Positions 1 through 64,000 of a stretch of DNA of 64,000 nucleotides are shown piece after piece. The DNA comes from Motilibacter rhizosphaerae. GTDB taxonomy: Bacteria; Actinomycetota; Actinomycetes; Motilibacterales; Motilibacteraceae. A program made the translations under genes and the position numbers. How positions within the stretch are numbered: position 1 is the stretch's first letter; each line of letters starts with the position of its first letter. The stretch covers positions 310,001 through 374,000 of the forward strand of contig NZ_SGXD01000001.1 of the NCBI RefSeq assembly GCF_004216915.1, read 5' to 3'. The notes beneath the pieces were generated by a model. That model was not told the origin of the DNA. It saw nothing but the letters and a program-made list of their open reading frames with translations, and did not search any database.

Positions 1-978
1 GTCCTTGACGAACTGGCGCATCTGGTTCGGGGTGCCGAGGCCGGTCAGCTGGACCTTGCCCTTGTACTTGCTGCCCGACAGGTAGCGCGCGGCCGCAGCG
101 ATGCCGACCGTGGTGGGCGAGATGATGCCCTTGAGGTCGGGGTAGGACTGCAGCAGTCCCTGGGTCTTCTGGAAGGACGTCTGGTCATCGTCGTTTCCGT
201 AGGCCACGGTGACGAGCTGCATGCCGGAGTTCTCCGGCTTCTTCAGGTCGGCCTTCATGAGGGCGATCCAGGCGTTCTGGTTGGTCGCGTTGGGCGTCGC
301 GGACAGGATCGCGATCTTGCCCTTGCCGCCGATCTCGTCCGACATCATCTTGATCTCGACGTCGGCGAGGCCCTGCGGCGTCGCCTGGTTGATGAAGACG
401 TCGCGGCAGCTGGGCGTGGTGTCGGAGTCGTAGGTCACGATCTTCGCGCCCGCGGACTTGGCCTGCTTGAGCGCGCCGCAGATGGCGTTCGGGTCGTTCG
501 CGGAGGTGGCGATGACGTTCTCGCCCTGCTGGCTGAGGGTGTTGATGTACGACACCTGCGACGAGGCGCTGGCGTCCGAGGGGCCCGTCTCCTTGTAGGT
601 GCCCTTGAGCTCGGCGACCGCGGCCTTGCCGCCGCCGTCGGCGACGGTGAAGTACGGGTTGTTGACCTGCTTGGGCAGGAAGGCGATCTTCAGCCCGGTC
701 TTGTAGTCCGCTGTCGTCCCCCCGGCGGCCGCGCTGCCCGAGGCGTCGCTGCCGGTCGAGGCGGCGGCACTGCTGCCGCCGCTGGACGCGGCGCTGCTGC
801 CGGTGTCCGTGGACGCGGCAGCCGAGCCGGCCGGTGCCGCGGCGGCACTGCCGCCCGACCCGGACGAGGCGCTGGAGCCCGAGTCCGCGCGCGAGCCGCA
901 GGCCGAGAGGCCGGCGACGCTGCACGACAGGGCCACGGCGGTGGTGATGACGCGCAGTCTCCTGCGGGAAGCGAGCAT
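1..978 (-). CDS. rhaS: Rhamnose-type ABC transporter substrate-binding lipoprotein, 3' end outside window
   Basis: Periplasmic-binding-protein-like lipoprotein that captures a sugar outside the membrane and delivers it to the RhaP/RhaQ permeases. The first 326 codons are in the window and the C-terminus runs off the left edge. An N-terminal signal ends in a lipobox (LSAC, Cys27), followed by a Ser/Gly/Ala-rich linker to about residue 85. The type I sugar-binding fold then starts with KIAFLPKQVNNPYF, and the visible end carries TGLGTPNQMR, both typical of RhaS. ATG at 978 is preceded by a perfect AAGGAGGT ribosome-binding site. It is the last gene of rhaT-rhaP-rhaQ-rhaS. The family is clear; rhamnose as substrate is inferred from similarity and from the lactate genes next door. 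Confidence 0.82.
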   Translation of the reverse strand, partial: MLASRRRLRVITTAVALSCSVAGLSACGSRADSGSSASSGSGGSAAAAPAGSAAASTDTGSSAASSGGSSAAASTGSDASGSAAAGGTTADYKTGLKIAFLPKQVNNPYFTVADGGGKAAVAELKGTYKETGPSDASASSQVSYINTLSQQGENVIATSANDPNAICGALKQAKSAGAKIVTYDSDTTPSCRDVFINQATPQGLADVEIKMMSDEIGGKGKIAILSATPNATNQNAWIALMKADLKKPENSGMQLVTVAYGNDDDQTSFQKTQGLLQSYPDLKGIISPTTVGIAAAARYLSGSKYKGKVQLTGLGTPNQMRQFVKD

Positions 979-986
979 GGGGTCGG

Positions 987-994
987 ACCTCCTT
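987..994 (-). promoter_or_regulatory. Strong ribosome-binding site of rhaS
   Basis: The minus-strand sequence AAGGAGGT is a full anti-16S match, 8 nt before the rhaS ATG at 978. The upstream transporter genes of this operon start inside their neighbours without such a site. This fits the usual need for more binding protein than permease from one mRNA. Confidence 0.7.
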
Positions 995-1044
995 GGTCGG
1001 GCCGGCCGCCGCCGTGGCGGCCGGGGTGCACGGGGACGAGCTGG

Positions 1045-2082
1045 TCAGGCGGGGTTCGCGCTGCTGGCCGGCGTGACCGGGTTGGCCCCCGCCCTCCGCG
1101 AGCGCTGGGCCGTCGTGCTCCGCAGCCAGGCGGCGGCGTTGGGCAGCAGGACGGAGACGATGAGCAGCCCTCCTGTGACCACCGTCAGCGCGTCGGCGGA
1201 GACGTTGTCGAGCTGCAGGGCGTTGCGCAGCGTCCCGAGGAGCAGGACCCCGGCGACGACGCCGAGCAGCCCACCCCTGCCGCCGAAGATCGAGACGCCG
1301 CCGAGCAGGACGCCGGCGACGACCTGGAGCTCGAGGCCGTTGCCGTTGTCGGCGCGGGCGCTGGCGTAGCGGAAGGTCCAGAAGACCCCGGCCACCCCGG
1401 AGACGGCGCCGATCACGACGTACAGCCACATCTTCGTCCGGGCGACGTCGATGCCCGCGAAGGTCGCGGCGTCGGTGCTGTTGCCCATGGCGTACAGCGC
1501 ACGCCCGACCGGCGTCGCGTGGAGCACGAGGGCGAACACCAGCACGAGCGCGAGGAGCGGGAGCACCACCCACGGGATGCGGGTGCCGGGCAGGAAGCCC
1601 ACGGCCCCGTCCGTCCAGCCGGTCGGGAAGTCGGCGACGGCGCGGTCCCCGAGCACGACGAACGCGAGCCCGCGGTAGAGCGCCAGCGTCCCGATCGTCA
1701 CGGCGAGGGACGGGAGGCCGAAGCGGGTGACGAAGACCCCGTTGACGGCCCCGAGCAGCGCGCCGAGCAGGACGCAGAGCACCACGATGAGGGTCAGGGG
1801 CAGCGTCGTGTCCGCCCACATCTTGCCGGCGGCCGCGCTGACGAGACCGAGCGTGCTGGCGACCGAGAGGTCGATCTCGCCGGTGATGACGACGAGCGTC
1901 ATCGGCAGGGCGATCAGCGCGATCGGGACCAGGTCGAGCAGCAGGAAGCCCCAGTTCCGCTGGCTGGCGAAGCTGTCCACGCTGCCCGAGGCGACGGCGA
2001 TGACCACCGCGAGGACGACGACGACGGCGACGTCCCAGGTGAGCAGCGAGCGGCGCAGGGTGCCGGTGCGGTCAGGCGCCAT
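1045..2082 (-). CDS. rhaQ: Sugar ABC transporter permease (RhaQ-like)
   Basis: Inner-membrane permease of the BPD_transp_2 (ribose/rhamnose) class, 345 aa, with about eight to ten hydrophobic segments. The conserved motif GEIDLSVASTLGL near residue 90 is the EAA-like ATPase-contact region of this family. The start at 2082 lies inside the end of rhaP (10-bp overlap), so the two permeases are translationally coupled. With RhaP it forms the heterodimeric pore used by RhaT and RhaS. The C-terminal 25 residues are Arg/Ala-rich and probably cytoplasmic. Which paralogue is P and which is Q is assigned by similarity and gene order. Confidence 0.85.
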   Translation of the reverse strand: MAPDRTGTLRRSLLTWDVAVVVVLAVVIAVASGSVDSFASQRNWGFLLLDLVPIALIALPMTLVVITGEIDLSVASTLGLVSAAAGKMWADTTLPLTLIVVLCVLLGALLGAVNGVFVTRFGLPSLAVTIGTLALYRGLAFVVLGDRAVADFPTGWTDGAVGFLPGTRIPWVVLPLLALVLVFALVLHATPVGRALYAMGNSTDAATFAGIDVARTKMWLYVVIGAVSGVAGVFWTFRYASARADNGNGLELQVVAGVLLGGVSIFGGRGGLLGVVAGVLLLGTLRNALQLDNVSADALTVVTGGLLIVSVLLPNAAAWLRSTTAQRSRRAGANPVTPASSANPA

Positions 2083-3117
2083 GGGGGCGACCTCCTCGGA
2101 GGCTGGAGGCGAGGCGGAGGGCGAGCAGGCGGTCGAGCCCGATCGCGGCGAGGATCAGGGCGCCGTTGATGGCCTGCTGCCAGAAGGGCGTGATCTGCAG
2201 GACGGAGAGCGAGCTGCCGATCGTCGTGAGGAGCAGCGCGCCGAGCGCGGCGCCCCACACACTGCCGCTGCCACCGACGATCGCGACCCCGCCGACGACG
2301 GCCGCCGCGACGACCTGGAGCTCGATGCCGTTGCCAGCGGACGCGTCGATGGTGCCGAAGCGCGCGGCGTACATGACGCCGGCGAGACCGGCGAGCGCGC
2401 CACTGACGGCGAAGGCGGCGAACACCCTGCGCGACACGGGGATGCCGGACAGGCGGGCTGCCGTGGCGTCGGAGCCGATGGCGTAGAGCTCGCGGCCGCT
2501 GCGGTAGGACCGCAGCACGATCCCCGCCGCGACGAGGACGACGACCGCGACGATCGCGAGGACGGGTACGCCGAGCAGCGTCCGAGTCCCGAGCCGCAGG
2601 AACGACGCGGGCATGTCCGCCGCGTTGATCTGCTGGCCCGAGGCCCAGGAGTAGTCCAGGCCGCGGAAGACGTAGAGCGTGCCGAGGGTGATGACGAGCG
2701 CGGGCACCTTGGCCACGGCGATGAGCGCGCCGTTGACGACGCCGCAAGCGAGACCCATCCCGAGCCCGATGACCAACGCCACCAGGAGGTTCGCGTGCGG
2801 CCAGGTGACGAAGAACTTGCCGACCGCGAAGGCCACGAGCCCGAGGACGGACCCGACGGAGAGGTCGACGTTCTTCGTGATGACGACGCAGGTCTGCCCG
2901 ATCGCGAGGATGACGAGGATCGAGGCCCCCAGCAGGAGGTCCTGGATGCTCTGCGTCTCCAGGAAGCGCGAGTTCTTCGCCGTGGTCACGGCGAGCAGCG
3001 CGACGAGCGCCACGACGATCCCGAGCTCGCGGGCGACGAACGCCCGGTGCAGCAGCGAGTCCTGCTTCGACACCGTGGCCGGCAGGGCCGGTGGTGCGGA
3101 CAGCGACATCGGCGAGC

Positions 3118-3121
<4 letters not shown>
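2072..3121 (-). CDS. rhaP: Sugar ABC transporter permease (RhaP-like)
   Basis: BPD_transp_2-family permease, 349 aa from the chosen start, multi-spanning, with motif [14 protein letters not shown] near residue 85. The open frame extends to 3394, but that extension lies inside rhaT. GTG at 3121 overlaps the rhaT TGA (GTGA), the overlap pattern used throughout this window, and gives [11 protein letters not shown] as the N-terminus; an ATG four codons in (3109) is the alternative. It pairs with the following RhaQ-like permease to move the sugar across the membrane. Confidence 0.85.
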
Positions 3122-4638
<1,517 letters not shown>

Positions 4639-4655
4639 GTCGCAGTTCCCTTCGT

Positions 4656-4667
4656 TCGAACGTTTCA
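4656..4667. promoter_or_regulatory. Putative LacI-family operator upstream of rhaT
   Basis: TCGAACGTTTCA is a near-palindrome with the central CG step typical of LacI-family operators; the ideal form would be TGAAACGTTTCA. It lies about 20 nt upstream of the rhaT start. The half-site ACGTTTCA recurs once in the same divergent intergenic region, near the regulator gene. Confidence 0.5.
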
Positions 4668-4784
4668 GTCGGGTTGCCGATGACAGTAGGAGCGGGCGTG
4701 GAGGCGGTCAACAGCCGCTCCTGATTCGTTACCGCTCCGTGACCTGGCTCATGCAGAGACGCCGGCAGGGCTCTGGCGTTGTGG

Positions 4785-4792
4785 ACGTTTCA
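4785..4792. promoter_or_regulatory. Second ACGTTTCA half-operator near the lacI/lut promoter
   Basis: This is an exact copy of the 8-bp half-site found at 4660-4667. It is placed about 65 nt upstream of the regulator start and just before a TAGGGT stretch that could be part of a -10 region. It would allow the regulator to repress its own operon (lacI-lutABC) as well as rhaTPQS. Confidence 0.35.
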
Positions 4793-4857
4793 GGCTAGGG
4801 TGGCTTCATCCGGGCGGTACGGTGGCGCCGGGCACCCCAGCGAGCGGGCAGGAGAGC

Positions 4858-5880
4858 ATGGCAGCGGCGAGCATCAAGGACGTGGCCTCGCTCGCGGGCG
4901 TCTCGGTCGGGACCGTGAGCAACGTGCTCAACCGCCCCGAGGTCGTCAGCGACGTGACGCGCGAGCGCGTCGAGCAGGCCATCGCCAAGCTCGGCTTCGT
5001 CCGCAACGAGTCGGCCCGCGCCCTGCGTGCCGGGCGCAGCCGGACGGTCGGGATGCTCGTCCTCGACGTCGCGAACCCCTTCTTCACCGACGTCGCGCGC
5101 GGCGTCGAGGAGGTCGTCACCGCGCACCACTCGGTGCTCGCGCTCTACAACACCGCCGAGGACCCGCGGCGCGAGACCACGCACCTCAAGCACCTGCAGG
5201 AGCAGCGGGTGCAGGGCGTCCTGCTCACGCCGGTCGACCTCGGCAACGCCGCCATCCGCAGCCTGGTCGAGGCCGGTACGCCGGTGGTCCTCGTCGACCG
5301 CAGCTGGCCGCGCGCCGACCACTGCTCGGTCGCGGTCGACGACGTGCACGGCGGGGGGCTCGCCGCCTCGCACCTGCTGGAGCAAGGGCGCGAGCGCCTC
5401 GCCTTCCTCGGCGGCCCGCTGTCCACCCAGCAGGTGGCCGACCGCTACCGCGGCGCCGTCGCCGCCCTCGACGGCTCCCCTGACGCCGTGCTGCGCCTCG
5501 TGGAGACGCCCGCGCTCACCGTCGCGGCCGGTCGCGACGCAGGAGCCGCCCTGGCGGCGCTGCCCGCTGAGCGCCGGCCCACGGGCATCATCTGCGCCAA
5601 CGACCTGCTCGCCCTCGGTGTGCTGCAGGCCATGACGCGGGCGGGCCTCCGGGTCCCCGACGACATCGCGCTCGTCGGCTACGACGACATCGACTACGCG
5701 GCCGCCGCAGCGGTCCCGCTGAGCTCCGTGCGCCAGCCGCGCGAGCTGCTCGGCGAGACGGCCGCCCGGCTGCTCTTCGAGGAGATCGGTGCGGCCGACG
5801 GCCCGCACCAGCACCAGCAGGTGGTCTTCGAGCCCGAGCTGGTCGTGCGGGACTCGAGCCGGACGGGAGCGGACGCGTGA
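4858..5880 (+). CDS. LacI-family transcriptional regulator of the rha/lut locus
   Basis: DNA-binding repressor, 340 aa. The N-terminal helix-turn-helix (SIKDVASLAGVSVGTVSNVLN, about residues 5-25) is followed by a periplasmic-binding-protein-like effector domain ending in LVVRDS. ATG at 4858 puts the HTH at the usual distance from the N-terminus; a GTG at 4822 in frame would add 12 residues. It is divergent from rhaTPQS and overlaps lutA by GTGA, so it is co-transcribed with lutABC. Ligand and targets are inferred from position: a rhamnose-derived inducer controlling both the importer and lactate oxidation. Confidence 0.88.
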   Translation: MAAASIKDVASLAGVSVGTVSNVLNRPEVVSDVTRERVEQAIAKLGFVRNESARALRAGRSRTVGMLVLDVANPFFTDVARGVEEVVTAHHSVLALYNTAEDPRRETTHLKHLQEQRVQGVLLTPVDLGNAAIRSLVEAGTPVVLVDRSWPRADHCSVAVDDVHGGGLAASHLLEQGRERLAFLGGPLSTQQVADRYRGAVAALDGSPDAVLRLVETPALTVAAGRDAGAALAALPAERRPTGIICANDLLALGVLQAMTRAGLRVPDDIALVGYDDIDYAAAAAVPLSSVRQPRELLGETAARLLFEEIGAADGPHQHQQVVFEPELVVRDSSRTGADA

Positions 5881-6662
5881 GGATCGGGCTCGAGGCCACG
5901 TGCCTCGTCGACGGGATGTTCCCGCAGGTGGGCAGGGCCACCGTGCGGCTGCTCGAGCGCCTGGGCCACGAGGTCGTCTTCCCCCTCGAGCAGTCGTGCT
6001 GCGGGCAGATGCACATCAACACGGGCTACGGCCGCTTCGCGCTCCCGCTCGTGCGTCGCTACGCCGACGCCTTCGCCGACGTGGACGCGGTCGTCGTGCC
6101 CTCCGGGTCCTGCGCCGGCAGCGTGCGCCACCAGCACGCGGCGCTCGCCCGCGCCGCCGGTGACGAGGGGCTCGCCCGGGCGGCGAAGGAGGTGGCGGCC
6201 CGGACGTACGAGCTCTCGGAGCTGCTCGTCGACGTGCTCGGGCTGGCCGACGTCGGCGCCTACTACCCGCACCGGGTGACCTACCACCCCACGTGCCACT
6301 CGTTGCGCGTGCTGCGCGTGGGCGAGAAGCCCCTGCGGCTGCTGAGGAACGTCGAGGCGCTCGACCTGGTCGAGCTGCCCGAGGCCGAGTCGTGCTGCGG
6401 GTTCGGCGGGACGTTCGCGCTGAAGAACCCCGACGTGTCAGCGGCGATGCTCGCCGACAAGATGCGGCACGTGCTCTCGACGCGTGCCGACGTCTGCACT
6501 GCCGGCGACTCCTCGTGCCTCATGCACATCGGCGGCGGGCTCGGCCGCCTGTCGACCGGGGTGCGTACGGTCCACCTCGCCGAGATCCTGGCCTCCACCA
6601 AGGACGACGCGGAGTCGGGCGCGACGCACGCGACCGGGACTGCTCAGGGAGTCGCCTCGTGA
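5877..6662 (+). CDS. lutA: L-lactate utilisation protein LutA (cysteine-rich Fe-S subunit)
   Basis: One subunit of the LutABC complex that oxidises L-lactate to pyruvate, 261 aa. It carries two CCG-domain cysteine motifs, SCCGQMHINTGY near residue 41 and HPTCH...SCCGFGGTF around residues 138-180, which bind an iron-sulfur cofactor as in heterodisulfide-reductase-like proteins. GTG at 5877 overlaps the regulator's TGA. The order lutA-lutB-lutC with GTGA overlaps at both joints implies equimolar expression. In a rhamnose context it would remove lactate formed from lactaldehyde. Confidence 0.92.
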   Translation: MRIGLEATCLVDGMFPQVGRATVRLLERLGHEVVFPLEQSCCGQMHINTGYGRFALPLVRRYADAFADVDAVVVPSGSCAGSVRHQHAALARAAGDEGLARAAKEVAARTYELSELLVDVLGLADVGAYYPHRVTYHPTCHSLRVLRVGEKPLRLLRNVEALDLVELPEAESCCGFGGTFALKNPDVSAAMLADKMRHVLSTRADVCTAGDSSCLMHIGGGLGRLSTGVRTVHLAEILASTKDDAESGATHATGTAQGVAS

Positions 6663-8140
6663 GCACCTACCTCGGCATGCCCACCGCCCCGCGCGGGGTC
6701 GGCAACCTGCGCGGCGAGGAGGGCTTCCCCGCGGCGGCGCGTACGGCACTCGCCGACCCGCAGCTGCGGCGCAACCTCGGCCACGCGACGCGCACCATCC
6801 GCGCCAAGCGAGCCTCGGTCGTGGCAGAAGTGCCTGATTGGCAGGAGCTCCGCGCCGCCGGTGCCGCTATCAAGGACGACGTCCTGGCGCGCCTGCCCGA
6901 ACTGCTCGTCCAGCTCGAGGAGCAGGTGACGGCGCGCGGCGGGACCGTGCACTGGGCGCGCGACGCGGCCGAGGCCAACGCCATCGTCACGCGCCTCGTC
7001 CAGGCGACGGGCGCCGACGAGGTGGTCAAGGTCAAGTCCATGGCCACGCAGGAGATCGGGCTCAACGAGGCCCTCGAGGCCGCGGGCATCGCGGCCTGGG
7101 AGACCGACCTCGCCGAGCTCATCGTGCAGCTCGGCCACGACAAGCCCTCGCACATCCTCGTGCCCGCGATCCACCGCAACCGCGCGGAGATCCGGGAGAT
7201 CTTCCTGCGGGAGATGGGGAAGGTCGGGCGGCCCGCTCCGGAGGGCCTCACCGACGAGCCGCGGGCGCTCGCCGAGGCCGCGCGGCTGCACCTGCGGCGC
7301 AAGTTCCTCTCGGCGCGGGTCGCCGTGTCGGGCGCGAACTTCGCCGTGGCCGACAGCGGGACGCTCGCGGTCGTCGAGTCCGAGGGCAACGGGCGGATGT
7401 GCCTCACCCTGCCGCAGACGCTCATCACCGTCATGGGCATCGAGAAGCTCGTGCCCACGTGGCAGGACCTCGAGGTGTTCCTCCAGCTGCTGCCTCGCTC
7501 GAGCACCGGCGAGCGGATGAACCCCTACACCTCGCTCTGGACCGGCGTCACCCCCGGCGACGGTCCGCAGGAGTTCCACCTGGTGCTGCTGGACAACGGT
7601 CGCACCGCGACGCTCGCGGACCCCGAGGGCCGGGCGGCGCTGCGCTGCATCCGCTGCTCGGCCTGCCTCAACGTCTGCCCGGTCTACGAGCGGACCGGCG
7701 GCCACGCCTACGGCTCGGTCTACCCCGGCCCGATCGGCGCGGTGCTCTCCCCGCAGCTGACCGGCGTCGAGGACAACGCGACCCTGCCGTACGCATCCAC
7801 GCTGTGCGGCGCCTGCTTCGACGCCTGCCCGGTGGCCATCGACATCCCGACGATGCTCGTGCACCTGCGCAACCGGGTGACGGAGGCGAAGGAGGCGCAC
7901 GGTCCGCTCCCCGGAGCCGAGGCGACGGCCATGCGCGCCGCCGCCTTCGCCATGAGCGACCGTCGCCGCTGGACGCTCGCGCTGCGCAGCGCCAAGCTCG
8001 GCCGGCTGCTCGGCAGGGACGGCCGCATCGCCGCTGTCCCGCCGCCGCTGACGCGCTGGACGCGTACGCGCGACCTCCCGGTGCCACCGCCGGAGTCCTT
8101 CCGCGACTGGTGGGTGCGCGAGCACGGGGGTCGGTCGTGA
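6659..8140 (+). CDS. lutB: L-lactate utilisation protein LutB (2x4Fe-4S ferredoxin-like)
   Basis: Iron-sulfur electron-transfer subunit of lactate oxidation, 493 aa. The N-terminal LUD domain (about 70-300) is followed by two 4Fe-4S motifs, CIRCSACLNVCP near residue 330 and CGACFDACP near 385, with a basic C-terminal tail. The open frame extends upstream into lutA, but GTG at 6659, overlapping the lutA TGA, gives MSTYLGMP, the expected LutB N-terminus. Length and motif order match the family. Confidence 0.93.
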   Translation: MSTYLGMPTAPRGVGNLRGEEGFPAAARTALADPQLRRNLGHATRTIRAKRASVVAEVPDWQELRAAGAAIKDDVLARLPELLVQLEEQVTARGGTVHWARDAAEANAIVTRLVQATGADEVVKVKSMATQEIGLNEALEAAGIAAWETDLAELIVQLGHDKPSHILVPAIHRNRAEIREIFLREMGKVGRPAPEGLTDEPRALAEAARLHLRRKFLSARVAVSGANFAVADSGTLAVVESEGNGRMCLTLPQTLITVMGIEKLVPTWQDLEVFLQLLPRSSTGERMNPYTSLWTGVTPGDGPQEFHLVLLDNGRTATLADPEGRAALRCIRCSACLNVCPVYERTGGHAYGSVYPGPIGAVLSPQLTGVEDNATLPYASTLCGACFDACPVAIDIPTMLVHLRNRVTEAKEAHGPLPGAEATAMRAAAFAMSDRRRWTLALRSAKLGRLLGRDGRIAAVPPPLTRWTRTRDLPVPPPESFRDWWVREHGGRS

Positions 8141-8760
8141 GCGCCCGCGAGGAGGTGCTCGCCCGGATCCGGCGGGCCCAGGCGGTTGCCGACGTCGTCG
8201 TGCCCCGCGCGTACCGTCCGGCGGGGGCGTCGACCGCCAGCGCGGCCGAGCTCGCCACCCTGCTCGAGGACCGCCTCGTCGAGTACAAGGCCACGGTCAC
8301 CCGGTGCGCGCCGGGCGGGGAAGCCACTGCCATCAAGGCAGTCCTGGCCCGCCACCGCGTACGACGTCTGGTCGTGCCGGCCGGCCTGCCCGAGGAGTGG
8401 CTGCAGGGCAGCGGGATCGAGCGCGTACGTGACGAGCCGCAGCTCACCCCCGACCAGCTCGACGAGACGGACGGCGTCGTGACGGCGTGCGCGCTGGCGG
8501 TCGCCGAGACCGGGACGATCGTGCTCGACGCGGGCCCCGGCCAGGGCAGGAGGGCGCTCAGCCTCGTCCCGGACCTCCACGTCGTCGTCGTGCGCAGCGA
8601 CCAGGTGGTCGCGGGCCTGCCCGACGCGCTGGCCGGCCTGGAGCCCACCCGGCCGCAGACGTGGATCAGCGGGCCGAGCGCCACGAGCGACATCGAGCTC
8701 GACCGCGTCGAGGGCGTGCACGGCCCCCGGCGCCTGGAGGTCGTCCTCGTCACCGCCTAG
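8137..8760 (+). CDS. lutC: L-lactate utilisation protein LutC (LUD domain)
   Basis: Third subunit of the LutABC complex, 207 aa, essentially one LUD domain. The conserved core reads ...VTACALAVAETGTIVL... around residues 110-130 and the C-terminus carries WISGPSATSDIEL, the family hallmark. GTG at 8137 overlaps the lutB stop. The gene ends 3 nt before a 48-bp inverted-repeat hairpin that separates it from a convergent gene. Confidence 0.92.
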   Translation: MSAREEVLARIRRAQAVADVVVPRAYRPAGASTASAAELATLLEDRLVEYKATVTRCAPGGEATAIKAVLARHRVRRLVVPAGLPEEWLQGSGIERVRDEPQLTPDQLDETDGVVTACALAVAETGTIVLDAGPGQGRRALSLVPDLHVVVVRSDQVVAGLPDALAGLEPTRPQTWISGPSATSDIELDRVEGVHGPRRLEVVLVTA

Positions 8761-8763
8761 ATC

Positions 8764-8811
8764 CCCGTGATCATGCACGTCCTGGTGGTCCAGGATGTGC
8801 ATGATCACGGG
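8764..8811. repeat. Inverted pair of the TGCATGATCA repeat forming a 22-bp hairpin
   Basis: Two copies of the interspersed element (8764-8785 inverted, 8790-8811 direct) face each other across a TGGT loop, with a single G/T wobble in 22 pairs. The pair sits in the 63-bp gap between the convergent stops of lutC and the dehydrogenase, where it could act as a bidirectional terminator. No T-tract follows either arm. Confidence 0.8.
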
Positions 8812-8823
8812 GGAGGTGGAGGG

Positions 8824-9966
8824 TCAGGCGGCGGCGGGGTGCAGCAGCACCTTGGTCCAGCCGTCCTCGCGCGCGTCGAAGCGGGCGTACGCGTCGGGAG
8901 CCTCCGCGAGGCCGACCTCGTGGCTCACGATGAGGCCGGGGGTGGCCCGGCCGGTGATGATGAGGTCGCGCAGCTGGCGGTTGTAGCGCTTGACGGGCGC
9001 CTGGCCGGTGCCCATCCGCTGGCCCTTGGTGAAGAAGGTGCCGTAGTCCCAGCCGATCTTCCCGGCCGACGACGGGTCGTCGAGGCCCGGGTCCTGCGGG
9101 ACGTAGACGCCGACGACGCCGATGCCGCCTGCGGACCGGACGACCTTGACCAGGTTGTCGAGGACGAGCTCGGGGTGCTCCTCGCCGCTCGGGTCGTGCG
9201 CCTGCCAGCCGACCGCCTCGACGCCCTTGTCGACGCCGATGCCCTGCGTCTGCTCGAGGATCTGCTCGACCGGGTCACCTGCCGAGAAGTCGATGGCTGT
9301 GGCGCCGAACCGCTCCGCCAGTCCCAAGCGGTCCTTCTCCTTGTCGACGACGAAGACGCGGGAGGCGCCGCGCAGGAAGGCGCTGTGCGCGGCCATGAGC
9401 CCGACGGGGCCGCCCCCGAACACGGCGACGCTGTCGCCCGGCAGCACGCCGGCAAGCTCCGTGCCGTGGTATCCGGTCGGGAAGATGTCGGACAGCATCG
9501 TGAAGTCGTTCTCGTGCTCGGTGCCCGCGGGCAGCTCGAGCAGGTTGAAGTCGGCGTACGGGACGCGGAGGTACTCCGCCTGGCCACCGTCGTACGGGCC
9601 CATGTTGGCGTAGCCGTACGCCGCGCCGTCCATGCCCTCGGTCGGGTTGGTGCGCAGGCAGAACGACGTCCAGCCGCCGGTGCAGTTGCGGCAGGTGCCG
9701 CAGGCGATGTTGAACGGCACGCTCACGCGGTCGCCGACCTTGATCCGCTCGACCCCGGGGCCGACCTCCTCGACGATCCCCATGTTCTCGTGGCCGAGGA
9801 CCTTGCCCTCCTCGACGGCGGTCCGGCCCTCGTACATGTGGAGGTCGGAGCCGCAGATGTTCGTCGTGGTGATGCGGATGATCGCGTCGTTCGGGCGCTG
9901 GATCGTCGGGTCGGGGCGCTCCTCGACGGCGACGGCGCGCGGGCCCCGGTAGACGACGGCCTTCAT
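8824..9966 (-). CDS. fdhA: Zinc-dependent formaldehyde dehydrogenase-like MDR enzyme
   Basis: Medium-chain zinc dehydrogenase, 380 aa, closest in motifs to glutathione-independent formaldehyde dehydrogenase: NICGSDLHM (catalytic Cys), GHENMG (catalytic His/Glu), four structural cysteines in ACGTCRNC...FC, the PTGYHG stretch and Rossmann motif GGGPVGL. It would oxidise formaldehyde or a related aldehyde with NAD. ATG at 9966 has a GAGGAG site 7 nt upstream; a longer frame to 10086 only translates a repeat element. It is monocistronic: convergent to lutC and separated from the next gene by repeat copies. The exact substrate is uncertain because broader alcohol dehydrogenases share these motifs. 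Confidence 0.8.
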   Translation of the reverse strand: MKAVVYRGPRAVAVEERPDPTIQRPNDAIIRITTTNICGSDLHMYEGRTAVEEGKVLGHENMGIVEEVGPGVERIKVGDRVSVPFNIACGTCRNCTGGWTSFCLRTNPTEGMDGAAYGYANMGPYDGGQAEYLRVPYADFNLLELPAGTEHENDFTMLSDIFPTGYHGTELAGVLPGDSVAVFGGGPVGLMAAHSAFLRGASRVFVVDKEKDRLGLAERFGATAIDFSAGDPVEQILEQTQGIGVDKGVEAVGWQAHDPSGEEHPELVLDNLVKVVRSAGGIGVVGVYVPQDPGLDDPSSAGKIGWDYGTFFTKGQRMGTGQAPVKRYNRQLRDLIITGRATPGLIVSHEVGLAEAPDAYARFDAREDGWTKVLLHPAAA

Positions 9967-10042
9967 GGGCGGGCTCCTCAGGATCGGGTCATTGCTTGCG
10001 CAACGTCGACTACCCAGGGCAGCTCGTGATCCACCCCGATCT

Positions 10043-10089
10043 CCGTGGTCGTGGACGTCACGGGCACCCATGACGTGCATGATCACGGG
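10043..10089. repeat. Degenerate inverted pair of the TGCATGATCA repeat
   Basis: The right arm (10067-10089) keeps the core TGCATGATCACGGG. The left arm (10043-10064) is an inverted copy with about four substitutions, separated by CA. It lies upstream of fdhA and downstream of the FtsX-system ATPase. Confidence 0.65.
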
Positions 10090-10097
10090 AGTCGAGG

Positions 10098-10120
10098 CCC
10101 CAGGACCTGCATGATCACGC
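10098..10120 (+). repeat. Single TGCATGATCA repeat copy
   Basis: CCCAGGACCTGCATGATCAC matches the family consensus CAGGATNTGCATGATCACGG with one or two changes. It lies four bases from the stop of the ATPase gene at 10124. Confidence 0.75.
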
Positions 10121-10123
10121 TGG

Positions 10124-10822
10124 TCAGGAGGGGACGAGCACGCCGTCCTGCAGCCGGACCACCCGGTCCGCCGCAGCCGTCAGCGCCGGGTCGTGGGTCG
10201 AGACCATGCAGGTCATGCCCTCGGTGTGCACCAGCTCCCGGAGCAGGTCGAGCACCTCCGCACCGGTCGTCGTGTCGAGCTGACCGGTCGGCTCGTCGGC
10301 GAGGAGCAGCCGCTGCTGCTGGCCGCCGGACATCTCCGGCGGGCGCTGGTCCGCGGCCGCGCCGAGCCCGACCCGCTCGAGCACCTCGCGCGCCCGGGCC
10401 TCGCGCTGGCGCGCCGGGACCCGCAGCAGGCGCAGCGGGATGCCGACGTTCTCGACCGCGCTGAGCATCGGCAGCAGCCCGAAGGTCTGGAAGACGAACG
10501 CCAGCACGTCGCGGCGCAGCGCTGCCAGCCCGCGCTCGTCGAGCTCGGCGACCTCCTGCCCGCAGACGCGTACGGACCCACCGGTCGGCCGGTCGAGCCC
10601 GCCGATGACGTTGAGCAGCGTGGTCTTCCCCGAGCCCGAGCGCCCGACCACCGCCACGAGCTCGCCCGGCTCGACGTCGAGGGAGACACCGCGCAGGGCG
10701 TGGACCTCGCCGCTGCCGCTGCCGTAGGTGCGCACCAGCCCGCGCACCGCGACCACCGGTCCGCGCGCGCCCTGGCTGGGCAGCTGCGGGACCGCCGCCA
10801 CGCGCACGTGCCGCCCGGTCAC
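10124..10822 (-). CDS. ABC transporter ATPase (FtsE/LolD type) with internal deletion
   Basis: Cytoplasmic ATPase expected to pair with FtsX-type permeases. Walker A GRSGSGKTT, Q-loop region VFQTFGLLP, signature MSGGQQQR, Walker B LLLADEPTGQLD and H-loop STHDP are visible. In this family about 14 residues (VAIARAL...P plus two) separate QQQR from the LADEPTG motif; here only LL remains, so about 12 residues of the connecting helix are missing in frame. The sister ATPase just upstream keeps them. The protein may be inactive or structurally altered. Start chosen at GTG 10822 (GTGA overlap with the upstream gene); GTG 10831 is an alternative. Confidence 0.75.
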   Translation of the reverse strand: MTGRHVRVAAVPQLPSQGARGPVVAVRGLVRTYGSGSGEVHALRGVSLDVEPGELVAVVGRSGSGKTTLLNVIGGLDRPTGGSVRVCGQEVAELDERGLAALRRDVLAFVFQTFGLLPMLSAVENVGIPLRLLRVPARQREARAREVLERVGLGAAADQRPPEMSGGQQQRLLLADEPTGQLDTTTGAEVLDLLRELVHTEGMTCMVSTHDPALTAAADRVVRLQDGVLVPS

Positions 10823-11676
10823 GAGGGCCACACCCCCACGTGGTCGTCCTCGAGCGCCAGCCGGACCCGGTCGCGCAGCGCGAGCGCGGCGCGGTAGTCC
10901 TCGGGCAGCTGGAGCCGACCGGCGCGGTCCAGCACGGCGTACTCCTCGGCGACGGCGTCCTCCACCTCGCCGACCGCCCGGCGCAGGGTCTCGGTCGCGA
11001 TGCGGCCGTCGCGGATGCGCACGGTGCGGCGCACCTGCTCCGCGACCGTGGCGTCGTGGGTCACGACCACCACGGTGACGCCCAGCTGCTCGTTGGCCCC
11101 GCGGAGGGCGGCGAACACCTGCTCGGACGAGGCCACGTCGAGCTCGCCCGTCGGCTCGTCGGCGAAGAGCACCTCCGGCTCGTTGGCGAGCGCCACCGCG
11201 ATCGCGACCCGCTGCTGCTGGCCGCCGGAGAGCTCCCCCGGCCGCCGGCCCGCGCAGTCCACCACGGCCAGCAGGTCCAGCAGCTCAGCGGCCCGGGCCC
11301 TGGCCGCGCGCGTCCGGGCGCCCGCGAAGCCGAGCGGCACCATGACGTTCTCCTGCGCGGAGAGGTAGGGCAGCAGGTTGCGCCCGGTCTGCTGCCAGAC
11401 GAAGCCCGCGACGCGGCGCCGGTAGCGCAGCCGGTCCCGGGCGCGCATGCGCAGCAGGTCGTGGCCCGCGACCGAGACGCGCCCGGCCGTGGGCACGTCG
11501 AGGCCGGAGAGGACGTTGAGCAGCGTCGACTTCCCGGAGCCGGACGCTCCGACGACCGCCGTGAGCTCGCCGCGCTCCACGACGAGGTCGAGCCCCTGCA
11601 GGGCCTGCACCTCGATCCGCTCCACCTGGTAGACCCGCACGAGCTGCTCGCAGACGATGAGGGGCGGCGCGGTCAC
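10819..11676 (-). CDS. ABC transporter ATPase (FtsE/LolD/MacB type)
   Basis: Intact ABC ATPase, 285 aa: Walker A GASGSGKST, VWQQTGRNLLPYLS Q-loop, signature LSGGQQQR, Walker B VLFADEPTGELD and H-loop VTHD. About 55 extra C-terminal residues follow the canonical domain. It belongs to a four-gene unit with two large FtsX permeases upstream and a second, deleted ATPase downstream, all joined by GTGA overlaps. Such systems act mechanically on periplasmic or surface substrates rather than as importers. Start GTG 11676 overlaps the permease stop. Confidence 0.85.
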   Translation of the reverse strand: MTAPPLIVCEQLVRVYQVERIEVQALQGLDLVVERGELTAVVGASGSGKSTLLNVLSGLDVPTAGRVSVAGHDLLRMRARDRLRYRRRVAGFVWQQTGRNLLPYLSAQENVMVPLGFAGARTRAARARAAELLDLLAVVDCAGRRPGELSGGQQQRVAIAVALANEPEVLFADEPTGELDVASSEQVFAALRGANEQLGVTVVVVTHDATVAEQVRRTVRIRDGRIATETLRRAVGEVEDAVAEEYAVLDRAGRLQLPEDYRAALALRDRVRLALEDDHVGVWPS

Positions 11677-14276
11677 AGGGCCTCCAGGGGCGTGCGGGGT
11701 ACGCGCCGGCGGAGCGAGCCGTCGACGAGCAGGGCGAGGACGAGCAGCCCGAGCAGCGCACCGAGCGCAGCGACGGCCGTGGCGAGCGGGTCGGCGGGAG
11801 CGGGGGCGAAGGCACCGCCGGTGAGGGGCAGCGGGTCGAGGACCGGGTCGAGCAGGCGGGGCAGCGCGGCTCCGCAGGCCGCGCCCACGACGCCGGCGAC
11901 GAGCACCGGGGGCACGAGCTCGACGGCACCGGTGGCACGCAACTGGCCCGCGCGCAGCCCGAGGGCCCGCGCGACGGCGAGCTCGGCGCCCCGCCCGCGG
12001 GCGGTGGCGACGACGACGAGGAGCAGGGCCGCCCCGGCGAGGACGAGCAGGGCGATGCTGCCGGCGCGCAGCAGCCGGGTGACGCCCGCCAGCAGCCGGC
12101 GGGCGGGGTCGCCGTCGCGCCAGGAGCTGCGGGTGACCACCTGCACCCCCGGCGCCGCCTGCGCGGCGAGGGCCTCCTCGGCTCCGGGGCCGCCGGCCAG
12201 CACCAGGCCGGACGCCTGCGCGACGACTGCGGGTGGCAGCGCCGCCGCGTCCGCGAGGACGACCTCCCCCGGCAGCCAGGCCCGGGGGTCGGCGGGCGCG
12301 CGCCCCGCGACACGTGCGGGCAGCCGGTCCTTGGCCAGCACGAGCGCGACGTGCGCGCCGCGGGCCCGGAGCAGCACGCCGCCGGTGAGCAGCAGGTCGA
12401 CGGGGTCGCGCCGCCGGCCGAGGGTGGCGAGCGCACCCGCCCCGGGCTCGGCGCTCGCGCGCAGCACCGCGGCGTACGACGAGGGGTCCACGGCGAGCAC
12501 CGTCACCCCGGAGTAGTCCTGGCGGATGTCGAGGTCGGCTCCCGCCACGACGGCGACGGCCGTCACCGACGCCCGGGGAGCGCGCCGGTGCACGGCGGCA
12601 GCGAGCCGCGTCGCCTGCGCCGAGGTCCCCGTCGTCGCGCGGGCGGCGGCACCGACCCGCTCGCGGGCAGCCGTCGCGCTCGCGGAGGCGAGCCCGGAGG
12701 CGAGCAGCACGTCGCCGACGCCGAGGGCGACCGCCAGGGTGAGCACGAGCAGCGGCAGGGGCGTGGCGGCGGCGGAGGTCCGGGCGCGGGTGACGCCCAC
12801 GAGCGCGACCGCGCCGCGCAGCCGGGCGGCGCCGCGCGCGAGGCCGCGCAGCAGCAGCGGGTAGCAGCGCAGCAGCACCACGGTCACCGCCCCCACGAGC
12901 AGCAGCGGCGTGGCCACGAGCAGCACGTCCAGCCCGTCCGCAGCGGACGCTCCGCGCCCTCGGGTCGCCACCAGCGCGGCGGTGGCGAGGACGACGACCA
13001 GGGCCTCGAGCACGACCCGCGCCGCACCGGCCGGAGGTCGCCGCAGCACCGTGGTCACCACGGCGGCGACCGCGGCGAGCGCCGCGGCCACGCCCACGAG
13101 CAGCACCGGGACGACCGGGTACGCCGGCCCCACCGCGAGCGCGGCCAGCCCGCCGAGGGCCGCGGCGCCGACGACGAGCGGGAGCGCCTCGACGAGGGCG
13201 AGCAGCGCGGCCTGCCGGAGGGAGGCGCCGCGGGCGACCTGCAGGTGCAGCGCCGCGCCCCGACGGGCCGCGAGCAGCCGCCCGACGAGCAGGACCACCA
13301 GCCCGCCGACGCCGAGCAGGGCCGCGACCAGCAGCGAGACGAGGGCCGTGGCCGCGCGCTGCGCGGCGACGGCGCGCGCGAGCGGGCCCTCGACGTCGTC
13401 GTGCAGCACCGGCGGGTCGTCGACGCCGGAGAGGGCGAGGTCGGGGCGGACCGCCCAGCGCGCGGCCGCCGCCCGCAGCGCGGGGACGCCGGCCGCGGTC
13501 AGCCGCCCGGGCGCCGGAGCCACGGCGTACGACGCCTGCAGCCCGGTGCCGGGCAGCGCCGCGAGGGCAGCGGTCGTCGACGAGCCGCTGAGCAGGGCGA
13601 CCGCGGCCCCTGCTGGTGCGAGCGCCCCGGGCAGCCGCGACCACACCGGAGCGGTCGCGTCGGCCGGGATGAACGTGCCCGTGACCAGCAGCTCGGCCTG
13701 CTCGGAGGCGCCGGGCCGGGTGAGCCGCACGCGGTCGCCGACGGCCAGGCCGAGGCCGCGGGCGACACCGACGGAGAGCGCCACGGGCACGGTGCCCGAC
13801 CCCCTCGGCGCGTCGTCGCGCGCGGGCCCGCGCCCCGTCACCCAGCGCGCACCGGCCAGGGCTCCGGCGCCGTAGGCCACCCGCACCGTCCCGAGCGCGC
13901 GCGTCCCGGTCCGCCCGTCGAAGGCCACGCTGACCGCCGTCCCGGTCACCGGGCCGGCGACGCGCGCGAGGCGGGGCGGCAGGTGGCGCAGCAGCGCGAC
14001 CCGCGAGTCGACGCGGCTCCCCGCGTAGGTCACCGTCGTGACGTCGGAACCCGCGGGCTCGTCGTGGCGGACGAGCTGCTCGGAGGCCGAGACGAGGGCC
14101 GGTGCGCTTGCCAGCTCGGCCCGGGCTCCCGCGTCCAGCGAGCGGCGCAGCTCGGCCGGGACGGCGGCGGCGAGCGCGGCGCACAGGGCGACGAGCAGCG
14201 CGGTCGCGAGCGCGAGGCCCGTGTCGGCGCGCAGCCGGCGGCGGGCCAGCAGCACGGCGAGCGGCAGCAGGCTCAC
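11673..14276 (-). CDS. FtsX-type ABC transporter permease (867 aa)
   Basis: Large membrane protein with an N-terminal transmembrane helix (about residues 17-38), an extracytoplasmic domain to about 280, an FtsX-type bundle (LVSLLVAALLGVGGLVVLL onward) and a second FtsX bundle at the C-terminus (IALLVLAGAALLLVVVA to the final DGSLRRRVP). This double-FtsX layout is found in actinobacterial exporters of unknown substrate. GTG 14276 overlaps the stop of the preceding permease (GTGA). It should form a heterodimer with the 1114-aa permease. Substrate not deducible. Confidence 0.8.
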   Translation of the reverse strand: MSLLPLAVLLARRRLRADTGLALATALLVALCAALAAAVPAELRRSLDAGARAELASAPALVSASEQLVRHDEPAGSDVTTVTYAGSRVDSRVALLRHLPPRLARVAGPVTGTAVSVAFDGRTGTRALGTVRVAYGAGALAGARWVTGRGPARDDAPRGSGTVPVALSVGVARGLGLAVGDRVRLTRPGASEQAELLVTGTFIPADATAPVWSRLPGALAPAGAAVALLSGSSTTAALAALPGTGLQASYAVAPAPGRLTAAGVPALRAAAARWAVRPDLALSGVDDPPVLHDDVEGPLARAVAAQRAATALVSLLVAALLGVGGLVVLLVGRLLAARRGAALHLQVARGASLRQAALLALVEALPLVVGAAALGGLAALAVGPAYPVVPVLLVGVAAALAAVAAVVTTVLRRPPAGAARVVLEALVVVLATAALVATRGRGASAADGLDVLLVATPLLLVGAVTVVLLRCYPLLLRGLARGAARLRGAVALVGVTRARTSAAATPLPLLVLTLAVALGVGDVLLASGLASASATAARERVGAAARATTGTSAQATRLAAAVHRRAPRASVTAVAVVAGADLDIRQDYSGVTVLAVDPSSYAAVLRASAEPGAGALATLGRRRDPVDLLLTGGVLLRARGAHVALVLAKDRLPARVAGRAPADPRAWLPGEVVLADAAALPPAVVAQASGLVLAGGPGAEEALAAQAAPGVQVVTRSSWRDGDPARRLLAGVTRLLRAGSIALLVLAGAALLLVVVATARGRGAELAVARALGLRAGQLRATGAVELVPPVLVAGVVGAACGAALPRLLDPVLDPLPLTGGAFAPAPADPLATAVAALGALLGLLVLALLVDGSLRRRVPRTPLEAL

Positions 14277-17200
14277 CGCTCCTCCCCGATGCGCAGCGCG
14301 GTGCCGAGCCCCGAGCGGCGCAGCGCGAGGACGACGCCGCCGACGACGAGCAGCACGAGGACGAGGACCTCAGCGGCGAGGCCGAGCACCGGGGCCCAGG
14401 GCACGAGGACGCGGACCGCCGGCACCGGCGCGCCGCCCTCGGCGCCGACGGTCACGAGCGGTCCGACGAGCCGGCCCAGCCCGACGCCGACGGCGACGCC
14501 CGCAACGGCGCCGAGCAGGGCCAGGGCGGCGTACTCGGCAGCGAGGACCCCGGCGAGCTGCCCGCGGCCGAGGCCCAGCGCGCGCAGCTGGGCGAGCTCG
14601 AGCCGGCGCAGCCGCAGCGCGACCGTGGCGTGCACGGCGAGGCCGACCCCGGCGCAGGCCTGGGCGGCGAGCAGGAGGAGGAGCAGGCCGGCCGACCCCC
14701 CCACCCGCGCCGGGCCGGTGCTCAGCGCGGCGGCGAGGCCCGTACGCGACAGCGAGGAGCGCGCCCCGACCGCCGCCGCCGCCCGCGCTGCCCACCCGCG
14801 CGCCGCTCCGTCGGGGACGGCCGCCCACCAGGCGTCGGCGTACGCGTCGTCGAGGCCCAGCGCGAGCGTCGCGCGCAGCAGCGCGCCGCGGTCGACGAGC
14901 AGGTGGGGGCGGCGGTCGGCGTAGGGCTGCTCCTGCAACGGCGGGAGCACGCGCACGACGCTGGCGACGCGGACGAGCAGCGCGTCGGTGTCGTCGAGGT
15001 GGAGCGGGACGTCCGCACCCGCGGCCACGCCCAGCGCCTCCGCGAGGGCGCGGTCGAGGACGGCCGGGACGGCCGGCTGCTCCGGCCACGCCGTCCAGGT
15101 GCCGGCGTCCGGCGCGCCGTCGGGCCCGAGCGGGAGCGACCCGCCCGTCGCGAGCAGGGTCGCGCCGCCCGCGGTCGCCGGGCCCGACCCGTCGCCGGGC
15201 GCGGGGTCGTCACCGAAGGGGTCCGCGGGAGGGGCCTGCCCGTGCCACTCGGCCCTCGGCAGGGTGAGCGGAGCGCCCCAGGCTCCGCGCGCGGCCGCCG
15301 TGCGCAGCTGGTCCACTCGCAACGACCAGTCCGCGCGGGCGGGAGCGCTGTCGCCCCGGCGCACGGGCAGCGGGTCGAGCGCGGTGAGCGCGCGCACCGA
15401 CACCACCCGCAGCGGGTACGCGAGGGCGCGCCCGCCGGCGGCGGCGGCGAGGTCGAGCACGGCGGTCCGCGGCCGAGCGGCGGTGACGACACCGAGGGGC
15501 AGCGTGGCCGGGACGCCCGCGGCGTCCTGCACGACCACCGCGACCTCGGAGCTGCTGGCCCCGGAGGCCCCGGCGCCGACGTGCAGCGCGAGCCGCAGCG
15601 ACAGCCGTGCCGGGGAGCCGGGCAGGAGCGTGCCGGCCGGCGCGGCGGTCGCCCGCAGGGGCGCGAGCGCGGCCGCGGGGTCGGCGCCCAGCACGTCGCG
15701 GCGCACGTGCAGCGCCGCCGCGGCGAGGCTGGCGTCTACCGCGACCAGCCGGCCGGGCGTCGTGGGGCCGGAGTCGCCCGAGCGCTCGCCGGGACCACCG
15801 CCGCCGAGCTCGACGTCGCGCTCGGCCGCCGGCCCCTGCGCGGTCGCGCCCGGCAGCGCGCGCAGCGCCGCGGCCGTACCGAGCGGCGCGGTCGGGAGGC
15901 CGTCGAGCGAGACGTCCGGCCCGGTCAGTGCCGCGGCCTGGTCGCGCTGGGCCTGCAGCCAGGTCGCGCGGTACGACGCGGCGAAGGAGCCCGCCCCGAC
16001 GGTCAGCGCCACGAGCAGCACGGAGGCCGCCGCCCGCGCCGGGCGCCGCCCCACCTGCCAGCCCGCGAGCGCACCCGCAGCACCGCGGGACCGGGCGGCG
16101 AGCGCCCCTCCCGCCCGTGCGACCAGCGGCAGCACGCGCAGCGCGAGGACCCCGCCTGCGAGCAGGGCGAGCGCCGGACTGACGACGAGCACGGGGTCCA
16201 GGCGCAGCGCGCCCGACCCGGCGAGCGGACTGCGGTACGACCGCAGCTGCAGGTAGCCCACGACCGCGAGGGCGAGCAGCGCGAGGTCGAGCCCGCCGCG
16301 GCTCAGCGCGGCGCGGCGCCCCGGGCGGCGGGACTCGACGGCGGCGAAGGAGGCGCGCTGGCGCAGCACCGGTGCGGTCAGCAGGAGCACCAGCCCGGCC
16401 GCGGTCGCGAGCGCCGTCAGCTCCGCGTCGAGCGGCACGGCTCCGGGCGCCGCCAGCCCGCCGCGGGCGAGGGCCGGCACCCGGGCCAGCACGGCGTACG
16501 CGCCGAGGGCGAGGGGCGGCGCCAGCACGGCGGCGAGGGCGGCCAGCAGGACCGACTCCGCGAGCGCCAGCCGCACGAGCTGGCGGCCCGAGGCGCCCCG
16601 GGCGCGCAGCAGCGCGTGCTCGGTGGCACGCCGCTCCGCCAGCAGGCGCGCGGTGAGCGCGAGGACGCTGGCCGCGAGCACGACCAGCAGCAGCGCCGCG
16701 ACGAGCACGGTGCCGCGGGTGACCAGCCGCTGGCGCCCGAGCCCCTCGAGCAGCGCCGGGAGCGGGGTCCACGCCGAGACGCGGGAGGCTCGCCCGACCA
16801 GCGGCGCCTGCAGGGCCTGCTGCAGTCCGGCCACCCGGCGGCGCAGCGGCTCGACCTGCGCCGCGGGCAGCCCCGCCAGCTGGGGGTCGGCGAGCCAGCG
16901 GACGCGGTCGCCCGGGAGGCGGGTCCGCACCACCGCCGGGTCCCCGAGCAGCGGGCCGTAGATCGTCGTACGGGAGAAGGCGCTGAGCGGCCAGTTCCCG
17001 CGCCGCGTCGCCCCCTTCGTGGGGTCGTCGTCCCAGTACGCCGACCCGGGGTGGCGTACGGCGTAGGTGCCGACGACGCGGACGCGGGCTGCGGCGTACG
17101 TGCTCACGGTCGTGACGCGCGTCGTCCGCCCGGTCGCGAGCCGGAACGGCGCCAGGGCGGCAACCGGAGCGAGCACCTCGACCGGCTGACCGGTGCCCGT

Positions 17201-17617
17201 CGCCCGCGGCCAGCGCCCGGAGAGCAGGCGCACCTCGCGCTCGGCGCCGTCGTAGCCCGCGACGTAGGTGAGCGGCGGCACCTCGTAGCTCGCGTCCGTC
17301 CCCGCCGGCGCGTACGCCGCGGTCGTGACCTGGCGCACGATCCGCACCGGGCTGGCACCGAAGGCCGCGCGGAGCTGGGCGACGACGACCTGGTCCGCCG
17401 GCGCGTACGCCCCGCCGCCGAGGTCGCCCTCCACCTCGACCTGGCGCTGCTCGGGCGAGGCGTCACCCAGGGTGCGGCGTACGGCGCTCGTGTCCGAGGA
17501 GACGGCGAGGGTGGCCATCGTCGTGAGGGCGGTGGTCGCGAGCAGGGCGACGAGGGTGACGACGAGGAGGACGCCACGCTGCTGGAGGAGCCGGCGCAGG
17601 ACGAGGACGCGCGTCAC
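14273..17617 (-). CDS. FtsX-type ABC transporter permease (1114 aa)
   Basis: First gene of the FtsX operon. An N-terminal helix (about residues 14-38) is followed by a periplasmic domain and an FtsX bundle near 290-390 with the charged cytoplasmic loop ARLLAERRATEHALLRARGA. A long extracytoplasmic region follows, with a second FtsX bundle at about 970-1100. GTG 17617 begins the frame; the site before it is weak (GGAG 3 nt away). A perfect 12-bp palindrome lies about 50 nt upstream and may be an operator. The large opposite-strand open frame here is a GC-bias shadow. Confidence 0.8.
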   Translation of the reverse strand: MTRVLVLRRLLQQRGVLLVVTLVALLATTALTTMATLAVSSDTSAVRRTLGDASPEQRQVEVEGDLGGGAYAPADQVVVAQLRAAFGASPVRIVRQVTTAAYAPAGTDASYEVPPLTYVAGYDGAEREVRLLSGRWPRATGTGQPVEVLAPVAALAPFRLATGRTTRVTTVSTYAAARVRVVGTYAVRHPGSAYWDDDPTKGATRRGNWPLSAFSRTTIYGPLLGDPAVVRTRLPGDRVRWLADPQLAGLPAAQVEPLRRRVAGLQQALQAPLVGRASRVSAWTPLPALLEGLGRQRLVTRGTVLVAALLLVVLAASVLALTARLLAERRATEHALLRARGASGRQLVRLALAESVLLAALAAVLAPPLALGAYAVLARVPALARGGLAAPGAVPLDAELTALATAAGLVLLLTAPVLRQRASFAAVESRRPGRRAALSRGGLDLALLALAVVGYLQLRSYRSPLAGSGALRLDPVLVVSPALALLAGGVLALRVLPLVARAGGALAARSRGAAGALAGWQVGRRPARAAASVLLVALTVGAGSFAASYRATWLQAQRDQAAALTGPDVSLDGLPTAPLGTAAALRALPGATAQGPAAERDVELGGGGPGERSGDSGPTTPGRLVAVDASLAAAALHVRRDVLGADPAAALAPLRATAAPAGTLLPGSPARLSLRLALHVGAGASGASSSEVAVVVQDAAGVPATLPLGVVTAARPRTAVLDLAAAAGGRALAYPLRVVSVRALTALDPLPVRRGDSAPARADWSLRVDQLRTAAARGAWGAPLTLPRAEWHGQAPPADPFGDDPAPGDGSGPATAGGATLLATGGSLPLGPDGAPDAGTWTAWPEQPAVPAVLDRALAEALGVAAGADVPLHLDDTDALLVRVASVVRVLPPLQEQPYADRRPHLLVDRGALLRATLALGLDDAYADAWWAAVPDGAARGWAARAAAAVGARSSLSRTGLAAALSTGPARVGGSAGLLLLLLAAQACAGVGLAVHATVALRLRRLELAQLRALGLGRGQLAGVLAAEYAALALLGAVAGVAVGVGLGRLVGPLVTVGAEGGAPVPAVRVLVPWAPVLGLAAEVLVLVLLVVGGVVLALRRSGLGTALRIGEER

Positions 17618-17668
17618 GTGCTCCGCTTCCCCCTGCCCGGCCTGCTCCCTGGTGCGCCCCTGAACCTA

Positions 17669-17680
17669 GAGAGCGCTCTC
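17669..17680. promoter_or_regulatory. Perfect palindrome GAGAGCGCTCTC upstream of the FtsX operon
   Basis: A 12-bp perfect palindrome with an AGCGCT core lies 52-63 nt before the first gene of the FtsX operon. It resembles LacI-family (CebR-like, GGGAGCGCTCCC) operators. It is suggestive only, since short GC palindromes occur by chance in such genomes. Confidence 0.3.
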
Positions 17681-17785
17681 CCGGGTGGGAAGGGTCCGCC
17701 CGGATTCGTTCTCGAAATGTGACCGGGGACTGCTTGACCGGTTCAGCACATCGACGCGCGCCGTGGCGGTCGAGGTGCCAGGAAC

Positions 17786-17810
17786 CCCAGGATCTGCATG
17801 ATCACGGGGG
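17786..17810 (+). repeat. Single TGCATGATCA repeat copy
   Basis: CCCAGGATCTGCATGATCAC followed by a G-run; a near-consensus copy. It sits between the 3' end of the fused ABC exporter gene (17820) and the 5' end of the FtsX operon. Confidence 0.8.
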
Positions 17811-17819
17811 AAAGTGGGG

Positions 17820-20800
17820 TCAGCCGGTGACCTGGGCGGCGCCGTAGGCCTGCCAGAGCATGGCGTACGCGCCGCCGGCCGCGAGGAGCTCCTCGTGCGA
17901 GCCGTCCTCGACGACCTGCCCGGCGTCGAGCACGACGATCCGGCTCGAGCGGGCCGCGGTCTGCAGGCGGTGCGCCACCACGATGGTGGTACGCCGCCGC
18001 ACGACCCGCGTGGTCGCCTCGGTGACCGCCGCCTCGGTGGCGAGGTCCAGCGCCGCGGTGGCCTCGTCGAGCAGCAGCACGGCCGGGTCGACGAGCTCGG
18101 CCCGGGCGAGCGAGATCAGCTGGCGCTGGCCGGCGGAGAGCCCGCGCCCGCGCTCGCCGACGGGGCTGTCGTAGCCGTAGGGCAGGGCGAGCACCATCTC
18201 GTGCGCGCCGACCGCCCGCGCGGCGGCCTCGACCTCCTCCGCGGTGGCGTCGGGCCGGCCGTAGGCGATGGCCTCGCGCACGGTCCCCTCGAAGAGGTAC
18301 GGCTCCTGCGGCACGTAGCCCAGCTGGCGGCGGTAGGCCGTGAGGTCGAGCTCGCGCAGGTCGATGCCGTCCGCCCGGACCGCGCCGCCGGTCGGGTCGT
18401 AGAAGCGGGCGAGCAGCTTGAGCACCGTGGACTTGCCGGCCCCGGTCGTGCCGACGAGGGCGACGTCCTCGCCCGGCTCGATGCGCAGCGTGATCCCGCG
18501 CAGGGCCTCGGGCGCGCTCGCGGAGTAGCGGAACCGCACGTCGTCCAGCTCGAGCGCGCCGCGCAGCCGGCCGAGCTCGCGCGGGTCGTCGGTGCGCGGC
18601 GTCGAGGTGGGCGTGCGCAGCAGGCCGGAGAGCCGGCGCAGGCCGACCGTCGCCTGCTGGTAGCCGTCGAAGACCTGCGAGAGCTGCTGGACGGGGGCGA
18701 AGAACAGGTCGACGTAGAGCAGGAAGGCGATGAGCTCGCCCGCGCTGATCTCGCGCGAGCGCACGGCTCCGGCGCCCACGGCGAGGACCACGGCGGTGGT
18801 GACCTCGCTGAGCAGCTCGACGCCGGGGAAGTAGGTCGAGATGTAGCGCTGCGCGCGCAGCCGGGAGGCGACGTACGCGCGGCCGGCCGCCGCGAAGGCC
18901 GCGGCGTCGGCGTCCTCGCGGCGGGAGAGCTGGAGGACGGGCAGCCCGGAGAGCGCCTCCTGGAAGCGCGCGTTGACCGTGCTGATGCGCTCGCGGCTCT
19001 CGGCGTAGACCGGGACCGAGGCGCGGCGGAACACCCAGGTCCCGACGGCGAGCACCGGCAGCGCGGCGACGAGCACGAGGGCGAGGTGCAGGTCCAGCAC
19101 GAGCATCGCGACGAGCACGCCGACGATGGAGAGCAGGCTGACGACCGCGCTGGTGAGCCCCTGCTGGAGGAACTGCGAGAGGGCGTCGACGTCGGTCGTC
19201 ATCCGCGTCATGATCCGGCCGGCGAGCTCGCGCTCGTAGAAGTCGAGGCCGAGCCGCTGCAGGTGGGCGAAGGTCTTGACGCGCAGGAAGAACAGCAGCC
19301 GCTCGCCCGTGCGTCCCGTCACCTGCTGCTGCCAGCGGTTGACCGCCCAGTCGACGCACACGAGCAGCGCGGCGACCGCCGCCAGCGCGAGCAGGACGCC
19401 CGTGCTGCGGGCGCTGATGCCGCGGTCGACCGCGGTGCGGACGAGGGCCGGGATGGCGATCTGCGCGCCCGCGTCGAGCGCGACGAGCAGCAGCCCGAGC
19501 AGCAGGGCGGCGCGGAACGGCGCGACCAGCCGGCGCAGGTCGAACGCCTGGTCCGCCGCCCGGGCCCGAGCGAGGTCGACGTCGGGCCGGGCGTCCGCCG
19601 GCGGGAGCGCCTCGACCTGCGCGACGAGGGCGGCCGTCGCCGGGACCGCGGCGAGCATCCCGCTGCCGCCGCCGCCGGGGCCGCCGACGACCGGGGCCGC
19701 AGCACGCGGGGTCGCGGCAGGGGCTGCGGCGGGGGCGATGCGGACGGCGCTGCCGGGCTCCTCGCCCTCGTCGCGCTCGCCGGAGAGCAGCCGGCGGAAG
19801 ACCGGCGAGCGCTCGTCCAGCTGCGCGACGGTGCCCTCGGCGACGACCCGGCCGGCCTCGAGGACGACGACCCGGTCGGCCAGCTGCAGCGTGCTGCGCC
19901 GGTGCGCGACGAGCAGCGCGGCACGCTCGGCGAGCAGCGGGCGCAGCGCCGCGAAGACCGCGGCCTCGGTCGTGGGGTCGAGCGCGGAGGTCGCGTCGTC
20001 GAGCAGCAGCAGGTCCGGGCGCGCGAGCAGCACGCGGGCCAGCGCGAGGCGCTGGCGCTGGCCGCCGGACAGGGTCAGCCCCTGCTCGCCGACGACGGTG
20101 TCGTAGCCGTCCGGCAGGTCGCGCACGAAGCCGTCCGCCTGCGCCGCGACCGCGGCGGCGACGACCTCCTCCTCGGTCGCGGAGGGGCGGGCGTAGGCGA
20201 TGTTGGCGCGGACGGAGTCGCTGAAGAGGAAGGCCTCCTCGGGAACGAGGCCGACCCGCTCGCGCAGGGAGGCGAGGCGCGCCTGCCGCACGTCGACGCC
20301 GCCGACGAGGACGCTGCCGGCCTGCGGGTCGGAGAAGCGCGGCACCAGCTGGAGCAGGGTGGACTTCCCGGACCCGGAGGAGCCGACGAGGGCGACGACC
20401 TCGCCGGGGCGCACCCGCAGCGAGACGCCGTCGAGGACCGGGCGGCCGGCGTCGTGGCCGAAGACGACGTCGCGCAGCTCGAGCCCGACCGCTCCGGCAG
20501 GGACGTCGACCGCGTCGGGCACCTCCTGCACGTCGGGCCGGGTGTCGACGACCTCGAGCACCCGCTCCACCCCGGCGCGCGCCTGCTGGCCGATGACCAG
20601 CAGGGCGCCGAGCTGGCGGACGGGCGAGACCAGCTGGCCGACGTAGGTCGAGAAGGCGAGGAAGGTCCCGAGCGAGATCGACCCGCGCAGGGCGAGCCAC
20701 CCCCCGAGGGCCAGCACGCCGACCTGGCCGAGCGCGGGGACGGCCTGGAGCGTGGGGTTCCACCGGCTGGAGAGGCGGACGACGCGGACCCGGCTGGCGA

Positions 20801-21545
20801 ACAGGTCGCCCGCCACGCGCTCGAGCCGGCGCAGCTCGCGGCCCTCCTGCCCGAACCCCTTGACCACGCGCACGCCGGAGACGGCGCCCTCGACGACGCC
20901 GGCCACCTCGGCGGCGACCTGCTGGGCGTGCCAGTTGGCCGGGAAGAGCTGGGTGCGGCTGCGCGACACGACGAACCACAGCCCCGGCCCCACCAGCAGC
21001 ACGACCAGCGTGAGGACCGGCGAGAGCACGAGCATGATGACGAGCGAGACGAGGAACAGCAGGACGTTGCCGCTGAGGTTGGGCAGGAAGAACAGCAGCC
21101 CCTGCACCAGCGTGAGGTCGCTGATCGAGCGGCTGACCAGCTGCCCGGTCTGCATCTCGGCGCGGCGGCGGCCGTCGAGCCGGGAGATCGCCGCGAAGAC
21201 GTCGCGGCGCATCGCGTCCTGGACCTCGAGCCCGAGCCGGCCGGCGCGGTAGCGGCGGGTCGCGCTCGCGGCGAAGCGCACGAGGCCGGCGACGACGAGC
21301 AGCACCACCCACGGGGTCACCGAGGCCGTGGCGTCAGCGACCACCTCGTCGACGACGTGGCGAGCGACGAGCGGCGTCAGCGCGGAGACCCCCGAGCTCA
21401 CGACCGCCGAGGCGAGCGCGAGCACGAGGTCGGCGCGGTAGCGCAGGCAGTAGCCCACGAGCCGGCGCAGCCAGCCGCCGTCCGCGGCGCCCGGTGCCTC
21501 CCCCTCGACCGGTGCACTGCCGCGCGCCTCGAGGGTGACCGTCAC
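17820..21545 (-). CDS. Fused two-half ABC exporter (TMD-NBD-TMD-NBD)
   Basis: A single 1241-aa polypeptide with two complete exporter halves, each with six transmembrane helices and an ATPase. NBD1 has Walker A GSSGSGKST, signature LSGGQRQR, Walker B LLLLDDATSALD and H-loop AHRRST. NBD2 has GTTGAGKST, signature LSAGQRQL, LLLDEATAALD and AHRLQT. NBD1 carries Asp where the catalytic Glu should follow Walker B, the classic degenerate site of heterodimeric exporters, here with both halves fused. A Pro/Ala/Gly-rich linker (about residues 600-680) joins them. Likely drug or lipid export; substrate unknown. GTG 21545 start; the gene follows a TetR gene by 9 nt on the same strand. Confidence 0.88.
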   Translation of the reverse strand: MTVTLEARGSAPVEGEAPGAADGGWLRRLVGYCLRYRADLVLALASAVVSSGVSALTPLVARHVVDEVVADATASVTPWVVLLVVAGLVRFAASATRRYRAGRLGLEVQDAMRRDVFAAISRLDGRRRAEMQTGQLVSRSISDLTLVQGLLFFLPNLSGNVLLFLVSLVIMLVLSPVLTLVVLLVGPGLWFVVSRSRTQLFPANWHAQQVAAEVAGVVEGAVSGVRVVKGFGQEGRELRRLERVAGDLFASRVRVVRLSSRWNPTLQAVPALGQVGVLALGGWLALRGSISLGTFLAFSTYVGQLVSPVRQLGALLVIGQQARAGVERVLEVVDTRPDVQEVPDAVDVPAGAVGLELRDVVFGHDAGRPVLDGVSLRVRPGEVVALVGSSGSGKSTLLQLVPRFSDPQAGSVLVGGVDVRQARLASLRERVGLVPEEAFLFSDSVRANIAYARPSATEEEVVAAAVAAQADGFVRDLPDGYDTVVGEQGLTLSGGQRQRLALARVLLARPDLLLLDDATSALDPTTEAAVFAALRPLLAERAALLVAHRRSTLQLADRVVVLEAGRVVAEGTVAQLDERSPVFRRLLSGERDEGEEPGSAVRIAPAAAPAATPRAAAPVVGGPGGGGSGMLAAVPATAALVAQVEALPPADARPDVDLARARAADQAFDLRRLVAPFRAALLLGLLLVALDAGAQIAIPALVRTAVDRGISARSTGVLLALAAVAALLVCVDWAVNRWQQQVTGRTGERLLFFLRVKTFAHLQRLGLDFYERELAGRIMTRMTTDVDALSQFLQQGLTSAVVSLLSIVGVLVAMLVLDLHLALVLVAALPVLAVGTWVFRRASVPVYAESRERISTVNARFQEALSGLPVLQLSRREDADAAAFAAAGRAYVASRLRAQRYISTYFPGVELLSEVTTAVVLAVGAGAVRSREISAGELIAFLLYVDLFFAPVQQLSQVFDGYQQATVGLRRLSGLLRTPTSTPRTDDPRELGRLRGALELDDVRFRYSASAPEALRGITLRIEPGEDVALVGTTGAGKSTVLKLLARFYDPTGGAVRADGIDLRELDLTAYRRQLGYVPQEPYLFEGTVREAIAYGRPDATAEEVEAAARAVGAHEMVLALPYGYDSPVGERGRGLSAGQRQLISLARAELVDPAVLLLDEATAALDLATEAAVTEATTRVVRRRTTIVVAHRLQTAARSSRIVVLDAGQVVEDGSHEELLAAGGAYAMLWQAYGAAQVTG

Positions 21546-21554
21546 GCTGCCACG

Positions 21555-22166
21555 CTAACCCGCTGCGCCGACAGCGCCCCCCGAGCGGTGCTCCCCCGGC
21601 GGCAGCCCCACCCGCAGCCCGACGAGGTGGAGCTCGAGGTGCCGCTCCCAGCTGCCGGGCGCCTCGTCCTCGGTGGTCTCGATGACCCCGCGCAGCGCCC
21701 AGAGCAGGAGCAGCACGTCGCGCAGCTCGACGCCCGGCCCGACCCGCCCGTGCTGCCGGGCCTGCGCGAGCAGCCGGTCGACCAGGGCGCGCACCTCCGC
21801 GGACTGCGCGGGCGAGCGGTGCGCGTCCCAGAGCCGGGCGAGGAAGCCCCGCCAGCTCGCGCAGGAGGCGGCCACCTCGCGCAGGAACGCCTCCAGCCCG
21901 GTCCCGTCGCCGCGGGCGAGCGCGCGCTCGGCGGCGTCGCGCACGGACTCGGCGATGTCGGCCACGAGAGCGTCGACGAGCGCCTCCTTGCTGGGGAAGC
22001 GCCGGTACAGCGTGCCCGTGCCCACCCCCGCCTCCGCGGCGATCGCGTCCATGCTGACGTCGAGCCCGTGCCGCCCGAGCAGCTCCCGTGCCGCGCTGAG
22101 GACGCGGCGGCGGTTCTCCGCCGCGTCCTTGCGCAGCGGTCGCTCCGCGCTCGGGGCCGTGGTCAC
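21555..22166 (-). CDS. TetR-family repressor
   Basis: Transcriptional repressor, 203 aa. The N-terminal HTH spans about residues 20-60 (VLSAARELLGRHGLDVSMDAI...GTLYRRFPSKEAL), followed by a helical ligand-binding domain. GTG 22166 overlaps the TGA of the MFS pump gene, so pump and repressor are one operon. A dyad upstream of the pump gene is the probable operator, giving drug-inducible autoregulation. The ABC exporter 9 nt downstream may be in the same transcript. Confidence 0.9.
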   Translation of the reverse strand: MTTAPSAERPLRKDAAENRRRVLSAARELLGRHGLDVSMDAIAAEAGVGTGTLYRRFPSKEALVDALVADIAESVRDAAERALARGDGTGLEAFLREVAASCASWRGFLARLWDAHRSPAQSAEVRALVDRLLAQARQHGRVGPGVELRDVLLLLWALRGVIETTEDEAPGSWERHLELHLVGLRVGLPPGEHRSGGAVGAAG

Positions 22167-23638
22167 TCCGGCTCGCTGCCCACGAGGGTGCCGGCCGCGA
22201 CGATCCCGAGCTCGGCGTGCCGCTCCTCGACGACGGCGGGACGCGTACGCGGGATGAGCAGGGCGGCGACGGCGGCCGCCAGCGTGACGACGCCGAGGAC
22301 GGCGAAGCCGTGGGTGTAGCCCGCCTCGCGCGGCAGCCCGTCGGGCCGCGCGCCCGAGGTGACGATGCTCGCCATGAGCGCGGCGCCGATGGACCCGCCG
22401 ATGGTGCGGATGTTGGCGTTCATGCCGGAGGCGACGCCCGTCTGCTCCGCCGGCACCGCCTCGACGATGAGGCTCGACATCGCGGAGAACGCGAAGCCGA
22501 AGCCCACGCCCATGACGCCGGTCGCGACGCAGACCTGCCAGACGGAGTCGTGCGCGAAGGCGAGCAGCACGAAGGTCACGACCGCGACCGCCGGTCCGAC
22601 GACGACGAGCGCCTTCGCGCCGAAGCGCGCGGCGAGCGGCCCGGAGGCGATGCCGACGATGAACATCGTCACGCTCGAGGGCAGCAGGATCAGCCCCGAC
22701 TGCGTGATGCTCGAGCCGAAGCCGTAGCCCGCCGCGCTCGGCGTCTGGAGGAACTCGGGCAGGAAGCCGAACGTCGCGTACAGCCCCACGCCGACGAGCA
22801 GCGCGACCAGGTTGGTGGTCCACACGGCCGGGCGGCGCATCATGCGCATGTCGATGAGCGGCGCGGACGAGCGCGACTCCACCACGACCCAGGCGACGGC
22901 GAGGACGGCGGCCGCGACGAGCAGGCCGACGATCCGGCCCGAGCCCCAGCCCCAGGCGGTGCCCTGGCTCAGGGCGAGCAGCAGGCAGACGAGCCAGGCG
23001 GAGAGCAGGACGGCGGGGAGCAGGCTCACGCGGCCGGGCGTACGGACCGGCGACTCGGGCACGAGCAGCTTCGCGGCCACCGCGGCGAGCACCGTGACGA
23101 CCAGCGGGATCCAGAACAGCCAGTGGTAGTCCAGCAGGTCGACGATCGGGCCGGCGAGCACGATGCCGAGCCCGGCACCGACCGCGAGCAGGGCGGCCAG
23201 CAGGCCGACGGCGCCAGCGACCTTCTCGCGGGGGAACTCGTCGCGCACGATGCCGAACGACAGCGGGAGCACGCCGCCGCCGAGGCCCTGGATCACGCGG
23301 GCCACGATCATGACGCCGATGCTCGAGGCGACCGCGGCGAGCAGCGAGCCGACCGCGAGGGCGACGAGGGTCGCGACGAGCATCCGCTCCTTGCCCACGC
23401 GGTCGCCGATGCGCCCGAGGATCGGGGTGGAGATCGACGCCGACAGGAGGTACGCGGTGAGCACCCACGTGACTGTCGCCTGGTCGGTGTGCAGGTCGTG
23501 CTGGATGGTCGAGAGGACCGGGGTGACCAGCGACTGGAGCAGCGCGTACGCGGCGACGGACGCCGCGAGCACGGCGAACGTGACCCAGTAGTGGGGGCTG
23601 GACGTGCTGGACGAGCTGCGACGGACGTCGCTGGACAT
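22163..23638 (-). CDS. MFS multidrug transporter (DHA2/EmrB type)
   Basis: Proton-driven efflux pump of 491 aa with about 14 hydrophobic segments. Motif A is recognisable in loop 2-3 (GRIGDRVGKERMLV), and ARVIQGLGGGVLPLSFGIV fits TM4-5 of the DHA2 group. ATG 23638 has AGGAGG 5 nt upstream; the longer open frame to 24256 is not supported. Co-transcribed with the downstream TetR gene and preceded by an inverted repeat likely bound by that repressor. Confidence 0.9.
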   Translation of the reverse strand: MSSDVRRSSSSTSSPHYWVTFAVLAASVAAYALLQSLVTPVLSTIQHDLHTDQATVTWVLTAYLLSASISTPILGRIGDRVGKERMLVATLVALAVGSLLAAVASSIGVMIVARVIQGLGGGVLPLSFGIVRDEFPREKVAGAVGLLAALLAVGAGLGIVLAGPIVDLLDYHWLFWIPLVVTVLAAVAAKLLVPESPVRTPGRVSLLPAVLLSAWLVCLLLALSQGTAWGWGSGRIVGLLVAAAVLAVAWVVVESRSSAPLIDMRMMRRPAVWTTNLVALLVGVGLYATFGFLPEFLQTPSAAGYGFGSSITQSGLILLPSSVTMFIVGIASGPLAARFGAKALVVVGPAVAVVTFVLLAFAHDSVWQVCVATGVMGVGFGFAFSAMSSLIVEAVPAEQTGVASGMNANIRTIGGSIGAALMASIVTSGARPDGLPREAGYTHGFAVLGVVTLAAAVAALLIPRTRPAVVEERHAELGIVAAGTLVGSEPE

Positions 23639-23658
23639 GCGTGCCTCCTGAAGCGGAC

Positions 23659-23685
23659 CCTCCGCTCCGCTTAGCGTAGCGGAGG
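23659..23685. promoter_or_regulatory. Putative TetR operator upstream of the MFS pump
   Basis: Nested inverted repeats: CCTCCGCT (23659-23666) with AGCGGAGG (23678-23685), and CCGCT/AGCGG inside. It lies 21-47 nt upstream of the pump's start codon, where bound repressor would cover the promoter. Confidence 0.5.
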
Positions 23686-23706
23686 CAGCGTCCTCTCCGT
23701 CGGGCC

Positions 23707-24189
23707 TCAGGCGATGAGCAGGCGGTCCGTCCCCGAACGGAGCAGCAGGCGCGGGACCGACGGGACGAGCAGGTGGGCGAGCCGGCCCCGCCAGGTCCGC
23801 CGCGGGGCGCCGACGACGACGACCGCCGCGCGCGTGCTCGCGGCGAGGCGCACGAGGGCCGGGCCGACCGGGCCCGTCTCCACGACGAACCGCCAGGGGA
23901 CGTCCTCCAGCTCGAGCAGGCTGGCGAGCTCGTCCTCGATCTGGCGCGACACCTCGCGCTGCGCCTCGCCGAGCAGCGCACCCGCCCCCATCGAGCAGGC
24001 GAGGGCGGCGAGCGGCGACAGCGTGGGGACGTGGACCGCGAGGACCGAGCCCTCCATCCGCCGCGCGGCGCTCGCCGCGGCCAGCGCGGCGCACCGCGAG
24101 GCCCTGCTCCCGTCCACCCCGACGAGCACGACGGGCCCGCGCTCCCGCGCCGGTCCGGGCTCCGTGCTGCGACGCTGCAGCTCCTCCAT
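23707..24189 (-). CDS. Universal-stress-protein-like protein (degenerate ATP motif)
   Basis: A 160-aa UspA-fold protein: GPVVLVGVDGSRAS at the N-terminal strand, VVVVGAPRR near residue 125 and a C-terminal DRLLIA strand. The canonical G-x2-G-x9-G-S/T nucleotide loop is not intact (GAPRRTWRGRLAHLL), so ATP binding is doubtful. ATG 24189 has GGAGG 6 nt before it. Cytoplasmic stress role by family only. It stands alone between the MFS operon and a divergent methyltransferase. Confidence 0.7.
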   Translation of the reverse strand: MEELQRRSTEPGPARERGPVVLVGVDGSRASRCAALAAASAARRMEGSVLAVHVPTLSPLAALACSMGAGALLGEAQREVSRQIEDELASLLELEDVPWRFVVETGPVGPALVRLAASTRAAVVVVGAPRRTWRGRLAHLLVPSVPRLLLRSGTDRLLIA

Positions 24190-24242
24190 GGTCCGCCTCC
24201 TGGCTCGCATGTCCCCGACCAGTGTGCGTCGCGAACCTGTGG

Positions 24243-24923
24243 ATGACGAGCCCCACCCGCGCGGGCCAGACTGGCGCCGTGGAGCGGGTCCGGGCGAGCT
24301 ACGACGCGGTCGCGGCTGCGTACGCAGCGGAGCTGTCCGACGAGCTGGCCCGCAAGCCGCTGGACCGCGCGATGCTCGCCGCGCTGGTCGAGCTGCGCGC
24401 GGGCGAGGGTCCGCTCGCCGACGTCGGCTGCGGTCCCGGGCACGTCGCGGCCCACCTCGCCGCGCTTGGCGCACCGGTCGTCGGTGTGGACCTCTCCCCC
24501 GCCATGGTCGCCGAGGCGCGGCGCCGCCACCCCGGGCTGTCCTTCGCGGTGGGCTCGCTGCTCGACCTGGCCGTCGCGGACGCCGGCTGGTCGGGGGCGG
24601 TGTGCGTGTACGCCGTCATCCACCTCGACCGCGCCGAGCGCGCAGCCGCGTACGCCGAGCTGGCGCGGGCGGTCGCGCCCGGCGGCCGGCTGCTCCTCGC
24701 GTTCCACGTGAGCGCCGCGGGCCAGCCGGCAGGCAGCGTGCTCCACGCCGACGAGCTGTTCGGCGTGCCGGTGGAGCTGGAGTTCCGCTACCTCGACCCC
24801 GACGACGAGACCGCCCTGCTGCTCGCCGCGGGGTGGGCGCTGGAGGCGCGGTTGGAGCGCGAGCCCGTACCGGGCGCGGAGCACGCGAGCCGGCGGGCGT
24901 ACCTGCTGGCGCGGCGGGCCTAG
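24243..24923 (+). CDS. SAM-dependent class I methyltransferase
   Basis: A 226-aa methyltransferase of the UbiE/small-molecule type. Motif I LADVGCGPGHVAAHL, acidic strand-2 VVGVDLSPAMVAEAR and the strand-4 region GAVCVYAVIHL are in the expected order, followed by LARAVAPGGRLLLAFHV. The substrate cannot be told. The ATG at 24243 is chosen; a GTG at 24279 (VERVRASYDAVA) is also possible and would begin right at the conserved domain. Monocistronic and convergent with the next region. Confidence 0.8.
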   Translation: MTSPTRAGQTGAVERVRASYDAVAAAYAAELSDELARKPLDRAMLAALVELRAGEGPLADVGCGPGHVAAHLAALGAPVVGVDLSPAMVAEARRRHPGLSFAVGSLLDLAVADAGWSGAVCVYAVIHLDRAERAAAYAELARAVAPGGRLLLAFHVSAAGQPAGSVLHADELFGVPVELEFRYLDPDDETALLLAAGWALEARLEREPVPGAEHASRRAYLLARRA

Positions 24924-24929
24924 CCGGAT

Positions 24930-25001
24930 CAGGTCGAGTCGCGGACCACGAGCTGCGAGTCGTCGAAGCCGCCCAGCCGCATGTCGGGTACGCGGCCCTG
25001 C
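24930..25001 (-). pseudogene. 3' remnant of a LacI-family regulator gene
   Basis: The minus-strand frame reads GRVPDMRLGGFDDSQLVVRD then ST and stop. VPD...LGGFDDS and LVVRDST are the two C-terminal hallmarks of LacI regulators, normally about 50-60 residues apart; here they are fused and the rest of the gene is gone. Upstream it runs straight into a TGCATGATCA repeat. It reads as a decayed gene tail, made by deletion, in an accessory spot. Confidence 0.6.
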
Positions 25002-25002
25002 G

Positions 25003-25025
25003 CGTGATCATGCACATCTTGGGGG
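25003..25025 (-). repeat. TGCATGATCA repeat copy (inverted orientation)
   Basis: GCGTGATCATGCACATCTTG is the reverse complement of the family consensus with minor changes. It lies in the gap between the methyltransferase and the HNH gene, abutting the LacI remnant. Confidence 0.75.
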
Positions 25026-25054
25026 CGGCGAGCTGGGCATCCCGTCGGCCTCCC

Positions 25055-26332
25055 TCACCAGATGGGGGTGGTGCTGCCGGGGTCGCGGTCGATGGTGTGG
25101 CACGCCTTGATGGATGGCCGGTCGTCGGGTGGTCTCAGTTGGAAGAGCCCGGGCCGTTCGGGGTCGGGTTCGACGGTCCAGCCGTCCTCGTGCGCGAGGT
25201 GGTGGTGTCGCTTGCAGAACAGCACGTAGCTGCTCACGTCGGAGAGCCCGCCCTGCGACCACGGGATGACGTGGTGCGCTTCGAGCCGGACCCGGTCGCA
25301 GCCGGGGACGATGCACCCACCGTCCCGCGCTTTGAGCGCGGTGAGTTGGGCGTTCGTCACGAACCGCTTGGCGCGGCCCTCGGTGAGGGGGACGCCGAGC
25401 CTGTCGGTGAGCAGCGGGGTGATGATCGCGTCGCAGGTGAGCAGCTCGAGGGCTCGTGGGCCGAGCGAGCGGGTCAGGACCGAGGCGAGCGGGGAGCGGG
25501 CGGCCCACGCCGAGTCCTCCGACCGGATCGTCGCCACGTCGGCGATCAGCGTCAGCCGGGGGCGGGAGCCGTTGACCTCGGGCACGGTGTCGAGGTCGGC
25601 GACCAGGCCGATCGCGTCAGCGAGCGCGTCGTGCCGGCGCTGCGGCGCCGTCCGGTGATCGGGGGCGCCGTCGATGCCCGGGACCGGGGTGGCGAGGCCG
25701 GTGAGGACCTGCTCGAGCAGGTCCCCGAGCTCCGGGGCGAGCAGACCGGTCACGTGCCGCCACCCGTCCAGGCTCTTCGTGGTGGTGAAGGAGCGCTGCG
25801 CCAGCCGGCGCTGCTCCCGCTCCGCCGCGGACTCCCCGACACCGGCGGCCTCCGCCGCGGCCTGGACCAGGCGGGTCAGGTCGTCCGGGGTGTTGTCCCG
25901 GGCGAAGTCCACCAGCGTCTTCTCCAGGCGAGCCAGCTCGTCCGGGGTGTCGGCGAGGTAGCCGACCACCGGGGCGATCCGGCGGACGTGCTGCCACGAC
26001 ACCTCACCTCCGGCCAGTGCGTCCGCGGCGAGCGGCAGGGAGCGCAACGCCCGGGCGACGCGTACCCGCGCACGGGCATCGGCCTCACCGACGTGGGTGT
26101 GGTGCCGCAGCCACGACGCTGCCGTCACCGCGAAGTCCGAGCGGTGGGCCTGCCGGGAGTCGAACGCCTCCAGCACCTTCGCGTCAGCGGCGTCGAGCAC
26201 CGCGCGGGTCGCGTGCAGCTCCTTCAGCAGCGGGCCCAGCTCCGGCAGGTCGACCTCGGACAGGTCAAGCGCGGCGAGTTCGGCAAGGCAGGCGCGGGCC
26301 TGCCGCACCAACTCGCCTGCCCCCGATCCCAT
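25055..26332 (-). CDS. DUF222 / HNH endonuclease (13E12-repeat type)
   Basis: A 425-aa member of the actinobacterial 13E12 family: an alpha-helical DUF222 domain over the first ~300 residues and a C-terminal HNH nuclease module around GCIVPGCDR...LEAHHVIPWSQGG...LFCKRHHHLAH, with the zinc cysteines and HH/N/H metal site present. These proteins are multicopy and mobile-like in actinobacteria; their role is unproven. ATG 26332 is chosen because upstream in-frame ATGs overlap a near-perfect SOS box at 26346-26361. LexA control is therefore likely. Confidence 0.85.
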   Translation of the reverse strand: MGSGAGELVRQARACLAELAALDLSEVDLPELGPLLKELHATRAVLDAADAKVLEAFDSRQAHRSDFAVTAASWLRHHTHVGEADARARVRVARALRSLPLAADALAGGEVSWQHVRRIAPVVGYLADTPDELARLEKTLVDFARDNTPDDLTRLVQAAAEAAGVGESAAEREQRRLAQRSFTTTKSLDGWRHVTGLLAPELGDLLEQVLTGLATPVPGIDGAPDHRTAPQRRHDALADAIGLVADLDTVPEVNGSRPRLTLIADVATIRSEDSAWAARSPLASVLTRSLGPRALELLTCDAIITPLLTDRLGVPLTEGRAKRFVTNAQLTALKARDGGCIVPGCDRVRLEAHHVIPWSQGGLSDVSSYVLFCKRHHHLAHEDGWTVEPDPERPGLFQLRPPDDRPSIKACHTIDRDPGSTTPIW

Positions 26333-26345
26333 GGCTGCATCATAC

Positions 26346-26361
26346 TCGAACATGTGTTCGG
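26346..26361. promoter_or_regulatory. SOS (LexA) box upstream of the HNH gene
   Basis: TCGAACATGTGTTCGG matches the mycobacterial/actinobacterial LexA consensus TCGAAC-N4-GTTCGA at 15 of 16 positions (spacer free). It ends 14 nt before the chosen start codon, the usual place for direct repression. LexA-controlled 13E12 genes are known in mycobacteria. Confidence 0.8.
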
Positions 26362-26430
26362 ATACAAGCAGAAAGCTCTGCCTGTCAGGCACTTCAACGG
26401 TGTAAGCGGCACCTGGAGCCGCTGCGCTAA

Positions 26431-26456
26431 CCCAAGGTGTGCATGATCACCAAGGG
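26431..26456 (+). repeat. TGCATGATCA repeat copy flanking the IS element
   Basis: CCCAAGGTGTGCATGATCAC followed by CAAGGG; the outer CCC(A)AGG/CCAAGGG bases give partial dyad symmetry. It lies 15 bp left of the left terminal repeat of the IS30 element. Confidence 0.75.
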
Positions 26457-26471
26457 AGGGGCGGTTCCTAG

Positions 26472-27516
26472 GGTGGTTGCACCAGTCGTTGAGCTGTGAG
26501 GCGGGTGCGTGGTGGCGGAGCGGTTGTCGTTCGATGAGCGGGTCGCGATCTCGGAGTTGGTGAAGCGGAGGCTGAGCTTCCGGGCGATCGGGGCGATCTT
26601 GGGCCGCGCGCACACGACGGTCGCTCGTGAGGTGAACGCTGACCGTGACCGGGCGGGCGCCTACCACCCGCGGCGGGCGAACGGTGGGGCGCGAGAGCGT
26701 GCCCGGCGCCCCAAGGTGCTGCGCCTCGAGGCCGACGACGAGCTGCGCGCGGAGGTCTCGCACTGGTTGCGGGCGGGTGCCTCACCGATGCAGGCATGCG
26801 GGCGGGTCGCCCCCGAGCACCCGGGGCAGTCACGATGGAAGGTGTCGCACTCCACCGTCTACAACGCCATCTACGTGCTGGGACGCGCCCGGATAAACGT
26901 CGAGCTCGACGTCGCGTTGCGGACCGGGCGGCTGCGCCGGATGTCGCGGGCCGCGACCCGGGCTGCCGGGGACACGCCGCGGTTCCTCGGCATGGTCGGG
27001 ATCGCGGACCGCCCGGACGAGGTCGCCGGCCGAGCGGTCCCCGGGCACTGGGAGGGCGACCTGGTCGAGGGCAACCGGGCCTCGCGCTCGGCGATCATCA
27101 CGCTGGTCGAGCGGCAGTCGCGCTACCTGATCACCTCGCTGCTCCCGCACGGCAAGACCAGCGAGCAGGTCATCACCGCGATCCAGGCGCGGATGCGGTC
27201 CCTCCCCGCTGACCTTCGCCGCACCCTGACCTGGGACCAGGGCAGCGAGATGGCACGTCACCTCGACCTCGCCCTCGACCCGCAGATCGAGGTCTACTTC
27301 TGCGACCCGCACTCCCCGTGGCAGCGGCCCACCAACGAGAACACCAACGGACTCATCCGCGAGTACTTCCCGAAGGGCACCGACTTCACGAAGGTCAGCG
27401 CCGAGGACCTCCAAGCCGCGACCGACCGGCTCAACGGCCGCCCCCGCAAAGTCCTCGACTTCCGCACCCCCGCCAAAGCGTTCGCTGAGCTAGTCACAGC
27501 CGCTGGTGCAACCACC
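26472..27516 (+). mobile_element. IS30-family insertion sequence
   Basis: About 1045 bp bounded by a 14-bp perfect terminal inverted repeat (GGTGGTTGCACCAG at 26472-26485; complement at 27503-27516), with similarity continuing inward to CTGTGA. One intact IS30-type transposase fills it, and the right terminal repeat lies inside the last codons of the gene. Size fits the family. A clear target duplication could not be read at the ends, so the exact outer bases are uncertain by a few positions. Confidence 0.8.
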
Positions 27517-27522
27517 GCTTGA
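26509..27522 (+). CDS. IS30-family transposase
   Basis: Full-length 337-aa transposase. The N-terminal HTH (LSFDERVAISELVKRRLSFR...ILGRAHTTVAREV) recognises the ends. The DDE core shows GHWEGDLVEG (first Asp), LTWDQGSEMA (second Asp) and the IS30 signature with catalytic Glu around TNENTNGLIREYFPKGTDF. No frameshift or stop is visible, so the element may be active. GTG 26509 start; the last codons overlap the right terminal repeat. Confidence 0.93.
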   Translation: MVAERLSFDERVAISELVKRRLSFRAIGAILGRAHTTVAREVNADRDRAGAYHPRRANGGARERARRPKVLRLEADDELRAEVSHWLRAGASPMQACGRVAPEHPGQSRWKVSHSTVYNAIYVLGRARINVELDVALRTGRLRRMSRAATRAAGDTPRFLGMVGIADRPDEVAGRAVPGHWEGDLVEGNRASRSAIITLVERQSRYLITSLLPHGKTSEQVITAIQARMRSLPADLRRTLTWDQGSEMARHLDLALDPQIEVYFCDPHSPWQRPTNENTNGLIREYFPKGTDFTKVSAEDLQAATDRLNGRPRKVLDFRTPAKAFAELVTAAGATTA

Positions 27523-27598
27523 CCCCACGAGCGTGGGCGTGACGAGCGGCCGCCGGCGGCCTCGCGCACACCCCTCCCCGCCAGGAGCCGCTGCGGTA

Positions 27599-27620
27599 CC
27601 CAGAATGTGCATGATCACCG
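27599..27620 (+). repeat. TGCATGATCA repeat copy
   Basis: CCCAGAATGTGCATGATCAC followed by CG; one base from consensus in the first half. It lies in the 208-bp gap between the IS element and mscL, which otherwise holds no gene. Confidence 0.75.
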
Positions 27621-27679
27621 CCGGAAGGGCGGGCGGGAGGAGCGGGCGCCGAGCGAGGAGTAGCGGCCTCGCGCACCCC

Positions 27680-27702
27680 CCCAGGATCTGCATGATCACG
27701 GG
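27680..27702 (+). repeat. TGCATGATCA repeat copy
   Basis: An exact consensus copy (CCCAGGATCTGCATGATCAC then GGG), 29 bp from the mscL stop. This copy and the one at 27599 are each preceded by a GCGGCCTCGCGCAC direct repeat (27566-27573 region and 27663-27675), suggesting local duplication. Confidence 0.78.
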
Positions 27703-27730
27703 AAGAGGCGCGGGCGCATGCGCGCAGGGG

Positions 27731-28141
27731 TCAGGCGACGACCGGCTCGATGTCCCTCGTGCAGTACATGCAGACCGTGGCGTCGACCGGGATGAAGGAC
27801 TTGCAGTGGTCGCACTCGCGGTTGCCCTGCGCGCCAGCGGCTTCGACGCCGGTGAGCCGCTTGATGAGCTTGACCAGCAGCAGGATCACCAGCGCGAGGA
27901 GCAGGAAGCTCACGAGGTCGGTGAGGAAGTCGCCGTAGGGGATGCGCGTCCCGCGGATCGAGCCGTGCAGCGAGTGGAAGCTCGGCTGGCCGAAGACGGC
28001 CGCGACGATCGGCAGGATGATGTGGTCGACGAGCGACTGCACGACCCCGGCGAAGGCCGCGCCGATGGCGATGCCGATCGCGATGTCGACGAGGTTGCCC
28101 CCGAACGCGAACGTCTTGAACTCGGTGAGCAGCTTGCGCAC
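27731..28141 (-). CDS. mscL: Large-conductance mechanosensitive channel with C-terminal zinc ribbon
   Basis: Homopentameric membrane channel that opens under hypo-osmotic shock, 136 aa. Family core FGGNLVDIAIGIAIGAAFAG (TM1) and LLLALVILLLVKLIKRL (TM2) are present. The tail CDHCKSFIPVDATVCMYC forms a CxxC...CxxC zinc ribbon beyond the usual helical bundle. GTG 28141 (VRKLLTEFKTF) is preferred because GGAGG lies 5 nt upstream and it matches the family N-terminus; the open frame reaches back to 28192. Confidence 0.92.
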   Translation of the reverse strand: MRKLLTEFKTFAFGGNLVDIAIGIAIGAAFAGVVQSLVDHIILPIVAAVFGQPSFHSLHGSIRGTRIPYGDFLTDLVSFLLLALVILLLVKLIKRLTGVEAAGAQGNRECDHCKSFIPVDATVCMYCTRDIEPVVA

Positions 28142-28180
28142 GAACGCCTCCAGCCGTAAGCGGAGCGCACCGTCGCGCTC

Positions 28181-28218
28181 TCCGGCCCGCACCCTAGGGG
28201 AGAGCGGCGCGGGCCGGA
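28181..28218 (-). terminator. Hairpin between the aminotransferase and mscL
   Basis: TCCGGCCCGC (28181-28190) pairs with GCGGGCCGGA (28209-28218) across an 18-nt loop. It follows the stop of the last gene of the pyrimidine operon (28235) and precedes mscL, so it probably ends that transcript. No T-run, as is common in GC-rich actinobacteria. Confidence 0.5.
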
Positions 28219-28234
28219 GCCGGAACGGAGGAGG

Positions 28235-29590
28235 TCACCCCGCCGAGACCGCAGCGTCCACGACGTCGAGCGCCGCGTCGAGCACCGCGAGCCCTTCGGC
28301 GAGCTCCTCCGGCGTCGCCGTGCAGGGCGGCACGACGTGCAGGCGGTGGTAGTTCGTGAACGGCAGGACCCCGCCGGCGAGGCAGGCCGCGACGAGCTCC
28401 CTCATCACCGGGCTGGTGCCGCCGTACGGCGCGACCGGTTCCTTCGTCTCCCTGTCACTGACGAGGTCGAGCGCCCAGAACACGCCGAGGCCACGGACCT
28501 CTCCGATGCTCGGGTGCTTCTCCGCCAGCGCGCGCAGGCCTGGGCCGAGGACGGTCTCCCCGAGCCGCGCGGCGTTCTCCACGATGCCCTCGTCGTGCAT
28601 CGCGCCGATCGTCGCGACCGCGGCCGAGCACGCCAGCGGGTGGCCGGAGTACGTCAGCCCACCGGGGTACGCGCGGGTGCCGAACGTCGCCGCGATCTCC
28701 TCGCTGATGACGACGCCGCCGAGCGGGACGTAGCCGGAGTTGACGCCCTTGGCGAAGGTGATGAGGTCGGGGACGACGTCGAAGTGCTCGAAGGCGAACC
28801 ACGCGCCGGTGCGGCCGAAGCCGGCCATCACCTCGTCGGCGATGTAGATGATGCCGTAGCGGTCGCAGATCTCCCGCACCCCGCGCAGGTATCCCGGCGG
28901 GGGCACCATGATGCCGGCGGTGCCGGGGATGCTCTCGAGCACGATCGCGGCGATCGTGTCCGGCCCCTCGAAGCGGATGAGATGCTCCAGGTGCTCCAGC
29001 GCGCGCTCGCACTCCTCCTGCTCCGTGGTGGCGTGGAACGCCGAGCGGTAGAGGAACGGGCCGAAGAAGTGCACGACCCCTGCGGATCCGTAGTCGTTCG
29101 CCCAGCGGCGCGGGTCTCCGGTGAGGTTGATCGCGGTACTCGTCCCACCGTGGTAGGACCGGTACTGCGCCAGCACCTTGACGCGCCCGGTGTGCAGCCG
29201 CGCCATCCGGACGGCGTTCTCGATGGCCTCGGCGCCGCCGTTGGTGAAGAACACCTTCTCCATGCCGTCGGGGGCGAGCTCGGCGATCAGCCGGGCCGCC
29301 TCGCTGCGCTGGTCGTTGGCGTGCTGCGGGGCGACCGTGCAGAGCCGGCCCGCCTGCTCCTGGATGGCGGCCACCACCTTCGGGTGCTGGTGTCCGATGT
29401 TGGTGTTGACCAGCTGGGAGGACAGGTCGAGCAGCCGGCGGCCGTCCCCGTCCCACACGTAGGACCCCTGGGCCGCCGTGATGACGAGCGGGGTGATGAG
29501 GTCCTGCGCCACCCACGAGTGGAAGACGTGCGCGCGGTCCATCGCGTACGTCCGGGCGGCGTCGGTGGTGACGAGCGCGTCGGTGGTCAT
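28235..29590 (-). CDS. Class III aminotransferase, probable beta-alanine aminotransferase
   Basis: PLP-dependent transaminase, 451 aa: FFTNGGAEAIENAVRMAR (phosphate loop), YHGGT, IADEVMAGFGRTG (Asp that contacts the pyridine nitrogen) and the Schiff-base lysine in LITFAKGVNSGYVPLGG. In this operon it would convert beta-alanine to malonate semialdehyde, the step after beta-ureidopropionase. ATG 29590 overlaps the SDR stop (ATGA). It is the last gene of the eleven-gene run. 4-aminobutyrate or other omega-amino acids remain possible substrates. Confidence 0.85.
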   Translation of the reverse strand: MTTDALVTTDAARTYAMDRAHVFHSWVAQDLITPLVITAAQGSYVWDGDGRRLLDLSSQLVNTNIGHQHPKVVAAIQEQAGRLCTVAPQHANDQRSEAARLIAELAPDGMEKVFFTNGGAEAIENAVRMARLHTGRVKVLAQYRSYHGGTSTAINLTGDPRRWANDYGSAGVVHFFGPFLYRSAFHATTEQEECERALEHLEHLIRFEGPDTIAAIVLESIPGTAGIMVPPPGYLRGVREICDRYGIIYIADEVMAGFGRTGAWFAFEHFDVVPDLITFAKGVNSGYVPLGGVVISEEIAATFGTRAYPGGLTYSGHPLACSAAVATIGAMHDEGIVENAARLGETVLGPGLRALAEKHPSIGEVRGLGVFWALDLVSDRETKEPVAPYGGTSPVMRELVAACLAGGVLPFTNYHRLHVVPPCTATPEELAEGLAVLDAALDVVDAAVSAG

Positions 29591-30345
29591 GAGGCCAGCT
29601 CCCTTGCGACGTGGTACGCGTCGGCCTGGTCCCGGGGCCGGACGACGACGTGGTCGAGGTTGACGTGCCCGGGTCGGGTGACGGCGAACGTGATGAGCTC
29701 GGCGACGTCCTGCGCCTGCAGCGGAGTCATCCCCGCGTAGACCGCGTCGGCGCGCTCCTGGTCGCCGAGGCGCACGAGGGAGAACTCCGTCTCGACGAAG
29801 CCGGGCGCGATCTCGGTGACGCGCAGCGGCTCGCCCAGCAGCTCGAGGCGCAGGGTCTGGCACAGGGCGCGGACGCCGTGCTTGACCGCGGTGTAGCCGC
29901 CGCCCCCGCGGTAGGCCTGGAGGCCTGCGTGCGAGCCCACGACGACGACCGTCCCCGGCGCCGCGGGGGTCGCGGTCTTGCGGAGGGCGGGCAGGAGGGC
30001 GCGGTGCACGCGGGCGACGCCGATGACGTTGGCGTCGTACATCCACCGCCAGCCCTCGGGGTCGAAGTCCTCGACCGCGTCCATCCCGAGCGCGCCGCCC
30101 GCGGAGTGGACGACGACCGAGACCTCCTGGACGGCCTCGGCGAGGGCCGCGACCGAGGCCTCGTCGGTGACGTCGAGTGCGACCGCCCGCCCACCGACCT
30201 CGGCCGCGAGCTCGGCGCACCGCTCGACGCGACGAGCGGCCGCGACGGTCTCGTAGCCTGCCGCGGCCAGCGCGCGGACCGTCGCCGCGCCGATGCCGCT
30301 GCTCGCCCCCGTCACGACGGCGACGGGGCGTTCCTGCTTCCCCAC
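29587..30345 (-). CDS. SDR oxidoreductase, possible malonate-semialdehyde reductase
   Basis: Short-chain dehydrogenase, 252 aa: NAD(P) motif TGASSGIG, NVIG region, and catalytic Ser/Tyr/Lys as VGSHAG...YTAVKHG. A YdfG-like enzyme would reduce malonate semialdehyde to 3-hydroxypropionate, fitting the transaminase immediately downstream (4-bp overlap). GTG 30345 has GGAAGGA upstream. The role is inferred from the operon; family membership is firm. Confidence 0.8.
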   Translation of the reverse strand: MGKQERPVAVVTGASSGIGAATVRALAAAGYETVAAARRVERCAELAAEVGGRAVALDVTDEASVAALAEAVQEVSVVVHSAGGALGMDAVEDFDPEGWRWMYDANVIGVARVHRALLPALRKTATPAAPGTVVVVGSHAGLQAYRGGGGYTAVKHGVRALCQTLRLELLGEPLRVTEIAPGFVETEFSLVRLGDQERADAVYAGMTPLQAQDVAELITFAVTRPGHVNLDHVVVRPRDQADAYHVARELAS

Positions 30346-30358
30346 AGGTGGTCCTTCC

Positions 30359-31387
30359 TCAGCTGACGGCGAGGCCGCGGTCGGCCATCACCGGGATGAC
30401 GGAGTCGGCGTAGGCGTGCATCGTCTGCTCCTTGCCGTCGTGCTGGAGGTAGAGCGCGAACTGGTCGACTCCCAGGTCGCGCAGGTCGCGCAACCGCTCC
30501 AGGTGGTCGGACACGCTGCCCAGCAGGCAGAAGCGGTCGACGATCGCGTCGGGCACGAAGTCGGTGTGCGTGTTCCCGGCGCGCCCGTGCTCGTTGTAGT
30601 CGTAGCCCTGGCGGTCCTTGATGTAGTCGGTGAGCGCCGCGGGGACCGAGCCGTCGCTGCCGTAGCGGCCCACGAGGTCGGCGACGTGGTTGCCCACCAT
30701 GCCGCCGAACCACCGGCACTGCTGGCGCATGTGGTCGAGGTCGTCACCGACGTACGCCGGTGCCGCCACGCAGATCTTCACCGACGCGGGATCGCGTCCC
30801 GCGGCCTCGGCCGCCTCGCGCACCGCTTTGATGGTCCACGCCGCGATGTCCGGGTCGGCGAGCTGGAGGATGAAGCCGTCGGCCACCTCCCCGGTGAGCT
30901 GCAGCGCCTTCGGCCCGTACGCCGCGACCCAGACCTGCGTCGCGTCCCGCTCCCCGGTCTGCACGGCCCACGGGAAGCGGATGGTGCGCCCGTTGTGCTC
31001 GACGCTGCGCCCGTTCGCGAGCTCGCGGATGACGTGCACGCTCTCGCGCAGCGTCTGCAGCGTGCTCGGCTTCCCGGCGAGGGTACGGACCGCCGAGTCG
31101 CCGCGGCCGATGCCGCAGATGGTGCGCGGTCCGTACATCTCGTTGAGGGTGGCGAACGACGAGGCGGTCACCGTCCAGTCGCGCGTGAGCGGGTTGGTCA
31201 CCATCGGGCCGACGACGATCCGCCGGGTCGCGGCGAGCATCGCGGAGTAGACGACGTACGGCTCCTGCCACAGCAGGTGCGAGTCGAAGGTCCAGGCGTG
31301 CGTGAAGCCGGAGAGCTCCGCTTGCCGGACCAGCTCGACGACCCGGGCCGCCGGGGGGTTGTTCTGCAGGACGACACCGAAGTCCAT
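30359..31387 (-). CDS. LLM-class F420-dependent oxidoreductase (CPS_4043-like)
   Basis: A 342-aa TIM-barrel protein of the luciferase-like superfamily, matching the subgroup (TIGR03842-like) that recurs beside dihydropyrimidinases. MDFGVVLQNNPPAARVVELV at the N-terminus, YGPRTICGIGRGDSAVR and VAAYGPKALQLTGEVADGF are typical cofactor-barrel motifs. The cofactor is expected to be F420 or FMN. It lies between the SDR and the dihydropyrimidinase with short gaps. Its reaction is unknown; a redox step on the pyrimidine or hydantoin ring is possible. ATG 31387 start. Confidence 0.82.
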   Translation of the reverse strand: MDFGVVLQNNPPAARVVELVRQAELSGFTHAWTFDSHLLWQEPYVVYSAMLAATRRIVVGPMVTNPLTRDWTVTASSFATLNEMYGPRTICGIGRGDSAVRTLAGKPSTLQTLRESVHVIRELANGRSVEHNGRTIRFPWAVQTGERDATQVWVAAYGPKALQLTGEVADGFILQLADPDIAAWTIKAVREAAEAAGRDPASVKICVAAPAYVGDDLDHMRQQCRWFGGMVGNHVADLVGRYGSDGSVPAALTDYIKDRQGYDYNEHGRAGNTHTDFVPDAIVDRFCLLGSVSDHLERLRDLRDLGVDQFALYLQHDGKEQTMHAYADSVIPVMADRGLAVS

Positions 31388-31400
31388 GGGAGTTCCTTCC

Positions 31401-32819
31401 CTAGCGGAGGTACTGGGACAGGCCGCGGGGCACGTACGCGCCGCGCCGCTTGCGTCCCGTGAACGTGTCGCCGTCGCGCAGCACCTCGCCGCGCGCCATG
31501 ACCGTGGTGACGCCGCCGCGCAGCTCGAACCCCTCGTAGGCCGAGTAGTCGATGTTCATGTGGTGCGTCTCGGCGCTGACCCGGGTCGTGGCCGCAGGGT
31601 CGTAGATGACGATGTCGGCATCGGACCCGGGCGCGACCACGCCCTTCTTCGGGTACATCCCGAACATCCGGGCCGGTGTCGTCGAGCAGGTCTCCACCCA
31701 GCGCTGCAGCGACAGCTTGCCGTCCGCCACGCCCTGGTGGACGAGGTCGAGCCGGTGCTCGACGCCACCCATGCCGTTGGGGATCTTGCTGAAGTCGCCC
31801 CGCCCCAGCTGCTTCTGGTCCTGGAAGCAGAACGGGCAGTGGTCGGTGGACACGACCGCCAGGTCGTCGGTGCGCAGGCCCTTCCACAGGTCCGCGGCGT
31901 GCGGCTCGTGCTTCGAGCGGAGGGGGGTCGAGCAGGCGTACTTCGCGCCCTCGAAGCTCCCGGCGCCCCCGGCACCGAGGTGGTCCTCGAGCGTGAGGTA
32001 GAGGTACTGCGGGCAGGTCTCCGCGAAGACGTTGGCCCCCGTCGTCCGTGCGGCCGCGATGCGCTCGAGCGCTTGGCTGGCCGACACGTGCACGACGTAG
32101 AGCGGCGTGCCGCCGGCGACCTCCGCGAGGGTGACCGCGCGGTTGACGGCCTCGGACTCCAGCAGCGGCGGCCGGGTGAGCCCGTGGAACACCGGGTCGG
32201 TTTCCCCGCGGGCCAGGGCCTGGCGCACGAGCTCGTCGATCGCCGTGCCGTTCTCGGCGTGCATCATGGTCATCGCACCGTTGCCGGAGGCGCGCTGCAT
32301 CGCCCGCAGGATCTGCGCGTCATCCGAGAGGAAGACGCCCGGGTAGGCCATGAAGAGCTTGAAGCTCGTGATGCCCTCGTGGTCGACGAGCTGGTCCATC
32401 GCCTTGAGCGAGTCCTCGTCGACCCCGCCGAGGATCATGTGGAAGCCGTAGTCGACGTAGCAGTTGCCGGCGGCCTTCTGGTGCCAGGTGTCCAGGCACT
32501 CCTGGACGACCTGGCCCGTACGCTGCACGACGAAGTCGACGATCGTCGTCGTGCCGCCCCACGCCGCGGCGTACGTGCCGGTCTCGAAGGTGTCGGAGGC
32601 CTCGGTCCCGCCGAAGGGCATCTCCATGTGCGTGTGCACGTCGACACCGCCCGGCAGGACGTACTTCCCCGTCGCGTCGATCGTCCTGTCGACCGCGAGC
32701 TCGGCACCCGTCCCCGGAGCGAGCAGGGCGGCGACCGTCTCCCCGTCGACGAGGACGTCGGTCGGGACCGCGCCCGTGGTCGAGACGAGCGTGCCGCCGG
32801 TGATGAGCGTGCGGCTCAC
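31401..32819 (-). CDS. hydA: Dihydropyrimidinase / hydantoinase
   Basis: Cyclic amidohydrolase, 472 aa, that opens dihydrouracil (or hydantoins) to N-carbamoyl-beta-alanine. Metal site intact: HTH at His62/His64, the carboxylated Lys154 in SFKLFMAYPG, HAENG, VHVSA and STDHCPF. The CPQYLYLT and AYEGFELRG substrate loops match D-hydantoinase/dihydropyrimidinase. GTG 32819 overlaps the beta-ureidopropionase stop, so product and next enzyme are made together. Pyrimidine versus hydantoin as the natural substrate is not resolved by sequence. Confidence 0.92.
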   Translation of the reverse strand: MSRTLITGGTLVSTTGAVPTDVLVDGETVAALLAPGTGAELAVDRTIDATGKYVLPGGVDVHTHMEMPFGGTEASDTFETGTYAAAWGGTTTIVDFVVQRTGQVVQECLDTWHQKAAGNCYVDYGFHMILGGVDEDSLKAMDQLVDHEGITSFKLFMAYPGVFLSDDAQILRAMQRASGNGAMTMMHAENGTAIDELVRQALARGETDPVFHGLTRPPLLESEAVNRAVTLAEVAGGTPLYVVHVSASQALERIAAARTTGANVFAETCPQYLYLTLEDHLGAGGAGSFEGAKYACSTPLRSKHEPHAADLWKGLRTDDLAVVSTDHCPFCFQDQKQLGRGDFSKIPNGMGGVEHRLDLVHQGVADGKLSLQRWVETCSTTPARMFGMYPKKGVVAPGSDADIVIYDPAATTRVSAETHHMNIDYSAYEGFELRGGVTTVMARGEVLRDGDTFTGRKRRGAYVPRGLSQYLR

Positions 32820-33664
32820 GGCTCCACCAGCTCTCCGTACGCGTCGGGCCGGCGGTCGCGGTAGAACTGCCAGTCGTTGCGGACCTTGCGGATCATCGAG
32901 AGGTCGATGTCGCGGATGAGCAGCTCCTCCTTCTCCGAGCTGCCCTTCTCCCCCACGAAGTTGCCCTGCGGGTCGACGACGTACGACGTGCCGTAGAAGT
33001 CGACCGCGTCGTCGCCGTACTCGTTGTCCTCGCGGCCCACGCGGTTGGGCACGGCCACGAAGTAGCCGTTGGCGGCGGCCGCCGTGGGCTGCTCGAGCTC
33101 CCACAGGCGGTTGGAGAGACCGGGCTTGGAGGCGTTGGGGTTGAACACGATCTCGGCGCCGTTGAGGCCGAGGACGCGCCAGCCCTCCGGGAAGTGGCGG
33201 TCGTAGCAGATCGTCACGCCGACCTTGCCCACCGCGGTCTGGAAGACCGGCCAGCCCGTGTTGCCCGGGCGGAAGTAGAACTTCTCCCAGAAGCGGTCCA
33301 GGTTGGGGATGTGGTGCTTGCGGTACTTGCCGAGCACGGTGCCGTCGGCGTCGACCACCACGGCGGTGTTGTAGTAGACGCCGGGCTGCTCCTCCTCGTA
33401 GATCGGGAGGACCATGACGAGGTGCAGCTCCGCGGCGAGCGCGGCGAAGCGCTGCACGATCGGACCGTCCGCCGGCTCGGCGAAGTCGTAGTACTTCGCG
33501 TCCTGCGTGATGCCGAAGTACGGGCCGTAGAACAGCTCCTGGAAGCAGATCACCTGGGCACCCTGCGCGGCGGCATCGCGCGCGAACTGCTCGTGCTTGT
33601 CGAGCATCTCCTCCTTGCTCCCCGGCCAGGTGGTCTGGCTCAGGGCGACACGCACGACAGTCAT
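32816..33664 (-). CDS. Beta-ureidopropionase (nitrilase superfamily)
   Basis: Carbon-nitrogen hydrolase of 282 aa that cleaves N-carbamoyl-beta-alanine to beta-alanine, CO2 and ammonia. Catalytic triad visible: Glu43 in FQELFYGPYF, Lys116 in KYRKHHIP and Cys153 in TICYDRHFPE. YFGITQ and NPNASKPG fit the eukaryotic-type beta-ureidopropionase clade. ATG 33664 follows AGGAGG. N-carbamoyl-D-amino acid amidase is the alternative if the pathway is for hydantoins. Confidence 0.88.
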   Translation of the reverse strand: MTVVRVALSQTTWPGSKEEMLDKHEQFARDAAAQGAQVICFQELFYGPYFGITQDAKYYDFAEPADGPIVQRFAALAAELHLVMVLPIYEEEQPGVYYNTAVVVDADGTVLGKYRKHHIPNLDRFWEKFYFRPGNTGWPVFQTAVGKVGVTICYDRHFPEGWRVLGLNGAEIVFNPNASKPGLSNRLWELEQPTAAAANGYFVAVPNRVGREDNEYGDDAVDFYGTSYVVDPQGNFVGEKGSSEKEELLIRDIDLSMIRKVRNDWQFYRDRRPDAYGELVEP

Positions 33665-33686
33665 GGGTCCTCCTGGACTCGGTTGG

Positions 33687-34676
33687 TCATCTGGTGAGCT
33701 TGGGCAGCACCTCGGAGCCGAAGACCTCCATCCACTGCTCCTGGTTGCGCCCGACGTTGTGCAGGTAGACCCGGTCGATGCCGAGGTCGAGGAACTTCTG
33801 GATCTCGGCCCGGTGCTGGTCGGGGTCGGAGGAGATCACCATCCGGCCTGTGAAGTCCTCGGGCCGGACGAGCTGCGCCATCTGCTCGAAGTCGTAGGGC
33901 GAGCGGATGTCCTGCTTGGGGAACTTCATGCCGCCGTTGGGCCACTCGGCCATGGCGTTGGCCATCGCCTCCTCGTCCGTCGGCGCCCAGGACAGGTGGA
34001 TCTGGAGCAGCTTGGGCATGGTGTCGGGGTCCTTGCCGACGGAGCGCGCACCCTCGGCGAACTTCTCCAGCACCCCGGCCACCTTCGCCTCCGGCGCGGC
34101 GACCGTGATGATCCCGTCGACGGTGGCGCCGGTGCGCTTGGCCGTGATCGGGCCGGCGGTGGCGACGTAGATGGGCGGCGCCACCTCCGGCATCGTCCAC
34201 AGCCGGGTCTTGTGGAACTTGAAGTAGCGGCCGTCGTGCTTGACGTCCTTGCCGGTGAACAGCTTTTGGATGAGCTCGATGGCCTCGAACATCATCGTGA
34301 TCCGCTCGGGGGCCTCCGGCCAGTAGGCCCCGAACATGTGCTCGTTGAGCGCCTCGCCCGAGCCCAGCCCGAGCCACATCCGCCCGGGGTAGAGCGCTTC
34401 GACCGTGGCCGCCGCCTGCGCCACCATCGCCGGGTGCATGCGGAACGACGGGCAGGCCACCCCCGTACCGAGGTCCCCCGTGGTGCGCTCGCCCAGGGCG
34501 GCGAGCATGCTCCAGACGAAGGACGCCTCCCCCTGCTGCGGCACCCACGGCTGGTAGTGGTCGGCCGCCATCGACCCGCGGAAGCCGTGCTGCTCGGCGA
34601 GCGCGGCGTGGCGGAGCGCCTCGGCAGGGGCGAACTGCTCGAGGGCGACAGCGAGGCCGACGTGCGCCTGGGTCAT
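33687..34676 (-). CDS. LLM-class F420-dependent oxidoreductase (FGD-like, TIGR03557 type)
   Basis: A 329-aa F420-type barrel related to glucose-6-phosphate dehydrogenase FGD: GSMAADHYQPWVPQQGEAS, GTGVACPSFRMHPA, LGLGSGEALNEHMFG and VATAGPITAKRTG are characteristic of that family. Cytoplasmic, unknown substrate. ATG 34676 (AAGGAG 5 nt upstream) overlaps the stop of the LysR gene. It is the second F420-type enzyme in this operon, which makes a deazaflavin-linked step in the pathway likely. Confidence 0.82.
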   Translation of the reverse strand: MTQAHVGLAVALEQFAPAEALRHAALAEQHGFRGSMAADHYQPWVPQQGEASFVWSMLAALGERTTGDLGTGVACPSFRMHPAMVAQAAATVEALYPGRMWLGLGSGEALNEHMFGAYWPEAPERITMMFEAIELIQKLFTGKDVKHDGRYFKFHKTRLWTMPEVAPPIYVATAGPITAKRTGATVDGIITVAAPEAKVAGVLEKFAEGARSVGKDPDTMPKLLQIHLSWAPTDEEAMANAMAEWPNGGMKFPKQDIRSPYDFEQMAQLVRPEDFTGRMVISSDPDQHRAEIQKFLDLGIDRVYLHNVGRNQEQWMEVFGSEVLPKLTR

Positions 34677-35677
34677 CGGAGCTCCTTGATCCTCGGACTG
34701 GACGGGACGTGCCCCGCCAGTCCAACAGACCCGGCCAGGGGTCGCTCGCCCTGGTCCCGCCCAGTATGGTCCTGCGCACCGTGGTGCCGCCGGCAGATCT
34801 CCATGAAGGCCTGCGCGCGCCGGGTGGGGCGTACGCCGTCGAGCGTGGCGAGCACGACGTCGATGGCGGGCACCTCCTCGGCGATGTCGAGGGCGACGAC
34901 CTCGCCCCCGCTGTGCGTCTGCCCGTGGGGCAGCTTGCGGTTGAGCACGGCGTAGCCGTGGTGCCGGGCGACGAACGAGCGGACGGTCTCGTAGCCCGTC
35001 AGCCGGTGGCGCACCGAGGGCACGAGCCCGGCGCTGTGGAAGACGCGCAGCACGTAGTCGCGCGTCTCGGGGAGGTCGAGCAGGATGAGCGGCTCGGCCA
35101 CGACGTCCTCGAGGCTCACCGGGCCGCCGAGCTCGGCGAGCCGGGACCCGGCGGCGACGAGGACGTGCGCGGGGACGGTCTCGAGCACCTCCTGGACGAA
35201 GCCGCCGCCCTCCCCCATGTCGTACATCAGCGCCAGCTCGCAGCGCCCGCCGAGCAGCGCCTCCCGGATCACGGCCTGGTCGCCCTCGACGAGGGAGACG
35301 TGGACCTCCGGGTGGCGCCGCTCGAACTCCCGCAGGATGTCGGGCACGCGCAGCGACGCGAGCGGCTCGTAGATCCCGACGACGAGCTCGCCGGCCACCG
35401 CGTCCTGGTCGTCGCGCAGGGCTCCGACCAGGACGTCGGCGTCCTCCAGCAGGGCGGGCGCCTCGCGCAGCAGCCGCCTGCCGGCCTCGGTCAGCGCGAG
35501 CCCGCGGCGCGGGACACGCCGGAAGAGCTGCACACCGAGCGAGGCCTCGAGCTGCGCCACCGCCGAGGAGAGGGCGGACTGGGTGACGGCGAGCTCCTCG
35601 GCCGCGGCCGTCATGCTGCCCAGCCGGGCCACCCGGCAGAAGTACCGCAGCTGCACCAGGGTGAAGCCCCTCGTCAT
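34673..35677 (-). CDS. LysR-family transcriptional regulator
   Basis: A 334-aa regulator. The winged HTH (LVQLRYFCRVARLGSMTAAA...TQSALSSAVAQLE) spans residues ~7-65, followed by a periplasmic-type effector domain (VVGIYEPLASLRVPDIL...). The open frame reaches 35707, but ATG 35677 directly follows GAGGAGGGGAG and starts at the usual distance from the HTH. It sits inside the catabolic run between the transporter genes and the enzymes, a likely activator of the operon with a pyrimidine intermediate as co-inducer. Confidence 0.9.
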   Translation of the reverse strand: MTRGFTLVQLRYFCRVARLGSMTAAAEELAVTQSALSSAVAQLEASLGVQLFRRVPRRGLALTEAGRRLLREAPALLEDADVLVGALRDDQDAVAGELVVGIYEPLASLRVPDILREFERRHPEVHVSLVEGDQAVIREALLGGRCELALMYDMGEGGGFVQEVLETVPAHVLVAAGSRLAELGGPVSLEDVVAEPLILLDLPETRDYVLRVFHSAGLVPSVRHRLTGYETVRSFVARHHGYAVLNRKLPHGQTHSGGEVVALDIAEEVPAIDVVLATLDGVRPTRRAQAFMEICRRHHGAQDHTGRDQGERPLAGSVGLAGHVPSSPRIKELR

Positions 35678-35717
35678 CTCCCCTCCTCTCCCGCTCGACG
35701 GTGGCACTCGGCGTCGC

Positions 35718-36938
35718 TCAGCTGCCGCCGGGGTTGAGCGTCACGGAGATCGGCTTGAAGCCGGCTCCCGTGACGTCGACGCCCTCGCCCTTGAGCATCG
35801 TCAGGGCCTTCTCGACGTAGGTGTTGGTGTACGCGTCGGCGTCCGGGTCCTTCTTGATCACGGTCGCGCCGTCGGCGTTCTTCGTGCCCTTGGCGACCTG
35901 CACGGTCTGGTCCCAGGCCGCCTTGTCGATGACACCGGCGCCGGCCGGGGCCGGCCAGACGAGCTTGTTGACCTCGTTGACCTGCCACAGCTGGTGGCTG
36001 GCGCCGAGCTTCGAGCCCTTGGCCACGACGATGTCGCGGCACTTCTGCGGGTTGTCGCGGCAGAAGGCCCAGCCCTTGATACTGGCGGCGATGAACTTCA
36101 CCGTGGTGTCCTGGTAGGCCGAGTCGCTCTTCAGCTTGGCCGTGTTGGCCCAGATCGCGTCCTGCAGCATCGCGGTGCCGACCGAGTTCCAGTTGACGAC
36201 GTTGAGGTCGTCGGGGCTGTAGAGCTTGCCGGTCTTGGGGTTCTTCGCCTCGAGGACCTGGGCGTACTCGTTGTAGACCATCGCCTGGGCCGCGTCGATG
36301 TCGCCCTTGAGGAAGGCGTTCATGTCGAACTGCTGCTGGACGAGCTTGACGTCCTTGCTGGGGTCGAGCCCGGCCTTGGTGATGCCGGCGAAGAGCTCGA
36401 ACTCGTTGCCGAAGCCCCAGTTGCCGACGGTCTTGCCCTTGAAGTCGGCGGGCGAGGTGATGCCCTTGTCCTTCATGCTGATCTGCAGGGTGCCCGAACG
36501 CTGGTAGATCTGCGCGACGTCGGTGATGCCGGCCCCCTGCTCGCGGGAGGCGAGCGCCTTCGGCACCCAGGCGATCGCGTAGTCCGCCTGGCCCTGCGCG
36601 AGGACGGTCTGCGGCACGATGTCGGTGCCGCCCTCGAGGATCTTCACGTCGAGGCCGGCGTCCTTGTAGTACCCCTGCTCCTGCGCGGCGAAGTAGCCCG
36701 CGAACTGGCCCTGGGTGAACCACTGCAGCTGCAGCTTCACCGGGGTGAGCTTGCCGCCCGAGGTGCCCGTGGAGGCCGCTGGCGCGGCGGAGCCCGAGGC
36801 GTCGGCCGGGGCCGAGGCCGGGCTCGAGCCGGCGGGTGCGGAGCTGGAGGTCGGGGCCTTGTCGCTCGACCCGCAGGCGGCGAGCGTCAGGGCGAGCGCG
36901 GACAGTGCCGCGGCAGAGGGCAGGATGCGGTGTCTCAC
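35718..36938 (-). CDS. NMT1/THI5-like ABC substrate-binding lipoprotein
   Basis: A 406-aa extracytoplasmic binding protein anchored by a lipobox (LAAC, Cys22), with an Ala/Ser/Pro linker to about residue 65. The domain QLQWFTQGQFAGYFAAQEQG...YYKDAGLDV...GG is that of NMT1/THI5-type proteins, which bind pyrimidines such as HMP or related planar rings. WSVNEV-like C-terminal motifs follow. GTG 36938. With two permeases and one ATPase upstream it makes a complete importer, probably for the pyrimidine or hydantoin degraded by the downstream enzymes. Confidence 0.88.
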   Translation of the reverse strand: MRHRILPSAAALSALALTLAACGSSDKAPTSSSAPAGSSPASAPADASGSAAPAASTGTSGGKLTPVKLQLQWFTQGQFAGYFAAQEQGYYKDAGLDVKILEGGTDIVPQTVLAQGQADYAIAWVPKALASREQGAGITDVAQIYQRSGTLQISMKDKGITSPADFKGKTVGNWGFGNEFELFAGITKAGLDPSKDVKLVQQQFDMNAFLKGDIDAAQAMVYNEYAQVLEAKNPKTGKLYSPDDLNVVNWNSVGTAMLQDAIWANTAKLKSDSAYQDTTVKFIAASIKGWAFCRDNPQKCRDIVVAKGSKLGASHQLWQVNEVNKLVWPAPAGAGVIDKAAWDQTVQVAKGTKNADGATVIKKDPDADAYTNTYVEKALTMLKGEGVDVTGAGFKPISVTLNPGGS

Positions 36939-36973
36939 AGTGCTTCTCCGATGCTGGCGAGGGACGGGTGGGG

Positions 36974-37729
36974 TCAGGAGGGGGTCGATGCGCGCCAGGG
37001 CACGGCGACGCGCTCGAGCACGAGGGCGACGACGTAGAACGCCAGGCCGAGCGCGCACGCCGCGGTGACGTACGCCCACGCCCGCGGGTAGGCGGTGTTC
37101 GCGGCGGCCGAGGTGATGCGCGCGCCGAGCCCGTCCTGCAGGCCGCCGAAGTACTCCGCGACGACGGCAGTGATGACCGAGAGCGCCGAGGCCAGCCGGA
37201 CCCCGGTGAACGCGTGGGGCAGCGCGCCGGGGAGGCGCAGCGTCCGGGTCACCTGCCACGGGGACGCTGCGCACGAGCGCAGCACCTCCGCCTGCACCGG
37301 GTCGACGTCGCGCAGGCCCCGCAGGGTGTTGACGAAGACCGGGAAGAACACCACGACGGTGACGACGAGCCGGCGCGGGACCGAGCTCGTGGTGCCGAAC
37401 ATCGTGTTGAACATCGGCGCGAGCGCCACGATCGGCATCGCGTTCGCCGCGGCCGCCAGCGGGGCGAGCATGCCGTCCACCACGCTGAGCCGCGAGGCGA
37501 CGAGCGCGACGAGGACGCCCAGCAGGGTGCCGGCGACGAGCCCGATGAGCGCGTTGGTGCCGGAAGCCTCTGCCGCGTCGAGGATCTCGCCGGCGAAGTC
37601 GTGCAGCGAGCTCGCGATCGCCTGCGGCCCGGGCAGGACGTACGGCGCGATGTCGAACGCGTCGACGACGACCTGCCACGCCACGAGGGCGCCGATGCCG
37701 GTGGCGATCGGCAGGAGGACCCGCCTCAC
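36974..37729 (-). CDS. ABC transporter permease (BPD_transp_1, SsuC/ThiX type)
   Basis: A 251-aa inner-membrane permease with about six helices. The EAA loop EVLRSCAASPWQVTRTLRLPGALP (shown in part: RSCAASPWQVTR) is the ATPase contact of the nitrate/taurine/thiamine-precursor family. GTG 37729 overlaps the ATPase stop (GTGA). It pairs with the 312-aa permease upstream; two different permeases per system is common for NMT1-type transporters. Confidence 0.88.
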   Translation of the reverse strand: MRRVLLPIATGIGALVAWQVVVDAFDIAPYVLPGPQAIASSLHDFAGEILDAAEASGTNALIGLVAGTLLGVLVALVASRLSVVDGMLAPLAAAANAMPIVALAPMFNTMFGTTSSVPRRLVVTVVVFFPVFVNTLRGLRDVDPVQAEVLRSCAASPWQVTRTLRLPGALPHAFTGVRLASALSVITAVVAEYFGGLQDGLGARITSAAANTAYPRAWAYVTAACALGLAFYVVALVLERVAVPWRASTPS

Positions 37730-38565
37730 CGGTCCTCCACCCCGCCGACCGGAGCGCCCCCGCCGCGCAGGGTCTCGCGGACGGCGGTGATGCCGGCGAA
37801 GAAGCGCGGGTCCTCACGCACCGACTCGTCGCGCTCGGCCAGGTCCACGGGCACGATGCCGGCGATGCGGCCCGGGCGGGCCGAGAGGACGACCACGCGC
37901 TGGGACAGGAAGACCGCCTCGGGGATCGAGTGGGTCACGAAGACGACCGTGGTCCCGGTCTCGGTGCCGATGCGCAGCAGCTCCGCCTGCATCCGCTCGC
38001 GGGTCATCTCGTCGAGCGCGCCGAACGGCTCGTCCATGAGGAGCAGCGGCGGCCGGGGCGCGAGAGCGCGGGCGATCGCGACGCGCTGCTGCATGCCGCC
38101 GGAGAGCTCGCCGGGACGGGCCTTCGCGAAGTCGGCGAGCCCGACCAGGTCGAGCAGCTCGGCGACGCGCTCGCGCCGCTCGGAGCGCTTGGTGCCGTGG
38201 ACCTCCAGCGGGAGCTCGACGTTCCCGGCGACCGTCCGCCAGGGCAGCAGCCCAGCCGCCTGGAAGGCCATGCCGTAGTCCTGGTCCAGCCGCGCCTGGT
38301 GCGCCGGCTTGCCGTTGACGACGACCTCGCCGCGCGTCGGTGTGACCAGGTCGGCGATGACGCGCAGGAGCGTGGACTTCCCGCAGCCGGAGGGCCCGAT
38401 CAGCGAGACGAGCTCGCCGCGGCCGATCTCGAGGTCGATGCCGTCGAGGGCGCGGACCTCCCCGCCGCGGGTCGCGAAGACCTGGTCGACGCCGCGGATG
38501 CTCACGGCCCCAGCAGGTGCTGCCGCGTGCGCGCCCGCCAGGCCGCTCGTGGTCGTCGAGGTCAT
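37726..38565 (-). CDS. ABC transporter ATPase (SsuB/ThiZ type)
   Basis: A 279-aa energiser: Walker A GPSGCGKST, Q-loop FQAAGLLPWRTV, signature LSGGMQQR, Walker B LLLMDEPFGALD and H-loop VTHSIPEA, the last two diagnostic of the nitrate/taurine/pyrimidine-precursor class. The long frame to 39372 is not used: ATG 38565 overlaps the upstream permease stop (ATGA) and has GAGGAGGA before it. Confidence 0.9.
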   Translation of the reverse strand: MTSTTTSGLAGAHAAAPAGAVSIRGVDQVFATRGGEVRALDGIDLEIGRGELVSLIGPSGCGKSTLLRVIADLVTPTRGEVVVNGKPAHQARLDQDYGMAFQAAGLLPWRTVAGNVELPLEVHGTKRSERRERVAELLDLVGLADFAKARPGELSGGMQQRVAIARALAPRPPLLLMDEPFGALDEMTRERMQAELLRIGTETGTTVVFVTHSIPEAVFLSQRVVVLSARPGRIAGIVPVDLAERDESVREDPRFFAGITAVRETLRGGGAPVGGVEDR

Positions 38566-39500
38566 CGGCGTCCTCCTCGGGAGTCGCGGTCGCCAGGGAG
38601 GGCGAGCTCCAGCAGCCCCGCCCCGGTGGTGAGGACGAGCCCGAGCAGCCCGGCCGCGAGCACCGCGGCGTACACCCGGGCGGGGTCGGTGCTCGCCTGC
38701 TGGGCGTAGGCGATGATCAGGCGCCCGATGCCGCCCTTGGTCCCCGTGCTGATCTCGGCGACGACGGCGCCGACGACGGACGCCGCTGCCGCGAGCCGGG
38801 CTGCCGGCACGAGGTACGGCACGGCCGCCGGCAGCCGGAGCCGCAGCAGCGTCTGGGCGGGCGTCGCGGCGATGCTGCGGAAGAGCTCCACCGAGGCGGC
38901 CGGGGCGGACTGCAGGCCGCGCAGCGCGCCGACCGCGACGGGGAAGAACGCGAGGTACGCCGCCACCACCGTCACCGACATCCACGGCTGCCAGCCGCCC
39001 GGGACGGGCAGGCTGCGACCGATCCCGACGACGAGCGGGGCCAGCGCGACGAGCGGGACGGTCTGGCTCAGCACGACGTACGGCAGCAGGCCCTCCTCGA
39101 CCCACCGCAGCCGCTGCATGACGACGGCGAGCAGCAGGCCGACGAGCGCGCCGAGCAGGCAGCCCGCCACCGCGTACGCGCCGGTGCGGAGCAGTGCGCC
39201 GGCGATCGAGGAGCCGACGGAGGACGCGCCCGGCGCCGAGACCTCGGGGTCGCCCATCACCGCGAGCACGTGCCACACGTGGGGCATCGAGGAGTCGTCG
39301 GAGCGGGGCAGCACCGGCAGGCCCAGCACCGAGCCACCGTCGGCCGGCCCCACGGCCTTGTACGCCTCCCAACCGAGCGCCAGCGCCGCGACGCCGGCGA
39401 CCCCGGAGGCCACCCGCGTCGCGCGCTCGGACCTGCTGCGGGGCAGCGAGATCGAGGCGACGGCAACAGTCTCGAGGGCGGCGTCGGTCATGGCGCGCAT
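38562..39500 (-). CDS. ABC transporter permease, first gene of the pyrimidine operon
   Basis: A 312-aa BPD_transp_1 permease with an extended N-terminus (one helix at about 30-45, then a ~50-residue outside segment) before the core helices. EAA-type loop ELFRSIAATPAQTLLRLRLP. It has two possible starts, ATG 39500 and ATG 39491; the first directly follows a GGGAGGGGG site. As the first gene of the run, its upstream 370-bp region should hold the operon promoter. Confidence 0.85.
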   Translation of the reverse strand: MRAMTDAALETVAVASISLPRSRSERATRVASGVAGVAALALGWEAYKAVGPADGGSVLGLPVLPRSDDSSMPHVWHVLAVMGDPEVSAPGASSVGSSIAGALLRTGAYAVAGCLLGALVGLLLAVVMQRLRWVEEGLLPYVVLSQTVPLVALAPLVVGIGRSLPVPGGWQPWMSVTVVAAYLAFFPVAVGALRGLQSAPAASVELFRSIAATPAQTLLRLRLPAAVPYLVPAARLAAAASVVGAVVAEISTGTKGGIGRLIIAYAQQASTDPARVYAAVLAAGLLGLVLTTGAGLLELALPGDRDSRGGRR

Positions 39501-39748
39501 CCCCCTCCCGGTCGGGCGGACGGCTCGTCCGCAGGGCTCGACCTTGGAGCGGGATTGCGTCGACTGCGTTACGGCATGTTGCGGCGGGGTGACTGCTCGA
39601 CGGCGCCAGAAGTGCCTATGAGCCAGCGCAAAACGGCGCAGAGGAGGGGTCTGGCCCGTGTCACGGCGACGTCACGGGCGCGCGGGGGACGGGTACCGCG
39701 CTACGCGGAGAAAGGCAGTGCTGCCAGCGACTCCTGCACCTTCGCCGG

Positions 39749-39802
39749 GTCAACCATCGATCTCCTCGATGGGACGCCCCGGAGCCATCGAGGAAGGTTG
39801 AC
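39749..39802. promoter_or_regulatory. Interrupted inverted repeat upstream of the pyrimidine operon
   Basis: Left arm GTCAACC (39749-39755) plus TCCTCGATGG (39763-39772); right arm CCATCGAGGA (39785-39794) plus GGTTGAC (39796-39802). Seventeen paired bases with a 7-base bulge on one side and a 12-nt loop. It could be a regulator-binding site (LysR sites are interrupted dyads) or the terminator of the LacI gene. Confidence 0.4.
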
Positions 39803-39847
39803 AGCGAGCGCGCGGCACCGGCCGCGAGCGTGTTGCCGGGAGCGTAC

Positions 39848-39863
39848 TGTGATGCGGATCACA
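39848..39863. promoter_or_regulatory. Perfect CRP/GlxR-type box
   Basis: TGTGATGCGGATCACA is an exact match to TGTGA-N6-TCACA, the CRP and GlxR consensus. It lies 348 nt before the pyrimidine operon start and 11 nt after the LacI stop. It could be an activator or repressor site of a CRP-family protein, or only a 7-bp terminator stem. Confidence 0.5.
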
Positions 39864-39873
39864 GCACGCTGGG

Positions 39874-40902
39874 TCAGCCGGACTGCCGCACGACGAGCTC
39901 GGTCGGGAGCACGACCGAGGGCGGGGCCTGGCCGTCCCGCACGTGCGCGACGAGCGCCTCGATGGCGCACCGCGCCTGCTCCGCCGTGGGCTGGCGCACG
40001 GTGGTGAGCGGGGGCGTCGCGTAGGCCGCGACCTCCACGTCGTCGAACCCGATGACCGCCACGTCGTCGGGTACGCGGCGGCCGGCCGCCGACAGCGCCT
40101 TGAGCGCACCCACGGCCATCGTGTCGCTGGCCACGAAGACGGCGTCGAGGTCGGGGTGGTCCGCGAGCAGCGTGGTCATCGCCTGCTCGCCCGAGCTGCG
40201 GGTCCAGGCGCCGTGGGCGAGGCCGAGCAGCGGGACCCCCGCCTCGTCCAGCCCGCGGCGCAGGCCCTCGACGCGGTCCGCGGCGGCGGTCATGTCCACC
40301 GGCCCGCTGATGGCCGTGACCCGCGAGCGCCCGGTGGAGAGCAGGCGCTGCGCCGCGAGCCGTCCACCGCCGAGGTTGTCGGTGTCGACGACGCAGACCT
40401 CGTCGGGCAGCTCCATCGGGGGGCGCCCGCCGAAGACGAAGGGGATGCCCGCCGCCAGCAGCTGCCCCGGGAGCGGGTCGCCCGCGTGGACGGACACGAG
40501 CAGCGCGCCGTCGACGTGCCCCGAACGCACGTACGCGCCGACGGTCTCGTGCTCGGCGTCGTCGCTGGCCGCCATCACGACGAGGTGCAGGCCGCTGCCG
40601 GCGAGCGCGGAGCTCGCCGAGATGAGGAACGTGCTGAGGTACGGGTCGCTCACCCCGAACTCCACGGCCTCGCGCACGACCAGGGCGAGGGCTCCCGTCG
40701 AGCGCGTGGCCAGGCTGCGGGCGGTGCGGTTGGGGACGTACCCGAGCCGGGCGATGGCCGCCTCGACGGCGGCGCGGTGCTCCGGCGACACCGGGGCGGA
40801 GGAGTTGACGACTCGGGAGACGGTGGCGGGCGACACACCCGCGGCGGCCGCGACGGTGGCGAGGGTCGGCACCGCGGGACGTGCGCGTGCTCGCCCGGCC
40901 AC
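39874..40902 (-). CDS. LacI-family transcriptional regulator
   Basis: A 342-aa repressor. The HTH (TLATVAAAAGVSPATVSRVVN) lies at about residues 13-33, followed by a sugar-binding-protein-like domain and the C-terminal VPDDVAVIGFDDVEVA...LTTVRQP...ELVVRQSG. GTG 40902 is chosen (GGAGG 7 nt upstream); GTG 40908 is an alternative and the longer frame to 41244 is not supported. No sugar genes adjoin it, so its target is unknown; it could act on the operon downstream on the same strand. Confidence 0.88.
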   Translation of the reverse strand: MAGRARARPAVPTLATVAAAAGVSPATVSRVVNSSAPVSPEHRAAVEAAIARLGYVPNRTARSLATRSTGALALVVREAVEFGVSDPYLSTFLISASSALAGSGLHLVVMAASDDAEHETVGAYVRSGHVDGALLVSVHAGDPLPGQLLAAGIPFVFGGRPPMELPDEVCVVDTDNLGGGRLAAQRLLSTGRSRVTAISGPVDMTAAADRVEGLRRGLDEAGVPLLGLAHGAWTRSSGEQAMTTLLADHPDLDAVFVASDTMAVGALKALSAAGRRVPDDVAVIGFDDVEVAAYATPPLTTVRQPTAEQARCAIEALVAHVRDGQAPPSVVLPTELVVRQSG

Positions 40903-40930
40903 CGCCACCCCTCCGCTCCCCGTCACCACG

Positions 40931-41182
40931 ATGTGCCTCTGCGGCGAACCTACCGTCACGACGGCACGTCGTGGGTCCGCCCACGGCGCGCTCGCGCAGA
41001 TCGCCGGACTGGCCGCTGGGACCGTGGAGGCCTTCCCCGAGGACGTGGAGGGACGGCGCGTCTCCGGCTCCTTCCTGCACGGCGGCACGACGGCGATGTT
41101 CGAGCAGCGCGGCTTCGCCCGTGTCCACCCCCTGGGCACGCACCACTGGCTGATGACCGCGACACTGCGGCCCGCGCCCTGA
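40931..41182 (+). pseudogene. 3' fragment of a GNAT acetyltransferase gene
   Basis: An 83-codon frame whose last ~65 residues read as the C-terminal end of a GNAT N-acetyltransferase: GTVEAFPEDVEGRRVSGSFL and MFEQRGFARVHPLGTHHW, the last strand-helix pair of that fold. The acetyl-CoA-binding half (motif A) is absent upstream, where the LacI gene begins on the other strand. Likely a truncated remnant; expression of the fragment from ATG 40931 cannot be excluded. Confidence 0.55.
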
Positions 41183-41200
41183 CCTGGTAGTCCTGTCGTC

Positions 41201-42226
41201 ATGCCGACGACCGGACCGCTGGAGCAGCTGGGGTTCCTCACCATCGGGGTGTTCGACCCCGACGACCCGGCGCGCGGTCACGAGACGACGCTGCGGGTCA
41301 TCGAGCTCGGCGAGCAGCTCGGCTTCGACAGCGCCTGGCTGCGCCACCGCCACCTCCAGCACGGGATCTCCTCGCCCGTCGCCGTGCTCGCCGCCGCGTC
41401 GCAGCGCACCACCCGCATCGGGCTCGGCACCGCGGTGACGCCGCTCGGCTGGGAGAACCCGCTGCGGCTGGCCGAGGACCTTGCGACCGTCGACGTCCTC
41501 TCCGGCGGCCGGCTCAACCCCGGCCTCAGCGTCGGCACCCCGATGCGCTGGGACGACGTCAAGGACGCGCTCTACCCCGACACCGCGGAGGTCGAGGACT
41601 TCAGCCACGAGCGGGTCGCCCGGTTCCTCCGGCTCGTCGGCGGCGAGCCCGCGAGCGGCTTCGAGGGCACGCAGGGCTTCGAGGTGTTCTCCCGCCGCGT
41701 CCAGCCGCACTCACCGGGCCTCCGCGACCGGATCTGGTACGGCGCCGCCGGCACCCCCTCGGCCGTGTGGGCCGGCGAGAACAGCTTGTCACTGGTGACG
41801 TCCAGCGTGCTGCGCGCCGAGCCGGAGACCGGGCCGTGGGACTTCGCCGAGCTGCAGGCCGCGCAGATCAGGGCCTTCCGCGCCGCGCACCCCCTGGGCG
41901 ACGCCGCCAGGGTCTCGCAGGGGCTCGTCGTGATCCCCACCGACTCTGCTTCCCCTGCCCAGCAGGAGAAGTACGCCGCCTACGCCGCGGCGCGGACACC
42001 GCGTACGCGGGAGCCGCAGGGCCCGGGGCGCCTGCTCTTCGCCCGCGACCTCGTCGGGCCGGCCGAGCAGATCGCCGACGAGCTCCGCGCGCACGCGGGC
42101 TTCCGCGAGGTGCGCGAGGTCGCCTTCGCCCTGCCGTTCAGCTTCGAGGAGGAGGACTACGTCCAGATCCTCACTGACATCGCCACGCGGCTGGGCCCGG
42201 CGCTGGGGTGGAGCCCGAAGGACTAG
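41201..42226 (+). CDS. LLM-class flavin-dependent oxidoreductase
   Basis: A 341-aa luciferase-like barrel enzyme: [15 protein letters not shown]-terminal strand, [35 protein letters not shown] and [13 protein letters not shown] are typical of FMN-dependent LLM monooxygenases. ATG 41201. The substrate is unknown. It is convergent with the collagen-like gene and shares the bases CTAG with it so that both stops overlap. It is unrelated in subgroup to the two F420-type enzymes in the pyrimidine operon. Confidence 0.82.
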
Positions 42227-42882
42227 CTGCCAGGGCACTGCACCATCAGGGAGAACGGCGCGTTCACGTAGGCGCCAGTGATGCTCTGGGCGTCCACGAA
42301 GAACCCCTTCGGCTTCTGGTAGAGGCCCGCCACGCCGAGGACGGCCTCCGCCGGGGATCCCAGGAGCGCCGGGCTCGCCAGGCCGACCACGGGGATGCAG
42401 GTCGTGACGTCGAACGGGAACACGACGTCGTACTGGCCCTTGCCCTCGGCCACGACCGTGACCGGCACGGTGGAGCGGGCCACGACACCCGTCCCGTCGA
42501 CGATCACGGAGTAGACGTCGAGGGGCCCGGCCGGCCCTCGCGGACCGGTCGCGCCGGTCGCGCCGGTCGCGCCTGTCGCTCCCGTCGGGCCGGCCGGCCC
42601 CGTCGCCCCCGTCGCGCCCGCCGGCCCCTGCGGACCCGCTGGTCCCTGCGCGCCGGGCAGGCCCGGCTCGCCGGCCACCACCTGCGGGGGTGCACCGACG
42701 GCCATGTACGTCGCCCCCTTGGCGCACTTCCCGCGCACGGGCAGGACGAGGGCCCTAGTCGTCGCGACGGCACACACCGCGGACACGCGCGGAGTGGCCC
42801 TGGTCGCAGCGGCGGCCGCGCCGGCACCCGCGGAGAGGAGGACGAGGGACGTGGTGGCGGCCACTGCCGCGGTCAGGCGCAT
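42223..42882 (-). CDS. Secreted collagen-like protein
   Basis: A 219-aa exported protein. The signal peptide (to about residue 27, ...AGAGAAAAA) is followed by a short domain with two cysteines (CAVATT...GKCAKG), a collagen-like Gly-X-Y stretch of about 16 triplets (roughly residues 72-120, [10 protein letters not shown] type) and a C-terminal domain of about 100 residues of unknown fold. Such proteins form triple-helical stalks on the cell surface or in the matrix. ATG 42882. A second collagen-like gene lies 1.7 kb away. Confidence 0.8.
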
Positions 42883-42941
42883 GCCCTCACCGTGGCGCCC
42901 CGCGTCTCGACCGGGAAGGTGCTGAACGGGCAGACCAGGCG

Positions 42942-43502
42942 TCAGGAGCCGGTCAGCCCACGGAGCTCGGCCAGCGTGGTGCGCAGGCAGCCGCGCAGGT
43001 CCTCGCCCTGGCCGGCCACCCAGCGGTCGAAGGCCACCCGGAAGACCGTGCCGCCCGTCTCCGCAGCGAGCAGGGCGGCTGGCGCGGCGACCCCGCGCTC
43101 CTGGAGCGCGGCCGCGGCCGCCGAGGTGAGGCCGGCGAGCTTGAGCAGCTCGCGCTCCTGCAGGCCGGGAGTGGCGGCGATGACGCGCGAGCGCTGCGCG
43201 CTGTGCTCCCGCCCGCCCTCGAGCAGCTCCGCCGCCCGCTCGTACGCGGTGGCGACGACGTCGACCGGCGGCGTGCCGGGCTCCGCTCCCGAGATGGCGC
43301 TGACCAGGACGTCCTGGAGGTGCTGCGACCCGTCGAAGAGCACCTCGCGCTTGTCGGCGAAGTGCCGGAAGAAGGTCCGCTCGGTCACCCCGGCGCGCTC
43401 GGCGATGTCGCCCACCGTCGTCTGCTCGAAGCCGCGCTCGACGTACAGCTCGAGCGCCGCCTCGGCGAGGCGGCCGCGTGCGCCGGGTGCCCATCGTCCC
43501 AC
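42942..43502 (-). CDS. TetR-family repressor
   Basis: A 186-aa repressor with HTH at about residues 10-55 ([37 protein letters not shown] in the sequence; core [17 protein letters not shown]), then a ligand domain. GTG 43502. It is divergent from an epimerase gene, with an 83-bp intergenic region filled by a nested palindrome containing four related half-sites, so it almost certainly controls both genes. Confidence 0.9.
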
Positions 43503-43510
43503 GCCGCCAT

Positions 43511-43577
43511 CCTAGTGATGGCAGCCGCTGACATCGGGTGCTAGCGTCAGTGATGTCAGATGCTGCCATCACCTAGG
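43511..43577. promoter_or_regulatory. Nested palindromic operator between tetR and the epimerase gene
   Basis: Outer arms CCTAG(T)GATGGCAGC (43511-43525) and GCTGCCATCACCTAGG (43562-43577); inner arms CTGACATC (43528-43535) and GATGTCAG (43552-43559). The four half-sites share GATG-N-CAG. The 67-bp dyad spans both divergent promoters and could hold two TetR dimers. Confidence 0.7.
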
Positions 43578-43585
43578 AGAGACCC

Positions 43586-44482
43586 ATGCGCGTCTTCGTC
43601 ACCGGTGCCTCGGGCTGGATCGGGTCGGCCGTCGTCCCCGAGCTGCTCGCCGCGGGGCACGAGGTCCTCGGCCTCGCCCGGTCCGACGCCTCCGCGGAGG
43701 CCGTTGCGCGGGCGGGGGCCACCCCCCACCGCGGCAGCCTCGACGACCTCGAGTCGCTGCGCTCCGGCGCGGCCGCGAGCGACGGGGTCGTCCACCTCGG
43801 CTTCAAGCACGACTTCTCCGACATGGCCGGTGCCGGGCGCACCGAGCGCGCCGCCGTGGAGACCATGGCCGGCGAGCTGGAGGGCTCCGGGCGGCCGTTC
43901 CTCTTCGCCGCGGGCGTCGCCATGCTCGCCCCCGGCCGGATCGCCACGGAGGAGGACCCCACGCCGATGGTCGGCCCCGACGCCATGCGCGGTGGCGGCG
44001 AGGCGCTCGCGCTGTCGTACGCCGAGCGCGGCCTGCGCCCCGTGGCGCTGCGCTTCGCGCCCTCGGTCCACGGCACGCGGGACCACGGCTTCATCGCGAC
44101 GCTCGTGGACGTCGCCCGGCGGCAGGGCCGCTCGGCCTGGGTCGGCGACGGCGCCAACCGCTGGGCGGCGGTGCACCGCACCGACGCCGCGCGGCTCGTC
44201 CGGCTCGCGCTCGAGCGCGAGGACGCCGGCCCCGTCGTGCACGCCGTGGCCGAGGAGGCGATCCCCACCCGCGAGATCGCCGAGGCGATCGGCAAGGCGG
44301 TGGGCGTGCCCTCGGGTCCCGTGACCCTGCCGGAGGTCACCGACCACTTCGGCTGGATCGGCGCCTTCTTCGGCATGGACCTCGCCGCGTCCAGCCGGCT
44401 CACCCAGGAGCGGCTCGGCTGGACGCCCACCGGGCCCGGGCTGCTCGACGACCTCGCGGCCGGCGCTTACACCTCGGCCTGA
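43586..44482 (+). CDS. NAD-dependent epimerase/dehydratase-family protein (extended SDR)
   Basis: A 298-aa Rossmann protein: VFVTGASGWIGSAVV at the N-terminus, LRFAPSVHG and VHRTDAARLVRLALE later, typical of extended SDR oxidoreductases acting on NAD(P)-linked small molecules. The usual YxxxK is represented by SYAERG, so catalysis may be atypical. ATG 43586 with AGGAGAG before it. Induced when the divergent TetR leaves the shared operator. Substrate unknown. Confidence 0.82.
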   Translation: MRVFVTGASGWIGSAVVPELLAAGHEVLGLARSDASAEAVARAGATPHRGSLDDLESLRSGAAASDGVVHLGFKHDFSDMAGAGRTERAAVETMAGELEGSGRPFLFAAGVAMLAPGRIATEEDPTPMVGPDAMRGGGEALALSYAERGLRPVALRFAPSVHGTRDHGFIATLVDVARRQGRSAWVGDGANRWAAVHRTDAARLVRLALEREDAGPVVHAVAEEAIPTREIAEAIGKAVGVPSGPVTLPEVTDHFGWIGAFFGMDLAASSRLTQERLGWTPTGPGLLDDLAAGAYTSA

Positions 44483-44490
44483 GACGCCGA

Positions 44491-44521
44491 CGGGCCCGGC
44501 TCCGTGGAGGAGCCGGGCCCG
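44491..44521. terminator. Bidirectional terminator hairpin
   Basis: A perfect 13-bp stem CGGGCCCGGCTCC (44491-44503) / GGAGCCGGGCCCG (44509-44521) with a 5-nt loop. It lies 8 bp after the epimerase stop and 15 bp before the convergent collagen-like gene's stop, so it serves both transcripts. Confidence 0.85.
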
Positions 44522-44535
44522 ACGGGTGCGAGCAG

Positions 44536-45420
44536 CTACTTGATGGGGCTAGCCCCGTCCCACTTGACGTTCCTGATGGCGTCCCAGCCGTAGCCGTTCC
44601 CGCCGCCGGTGTACTTGAAGTACAGCCCGCCCATCTGGAACGTGACCGTCTCGTCGAGCCCACCGCTGCCGGCCGTGATCCGCTGCTCCGCGACAGCGAC
44701 CAGGCCCATGGTCACGACCAGCTGCACGTCGGTCGTGCCCGGCGCGTAGACCTCGAGCGTGCCCGACTGCCAGGGCGTGCCCGCGGCCTCGGCGGCGAAG
44801 GTGCCCGGCACGGTGCTCTCGGCCGGCAGCGTCAGCACGATCGGGCCGAGCTTGACCTTGCCGGCGCCTGCACCCGTGCTCTGCGACCCGAGGTTGAGGG
44901 TCTGGAGGCTGTCGAGGTCCACCGCGTGGACAGGGATCTTGACGCCGTCGAGGTTCCCGCCGCCGGCGTTGGCGCTCGAGTGGAGCGTCAGGGTGCCGAC
45001 GACGGTCTGCGCGGGGGTCGTGGGCCCCGTCGCGGGGACCGTCACCACCGCGCCGGGTGCGCCCGAGGGACCCGCCGGGCCCGAGGGGCCTGCCGGACCG
45101 GACGGGCCCGCAGGGCCGGAGGGGCCGGGAGCGCCGTCCGCACCGGGAGCGCCGGAGGCGCCGGGAGAGCCCGAGGGGCCGGGGTCGCCCTTGGGTCCGG
45201 TGACGTTCCACTGCGTCCGCGTCTCGTTGCTCTGGCAGGCCGTCGCCGCGTCGACGATGCGGACATCGCCCTTGCTCGTCTTGACGCAGGCGTAGATCAC
45301 CGAGGACGAGGAGCCGGTGTCGGCGTGCGCGACGAGCGCGCCGCTGACCGCGAGGACGCCGACGCTCACGAGGGCGACGGCGCCCCGGCGTACGGGGCGG
45401 GACGAGGGGAGAAGGGGCAT
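44536..45420 (-). CDS. Secreted collagen-like protein with Hcp-like C-terminal domain
   Basis: A 294-aa exported protein: signal peptide (to about residue 34, ALVAHA), a ~35-residue head with two cysteines, a collagen-like Gly-X-Y run of about 18 triplets (roughly 73-125, [10 protein letters not shown]), and a C-terminal domain of ~160 residues. Features such as [25 protein letters not shown] and [25 protein letters not shown] follow the strand order of Hcp (type VI tube) proteins. There is no T6SS here, so the domain would be a secreted Hcp-fold module. ATG 45420 follows GGAGG; function unknown. Confidence 0.72.
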
Positions 45421-45536
45421 CAGGACCTCCACGGCCGCTGGCGCTGCGAGCCGCCGTGGCCCGCGCCGAGCGGCACGCTAGCCCCGCACGCATCCTGACG
45501 TGGGCGAACTGCCCGATCTCCCCCCGACGGGGAGGG

Positions 45537-46274
45537 CTAGCTGCCCTGGCCCATGCTCCACTGCGCCCACAGCGTCGTGCGCAGCCGGCGCGGCTGCTCG
45601 AGCGCGGTGACGATCTGGAAGGCGACGTCCTCGGGACGGAGGTACGCCGCGAGCGCCGGGTCGCCCTCGGTGCGCCCGGCCCCGATCGCGAACTCCGTCT
45701 CGACGCCCGCCGGGCAGATCGCGGAGACGCGGATGCCGTCCTCGCGCAGCTCGCGGTCGAGCGAGCCGGCCAGCCCGACCTGGGCGAACTTGGTGCCGGC
45801 GTAGACCGCCTCGTCCGCACCGCCGCGCAGGCCCGCGACGCTGCTCACGATGACGACGTCGCCGCCGTCGCCCTGGCGGCGGAAGTGCGGGACCGCGGCG
45901 CGGACCGACCACACCGTGCCGGAGAAGTTGACCTCGATCATCCGGGTGAGGTCGTCGTCGCTCGAGTCCTCGATGCCGCCGTACATCCCGATGCCGGCGT
46001 TGGCGACGATCGAGTCGATCCGGCCGAAGCGGTCGACGGCGGCCTGGACGAAGGCGCGGTTCTGCTCGGGGTCGCGCACCTCGAGGCTGACGGCCAGCGC
46101 GCGGTCGGCGCCGATCTCCTCGACGAGCGCGTCCAGCCGCTCGGTGCGCCGGGCGCCGAGCACGACGTTCGCGCCGGCCTCCCCGAGCAGGCGGGCGGCG
46201 GCGGCGCCGATCCCGGCACTGGCGCCGGTGACGGCGACGACGGTCCCGGCCAGGCTGCGCTTCTCCGCGGGCAT
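45537..46274 (-). CDS. SDR-family oxidoreductase
   Basis: A 245-aa classical short-chain dehydrogenase: TGASAGIG cofactor loop, NAGIGMYG, and catalytic Ser-Tyr-Lys as VSSVAG...YAGTKFA. The C-terminal region EDVAFQIVTALEQPRRLRTTLW matches the YdfG-like clade acting on 3-hydroxy acids or small alcohols. ATG 46274 has GAGGAGG upstream. Monocistronic, preceded by a GGAGAGCGCTCCC palindrome. Confidence 0.85.
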   Translation of the reverse strand: MPAEKRSLAGTVVAVTGASAGIGAAAARLLGEAGANVVLGARRTERLDALVEEIGADRALAVSLEVRDPEQNRAFVQAAVDRFGRIDSIVANAGIGMYGGIEDSSDDDLTRMIEVNFSGTVWSVRAAVPHFRRQGDGGDVVIVSSVAGLRGGADEAVYAGTKFAQVGLAGSLDRELREDGIRVSAICPAGVETEFAIGAGRTEGDPALAAYLRPEDVAFQIVTALEQPRRLRTTLWAQWSMGQGS

Positions 46275-46315
46275 GTGGTCCTCCTCGACGAGCTGCACGG
46301 TCGGCACAGCGTACG

Positions 46316-46327
46316 GAGAGCGCTCCC
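46316..46327. promoter_or_regulatory. Near-palindrome GAGAGCGCTCCC upstream of the SDR gene
   Basis: It shares the GAGAGCGCT core with the palindrome upstream of the FtsX operon and is close to the CebR-type GGGAGCGCTCCC operator. It lies 42-53 nt before the SDR start codon. A LacI-family site is possible. Confidence 0.3.
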
Positions 46328-46338
46328 GCTCCCCGGAC

Positions 46339-46439
46339 GGGGGCACCCGCCGCCGCTCGGGGGTGCCCGCTGCGCCCTCCCCCTCCGTGAACAGGGGCAC
46401 CCAGTGGCGCTCGGGGTGCCACTGGGTGCCCCCGTTCAC
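46339..46439. repeat. Two tandem GGGGCACCC hairpin units
   Basis: Unit A (46339-46370) has arms GGGCACCC/GGGTGCCC. Unit B (46387-46439) has a 22-bp stem (46387-46408 with 46418-46439, one mismatch) and a 9-nt loop. Both contain GGGGCACCC...CGCTCGGGG, so they are related copies. They fill the gap between the SDR and the divergent protease gene. Confidence 0.75.
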
Positions 46440-46515
46440 ATCCGCGGGCGCCGCCCACAGGCTGCGCTCAGGTACGCCGCGCATGCTGGACCCGGGCATA
46501 TCGGGAGGACGGGCA

Positions 46516-47523
46516 GTGGCAGGGATGATCCGCGCACGACGAGCAGGGTCCGCGGCCGTGGCGACGGCGGTGCTCGCCGTGCTGGTGCCGGCGGGCAGCG
46601 CGGGGGCGGCGACGCAGACCGTGCGCACGGCGGCGGCCGCGGTCCGGCCCGCCGTCGTCGACATCACGACCACGCTCGCCGGCGGCCAGGGCAGCGCCGC
46701 GGGCACCGGCATGGTGCTGAGCTCGTCCGGGCTGGTGCTGACCAACAACCATGTCATCGAGGGCGCGGCGACGATCAAGGCGCGCGACGTCGGCAACGGG
46801 CGGACCTACACCGCGACCGTCGTCGGCTACGACCGCACCGACGACGTGGCGGTGCTGCGGCTCACCGGCGCGAGCGGGCTGCGCACCATGCGGTTCTCCC
46901 GCACACCCGCGCGCCTCGGTCAGACCGTCGTCGCCGTGGGCAACGCGTACGGCCGGGGCGGGACCCCCGTCGCGGTCTCCGGCCGGGTCACCGCGCTGGG
47001 CCGCACCATCACCGCGAGCGACGAGGGGGTCGAGGAGGTGCTGCGCGGGGTCGTGCAGACCGACGCCGCGATCGTCCCCGGCGACTCGGGCGGCCCCCTC
47101 GTCAACCTCGCCGGGCAGGTGCTGGGCATGGACACCGCCGGCGGCAAGGGCCCCTCGGGCTCCGCGGGTTTCGCGGTCCCGATCGCGCGGGCCATGCTGA
47201 TCGAGGCGCAGATCGTCGCGGGCCGCTCGTCCGCCACCGTGCACGTCGGCCCGAGCGCGATGCTCGGCATCGGTGTGGTCGACGGCCGCCGGTCGGGCGC
47301 GCTCGTCCAGCAGGTCACCAAGGGCGGACCTGCTGCTGCTGCGGGCATCTCCGTCGGTGACACCGTCACGTGGGTCGCCGGCCACGCGGTCTCCGGCGTC
47401 GGCGCACTGGGGCGCATCATGTCCACGTTGTCGCCCGGGACGTCCGTGTCGGTGCGCTGGGTGGATGCCCACGGCAGCAGTCACTCCGCCCGTGCGACGC
47501 TCGCGGTGGGGGCTCCGCAGTAG
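46516..47523 (+). CDS. Secreted S1C (DegP/HtrA-type) serine protease with PDZ domain
   Basis: A 335-aa exported protease. A signal peptide (about residues 10-31) precedes a trypsin-like domain with catalytic His79 (TNNHVIEG), Asp110 (YDRTDDVAVL) and Ser191 (VPGDSGGPLV). A PDZ domain follows (LVQQVTKGGPAAAAGISVGD...). Such enzymes degrade or sense misfolded extracytoplasmic proteins. GTG 46516 is chosen for the GGGAGG site 7 nt upstream; ATG 46525 would also keep the signal peptide. Confidence 0.88.
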   Translation: MAGMIRARRAGSAAVATAVLAVLVPAGSAGAATQTVRTAAAAVRPAVVDITTTLAGGQGSAAGTGMVLSSSGLVLTNNHVIEGAATIKARDVGNGRTYTATVVGYDRTDDVAVLRLTGASGLRTMRFSRTPARLGQTVVAVGNAYGRGGTPVAVSGRVTALGRTITASDEGVEEVLRGVVQTDAAIVPGDSGGPLVNLAGQVLGMDTAGGKGPSGSAGFAVPIARAMLIEAQIVAGRSSATVHVGPSAMLGIGVVDGRRSGALVQQVTKGGPAAAAGISVGDTVTWVAGHAVSGVGALGRIMSTLSPGTSVSVRWVDAHGSSHSARATLAVGAPQ

Positions 47524-47620
47524 GTCGAGACCTCGGTCACAAAGCCTTCCCCGCTGGCTGCTCTGCTGCCACGGTGACCACGGCAGCGACGCCGGAGTCG
47601 CTGCGGGGAAGGGGTTCCAC

Positions 47621-48370
47621 GTGGTGCAGCGCGTCGCCGTCATCGGGGGCACCGGCCTGCTCGGCCGCCTCGTCGTGGCCGAGCTCGACCGACGGGGTAC
47701 GCCGGCCGTCCCGGTCTCCCGCGCGACCGGCGCGGACCTCCTGACGGGCCGCGGTCTCGATGCCGCGCTCGAGGGGTGCGACGCCGTGGTCGACGCCAGC
47801 AGCACCGGAGCGACGCGGAGGTCGAGCGCCGTGCGGTTCTTCGACACCGCCGCCGACCACCTGCTCGCAGCGGAGCAGCGCGCCGGCGTCGCGCACCACG
47901 TCCTCGTCACGATCGTGGGCGCCGACCGCGTCCCCTTCGGCTACTACCAGGGCAAGCAGCAGCAGGAGAGGCGCGCGCTCAGGGGGCCCGTACCGGCCAC
48001 CGTGCTGCGCACGACGCAGTGGCACGAGTTCGCCCAGCAGCTGCTGGACCGCACGCCCGGCCCGCTCGCCCTCGTGCCGCGGATGCGGGTGCAGCCCGTC
48101 GCCGCCGCGGAAGTCGCTGCACGCGTGGTGGATCTCCTCGAGGCGCGCCCTTCGGCCGAGGTGCCGGACCTCGCCGGGCCGGAGGTGCACGAGCTCCCCC
48201 ACCTGGCGCGCCGACTGCTCGCGACTCGTGGCAGCCGCCGCCGCGTCGTCCCGGTCCGACTGCCGGGCGCGGTCGGCCGCGGCTTCGCCGGCGGCGGCCT
48301 GCTGCCAGGGCCGGAGGCGGAGCTCGGACGCGCGACCTTCCAGGAGTGGCTGGCAGCGCGCGAGTCCTAG
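47621..48370 (+). CDS. Atypical SDR / NAD(P)H-binding protein
   Basis: A 249-aa NmrA-like protein: VAVIGGTGLLGRLVVAEL cofactor loop, a distinctive HHVLVTIVGADRVPFGYYQGK segment and the C-terminal FQEWLAARES. These proteins often act as redox sensors or small-molecule reductases (NAD(P)H-quinone or sugar). GTG 47621 with GGAAGGGG upstream. Convergent with the membrane-anchored gene, 9 nt between stops. Confidence 0.8.
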   Translation: MVQRVAVIGGTGLLGRLVVAELDRRGTPAVPVSRATGADLLTGRGLDAALEGCDAVVDASSTGATRRSSAVRFFDTAADHLLAAEQRAGVAHHVLVTIVGADRVPFGYYQGKQQQERRALRGPVPATVLRTTQWHEFAQQLLDRTPGPLALVPRMRVQPVAAAEVAARVVDLLEARPSAEVPDLAGPEVHELPHLARRLLATRGSRRRVVPVRLPGAVGRGFAGGGLLPGPEAELGRATFQEWLAARES

Positions 48371-48379
48371 GGGGAGCGC

Positions 48380-49453
48380 TCAGCGCGCGAGTGCCCCCGG
48401 GCAGGCGCGCGCGAGCAGCTGGAGGTAGGCCATCGTCACGCCGCCGTCGCCACCCAGCGGCGCCGGACCGGAGACCGGACCGTCACCGAGGCGGCCGAAC
48501 AGCTGCAGCGGCTCGGTCTGCAGCGAGGTGCCGGAGAGCTGAGCGCCCTTGCAGCTCGGGATGCTCAGCACGACGGTGACGGGCTCGCCGTCGGGGTTGC
48601 TGCCGAGCGTCGCGGGGAGCCCGCGCAGGACGCGTACCTCGAGCCAGGGCTGCGCAGGCTCGAGCTTCGTCACGGTCACCCGTGACCCCCCGTCGGTCCC
48701 GCCTTGCAGGCGCAGCACCATCTTCTGCGACCGGGGACCCTCCGGAGTGCTGACCCCGCTGCCGAACTCGTTGATGTAGGCCTGCGAGAACTCGTCCACG
48801 TCACAGGTCAGCGGCTGCAGGAGGGGCTCGAGCCCGGTCACGGCGAAGTCGTGCCACGGCTTGAGGACCAGCTCGTGCAGCGCCCCGTCGGGCGTGCGCG
48901 CCTGCACGTGCAGGGTTGCCGTCGCCCAGCTGTCGGCGGTCGGGTCGACGCTCGTCGGCCGGCCGTAGAGCGGGGTGCCCTGCCCGGTGCAGCCGCGGGT
49001 GACCCGGCCGTTGCCCGTCCAGCCCGCGTCCGGGTCGACGCGCTCCTCTGCCGAGGAGGTGAGCGGGATCGCCGCGGCTCCGGCCGGCACGACCGCCACT
49101 GACTCGAGCTGGACCGGCAGCGGGCCGCGGTTGTGCAGGGTCGCGGTCAGCGTCGCGTCGCGCGGGCTGTTGCCGAGGTCGGCGCGCACCTCGAGCACGC
49201 CGAGGTCGAGCACGCCCAGCCGGTCCCGGCGCTCGGCGCTGCTGTGCGCGGACGACGCGCCGTAGGCGGCGGTGCCGAGACCCGCGGCGAAGGCGAGGAC
49301 GACCGCCGCGGCCGTCCGCACCCGCCTCCCCCGCGGCGCGCCCTCGCGCGCAGGGCGCTCGCGGACCTCCGCCGGCTCAGGGTCGAGCGACTCGACCACC
49401 GGCCCAGCCGGGCTCCCCGCGGGCGTGCCGTCGAGGAGTTCCACGCCGTTCAC
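48380..49453 (-). CDS. Membrane-anchored protein of unknown function, coupled to bluB-cobT
   Basis: A 357-aa protein not assigned to a family. A Pro/Glu/Arg-rich cytoplasmic N-terminus (~45 residues) and one transmembrane helix (TAAAVVLAFAAGLGTAAYGA) precede an extracytoplasmic part with an Ig-like beta-rich pattern (LHNRGPLPVQLESVAVVPAG) and four or more cysteines (e.g. TRGCTGQ, LTCDVDE, PSCKGA, ARACPG) that could pair as disulfides. GTG 49453 overlaps the bluB-cobT stop, implying co-expression. The link to B12 is unclear. Confidence 0.7.
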   Translation of the reverse strand: MNGVELLDGTPAGSPAGPVVESLDPEPAEVRERPAREGAPRGRRVRTAAAVVLAFAAGLGTAAYGASSAHSSAERRDRLGVLDLGVLEVRADLGNSPRDATLTATLHNRGPLPVQLESVAVVPAGAAAIPLTSSAEERVDPDAGWTGNGRVTRGCTGQGTPLYGRPTSVDPTADSWATATLHVQARTPDGALHELVLKPWHDFAVTGLEPLLQPLTCDVDEFSQAYINEFGSGVSTPEGPRSQKMVLRLQGGTDGGSRVTVTKLEPAQPWLEVRVLRGLPATLGSNPDGEPVTVVLSIPSCKGAQLSGTSLQTEPLQLFGRLGDGPVSGPAPLGGDGGVTMAYLQLLARACPGALAR

Positions 49454-51156
49454 TGTAGGCGCGCGGACCCCGTCCGGGCAGTGCTGCGCCGGGCCCGGAG
49501 GGTGGTGACGAGCAGCTGCGCCCCGAGGCAGGCCCCGACGCCCTCGCCCGCGCGCAGGCGCAGGTCGAGCAGCGGCTCGAGCCCGAGCCGGGCGAGCACC
49601 GCGGCGTGGGCCTGCTCGCGGCTGCGCTGGCCGGCGACGAGCGCCGCGGCGACGGCTGGCTCGTCCTCGACGGCCAGCAGGGCGGCCACCCCGGTCGCGA
49701 GGCCGTCGAGCACGACGAGGCCCCCGGCCCCCGCGGCGCCCGTCACCACGCCGCAGAGCAGGGCGATCTCGGGGCCGCCGAGCGCGGCGAGCAGGCCGCG
49801 GGTCCCGGCCGCCGGACGGGACGCGTACCGGTCGAGGGCCGTGGCGACGACCTCGCGCTTGCGCTCGACGATCCCCGTGTCCGACCCCGAGCCCTGGCCC
49901 ACCGCCTGCTCCGGGGGGAGGCCGAGCAGCGCCGCCGCCAGCGCCGCCGCGGGGGTCGTGTTGCCGATGCCGACCTCGCCGAGCGCGACGAGTCCCAGCC
50001 CGGCGAGGCGCGCTCCGAGCTCGCGCCCGTGCGCGAGCAGCCGGTCGACCTCGTCCGGCTCCAGCGGGTCGCTGCTGAGCAGGTCGCCGGTGGCCGTACC
50101 CGCGTCGACGACCTCCACGGACAGGCCCGCCGCGCGCGCAGTGGCCGGTCCGAGCGCCACGCCCTCGCGGGCTGCGGCGAGCACGTCGTCCCCCACCTGC
50201 GGCTCGTACGCGGTGACGCCCAGCGCCGCCACCGGGTGCCGTCCCACGGCGAGGAGCAGCGTGCCGCTCGGCCCGTCCTGCGGCGGTGCCCAGCCGAGCG
50301 CCGTCGCCCGGTCGGCCGCCCGCTCGAGGACCCCGAGCGCGCCGGGCGCCGCCAGCAGGTCGTCCGCGGAGTCCCGCGCCGCCACGACCGCCTCCTGGTC
50401 CGGCGCGCGGAGGCGCGACCGGGGTGCGGCGGGAGCGTCCCCGCCGGGCCAGCGTCCGCGGACGACGACGTCGGACAGCGGCAGTCGCGCCGACCAGGCG
50501 GCGCGCTCGAGCCCGGGGGCGGGCGGCCGCTCGTCCGGCCAGCCGAGGCAGAGCCACCCGAGCGTCACCACGCCCTCGGGCAGCCCCACGAGCCCGGCCA
50601 GGTCGTGCGGCCCGAACAGCGTCACCCAGCCGAGGCCCAGCCCCTCGGCCCGGGCCGCGAGCCAGAGGTTCTCGATCGCGCAGGCGCACGACCAGAGGTC
50701 GGCGTCGGGGAAGGTCGCGCGGCCGAGCACGCCGGCCGCCGGCGCGCGGCGGTCGCAGGCCACGACCACGCCGAGCGGCGCCTCGCGCACCCCCTCGAGC
50801 TGCAGGTCCAGCAGCCGCCGCCCGGACTCCTCGTCGAGCTGCGCGGCCTGCGCCAGCCGCTCGCGGTCGGCCAGCACCGCGGCCCGCTCGCGCACGGCCG
50901 GGTCGTCGACGACGACGAAGCGCCAGGGCTGCGAGTGGCCCACCGAGGGGGCGGCGTGCCCGGCGGCGAGGACCCGCTCCAGCACCTCGTCCGGCACCGG
51001 GTCCGGCCGGAAGCGCCGCACGTCGCGCCGGGCGCCGAGCACCGCGTAGAACGCCGCCCGCTGCTCGTCGGGGAACCGCCAGCCCGCCGGGTCGGCCGCC
51101 CGCTCCCGCGCGCTGGTCGCATCCCCCACGAGGGGTACGGGCCGGGACCAGGTCAC
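49450..51156 (-). CDS. cobT: Fused BluB-CobT: DMB synthase and NaMN:DMB phosphoribosyltransferase
   Basis: A 568-aa two-domain enzyme for the lower ligand of cobalamin. Residues ~25-215 are BluB-like nitroreductase fold (FYAVLGARRDVRRFRPDPVP, SVGHSQPWRFV), which makes 5,6-dimethylbenzimidazole from FMN. Residues ~235-568 are CobT (ALGEVGIGNTTPAAA, GQGSGSD, HAAVLARLGLEPLLDLRL, catalytic Glu in RAGEGVGA), which attaches it to nicotinate mononucleotide. The CobT KPPG loop is weak (AAPGALG). GTG 51156 is chosen; GTG 51210 would add 18 residues. No B12 riboswitch was seen upstream. Confidence 0.85.
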   Translation of the reverse strand: MTWSRPVPLVGDATSARERAADPAGWRFPDEQRAAFYAVLGARRDVRRFRPDPVPDEVLERVLAAGHAAPSVGHSQPWRFVVVDDPAVRERAAVLADRERLAQAAQLDEESGRRLLDLQLEGVREAPLGVVVACDRRAPAAGVLGRATFPDADLWSCACAIENLWLAARAEGLGLGWVTLFGPHDLAGLVGLPEGVVTLGWLCLGWPDERPPAPGLERAAWSARLPLSDVVVRGRWPGGDAPAAPRSRLRAPDQEAVVAARDSADDLLAAPGALGVLERAADRATALGWAPPQDGPSGTLLLAVGRHPVAALGVTAYEPQVGDDVLAAAREGVALGPATARAAGLSVEVVDAGTATGDLLSSDPLEPDEVDRLLAHGRELGARLAGLGLVALGEVGIGNTTPAAALAAALLGLPPEQAVGQGSGSDTGIVERKREVVATALDRYASRPAAGTRGLLAALGGPEIALLCGVVTGAAGAGGLVVLDGLATGVAALLAVEDEPAVAAALVAGQRSREQAHAAVLARLGLEPLLDLRLRAGEGVGACLGAQLLVTTLRARRSTARTGSARLQ

Positions 51157-51269
51157 CGCGCCACAGTAGGCGCCGCCGCCCACCCGCGGACGGGGTGCCG
51201 GTTCGGGCACGATGGGCCCTGACGTGCCGGGGTGCGACGGAGCACCGGCGGCGAGCGAGGGGGAGCGTC

Positions 51270-52142
51270 ATGCCGGTGGGGGCGGTCGGGGTGGGCGAGG
51301 GCGTGTTCCGCGAGCTGGTCGAGACGGCCCCGATGGCGGTCGCCGTGCACGTCGACGGCCGCGTCGTCTACGCGAACCGCGCGGCGGAGGACTCCCTGGG
51401 CGTGCCGCAGGGCGGCGCTGTGGGCCTGGCGGTCCTCGACCTCGTGCACCCCGACCACCGGGCGGTCGTGCTGCACCGCACCGCCACCCTGCTCGCCGGC
51501 CAGCCGCTGCCCGGCTCGGTCGAGATCGCCCTCGTCCGGCCCGACGGCCAGGTGATCCAGATCGAGGCGGTCTCCTCGACCGTCGAGGTCGACGGCGTCC
51601 TCGGCATCGCGGTCATGGCGTGCGACGTCACCGAGCGCGCCCGCCGCGAGGCCCACCTCGCGCACCTCGCCACGCACGACGGCCTCACCGGGCTGCCCAA
51701 CCGCCTCCTGCTGCTCGACCGGCTGGAGCAGGCCCTCGGACGCACCGGCCGCGGCGGGTCCGCGGTCCTCGTGCTCTTCGTCGACCTCGACGGCTTCAAG
51801 CAGGTCAACGACGTGCACGGGCACGCGGTCGGCGACGCGCTGCTGCGGGCGGTGGCGGCGCGGCTGCGCGCCAGCGTGCGCGGCATGGACACCGTGGCCC
51901 GGCTGTCCGGGGACGAGTTCGTCGTCGTCGCCGAGCTCGAGAGCGTCGAGCTCGCGGCGCCGCTGCGCGCGAGGCTGGACGAGGAGCTCACCCGCGCGTA
52001 CGACGTCGACGGGATCGCGGTCCGCGTCGGCGCGAGCATCGGCGAGCACCTGCTCGAGGCGCCGGTCGACGCCGAGCAGGCCCTGGTCGAGGCCGACCGC
52101 CGGATGTACGCCGCGAAGCACGGCGCCGAGCCCGCCGCCTGA
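51270..52142 (+). CDS. PAS-GGDEF diguanylate cyclase
   Basis: A 290-aa soluble signalling protein. PAS domain (about 10-120, FRELVETAPMAVAVHVDGRVVYAN) and GGDEF domain (about 130-285) starting THDGLTGLPNR, with active-site variant SGDEF and an inhibitory I-site RxxD (RGMD) five residues before it. SGDEF variants are often active, so it probably makes c-di-GMP under control of a small ligand or redox cue. ATG 51270 follows GGGGGAG. Divergent from bluB-cobT. Confidence 0.88.
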   Translation: MPVGAVGVGEGVFRELVETAPMAVAVHVDGRVVYANRAAEDSLGVPQGGAVGLAVLDLVHPDHRAVVLHRTATLLAGQPLPGSVEIALVRPDGQVIQIEAVSSTVEVDGVLGIAVMACDVTERARREAHLAHLATHDGLTGLPNRLLLLDRLEQALGRTGRGGSAVLVLFVDLDGFKQVNDVHGHAVGDALLRAVAARLRASVRGMDTVARLSGDEFVVVAELESVELAAPLRARLDEELTRAYDVDGIAVRVGASIGEHLLEAPVDAEQALVEADRRMYAAKHGAEPAA

Positions 52143-52228
52143 CCGCCCGCCGCAGCGCGTCCCCGGCTGGCCCGCTGCGTGGCACGATGCATCCCCGCTC
52201 CCGCCGCACCCCTCGTGGAGGACGTCCC

Positions 52229-53266
52229 GTGGCCACCACCCGCTCCCACCGCGCCCGCGCCTGGGCCGCCCCCCTGGCGGCCGCGCTGGCCCTCACGGGC
52301 CTCGCCCTCCCGGTGCGCAGCGCCTCCGCCGACACGGCCACGATCCGGAGCGTCCGGGTCCTGGAGATGTCGAGGAGCGACGACCTGGAGCCGGGTGACA
52401 TCAAGCTCACGCTGGCCGCGGACACCGTCGACCCCGGCTCCGACATCACCGGCTTCGTGCAGCAGGGGACCACCCCACCTGCCTGGGGCCAGGGCACGAA
52501 GGCCGACGGCGGGGGCTACGCGTTCATCTCCTGGAAGTCGCTCCAGCCGGGTCGGGCGTGGGCGTTCAGCGTCTGGGCCACGGACTCCAGCGGGCAGCCC
52601 GTCGGCGGCCCGTCGACGCTCGTGCTCGGAGCGACCCACCTCGCCAGCGGGCTCCACGTGGTCCCCGTCAGGAGCAAGGGGCGCCACCAGCAGATCCGGA
52701 TCAGCGGCACCGTGGTGGACGCGAGCGGGGCGCCGGTCGCGGGCTACCACGTCGAGGTCACGCCGACCTACGGCGGCCAGCCCGGCACCGTGCTGCTCAC
52801 GGACGGCACCGGCGGCTTCTCGACGGTACGGACGACGAGCACCGGCGAGAGCTGGACGGCGCAGGTGCCGCGGATCGAGACCGGGGACTTCCGCGACCAG
52901 GACGCCGTCCTCGGCACTCCCGCCGACCTCACGCACATCCCTCCTGCCTACCCCGTGTGGACGCCGCGGGTCGCCCCGACGTTCTCGGAGGTCGACGGCA
53001 GCGACCTCGTCGGGCACCCGGGGAGGCGGGCGCACCTCGCGGTCACCACGGCTCCGCTGCTGCCGCGCGACACCGCCACGATCTACGCCCCGGCGGGCCG
53101 TGGGTGGAAGCGGCTGGAGACCGCGCACGTCGACCGGTCGGGGGTCCTGCGCTTCTCCGTGGTCCCGCACGGGCCGCTGAAGAAGGCCGAGTGCTTCCGC
53201 ATCGTCACGCGGGCGACCTCGACCGCGCTCGCCGGCGACGGGCGGGCCTGCCTGCTGCTGCTCTGA
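52229..53266 (+). CDS. Secreted protein with Ig-like/beta-rich repeats
   Basis: A 345-aa exported protein of unknown function. A signal peptide (AAPLAAALALTGLALPVRSASA) precedes beta-rich segments: a carboxypeptidase-regulatory-like part (ISGTVVDASGAPVAGYHVEVTP) near 155-180 and a C-terminal SH3/Ig-like part ending ALAGDGRACLLLL. No catalytic residues stand out. GTG 52229 with GGAGG 7 nt upstream. It is flanked by two GGDEF genes, so it may be a surface factor of the same c-di-GMP programme. Confidence 0.65.
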   Translation: MATTRSHRARAWAAPLAAALALTGLALPVRSASADTATIRSVRVLEMSRSDDLEPGDIKLTLAADTVDPGSDITGFVQQGTTPPAWGQGTKADGGGYAFISWKSLQPGRAWAFSVWATDSSGQPVGGPSTLVLGATHLASGLHVVPVRSKGRHQQIRISGTVVDASGAPVAGYHVEVTPTYGGQPGTVLLTDGTGGFSTVRTTSTGESWTAQVPRIETGDFRDQDAVLGTPADLTHIPPAYPVWTPRVAPTFSEVDGSDLVGHPGRRAHLAVTTAPLLPRDTATIYAPAGRGWKRLETAHVDRSGVLRFSVVPHGPLKKAECFRIVTRATSTALAGDGRACLLLL

Positions 53267-53273
53267 GCCGCGC

Positions 53274-54692
53274 TCACCGCGCCGCGCCGACGGCCACGCG
53301 GTAGCGGTCGCGGCCGGCCTCCTTGGCGTCGTAGAGCGCCCGGTCCGCGGCCGCGACCGTGCGCCGCGGCTCCGCGCCCCCGGCGTGCACCGCGACGCCG
53401 GCGGAGAACGTCGCCAGCGGGTCCGTCGCGCGCCACGCCGCGCGGAGCGCCGCGAGCAGGTCCTCGGCCGCCGCTGCCGTGCCACGCCCGGGGAGGACGA
53501 GGGCGAACTCCTCCCCGCCGTACCGCACGACCTCGTCGCCCGGGCGCACGAGCCGCCGCAGGACGTCGGCGAACGCCTGCAGCACGACGTCCCCCGCGGC
53601 GTGGCCGTGGACGTCGTTGACGCGCTTGAAGTGGTCGAGGTCGCAGAGCACGACGAGGTCACCCTCCGCCAGGGCCGCGAGCCGCTCGTCGAGCACGGCG
53701 CGGTTGCCGAGCCCGGTCAGCGGGTCCGTACGCGCCTGCTGGGCGAGCTCCTCGAGCGCCCGGACGCGGACGAGCGCCCGGCCGACCTCGATGGCCAGCA
53801 GGTCGAGCGCGCGGAGGGCGCTGCGGCCGGCCACCCAGCCCGCGGGCCCGACGACGACGAGCGCCCCGAGGACGGCCCCGTCCTCCCCGGGCACCGGGAC
53901 GGCGAGCGCGTACGTGGAGTCGGCGAGCTCGCGCGAGGTCCGCTTGCCAGCGGCCACGGCCTCCGCGGCGAGCGGCGACCACCCCCTCGGGAGCGACGGG
54001 GCCTGAGGGAGGGGCACGAGGAGCAGCGCCCCCGACTCGGCGCGGGCCAGCCGGGCGGCCGCGCTGCGGGTGACGGCGAGCACCTCCTCCACGGAGTCCG
54101 CCTGCCCGAGCCGGCTGACGACGCCGAGCAGCTCGCGGGTCGCCTCCAGCGTGCGCACCTCGTTGCGCCGGGAGAGGGCGAGCATCTCGCCGGCGGCCGT
54201 CCCGAGGGTGGTGATCGTGACGAGGTACGGCGCGAAGCGCACCGGCTGCGCCCCCAGCAGCGTGAGGCTCGACAGCGACACCACGACCGGCCACTGGAGC
54301 AGCGAGGTGCCGGGCCGGAAGACCGACCCCATGAAGATCGTCAGCATCGGGAGGAACAGCGCGTAGAAGTCGAGCGCCCCGTCGACGTAGCCGCCGAGGA
54401 GCAGGATCATCCCCAGCGCCGCGGCCGGGACCGCCAGCAGCGCCGTGCGCGGCCACCGCTCCCAGGGCAGCGCGCCGCAGAGCAGGCCGGTCCCGACGGA
54501 GAGCAGCACGCACGTGACGCCGACGGGTCGGCTCAGGTCAGGCGGCATCCACGGCAGCAGGATCCCGCCGAGCAGGCCGGAGGAGACGAACAGCACGCGG
54601 GCGAGGCGCCCCGCACGCCGGCGCTCGTCCTCGTCGTCGGGGGACGCGGCAGCCCGGCGCAGCAGCGCGAGGACGCGGGAGCCGCTGAGCAC
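53274..54692 (-). CDS. Membrane GAF-GGDEF diguanylate cyclase
   Basis: A 472-aa protein: an N-terminal membrane sensor of about five to six helices (residues ~30-165), a GAF domain (about 195-310) and a C-terminal GGDEF domain with THD-like RTDPLTGLGNR, an intact active site GGEEF and an I-site RxxD (RPGD) five residues before it. It should make c-di-GMP. GTG 54692 is the first plausible start, but the GGAGG site is only one nucleotide away, so the true start may differ. Convergent with the secreted-protein gene. Confidence 0.85.
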   Translation of the reverse strand: MLSGSRVLALLRRAAASPDDEDERRRAGRLARVLFVSSGLLGGILLPWMPPDLSRPVGVTCVLLSVGTGLLCGALPWERWPRTALLAVPAAALGMILLLGGYVDGALDFYALFLPMLTIFMGSVFRPGTSLLQWPVVVSLSSLTLLGAQPVRFAPYLVTITTLGTAAGEMLALSRRNEVRTLEATRELLGVVSRLGQADSVEEVLAVTRSAAARLARAESGALLLVPLPQAPSLPRGWSPLAAEAVAAGKRTSRELADSTYALAVPVPGEDGAVLGALVVVGPAGWVAGRSALRALDLLAIEVGRALVRVRALEELAQQARTDPLTGLGNRAVLDERLAALAEGDLVVLCDLDHFKRVNDVHGHAAGDVVLQAFADVLRRLVRPGDEVVRYGGEEFALVLPGRGTAAAAEDLLAALRAAWRATDPLATFSAGVAVHAGGAEPRRTVAAADRALYDAKEAGRDRYRVAVGAAR

Positions 54693-54730
54693 GCCTCCCT
54701 GTCGGCGCGGACGCGGCGCGGCTGAGCGAG

Positions 54731-56854
54731 TCAGGCCCGCTCGGGCTCGATGTCCTCGGGGTAGCGGTTGGGGCCGGCCTCCGGGGGCCGCGGGCGGTCC
54801 TGCGGGTGCAGCCGGACGGCCACCAGCGCGACGTCGTCCTCCGCGCGCCCGGGCACCAGCCTCGCCAGCACCTGGTCGCAGAGCCCGTCGAGGTCCAGGT
54901 CCTGTGCCGCGAGCTCGGCGAGCACCTCCTGCAGCCGCGAGAGCCCGTCGTCGAGGGACTGGCCGCGCCGCTCCACGAGCCCGTCGGTGTAGAGCAGCAC
55001 GGTGGCTCCACGCTCCACGGTCACGACGTGCTCGCCGCGCGGGCTCCCGCTGTCGATGCCGAGGAGGAGGTCGGGGTCCCCGTCCTCGAGCACGAGCACG
55101 CTCCGGTCGGGGAGGACGACCATGGGCGGCGGGTGGCCGGCGTTGGACCAGCGCAGCCGCGAGACGCCCTCCTCGCGCTCCTCCGGCGTCTGCTCGACGC
55201 GCGCGACCACGGCGGTGGCGGTGACCTCGAGCGCCAGCGTGCGCATGGCGGCGTCGACGTCGGCGAGCACCCCGGCCGGGCCGGCGCCGGTGGTGACGGC
55301 GATCGCCCGCAGGACCGTACGGACCTGGCCCATCGCCGCCGCGGCCGCGGTGTCGTGCCCGATGACGTCGCCGATGACGAGCACCGTGCTGCCGTGGCGC
55401 TGGAAGAAGGCGTCGTACCAGTCGCCGCCCACCTGCGCGGCCTCCGCCGCCGGCAGGTAGCGGACGATGACCTGGACGTGGTCGGGCTCCGGGGGCTCGG
55501 TCAGCAGGGAGCGCTGCAGGGCCTCGGCCAGGTCGCGCTGCTGGCGGTAGAGCCGGCCGCTGTCGAGCGCGAGCCCCGCCCTCCCGGCGAGCTCGCGCAG
55601 CGTGTCGAGGTCCTCCTCGTCCAGGGGACCGCGGTCCGGGCCGTTGAACAGGCTGAGCAGCCCCACGGTGCGCCCGCGCCCGCGCAGCGGCAGGACCACG
55701 AACGACTCGGGGGCGAGCTCGGCCGCGAGCTCCTGGGCCGGGCCCGGCAGGAGCACCCGCTGCAGCGCCGCCGTGCCGTCGCGGCGCACGAGCGCGGGTC
55801 CACCGGTCCGCAGCACGCGGCGGACGTAGGCGTCGTCGGTGAAGGCGGTGAGCCTGGCACCGGCGTACCGGCGGAGCACCGGCAGCCGCTCGGGGTCGAC
55901 GTGCGCCAGCCCCACGTCGCGCAGCCCGCGCGGGCTCGGGGCGCGCTCGTCGTCGTCGACGAGCGAGACGATGCACCAGTCGCCGAGCACCGGCACCACG
56001 AGCTCGGCCAGCCGGGCCACGGCCTCGTCGGCGTCGTGCGTGCTGGTGAGCGCCGACGTCGTCTCGGCCAGCAGGTGCGCCCGCTCCGCTGCCCGCCGCG
56101 CCTGGTCCTGCGCGGCGCGCCGGGCGGTGATGTCGAGGAAGTAGACCGAGAGCCCGTCGGGGTCCGGCCAGGCCTGCACCTCGTACCAGGAGTCCAGCGG
56201 CGGCGGGTAGTACGCCTCGAACGTCGCCGGGCGCCCGCTCTCCACCGCCCCGCGGTAGCGCTCCTCGAACTCCGAGCCCACGGCGTACGGGAACAGCTCC
56301 CACACCACGCCGCCGAGCATGGCCTCGCGCGTCATGCCGAGCAGCCGCTCGGCATGGCCGTTGACGTAGGCGAAGCGCCACTCGCGGTCGAGCAGGAAGA
56401 AGGCGGCGTTCATCGACTCGAGCACGCGGGCGACGCGGGCGTCGGCGTCGCGGGCGGCCGTGGTGTCGTACGCCGCGCCGACGACCCGCACCGCCGTGCC
56501 GCTGGCGTCGCAGAGCGCCCGGCCGCGCGCCGCCACCCAGCGGGTCCTGCCGCCGGGGAGGACCACGCGGTACTCGGCCGCGTAGTCGCCGCAGGTGGCG
56601 ATCGCGCCCTGCAGCGCCGCGGTCACCCGCGCGAGGTCGTCGGGGTGGAGCGTGGCGTTGAAGGCCTCGATGGTGCCGCCGAAGGTCGCGCGGTCGAGCC
56701 CGAACAGCTCGAGCAACCGGTCGTCCCAGGTCAGCGCGCCGGTCCGCAGGTCCCAGTCGAAGGTCCCGACCCCCGCGGCGTCGACGGCGAGCTCGAAGGC
56801 GACCCGGTCGGCGGCCTGCTCGGGGACAGCCGTCCCTGGTGCGCCGTGCGCCAT
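54731..56854 (-). CDS. PAS-PAS-GAF-SpoIIE PP2C-type phosphatase
   Basis: A 707-aa RsbU/RsbP-type regulator. PAS domain 1 (about 20-135, FDWDLRTGALTWDDRLLELFG), PAS 2 (about 145-250), GAF (about 265-430) and SpoIIE phosphatase (about 450-690) with metal Asp residues in VGGDWYDAF, VIGDVIGHD, YTDGLVERRG and DDVAL. It would dephosphorylate an anti-anti-sigma factor in response to a signal. No partner switch genes (RsbV/W) are in the window. ATG 56854 follows AGGAGG. Confidence 0.87.
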   Translation of the reverse strand: MAHGAPGTAVPEQAADRVAFELAVDAAGVGTFDWDLRTGALTWDDRLLELFGLDRATFGGTIEAFNATLHPDDLARVTAALQGAIATCGDYAAEYRVVLPGGRTRWVAARGRALCDASGTAVRVVGAAYDTTAARDADARVARVLESMNAAFFLLDREWRFAYVNGHAERLLGMTREAMLGGVVWELFPYAVGSEFEERYRGAVESGRPATFEAYYPPPLDSWYEVQAWPDPDGLSVYFLDITARRAAQDQARRAAERAHLLAETTSALTSTHDADEAVARLAELVVPVLGDWCIVSLVDDDERAPSPRGLRDVGLAHVDPERLPVLRRYAGARLTAFTDDAYVRRVLRTGGPALVRRDGTAALQRVLLPGPAQELAAELAPESFVVLPLRGRGRTVGLLSLFNGPDRGPLDEEDLDTLRELAGRAGLALDSGRLYRQQRDLAEALQRSLLTEPPEPDHVQVIVRYLPAAEAAQVGGDWYDAFFQRHGSTVLVIGDVIGHDTAAAAAMGQVRTVLRAIAVTTGAGPAGVLADVDAAMRTLALEVTATAVVARVEQTPEEREEGVSRLRWSNAGHPPPMVVLPDRSVLVLEDGDPDLLLGIDSGSPRGEHVVTVERGATVLLYTDGLVERRGQSLDDGLSRLQEVLAELAAQDLDLDGLCDQVLARLVPGRAEDDVALVAVRLHPQDRPRPPEAGPNRYPEDIEPERA

Positions 56855-56921
56855 CGAACCTCCTGCTGCCGGACCGTCGCCGCCAGTGTCCCGCACGACG
56901 GCTCCTGCCTGCGTCGGGTGC

Positions 56922-57698
56922 TCAGCCGCGGGGCGGCAGGCGCAGCCCGGTCAGCCCGCCGTCGACGACGAGCTCGGTGCCCGTCGTCGAGCCGGCCGCC
57001 GGCGAGGCGAGGTACGCGACCGCCGCCGCCACCTCGTCGGCGGAGACCAGCCGGCCGTGCGGCTGGCGCGCCACGAGCGCGGCCCGGGCCGCGACGGGGT
57101 CCTCGGCACCGGCGAGCAGCCGCCCCACCCAGGGGGTGTCGGCGGTGCCGGGGCTGACCGCGTTGACGCGGATGCCCTCGGCCAGCAGGTCGGCGGCCAT
57201 GGCGAGGGTGAGCGAGCGCACCGCCCCCTTGCTCGCGGAGTAGAGGGCGCGCTGCGGCAGCCCGACGGTCGCCGCGATCGAGCACGTGGTGACGATCGCC
57301 GCCGCTGGTGAGCGGCGCAGCGCCGGGAGGGCGGCACGGACGACGCGCACGACGCCCAGCACGTTGGTGTCGAGGACGGCGTGCCACTCGTCGTCGGGGT
57401 TGTCCTCGACGCCGCCCTGCGCGCCGACCCCGGCGTTGCAGACGAGGACGTCCAGGCCGCCGAGCCCCTCGACCGCAGCCGCGACCGCCGCGCGGACCTG
57501 CGCGTCGTCGGCGAGGTCGGCGCGGACCCAGCCCAGGCCGGCGGGTCCCGTCCCGGCGCGGTCGAGCACCGTGACCTGCGTGCCCGCCGCCTGCAGCGTG
57601 CGCGCGACCGCCAGCCCGATCCCGGAGGCGCCGCCGGTGACGAGAGCGCGCCGCGCGGGCGCGCCGGAGGGGATCGGAGGTGCCGCGCTGCCCGTCAC
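56922..57698 (-). CDS. SDR-family oxidoreductase
   Basis: A 258-aa classical short-chain dehydrogenase: TGGASGIGLAVA cofactor loop, NAGVGAQGG, catalytic Ser-Tyr-Lys as TTCSIAATVGLPQRALYSASK, and the C-terminal TGTELVVDGGLTGL of the 3-oxoacyl/sugar-alcohol type. Substrate unknown. GTG 57698. It lies upstream of the SpoIIE gene on the same strand and 14 nt downstream of the GAF gene, so all three may be one transcript. Confidence 0.85.
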   Translation of the reverse strand: MTGSAAPPIPSGAPARRALVTGGASGIGLAVARTLQAAGTQVTVLDRAGTGPAGLGWVRADLADDAQVRAAVAAAVEGLGGLDVLVCNAGVGAQGGVEDNPDDEWHAVLDTNVLGVVRVVRAALPALRRSPAAAIVTTCSIAATVGLPQRALYSASKGAVRSLTLAMAADLLAEGIRVNAVSPGTADTPWVGRLLAGAEDPVAARAALVARQPHGRLVSADEVAAAVAYLASPAAGSTTGTELVVDGGLTGLRLPPRG

Positions 57699-57712
57699 GG
57701 GCCCGAGCGTAG

Positions 57713-58243
57713 TCAGACCGGCGCGTACGCCTGCAGGATCGCGGCGATCTCGGCCGCGCCGCGCTCGAGCACGGCGAGCTCGGTGGGCGTGTACGCGTGG
57801 GGCTCGTCGTGCTGCACGCAGTGAGCGCCCACGACGCGGCCCTCGAAGACGAGCGGGACGCCGGCGTACGCCGCGAGGCCGATCTCGTGGAGCAGCGGGT
57901 TGTCGCCGTGGACGGGGTGCGCGGCGGCGTCCTCCACGACGTACGGGCCGGCCTCCTGGACGGTCCACGGGCACATGGCGAGCTCGGCCGGCACCGGCTC
58001 GTCGTCCTCGTCGACGCCCATCGTGCCGACGACCATGACGGCCGCGTCGAGCACGAGCGTGACGAGGGAGACCGGGGCGTCGAGGGCGAACGCCGTGCGC
58101 TCGGCGACCGCGTCGAGCTGCTCGCGCAGCGGCCCCACCTGGGCCAGCGCGACGCCGACGGCGCGCAGCCGCGCCGGGTCGCCGAGGACCTCCTCGACCG
58201 AGGCCGGGAGGCCCTTCACCACGGTCCCGTCAGCAGCACCCAT
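57713..58243 (-). CDS. GAF-domain protein
   Basis: A 176-aa single-domain GAF sensor (TAFALDAPVSLVTLVLD...FEGRVVGAHCVQHDEPHAYT), of the small-ligand-binding type without an output domain. It probably binds a small molecule and acts through partners such as the phosphatases nearby. ATG 58243. A GGCAAC-N4-GTTGCC palindrome lies 90 nt upstream. Confidence 0.78.
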   Translation of the reverse strand: MGAADGTVVKGLPASVEEVLGDPARLRAVGVALAQVGPLREQLDAVAERTAFALDAPVSLVTLVLDAAVMVVGTMGVDEDDEPVPAELAMCPWTVQEAGPYVVEDAAAHPVHGDNPLLHEIGLAAYAGVPLVFEGRVVGAHCVQHDEPHAYTPTELAVLERGAAEIAAILQAYAPV

Positions 58244-58331
58244 GTCCTACGCCCTCCGGTGGAGCAGCGGCCCGGACGGCTCCGGCCGCCGCAGCGGTCC
58301 GGCGCCCCCGCGCCCGTACGACGGCACGATC

Positions 58332-58347
58332 GGCAACGACCGTTGCC
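58332..58347. promoter_or_regulatory. GGCAAC-N4-GTTGCC palindrome
   Basis: A perfect 6-bp dyad (GGCAACGACCGTTGCC) in the gap between the GDT1-type gene and the GAF gene, 89-104 nt before the GAF start. The only AT-containing dyad in this 159-bp gap, so it may bind a regulator. Confidence 0.3.
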
Positions 58348-58402
58348 TGCATGAGGGGTACGGGCCGGTGTGCGGCCAGGACGACCCCTTCGGCCCAGCG
58401 CC

Positions 58403-59026
58403 TCACGCGAGGCGTACGGCCTCGACCAGCGTCACCACGACGAGCACCGCGCAGACGACCGCGCCCGCGCGCCGGACGGTGGAGAGCCTCAGCCGGGCGA
58501 GCAGCGCCTTGCCGAGCAGCGCGCCCAGCCCGGCCACGACGAGCAGGGCGGCCCAGGCACCGACGAACACCGAGACCGGGTCGTCGTAGCGCGCCGCGAG
58601 CCCGGCGGTGAACAGCTGGGACAGGTCGCCCCACTCAGCGACGAAGATGACGAGGAAGCAGGCGACGACGGCGCGCAGGCCACGGCCCCCGCCGGTGACC
58701 TTGGCCGCGATCTCCTCCTCGGTCTCGGCCTCCTCCTCGTCGGCCGCGGCCGCGCCCCGCCAGAGCAGCACCCCGCCGACCGCGAACAGCAGGGCGGCGG
58801 CCAGCGCCACGGGGAGCTCCGGCAGCCGGGCCAGCAGGCCGCCGGCCGTCACCGCGATGAGGCACTGCACCCCGAAGGCGAGTCCGACGCCGAGCCACGC
58901 CGTCAGCGGCCGGTAGCGCGTCGAGAGCACCAGCGTCGCGATGAACGTCTTGTCGGGCAGCTCGAGCAGGAGCAGCGGGAGGAAGGCCGTCGCGACGACG
59001 GCGAGGTCGAGTCCGAGCAGGTGCAC
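58403..59026 (-). CDS. GDT1/TMEM165-type cation exchanger (UPF0016)
   Basis: A 207-aa membrane protein with two homologous three-helix halves, each led by an E-x-G-D-K/R-S/T-type motif: ELPDKTFIATL near residue 20 and EWGDLSQLF near 140. The family moves Mn2+/Ca2+ against H+. The connecting loop is acidic (ADEEEAETEEE). GTG 59026; the longer frame starts inside non-coding sequence. Both motifs deviate slightly (Gly to Pro; Lys/Arg to Leu). Confidence 0.82.
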   Translation of the reverse strand: MHLLGLDLAVVATAFLPLLLLELPDKTFIATLVLSTRYRPLTAWLGVGLAFGVQCLIAVTAGGLLARLPELPVALAAALLFAVGGVLLWRGAAAADEEEAETEEEIAAKVTGGGRGLRAVVACFLVIFVAEWGDLSQLFTAGLAARYDDPVSVFVGAWAALLVVAGLGALLGKALLARLRLSTVRRAGAVVCAVLVVVTLVEAVRLA

Positions 59027-59072
59027 CGGCCCTAGTGTGCCGGGCTCCGGCCGCTCCTCCTGACGCTGCCGC

Positions 59073-59510
59073 TCAGGAGAGCGCGGTGGTGAGCAGCTCC
59101 ACGACCCGCGCCTCGACCGCGGGGCTCCAGGCCTGCAGCGCGTACGCCACCGGCCAGATGTCACCGTCGTCGAGGTGCGCGCTGTCCTGGAAGCCGAGCG
59201 TCGAGTAGCGGTAGCCGAACTTGCCGGAGTCCTGGAAGAACACGACGGCCTTGCCGTCCTCGCCGGCGTAGGCGGGCATGCCGTACCACGTCTTGGGCGT
59301 GAGCTGCGGCGCCGTCGTCGTCACCGTCACGTGCACCCGCTCGGCGAGCTCGCGGTCGCCGTCCGCCATCTTCGCGATCGCGTCGAGCACCGCCTGCAGC
59401 CCGTCGGCCTTCTTCGCGCCCTTCTTGCCCTCGGCGCGCAGCTCCTCGGCGCGCTCCTTCATCGCCGCGCGCTCCGCCGCGCTGAAGCCGTCGGCCCGGG
59501 TCGTCGTCAT
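59073..59510 (-). CDS. DUF1801 (YdhG/CyaY-like) protein
   Basis: A 145-aa small cytoplasmic protein. A charged N-terminal helix (ERAAMKERAEELRAEGKKG) precedes the DUF1801 core TPKTWYGMPAYAGEDGKAVVFFQDSGKFGYRYSTLGF (written here in part: TWYGMPAYA, VVFFQ). The fold is frataxin-like; members have been linked to iron handling, but the function is not established. ATG 59510 follows GGAGGAG. Confidence 0.78.
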   Translation of the reverse strand: MTTTRADGFSAAERAAMKERAEELRAEGKKGAKKADGLQAVLDAIAKMADGDRELAERVHVTVTTTAPQLTPKTWYGMPAYAGEDGKAVVFFQDSGKFGYRYSTLGFQDSAHLDDGDIWPVAYALQAWSPAVEARVVELLTTALS

Positions 59511-59603
59511 GCTCGCTCCTCCGTCGTCGGCCGACCGCGGTGGTCGGTCTCCGAGCAGGCTAGGACCGACTGCGGCGCCGCGGCTTCTCCGATCCTGACC
59601 AGC

Positions 59604-61685
59604 TCACTCGACGCGCACGACCAGCAGCGCGACGTCGTCCTCGCGCCCCGGCAGCTGGTCGAGCAGGTGCGCCGCCAGCGCGGAGGGCTCCGCAGGCCCG
59701 GCCGCGACGAGCGCGCGCAGCCGGGCCAGGCCGTCGTCGAGGTGCTCGCCCCGCCGCTCGACCAGCCCGTCGGTGTAGGCGACGAGCGTCGAGCCGGCCG
59801 GCAGCGTGCGGCACGCCGTGGTCCGCGGGGCGTCGCGGACGCCGAGCATCACCCCGCCGCCGCCGTCGAGCTGCTCGACGCTGCCGTCGGGGAGCCGGAC
59901 GACGAGCGGCGGGTGGCCGGCGCTGCTCCAGCAGACCGCCCACGGCGCACCGGGCTCGTCCGGCCTCGCCAGCGTCGCGTACGCAGCGGTGGCGAGCGTG
60001 CCGATGCCGAGCCCGGCGAGCAGCCGGTCGACCCGCTCGAGCACGACACCGGGAGCTGCGCCGGCGCGCCGGCGCTCCCCCTCGGCGCGGGCGCGGTAGC
60101 TCGTGTCCCAGGCGCAGGCGCGGAGCAGGCCGCGCAGGTGGCCCATCGCCCCGGCCGCGAGGGTGTCGTGCCCGACGACGTCGCCGATCGCCAGACCCGT
60201 GCTGCCGTCCGGGAGCGGGACGAGCTCGTAGAAGTCGCCACCGACGTCGGCGGCGCTGTCACTCGGCTGGTACGCCGCGGCCGCCGTGATCCCCGGCACG
60301 GCCGGCAGCTCGGGCAGCAGGCTGCGCTGGAGCACCTCGGCGATCCGGTGCTGGGCGGTGTAGAGCAGCGCGTTGTCGAGGGCGAGCCCGGCGCGCGCCC
60401 CGAGGTCGACGGCGATCTGCAGGTCGCGCTCGCTGAAGGCGGGGCGATCGGCGCCGCGGAACAGCCCGAGGGCGCCGACGATGTGGTGGCGACCGGGCAG
60501 GGGGACGTACATCGCGGAGCGGGCGCCGAGCCGCTCGGTCATGTCGAGGACGTAGGACGGGGCCCAGGCCGTGCGCTGGGCCCGGCGCGAGCGACCGTCG
60601 TAGTCGGCGTAACGGCGCGGCCCCCCACCGGTGAGCAGCCCGGCGAACAGCGTGCTGTAGCTCGTCGTGCCGAGCACCTCGGCCTCGTAGCGCCGGAGGA
60701 ACGCCGGGTCCGCGTCGGGGTGGCGGGCGAGGACCCGGTCCATCGTCCCGGGCCGCTCGCTGGTGACGAGCAGCGCCCAGTCCGCGAGCGCCGGCACCAC
60801 GAGGTCGGCGAGCCGGTCGACCGTCTCCCCCACCTCGAGCGAGGCGGTGAGCCGCTCGCCCGCGGTGGAGAGCAGCTCGACCTGCGCCTCCGCCGACGCC
60901 GCGTCCTCGCGGGCGACGCGCTCGGCGGAGACGGCCTGGTCGCGCTCGCGTCCCGCCTGCTCGGCCTGCACGAGCGCGGTGACGTCGGTCTGCACCGCGG
61001 CGTACCAGGCCAGCTCGCCGTGCGTGCCGTAGACGGGCGTGACGCCGAGGCGGTTCCAGAACCCGGTGCCGTCCTTGCGGTAGTTGAGCAGGGTCACCGT
61101 GGTGTCGCGCCCGGCGGTGATCGCCTCGCGCACCTGGCGCCGGCTCCGCGGGTCGGTGTGCGGGCCCTGCAGGAAGCGGCAGTTGCGCCCGACGACCTCC
61201 TCGGCGGCGTAGCCGGTGACGACGGTGAACCCCGGGCTCACCCAGACCAGCGGCGCGTCGGGCTTGCGCGCGTCCGCCAGGCAGAAGGCGGTGCCGGTGG
61301 CGAGGACCGGTGCGTGCTGCACCTCGACGCTGTCCGCGCGCCCGGGCTGGTGGGCCGAGCGCGCGGGCAGCGGGAGCAGGACGAGCAGGACGCCGACGGG
61401 CACGGGCATCGCGATCATCCAGTGCGGCCGCCGGGCCGCGCCGACGAGGACCTCCTGCACGGGCACCACGGACGCGGAGACGACCCGGTCGAGCAGCGGC
61501 GTCGGGGAGAGCGGCACGGGTTCGCGCAGCTCCGCCGCCGCCGCCCAGAGCCGCAGCGGCGCGGGCAGGGCGGTCTCGGGGGCGAGCCGGCCGGCCGGCG
61601 CGTTCGCCGCGACGACCGCGTCGGTGGCGGGGTCGACGACGAGGACGGCGGGCAGGTCCGGGGCAGCGACGGACAGGTCGAGCAC
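59604..61685 (-). CDS. LOV-GAF-SpoIIE PP2C phosphatase (blue-light-type sensor)
   Basis: A 693-aa protein. A divergent PAS-like N-terminus (1-110) precedes a LOV domain (about 130-240) with the photoactive cysteine in GRNCRFLQG (Cys169) and the flavin-binding NYRKDGTGFWN. A short coiled region, a GAF domain (about 280-440) and a SpoIIE phosphatase (about 460-690) follow, with metal ligands VGGDFYEL, AIGDVVGHD, YTDGLVERRG and DDVAL. Blue light would switch the phosphatase and thus a partner-switching pathway. GTG 61685 has GGAGG 6 nt upstream; the frame to 61802 is not needed. Confidence 0.88.
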   Translation of the reverse strand: MLDLSVAAPDLPAVLVVDPATDAVVAANAPAGRLAPETALPAPLRLWAAAAELREPVPLSPTPLLDRVVSASVVPVQEVLVGAARRPHWMIAMPVPVGVLLVLLPLPARSAHQPGRADSVEVQHAPVLATGTAFCLADARKPDAPLVWVSPGFTVVTGYAAEEVVGRNCRFLQGPHTDPRSRRQVREAITAGRDTTVTLLNYRKDGTGFWNRLGVTPVYGTHGELAWYAAVQTDVTALVQAEQAGRERDQAVSAERVAREDAASAEAQVELLSTAGERLTASLEVGETVDRLADLVVPALADWALLVTSERPGTMDRVLARHPDADPAFLRRYEAEVLGTTSYSTLFAGLLTGGGPRRYADYDGRSRRAQRTAWAPSYVLDMTERLGARSAMYVPLPGRHHIVGALGLFRGADRPAFSERDLQIAVDLGARAGLALDNALLYTAQHRIAEVLQRSLLPELPAVPGITAAAAYQPSDSAADVGGDFYELVPLPDGSTGLAIGDVVGHDTLAAGAMGHLRGLLRACAWDTSYRARAEGERRRAGAAPGVVLERVDRLLAGLGIGTLATAAYATLARPDEPGAPWAVCWSSAGHPPLVVRLPDGSVEQLDGGGGVMLGVRDAPRTTACRTLPAGSTLVAYTDGLVERRGEHLDDGLARLRALVAAGPAEPSALAAHLLDQLPGREDDVALLVVRVE

Positions 61686-61792
61686 GGGCCACCTCCGCCC
61701 CGCGCCGAGCTGCACGGACCGCCAGCGTACGGCGCCGTACCGCACCGGTGTGCCGCTGGTGCTGCTACGACGCGATCGGGTAGGACGTGGGC

Positions 61793-62629
61793 GTGTCCCC
61801 ACGCAACCGCGAGCTCCGGTACTGCGGCCGGCACGGCCATGTGACGTACGCGCCGGCCGAGCCCGCCCTCGCCGCCCGCCTCCACGCCGACACCCCGCTG
61901 GGCGAGGCGTGGCGGTGCCTGCGCTGCGGCGACTTCGCCCTGGGCGCGCCCGCCGGGTCGGGCCCGGCGTCCGAGGCCCCCGTCCCCGCCCGCGGCAAGG
62001 CCCTGCGCCAGCTCGTCATCCTGCGCGTGCTGGCGGTCGAGCGCATCGTGCGCGGGCTGGTGCTCGTCGCCGCGGCGTACGGCATCCACCGCTTCGCGAG
62101 CGCCCAGCGCGCCCTGCGCGACTCGTTCGGCCACCTGCTGCCGGCGGCCCGCCCGCTTGCCGACCGGCTCGGCGTCGACCTGGACCAGAACACGCTGGTC
62201 AAGGAGGCGACCAAGGCGCTGCACGCCGGCCAGGGCACGCTCAACCTCGTCGCGCTCGGCGTCCTGCTCTACGGCCTGCTCGAGGGCACCGAGGGCGTCG
62301 GGCTGTGGCTCGCGAAGCGCTGGGGCGAGTACCTCACGGTCGTCGGCACGGCGGCGTTCCTGCCGCTGGAGGTGCACGAGCTGACGAAGTCCGTGACGGC
62401 GACGAAGGTCGTGACGTTCCTCATCAACGTCGCCGCCGTGGTCTACCTCGTCTGGGCCAAGCGCCTGTTCGGCGTGCGCGGCGGCACCGGCGCGTACGAG
62501 CAGGAGCTGCGCGGCCAGAGCCTGCTCGAGGTCGAGGCGTCGGCCGGCGAGGGCGGCGGGCTCGGATCCGGCCGGGACGTCGGCATGTCCGACCGGCAGC
62601 CCACGTCGGCGGAGGCGCCGCACGCCTAG
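61793..62629 (+). CDS. DUF2127 membrane protein
   Basis: A 278-aa protein. An N-terminal cytoplasmic part carries two CxxH/CxxC-type pairs (CGRHGH; CLRCGD) that may bind zinc, followed by DUF2127 helices (LVLVAAAYGIHRF, LNLVALGVLLYGLLEGTEGVGLWL, VVTFLINVAAVVYLVWAKRLFG). Function unknown. GTG 61793 or 61787 may be the start. Its TAG and the convergent kinase's TAG share the bases CTAG. Confidence 0.78.
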   Translation: MSPRNRELRYCGRHGHVTYAPAEPALAARLHADTPLGEAWRCLRCGDFALGAPAGSGPASEAPVPARGKALRQLVILRVLAVERIVRGLVLVAAAYGIHRFASAQRALRDSFGHLLPAARPLADRLGVDLDQNTLVKEATKALHAGQGTLNLVALGVLLYGLLEGTEGVGLWLAKRWGEYLTVVGTAAFLPLEVHELTKSVTATKVVTFLINVAAVVYLVWAKRLFGVRGGTGAYEQELRGQSLLEVEASAGEGGGLGSGRDVGMSDRQPTSAEAPHA

Positions 62630-64000
62630 CCGACGGGCAGCGGGATCTCCGACCGCACGAGCCACCCCTCGGGCGTGGGGCCGGCGCGGAGCGTCCCGCC
62701 GAGCTCGGCCGAGCGCTCGCGCATGGACGAGACCCCGACGCCCGGGCTCCAGCCCGTCGGGGCGGCGCCGGTGTCCGCGACCTCGACGAGCAGGCGCCCG
62801 CCGTCGCACGACATCCGCACGGTCGCCGCATCCGTGCCGCTGTGCCGCGCGGTGTTGTCGAGGGCTCCCGCCACGATGCGGTACGCCGCGACCTCCCACG
62901 CCGCCGGCAGCTCGGGCAGCCCCGGCACCTCGAACTCCACGCGGAGCGGGCGGTCGTCCGCCGTCCGCAGCGTCGCGGCGTGCTGGCGCAGCGCGCGGAG
63001 CAGACCGAGCTCGTCGAGCGCCGGCGGCCGCATGCCGTAGACCAGCCGGCGCACCTCGCCGATCGCCGCGACCGCTTCGGCGCGCACCGTGCCGAGCAGG
63101 GCGTCCGCGCCCGCGGGGTCGTGGTGCAGCGTGTTGCGGGCGGCGTCGGCGGTGAACGCGATGCCCGAGAGCCGGGGGCCCAGCTCGTCGTGGAGGTCGC
63201 GGCGCAGCCGGCGGCGCTCCTCCTCGACCGCCTGCACCGTGGCCTCGCGCGAGGAGCGGACGGCCGCGGCCTCCTGCTGCGCGCGCAGGGTCTGGGCGAG
63301 CAGCGGGGCGACGAGGTGGAGGACGTCCTCCTCCGCGGGGTGCATCCGCAGGTCGCCCGGGCGCAGGCCGACGAGCAGCTCCCCGCGCCGCCCGTCGCGC
63401 AGCGGCAGGGGCAGGGCGCGCTGCGTCGTCGGGGGCTCCCCCGACGCGGCGACGACCTGCCCGTCGACGGCCACCGCGGCGTACGGCAGCACGAGGGACT
63501 CGCGCACGGCGGCCAGGGCGGAGGCGGGGTCGTCCCCGAGGCTGTCGACCATGCGCGTCGCCGCCCGGAGCGGGTCCGGCCGCTGCCCGAAGAGCACGGC
63601 GTCGAGGACCTCGCGCAGGACGCGCCGCGCGGGAGCGACGCCGAACGCGCAGAGCGCCGCGAGCAGGGCGGTCGCGCCGGGCGTCGCGGGCCTCCCGCTG
63701 CCCAGCTCGACCAGGGAGGTGGCGGACTCGAGCAGCGCGACGTACACCGCCACGGTCGTCACGGCCACCGTCGTCGCCACCACCAGCCCGCGCACGTCGA
63801 GCACCTGCGGGCGCCCGGCTCCGGCCCACAGGCACCAGGGCAGCAGCGCCAGGACGAGGCAGAGCACGACCCACCCCGCGGTCACCGGGGCGACGAAGGT
63901 GACGACGCCGAGGACCAGCGTGGCGACGCTGACCGGCAGGGCCATCCAGAGCAGCGTCGAGCGGGCCGGGCCGCTGCTGCGCTCGAGCCGCCACCAGGTG
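62626..64000 (-). CDS. Two-component sensor histidine kinase (NarL-type), 5' end outside window
   Basis: The C-terminal 458 codons of a sensor kinase; the frame is open to the window edge without a start. Three to four membrane segments (VSVATLVLGVVTFVAPV onward) precede a GAF-like region, the HisKA_3 motif EEERRRLRRDLHDELGPRLSG (phosphorylated His in RDLHDELG) and an ATPase domain with N-box ALDNTARHS, ADTG and GVGVSSMRERSAELGG. A NarL-type response regulator would be expected nearby but is not in the window. Confidence 0.88.
   Translation of the reverse strand, partial: TWWRLERSSGPARSTLLWMALPVSVATLVLGVVTFVAPVTAGWVVLCLVLALLPWCLWAGAGRPQVLDVRGLVVATTVAVTTVAVYVALLESATSLVELGSGRPATPGATALLAALCAFGVAPARRVLREVLDAVLFGQRPDPLRAATRMVDSLGDDPASALAAVRESLVLPYAAVAVDGQVVAASGEPPTTQRALPLPLRDGRRGELLVGLRPGDLRMHPAEEDVLHLVAPLLAQTLRAQQEAAAVRSSREATVQAVEEERRRLRRDLHDELGPRLSGIAFTADAARNTLHHDPAGADALLGTVRAEAVAAIGEVRRLVYGMRPPALDELGLLRALRQHAATLRTADDRPLRVEFEVPGLPELPAAWEVAAYRIVAGALDNTARHSGTDAATVRMSCDGGRLLVEVADTGAAPTGWSPGVGVSSMRERSAELGGTLRAGPTPEGWLVRSEIPLPVG

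What the first reader, a model, noticed from the sequence alone, without database searches (positions are those of the whole stretch)
44536..45420. Collagen-like stalk joined to an Hcp-like domain in a secreted protein
A signal peptide, ~18 Gly-X-Y triplets and a C-terminal domain with Hcp-type strand motifs ([10 protein letters not shown]..., [22 protein letters not shown]) occur together with no type VI genes. A trimeric collagen stalk presenting a ring-forming Hcp-fold on a Gram-positive surface would be a new arrangement. A second collagen-like secreted gene lies 1.7 kb away.
Basis: inference. Interest (0 to 1): 0.58.

Follow-up and report, generated by a model that had tools for sequence, protein, structure and literature searches.

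The report
Secreted collagen stalk with Hcp head
A bacterium in which no type VI injection-machine sheath was found appears to export a protein made of a short collagen rod capped by that machine's tube protein, and related bacteria seem to have built the same combination separately, so a weapon part may have been reused outside the cell.

Summary
Window 44536-45420 (-) encodes 294 aa: an apparent signal peptide, a conserved Cys module, 17 Gly-X-Y triplets (longest chance run 8 in 20,000 shuffles) and a C-terminal Hcp domain. A model from a 15-row alignment (pLDDT 80.9) matches T6SS Hcp best (Z 15.4; first non-T6SS tube protein 9.5). A 2-row model failed, but a profile of the window and its collagen-fused relative alone finds Hcp1 in the PDB at E 1.1e-4. 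VipB, the T6SS sheath, was found in 0 of 22 Hcp-carrying genomes, this one included.

It is not unique. Five further collagen-Hcp genes were found, one elsewhere in this genome and one, with the same head subfamily, in a Frankiales MAG. Six heads fall in three places on the tree; a single clade is rejected (p 1.2e-4). A T6SS gene of the same subfamily sits beside TssB/TssC in a Rhodospirillales MAG.

Best reading: a T6SS-type Hcp domain exapted as an extracellular head on a collagen stalk. Export, trimer, ring, location and function are inferred. No paper joining Hcp and collagen turned up in the listings seen.

The parts
44536..45420 (-). collagen-Hcp gene, 294 aa plus stop
   Evidence: GC3 and Shine-Dalgarno; Pfam
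45426..45430 (-). GGAGG ribosome-binding site, 5 bases before the ATG
   Evidence: sequence
45322..45420 (-). signal peptide, residues 1-33 (AHA|D)
   Evidence: read from the translation; no predictor run
45199..45300 (-). N-terminal module, residues 41-74, with Cys45 and Cys62
   Evidence: alignment of 6 collagen-Hcp proteins, invariant A, C, G, R, C, E, W, GP; a match in 38 of 296 genomes of the class
45046..45198 (-). collagen-like stalk, 17 Gly-X-Y triplets, residues 75-125
   Evidence: PF01391 39.4 bits; run count and shuffles
44560..45006 (-). Hcp-fold head, residues about 139-287
   Evidence: AF2 model, Foldseek, VIA-align, PDB profile search, hhalign
44854..44895 (-). [14 protein letters not shown], residues 176-189, in the region of the Hcp extended loop
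   Evidence: alignments A2 and A3; shared with L007 and L024, but the scan that fetched L023-L029 used this motif as a search pattern; loop role from PMC4650826 passages
44487..44525 (.). hairpin between the convergent genes, probable shared terminator
   Evidence: stretch 44485-44536 folds at -38.8 / -39.4 kcal/mol on the two strands
42223..42882 (-). second collagen-like protein with an apparent signal peptide, 219 aa, 17 triplets, other C-terminal part, no Hcp match

Best explanation
The gene makes a Sec-exported protein: signal peptide, small Cys module, 17-triplet collagen rod, and a C-terminal domain that is a T6SS-type Hcp (tail-tube) domain taken over for use outside the cell. Three chains would fold into a collagen rod, held in register by the Cys module, and carry three Hcp domains at the tip. 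The head still holds the loop motif of a T6SS Hcp, in the region through which Hcp rings contact one another, so heads of two trimers could pair into six-membered rings or short stacks. That would turn weak single contacts into a multivalent, cross-linking head that works as an adhesin or a matrix joint. Shown: sequence anatomy, Hcp kinship and fold, no sheath gene found, repeated fusion. Inferred: export, trimer, ring, cross-linking, location. I put the anatomy and the exaptation at about 0.93 and the cross-linking mechanism at about 0.30; the figure below is for the statement as a whole. The mechanism was 0.35 and the whole 0.50 before I noted that the scan which fetched L023-L029 had itself searched for the loop motif.
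For: Fold: pLDDT 80.9, pTM 0.77. The 50 Foldseek rows shown, of 913 matches, are T6SS/Hcp entries or fusions with Hcp1, except 4tv4, whose title says only 'uncharacterized'. Z 15.4 to 4w64_B, rmsd 2.7 over 145 residues; the first entry not from a T6SS or Hcp fusion by title, 4tv4 apart, is a PVC protein at 9.5. Without other Hcps: a window + L023 profile finds 1y12 (Hcp1) at E 1.1e-4, then four Hcp1 fusions; hhalign against four Hcps that score well with PF05638 gives probability 92.7. Kinship: window and L023 lie in a clade supported 100/100 and 100/99 with L024, an Hcp encoded directly after VipA and VipB with TssF further on. No sheath: VipB in 0 of 22 Hcp-carrying genomes, E. coli control positive. 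Repeated fusion: 6 collagen-Hcp rows need 3 changes on both trees; one clade rejected, p 6.5e-7 and 1.2e-4. Five of the six collagen-Hcp proteins pass Pfam's Hcp cut-off in a protein scan; the window's own falls 1 bit short. Loop: window and the T6SS gene L024 share [12 protein letters not shown]; L007, found by PF05638, has GSASGGAGAGKV. Mutation of this loop stopped ring stacking in one Hcp1 (PMC4650826, passages).
Against: The AF2 model leans on an alignment that holds Hcp relatives: with only window + L023 it fails (pLDDT 35.9), and part of the loop (model residues 48-53) is under 50 even in the good model. L023-L029 were fetched with patterns that include the loop motif, so its identity among them is partly selection. 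In L013 and L014, and by eye L001, the loop is shortened or changed (alignment), so ring stacking cannot be common to all. Collagen runs are short; in L013 and L014 they fall below Pfam's Collagen cut-off, 26.0 and 19.6 of 27.2. No surface anchor is visible. The fusion is rare: by PF05638, 4 of 393 class genomes and 1 of 396 phylum genomes, this genome included in both. A relative in G044, L061, is a short remnant, so the gene is dispensable there.
Confidence: 0.47

Rival explanations
1. The Hcp domain is only a C-terminal folding cap: it holds three chains together so that the collagen rod zips up, forms no ring, and binds nothing special. The Cys module does the real work.
For: N-module proteins carry many different C-terminal parts: of 30 loci read, 3 have Hcp, 2 a trypsin-type protease, the rest were not classified. 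Loop shortened or changed in several collagen-Hcp relatives.
Against: The window head keeps the loop motif of a T6SS Hcp (partly a search effect); two to three separate recruitments of the same fold suggest a property particular to Hcp.
Confidence: 0.27
2. The heads form a ring that holds a small secreted cargo protein in its lumen, as Hcp does for T6SS effectors, and present it outside the cell.
For: Hcp rings carry effectors of suitable size in the lumen (PMC8262886, passages).
Against: No obvious cargo gene among six neighbours scanned: luciferase-like enzyme, TetR, epimerase, SDR, trypsin/PDZ protease, NAD(P)H-binding protein. By eye the 4.6-kb L023 contig shows none of these neighbours.
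Confidence: 0.12
3. The gene serves a real contractile injection system (T6SS or eCIS) or a prophage tail.
For: The fold is that of tube proteins; collagen-like segments occur in many phage tail families (hits of the second collagen protein).
Against: No VipB, no sheath PF04984; enzyme and regulator neighbours; a signal peptide, which tube proteins lack (recalled). PF06841 also gave nothing, but its control rang nowhere, so that search counts for nothing.
Confidence: 0.03
4. Artefact: a chance Gly-rich reading frame in 75% GC DNA and a spurious Hcp hit.
For: GC-rich DNA yields long false frames here (L053 and L054 look like such frames).
Against: Shuffle control, GC3 and Shine-Dalgarno; L023 passes both Pfam cut-offs with the same architecture, as do L001 and L005.
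Confidence: 0.02

Closest known systems
T6SS tube protein Hcp (PF05638; Hcp1 PA0085 / 1y12, A. baumannii Hcp1 / 4w64)
   Same: Predicted beta-barrel fold, GAGAGK loop motif, terminal GW motif; profile match
   Different: Apparent signal peptide and collagen stalk in front; no sheath gene found in the genome; ring formation untested
Hcp of the Rhodospirillales T6SS locus (L024)
   Same: Relative of the head with a known setting, same supported clade, identical [12 protein letters not shown] stretch
   Different: Free-standing, beside TssB and TssC; by eye no signal peptide and no collagen
Secreted bacterial collagen-like proteins with a globular end (Scl1/Scl2, Lcl: NCBIfam hits far below cut-off; BclA recalled)
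   Same: Collagen rod plus a further domain, apparent signal peptide
   Different: No LPXTG anchor; the further domain is Hcp
N-module collagens of the same class (L074-L100)
   Same: Same Cys module, most with a collagen run
   Different: Other C-terminal parts, two with a trypsin-type protease
Hcp-repeat Cadherin or RTX proteins of Bradyrhizobium and Methylobacterium (L025, L026)
   Same: Hcp domains of the same clade in large modular proteins
   Different: Tandem Hcp repeats, no collagen; export not tested

Membership tests
T6SS Hcp (PF05638) | Hcp beta-barrel fold | tested here: met
   (predicted; depends on a 15-row alignment, the 2-row control failed)
T6SS Hcp (PF05638) | sequence score over Pfam's cut-off | tested here: inconclusive
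   window protein 22.5 of 23.5 bits, 24.2 in the genome scan; L023 40.1, met
T6SS Hcp (PF05638) | works in a T6SS: sheath gene in the same genome | tested here: not met
   VipB not found, E. coli control positive
T6SS Hcp (PF05638) | hexameric ring | not testable with these tools
   only monomer prediction offered
Bacterial collagen-like secreted protein | uninterrupted Gly-X-Y run, Pfam Collagen over cut-off | tested here: met
   17 triplets, 39.4 of 27.2 bits
Bacterial collagen-like secreted protein | signal peptide | tested here: inconclusive
   clear by reading; no predictor available
Bacterial collagen-like secreted protein | triple-helical trimer | not testable with these tools
   needs CD or light scattering
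Scl/LPXTG-anchored collagen-like adhesins | LPXTG anchor and equivalog score | tested here: not met
   no LPXTG; NCBIfam 31.7 of 325 and 27.5 of 400 bits
eCIS or phage tail tube | contractile sheath gene in the genome | tested here: not met
   PF04984 not found; control rang in 3 of 14 genomes

The most novel reading that the evidence does not exclude
Ring-forming injection-tube proteins have been recruited at least three times in Actinobacteria as heads of secreted collagen rods. In this genome two such proteins with heads of different origin (window gene and L001) join as three-plus-three mixed rings, a bacterial extracellular matrix made of collagen rods cross-linked by Hcp rings.
Probability: 0.12. 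Interest if true: 0.85.

Novelty: new variant of a known kind. Interest (0 to 1): 0.55.

Why it matters
Hcp is studied as the inner tube of a weapon of Gram-negative bacteria. Here its fold sits behind a signal peptide and a collagen rod in genomes where no T6SS sheath was found, and this seems to have arisen two or three times. That suggests the fold has a use of its own outside the cell. It also warns that an Hcp annotation in this phylum need not mean a type VI system: VipB was absent from all 22 Hcp-carrying genomes tested. If heads do ring up, the protein would be a natural model for self-assembling collagen networks, with three-fold rods joined at six-fold nodes.

Tried and rejected
T6SS or eCIS component: set aside because no sheath gene was found; other T6SS parts were not searched for, and the PF06841 search is worthless as evidence because its control rang nowhere. 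Phage origin: PHROGs gives only weak families of unknown function for the head (E 0.0065 and 0.011) and none for the L023 head; the six neighbours scanned are enzymes and a regulator. Defence system: no PADLOC hit for either collagen protein. Plasmid-borne relatives: none by tblastn for the whole protein or the L023 head. Single origin of all collagen-Hcp fusions: rejected with all 33 rows (p 6.5e-7) and with six long-branch rows left out (27 rows, p 1.2e-4); three smaller groupings were rejected too (p 1.6e-4 to 2.4e-4). End branches are long (median 1.11 and 0.96) and four long ones remained, so three changes may be overstated; two are safer. A 2-row structure control failed. The one genome-contig scan returned 7 loci from 152 candidate stretches, found with two peptide patterns, one of them the loop motif, so relatives are under-counted and the loop's conservation among them is overstated. 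Weak matches L069 and L070 have a stop inside and look like another tube family by eye. Literature: ten searches. Four combined Hcp with collagen terms: all terms required, 0 papers; 20 of 196 listed; 10 of 45 listed; 10 of 24 listed. Six were on neighbouring topics: 39, 50, 61, 62, 70, 87. Passages of PMC3482391, PMC4650826 and PMC8262886 and the abstract and outline of PMC5874247 were seen; the rest were listings. None seen linked Hcp with collagen, but the library is open-access only. The organism could not be named; 'actinobacterium' rests on GC content, kinship groups and L023, and is inference.

Full report
What is there. The minus-strand gene at 44536-45420 encodes 294 residues. It starts at an ATG with GGAGG five bases upstream and has GC3 of 0.96 in both its N-terminal and Hcp parts. 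Reading from the N terminus: a signal peptide ending AHA|D (by eye), a short module with Cys45 and Cys62, 17 Gly-X-Y triplets (residues 75-125), a linker, and a domain of about 150 residues. In 20,000 shuffles of the protein the longest run of Gly at every third place was 8. A strong hairpin (about -39 kcal/mol) lies between this gene and the convergent epimerase gene.

Is the head Hcp? By sequence the window domain alone is borderline: 22.5 bits against Pfam's 23.5, 24.2 in the genome scan, E 0.014 to Hcp1 1y12. Its relative L023 passes both Pfam cut-offs, Collagen 36.0/27.2 and Hcp 40.1/23.5. A profile built from only the window and L023 heads finds 8 PDB sequences at E up to 0.1: 1y12 at 1.1e-4, four Hcp1 fusion proteins, two chains of 7fcf (titled T6SS Hcp) and one tailspike at 0.039. 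hhalign against four Hcps from the survey gives probability 92.7. The AF2 model with 15 rows has pLDDT 80.9 and pTM 0.77. Foldseek's best hit is 4w64_B at E 1.6e-8. VIA-align gives Z 15.4 over 145 residues at 2.7 A; the first entry that is not T6SS or an Hcp fusion by title, apart from the uninformative 4tv4, is a PVC protein at 9.5. Against this, a control model from two rows failed (pLDDT 35.9), so the model owes its quality to the wider alignment, which includes a T6SS Hcp.

Where the head comes from. The only genome-contig scan gave 7 loci; its two peptide patterns included the loop motif. L023, a Frankiales MAG, has the same architecture as the window. L024, a Rhodospirillales MAG, has an Hcp of the same subfamily directly after VipA and VipB, with ImpA upstream and TssF further on, so it is a T6SS gene. 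L025 (Bradyrhizobium) and L026 (Methylobacterium) carry tandem Hcp domains with Big_9/Cadherin or RTX repeats, and L027 two Hcp domains with a Hint domain. L028 is a short open frame and L029 free-standing. A genome of the window's own genus has a free Hcp of this subfamily, L007, 32% identical to the window head.

How common is the arrangement? PF05638 is found in 7 of 60 relatives, 13 of 393 genomes of the class and 9 of 396 of the phylum, the window's genome included each time. These are 22 distinct genomes and 27 matches. By reading, 5 of the 27 are collagen-fused: the window, L001 in the same genome about 31 kb left of the window edge, L005, L013 and L014. Pfam agrees for Hcp in L001, L005, L013 and L014 (46.6 to 104.3 bits); Collagen passes its cut-off in L001 and L005 and falls short in L013 (26.0 of 27.2) and L014 (19.6). 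Six more look exported without collagen (by eye). With L023 that makes six collagen-Hcp genes in five genomes. A profile of the window subfamily finds 5 of 393 genomes, one of the L001 type 15 of 393, including L061, a short remnant. VipB was absent from all 22 Hcp-carrying genomes, 18 of them at least 90% complete with low contamination, while E. coli rang.

How many fusions? In a tree of 33 Hcp domains the six collagen-fused heads sit in three places: window + L023 (97/94) inside a 100/100 clade with L024; L001 + L013 + L014 (86/74); and L005. One clade is rejected (p 6.5e-7). Without six long-branch rows one clade is again rejected (27 rows, p 1.2e-4); L014 then leaves its group, and L005 stands in a separate 98/99 clade. 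End branches are long, so I claim at least two and probably three fusions or head swaps onto the same N-module and collagen rod.

The scaffold. The N-module is invariant at A, C, G, R, C, E, W and GP in the six collagen-Hcp proteins. It has 57 matches in 38 of 296 genomes of the class. Of 30 loci read, 24 hold seven or more overlapping Gly-X-Y stretches; 3 have Hcp heads, and two, L093 and L094, a Trypsin_2 protease with weak PDZ matches. The profile was seeded with the Hcp-headed proteins, so 3 of 30 is biased upward. The window genome has four other collagen-like proteins (L001, 42223-42882, L049, L050) and one with an apparent membrane segment and few triplets (L055); two more hits look like false frames.

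How it most likely works. Collagen needs three chains, so three Hcp heads should sit at one end of each rod (established knowledge). Hcp normally forms six-membered rings, and its extended loop makes contacts between rings; mutating two residues of that loop in one Hcp1 prevented stacking (PMC4650826, passages). The window head shares [12 protein letters not shown] with L024, though L024 was fetched with a pattern from this motif. The simplest mechanism is that heads of two trimers pair, or rings stack, joining rods into a multivalent network or adhesive head. This is inference; on noting the search bias I lowered it from 0.35 to 0.30 and the whole statement from 0.50 to 0.47. The loop is shortened in L013 and L014, so those may work differently. 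Rivals are a passive folding cap, a cargo ring (Hcp lumens hold effectors, PMC8262886, passages) and, least likely, an injection-system part.

Compared with the known. It is kin of T6SS Hcp by fold and sequence but fails the setting that defines a T6SS Hcp. It would work like a collagen-stalked secreted protein without the LPXTG anchor of the Scl family. Four full-text searches that combined Hcp with collagen terms and six on neighbouring topics listed no paper that joins the two; lists were capped and the library holds open-access papers only. I rate it a new variant of a known kind, with its interest in the repeated exaptation.

Noticed in passing
L026:1415-6598: Methylobacterium sp. Leaf125 protein with six tandem Hcp-fold domains followed by RTX repeats: a single chain that could form its own pseudo-hexameric ring.
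   Followed up: partly
L025:4764-7550: Bradyrhizobium protein with two pairs of Hcp domains around Big_9/Cadherin domains; the repeat units look near-identical within each pair.
   Followed up: partly
L017:8596-9375 (L001): Second collagen-Hcp gene in the same genome, with a head of a different Hcp subfamily, about 31 kb left of the window edge.
   Followed up: yes
L093, L094 and window 46525-47520: The N-module is fused to a trypsin-type protease in two genomes; in the window a separate trypsin/PDZ protease gene with an apparent signal peptide starts 1.1 kb from the collagen-Hcp gene.
   Followed up: partly
L003, L008: Hcp proteins with what read as twin-arginine leaders (RRDVLK, RRTVLK) in genomes where VipB was not found.
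   Followed up: partly
L016:8843-9352: In the same genus a small protein with a Tat-like leader and no Pfam match lies directly before the free Hcp gene L007.
   Followed up: no
L061 (G044): Short remnant of an L014-type gene: a leader-like start and the second half of the Hcp domain, no N-module or collagen.
   Followed up: partly
window 42223-42882: Second collagen-like protein with a degenerate Cys module and an unknown C-terminal part; L049 and L050 in the same genome carry a like module.
   Followed up: partly
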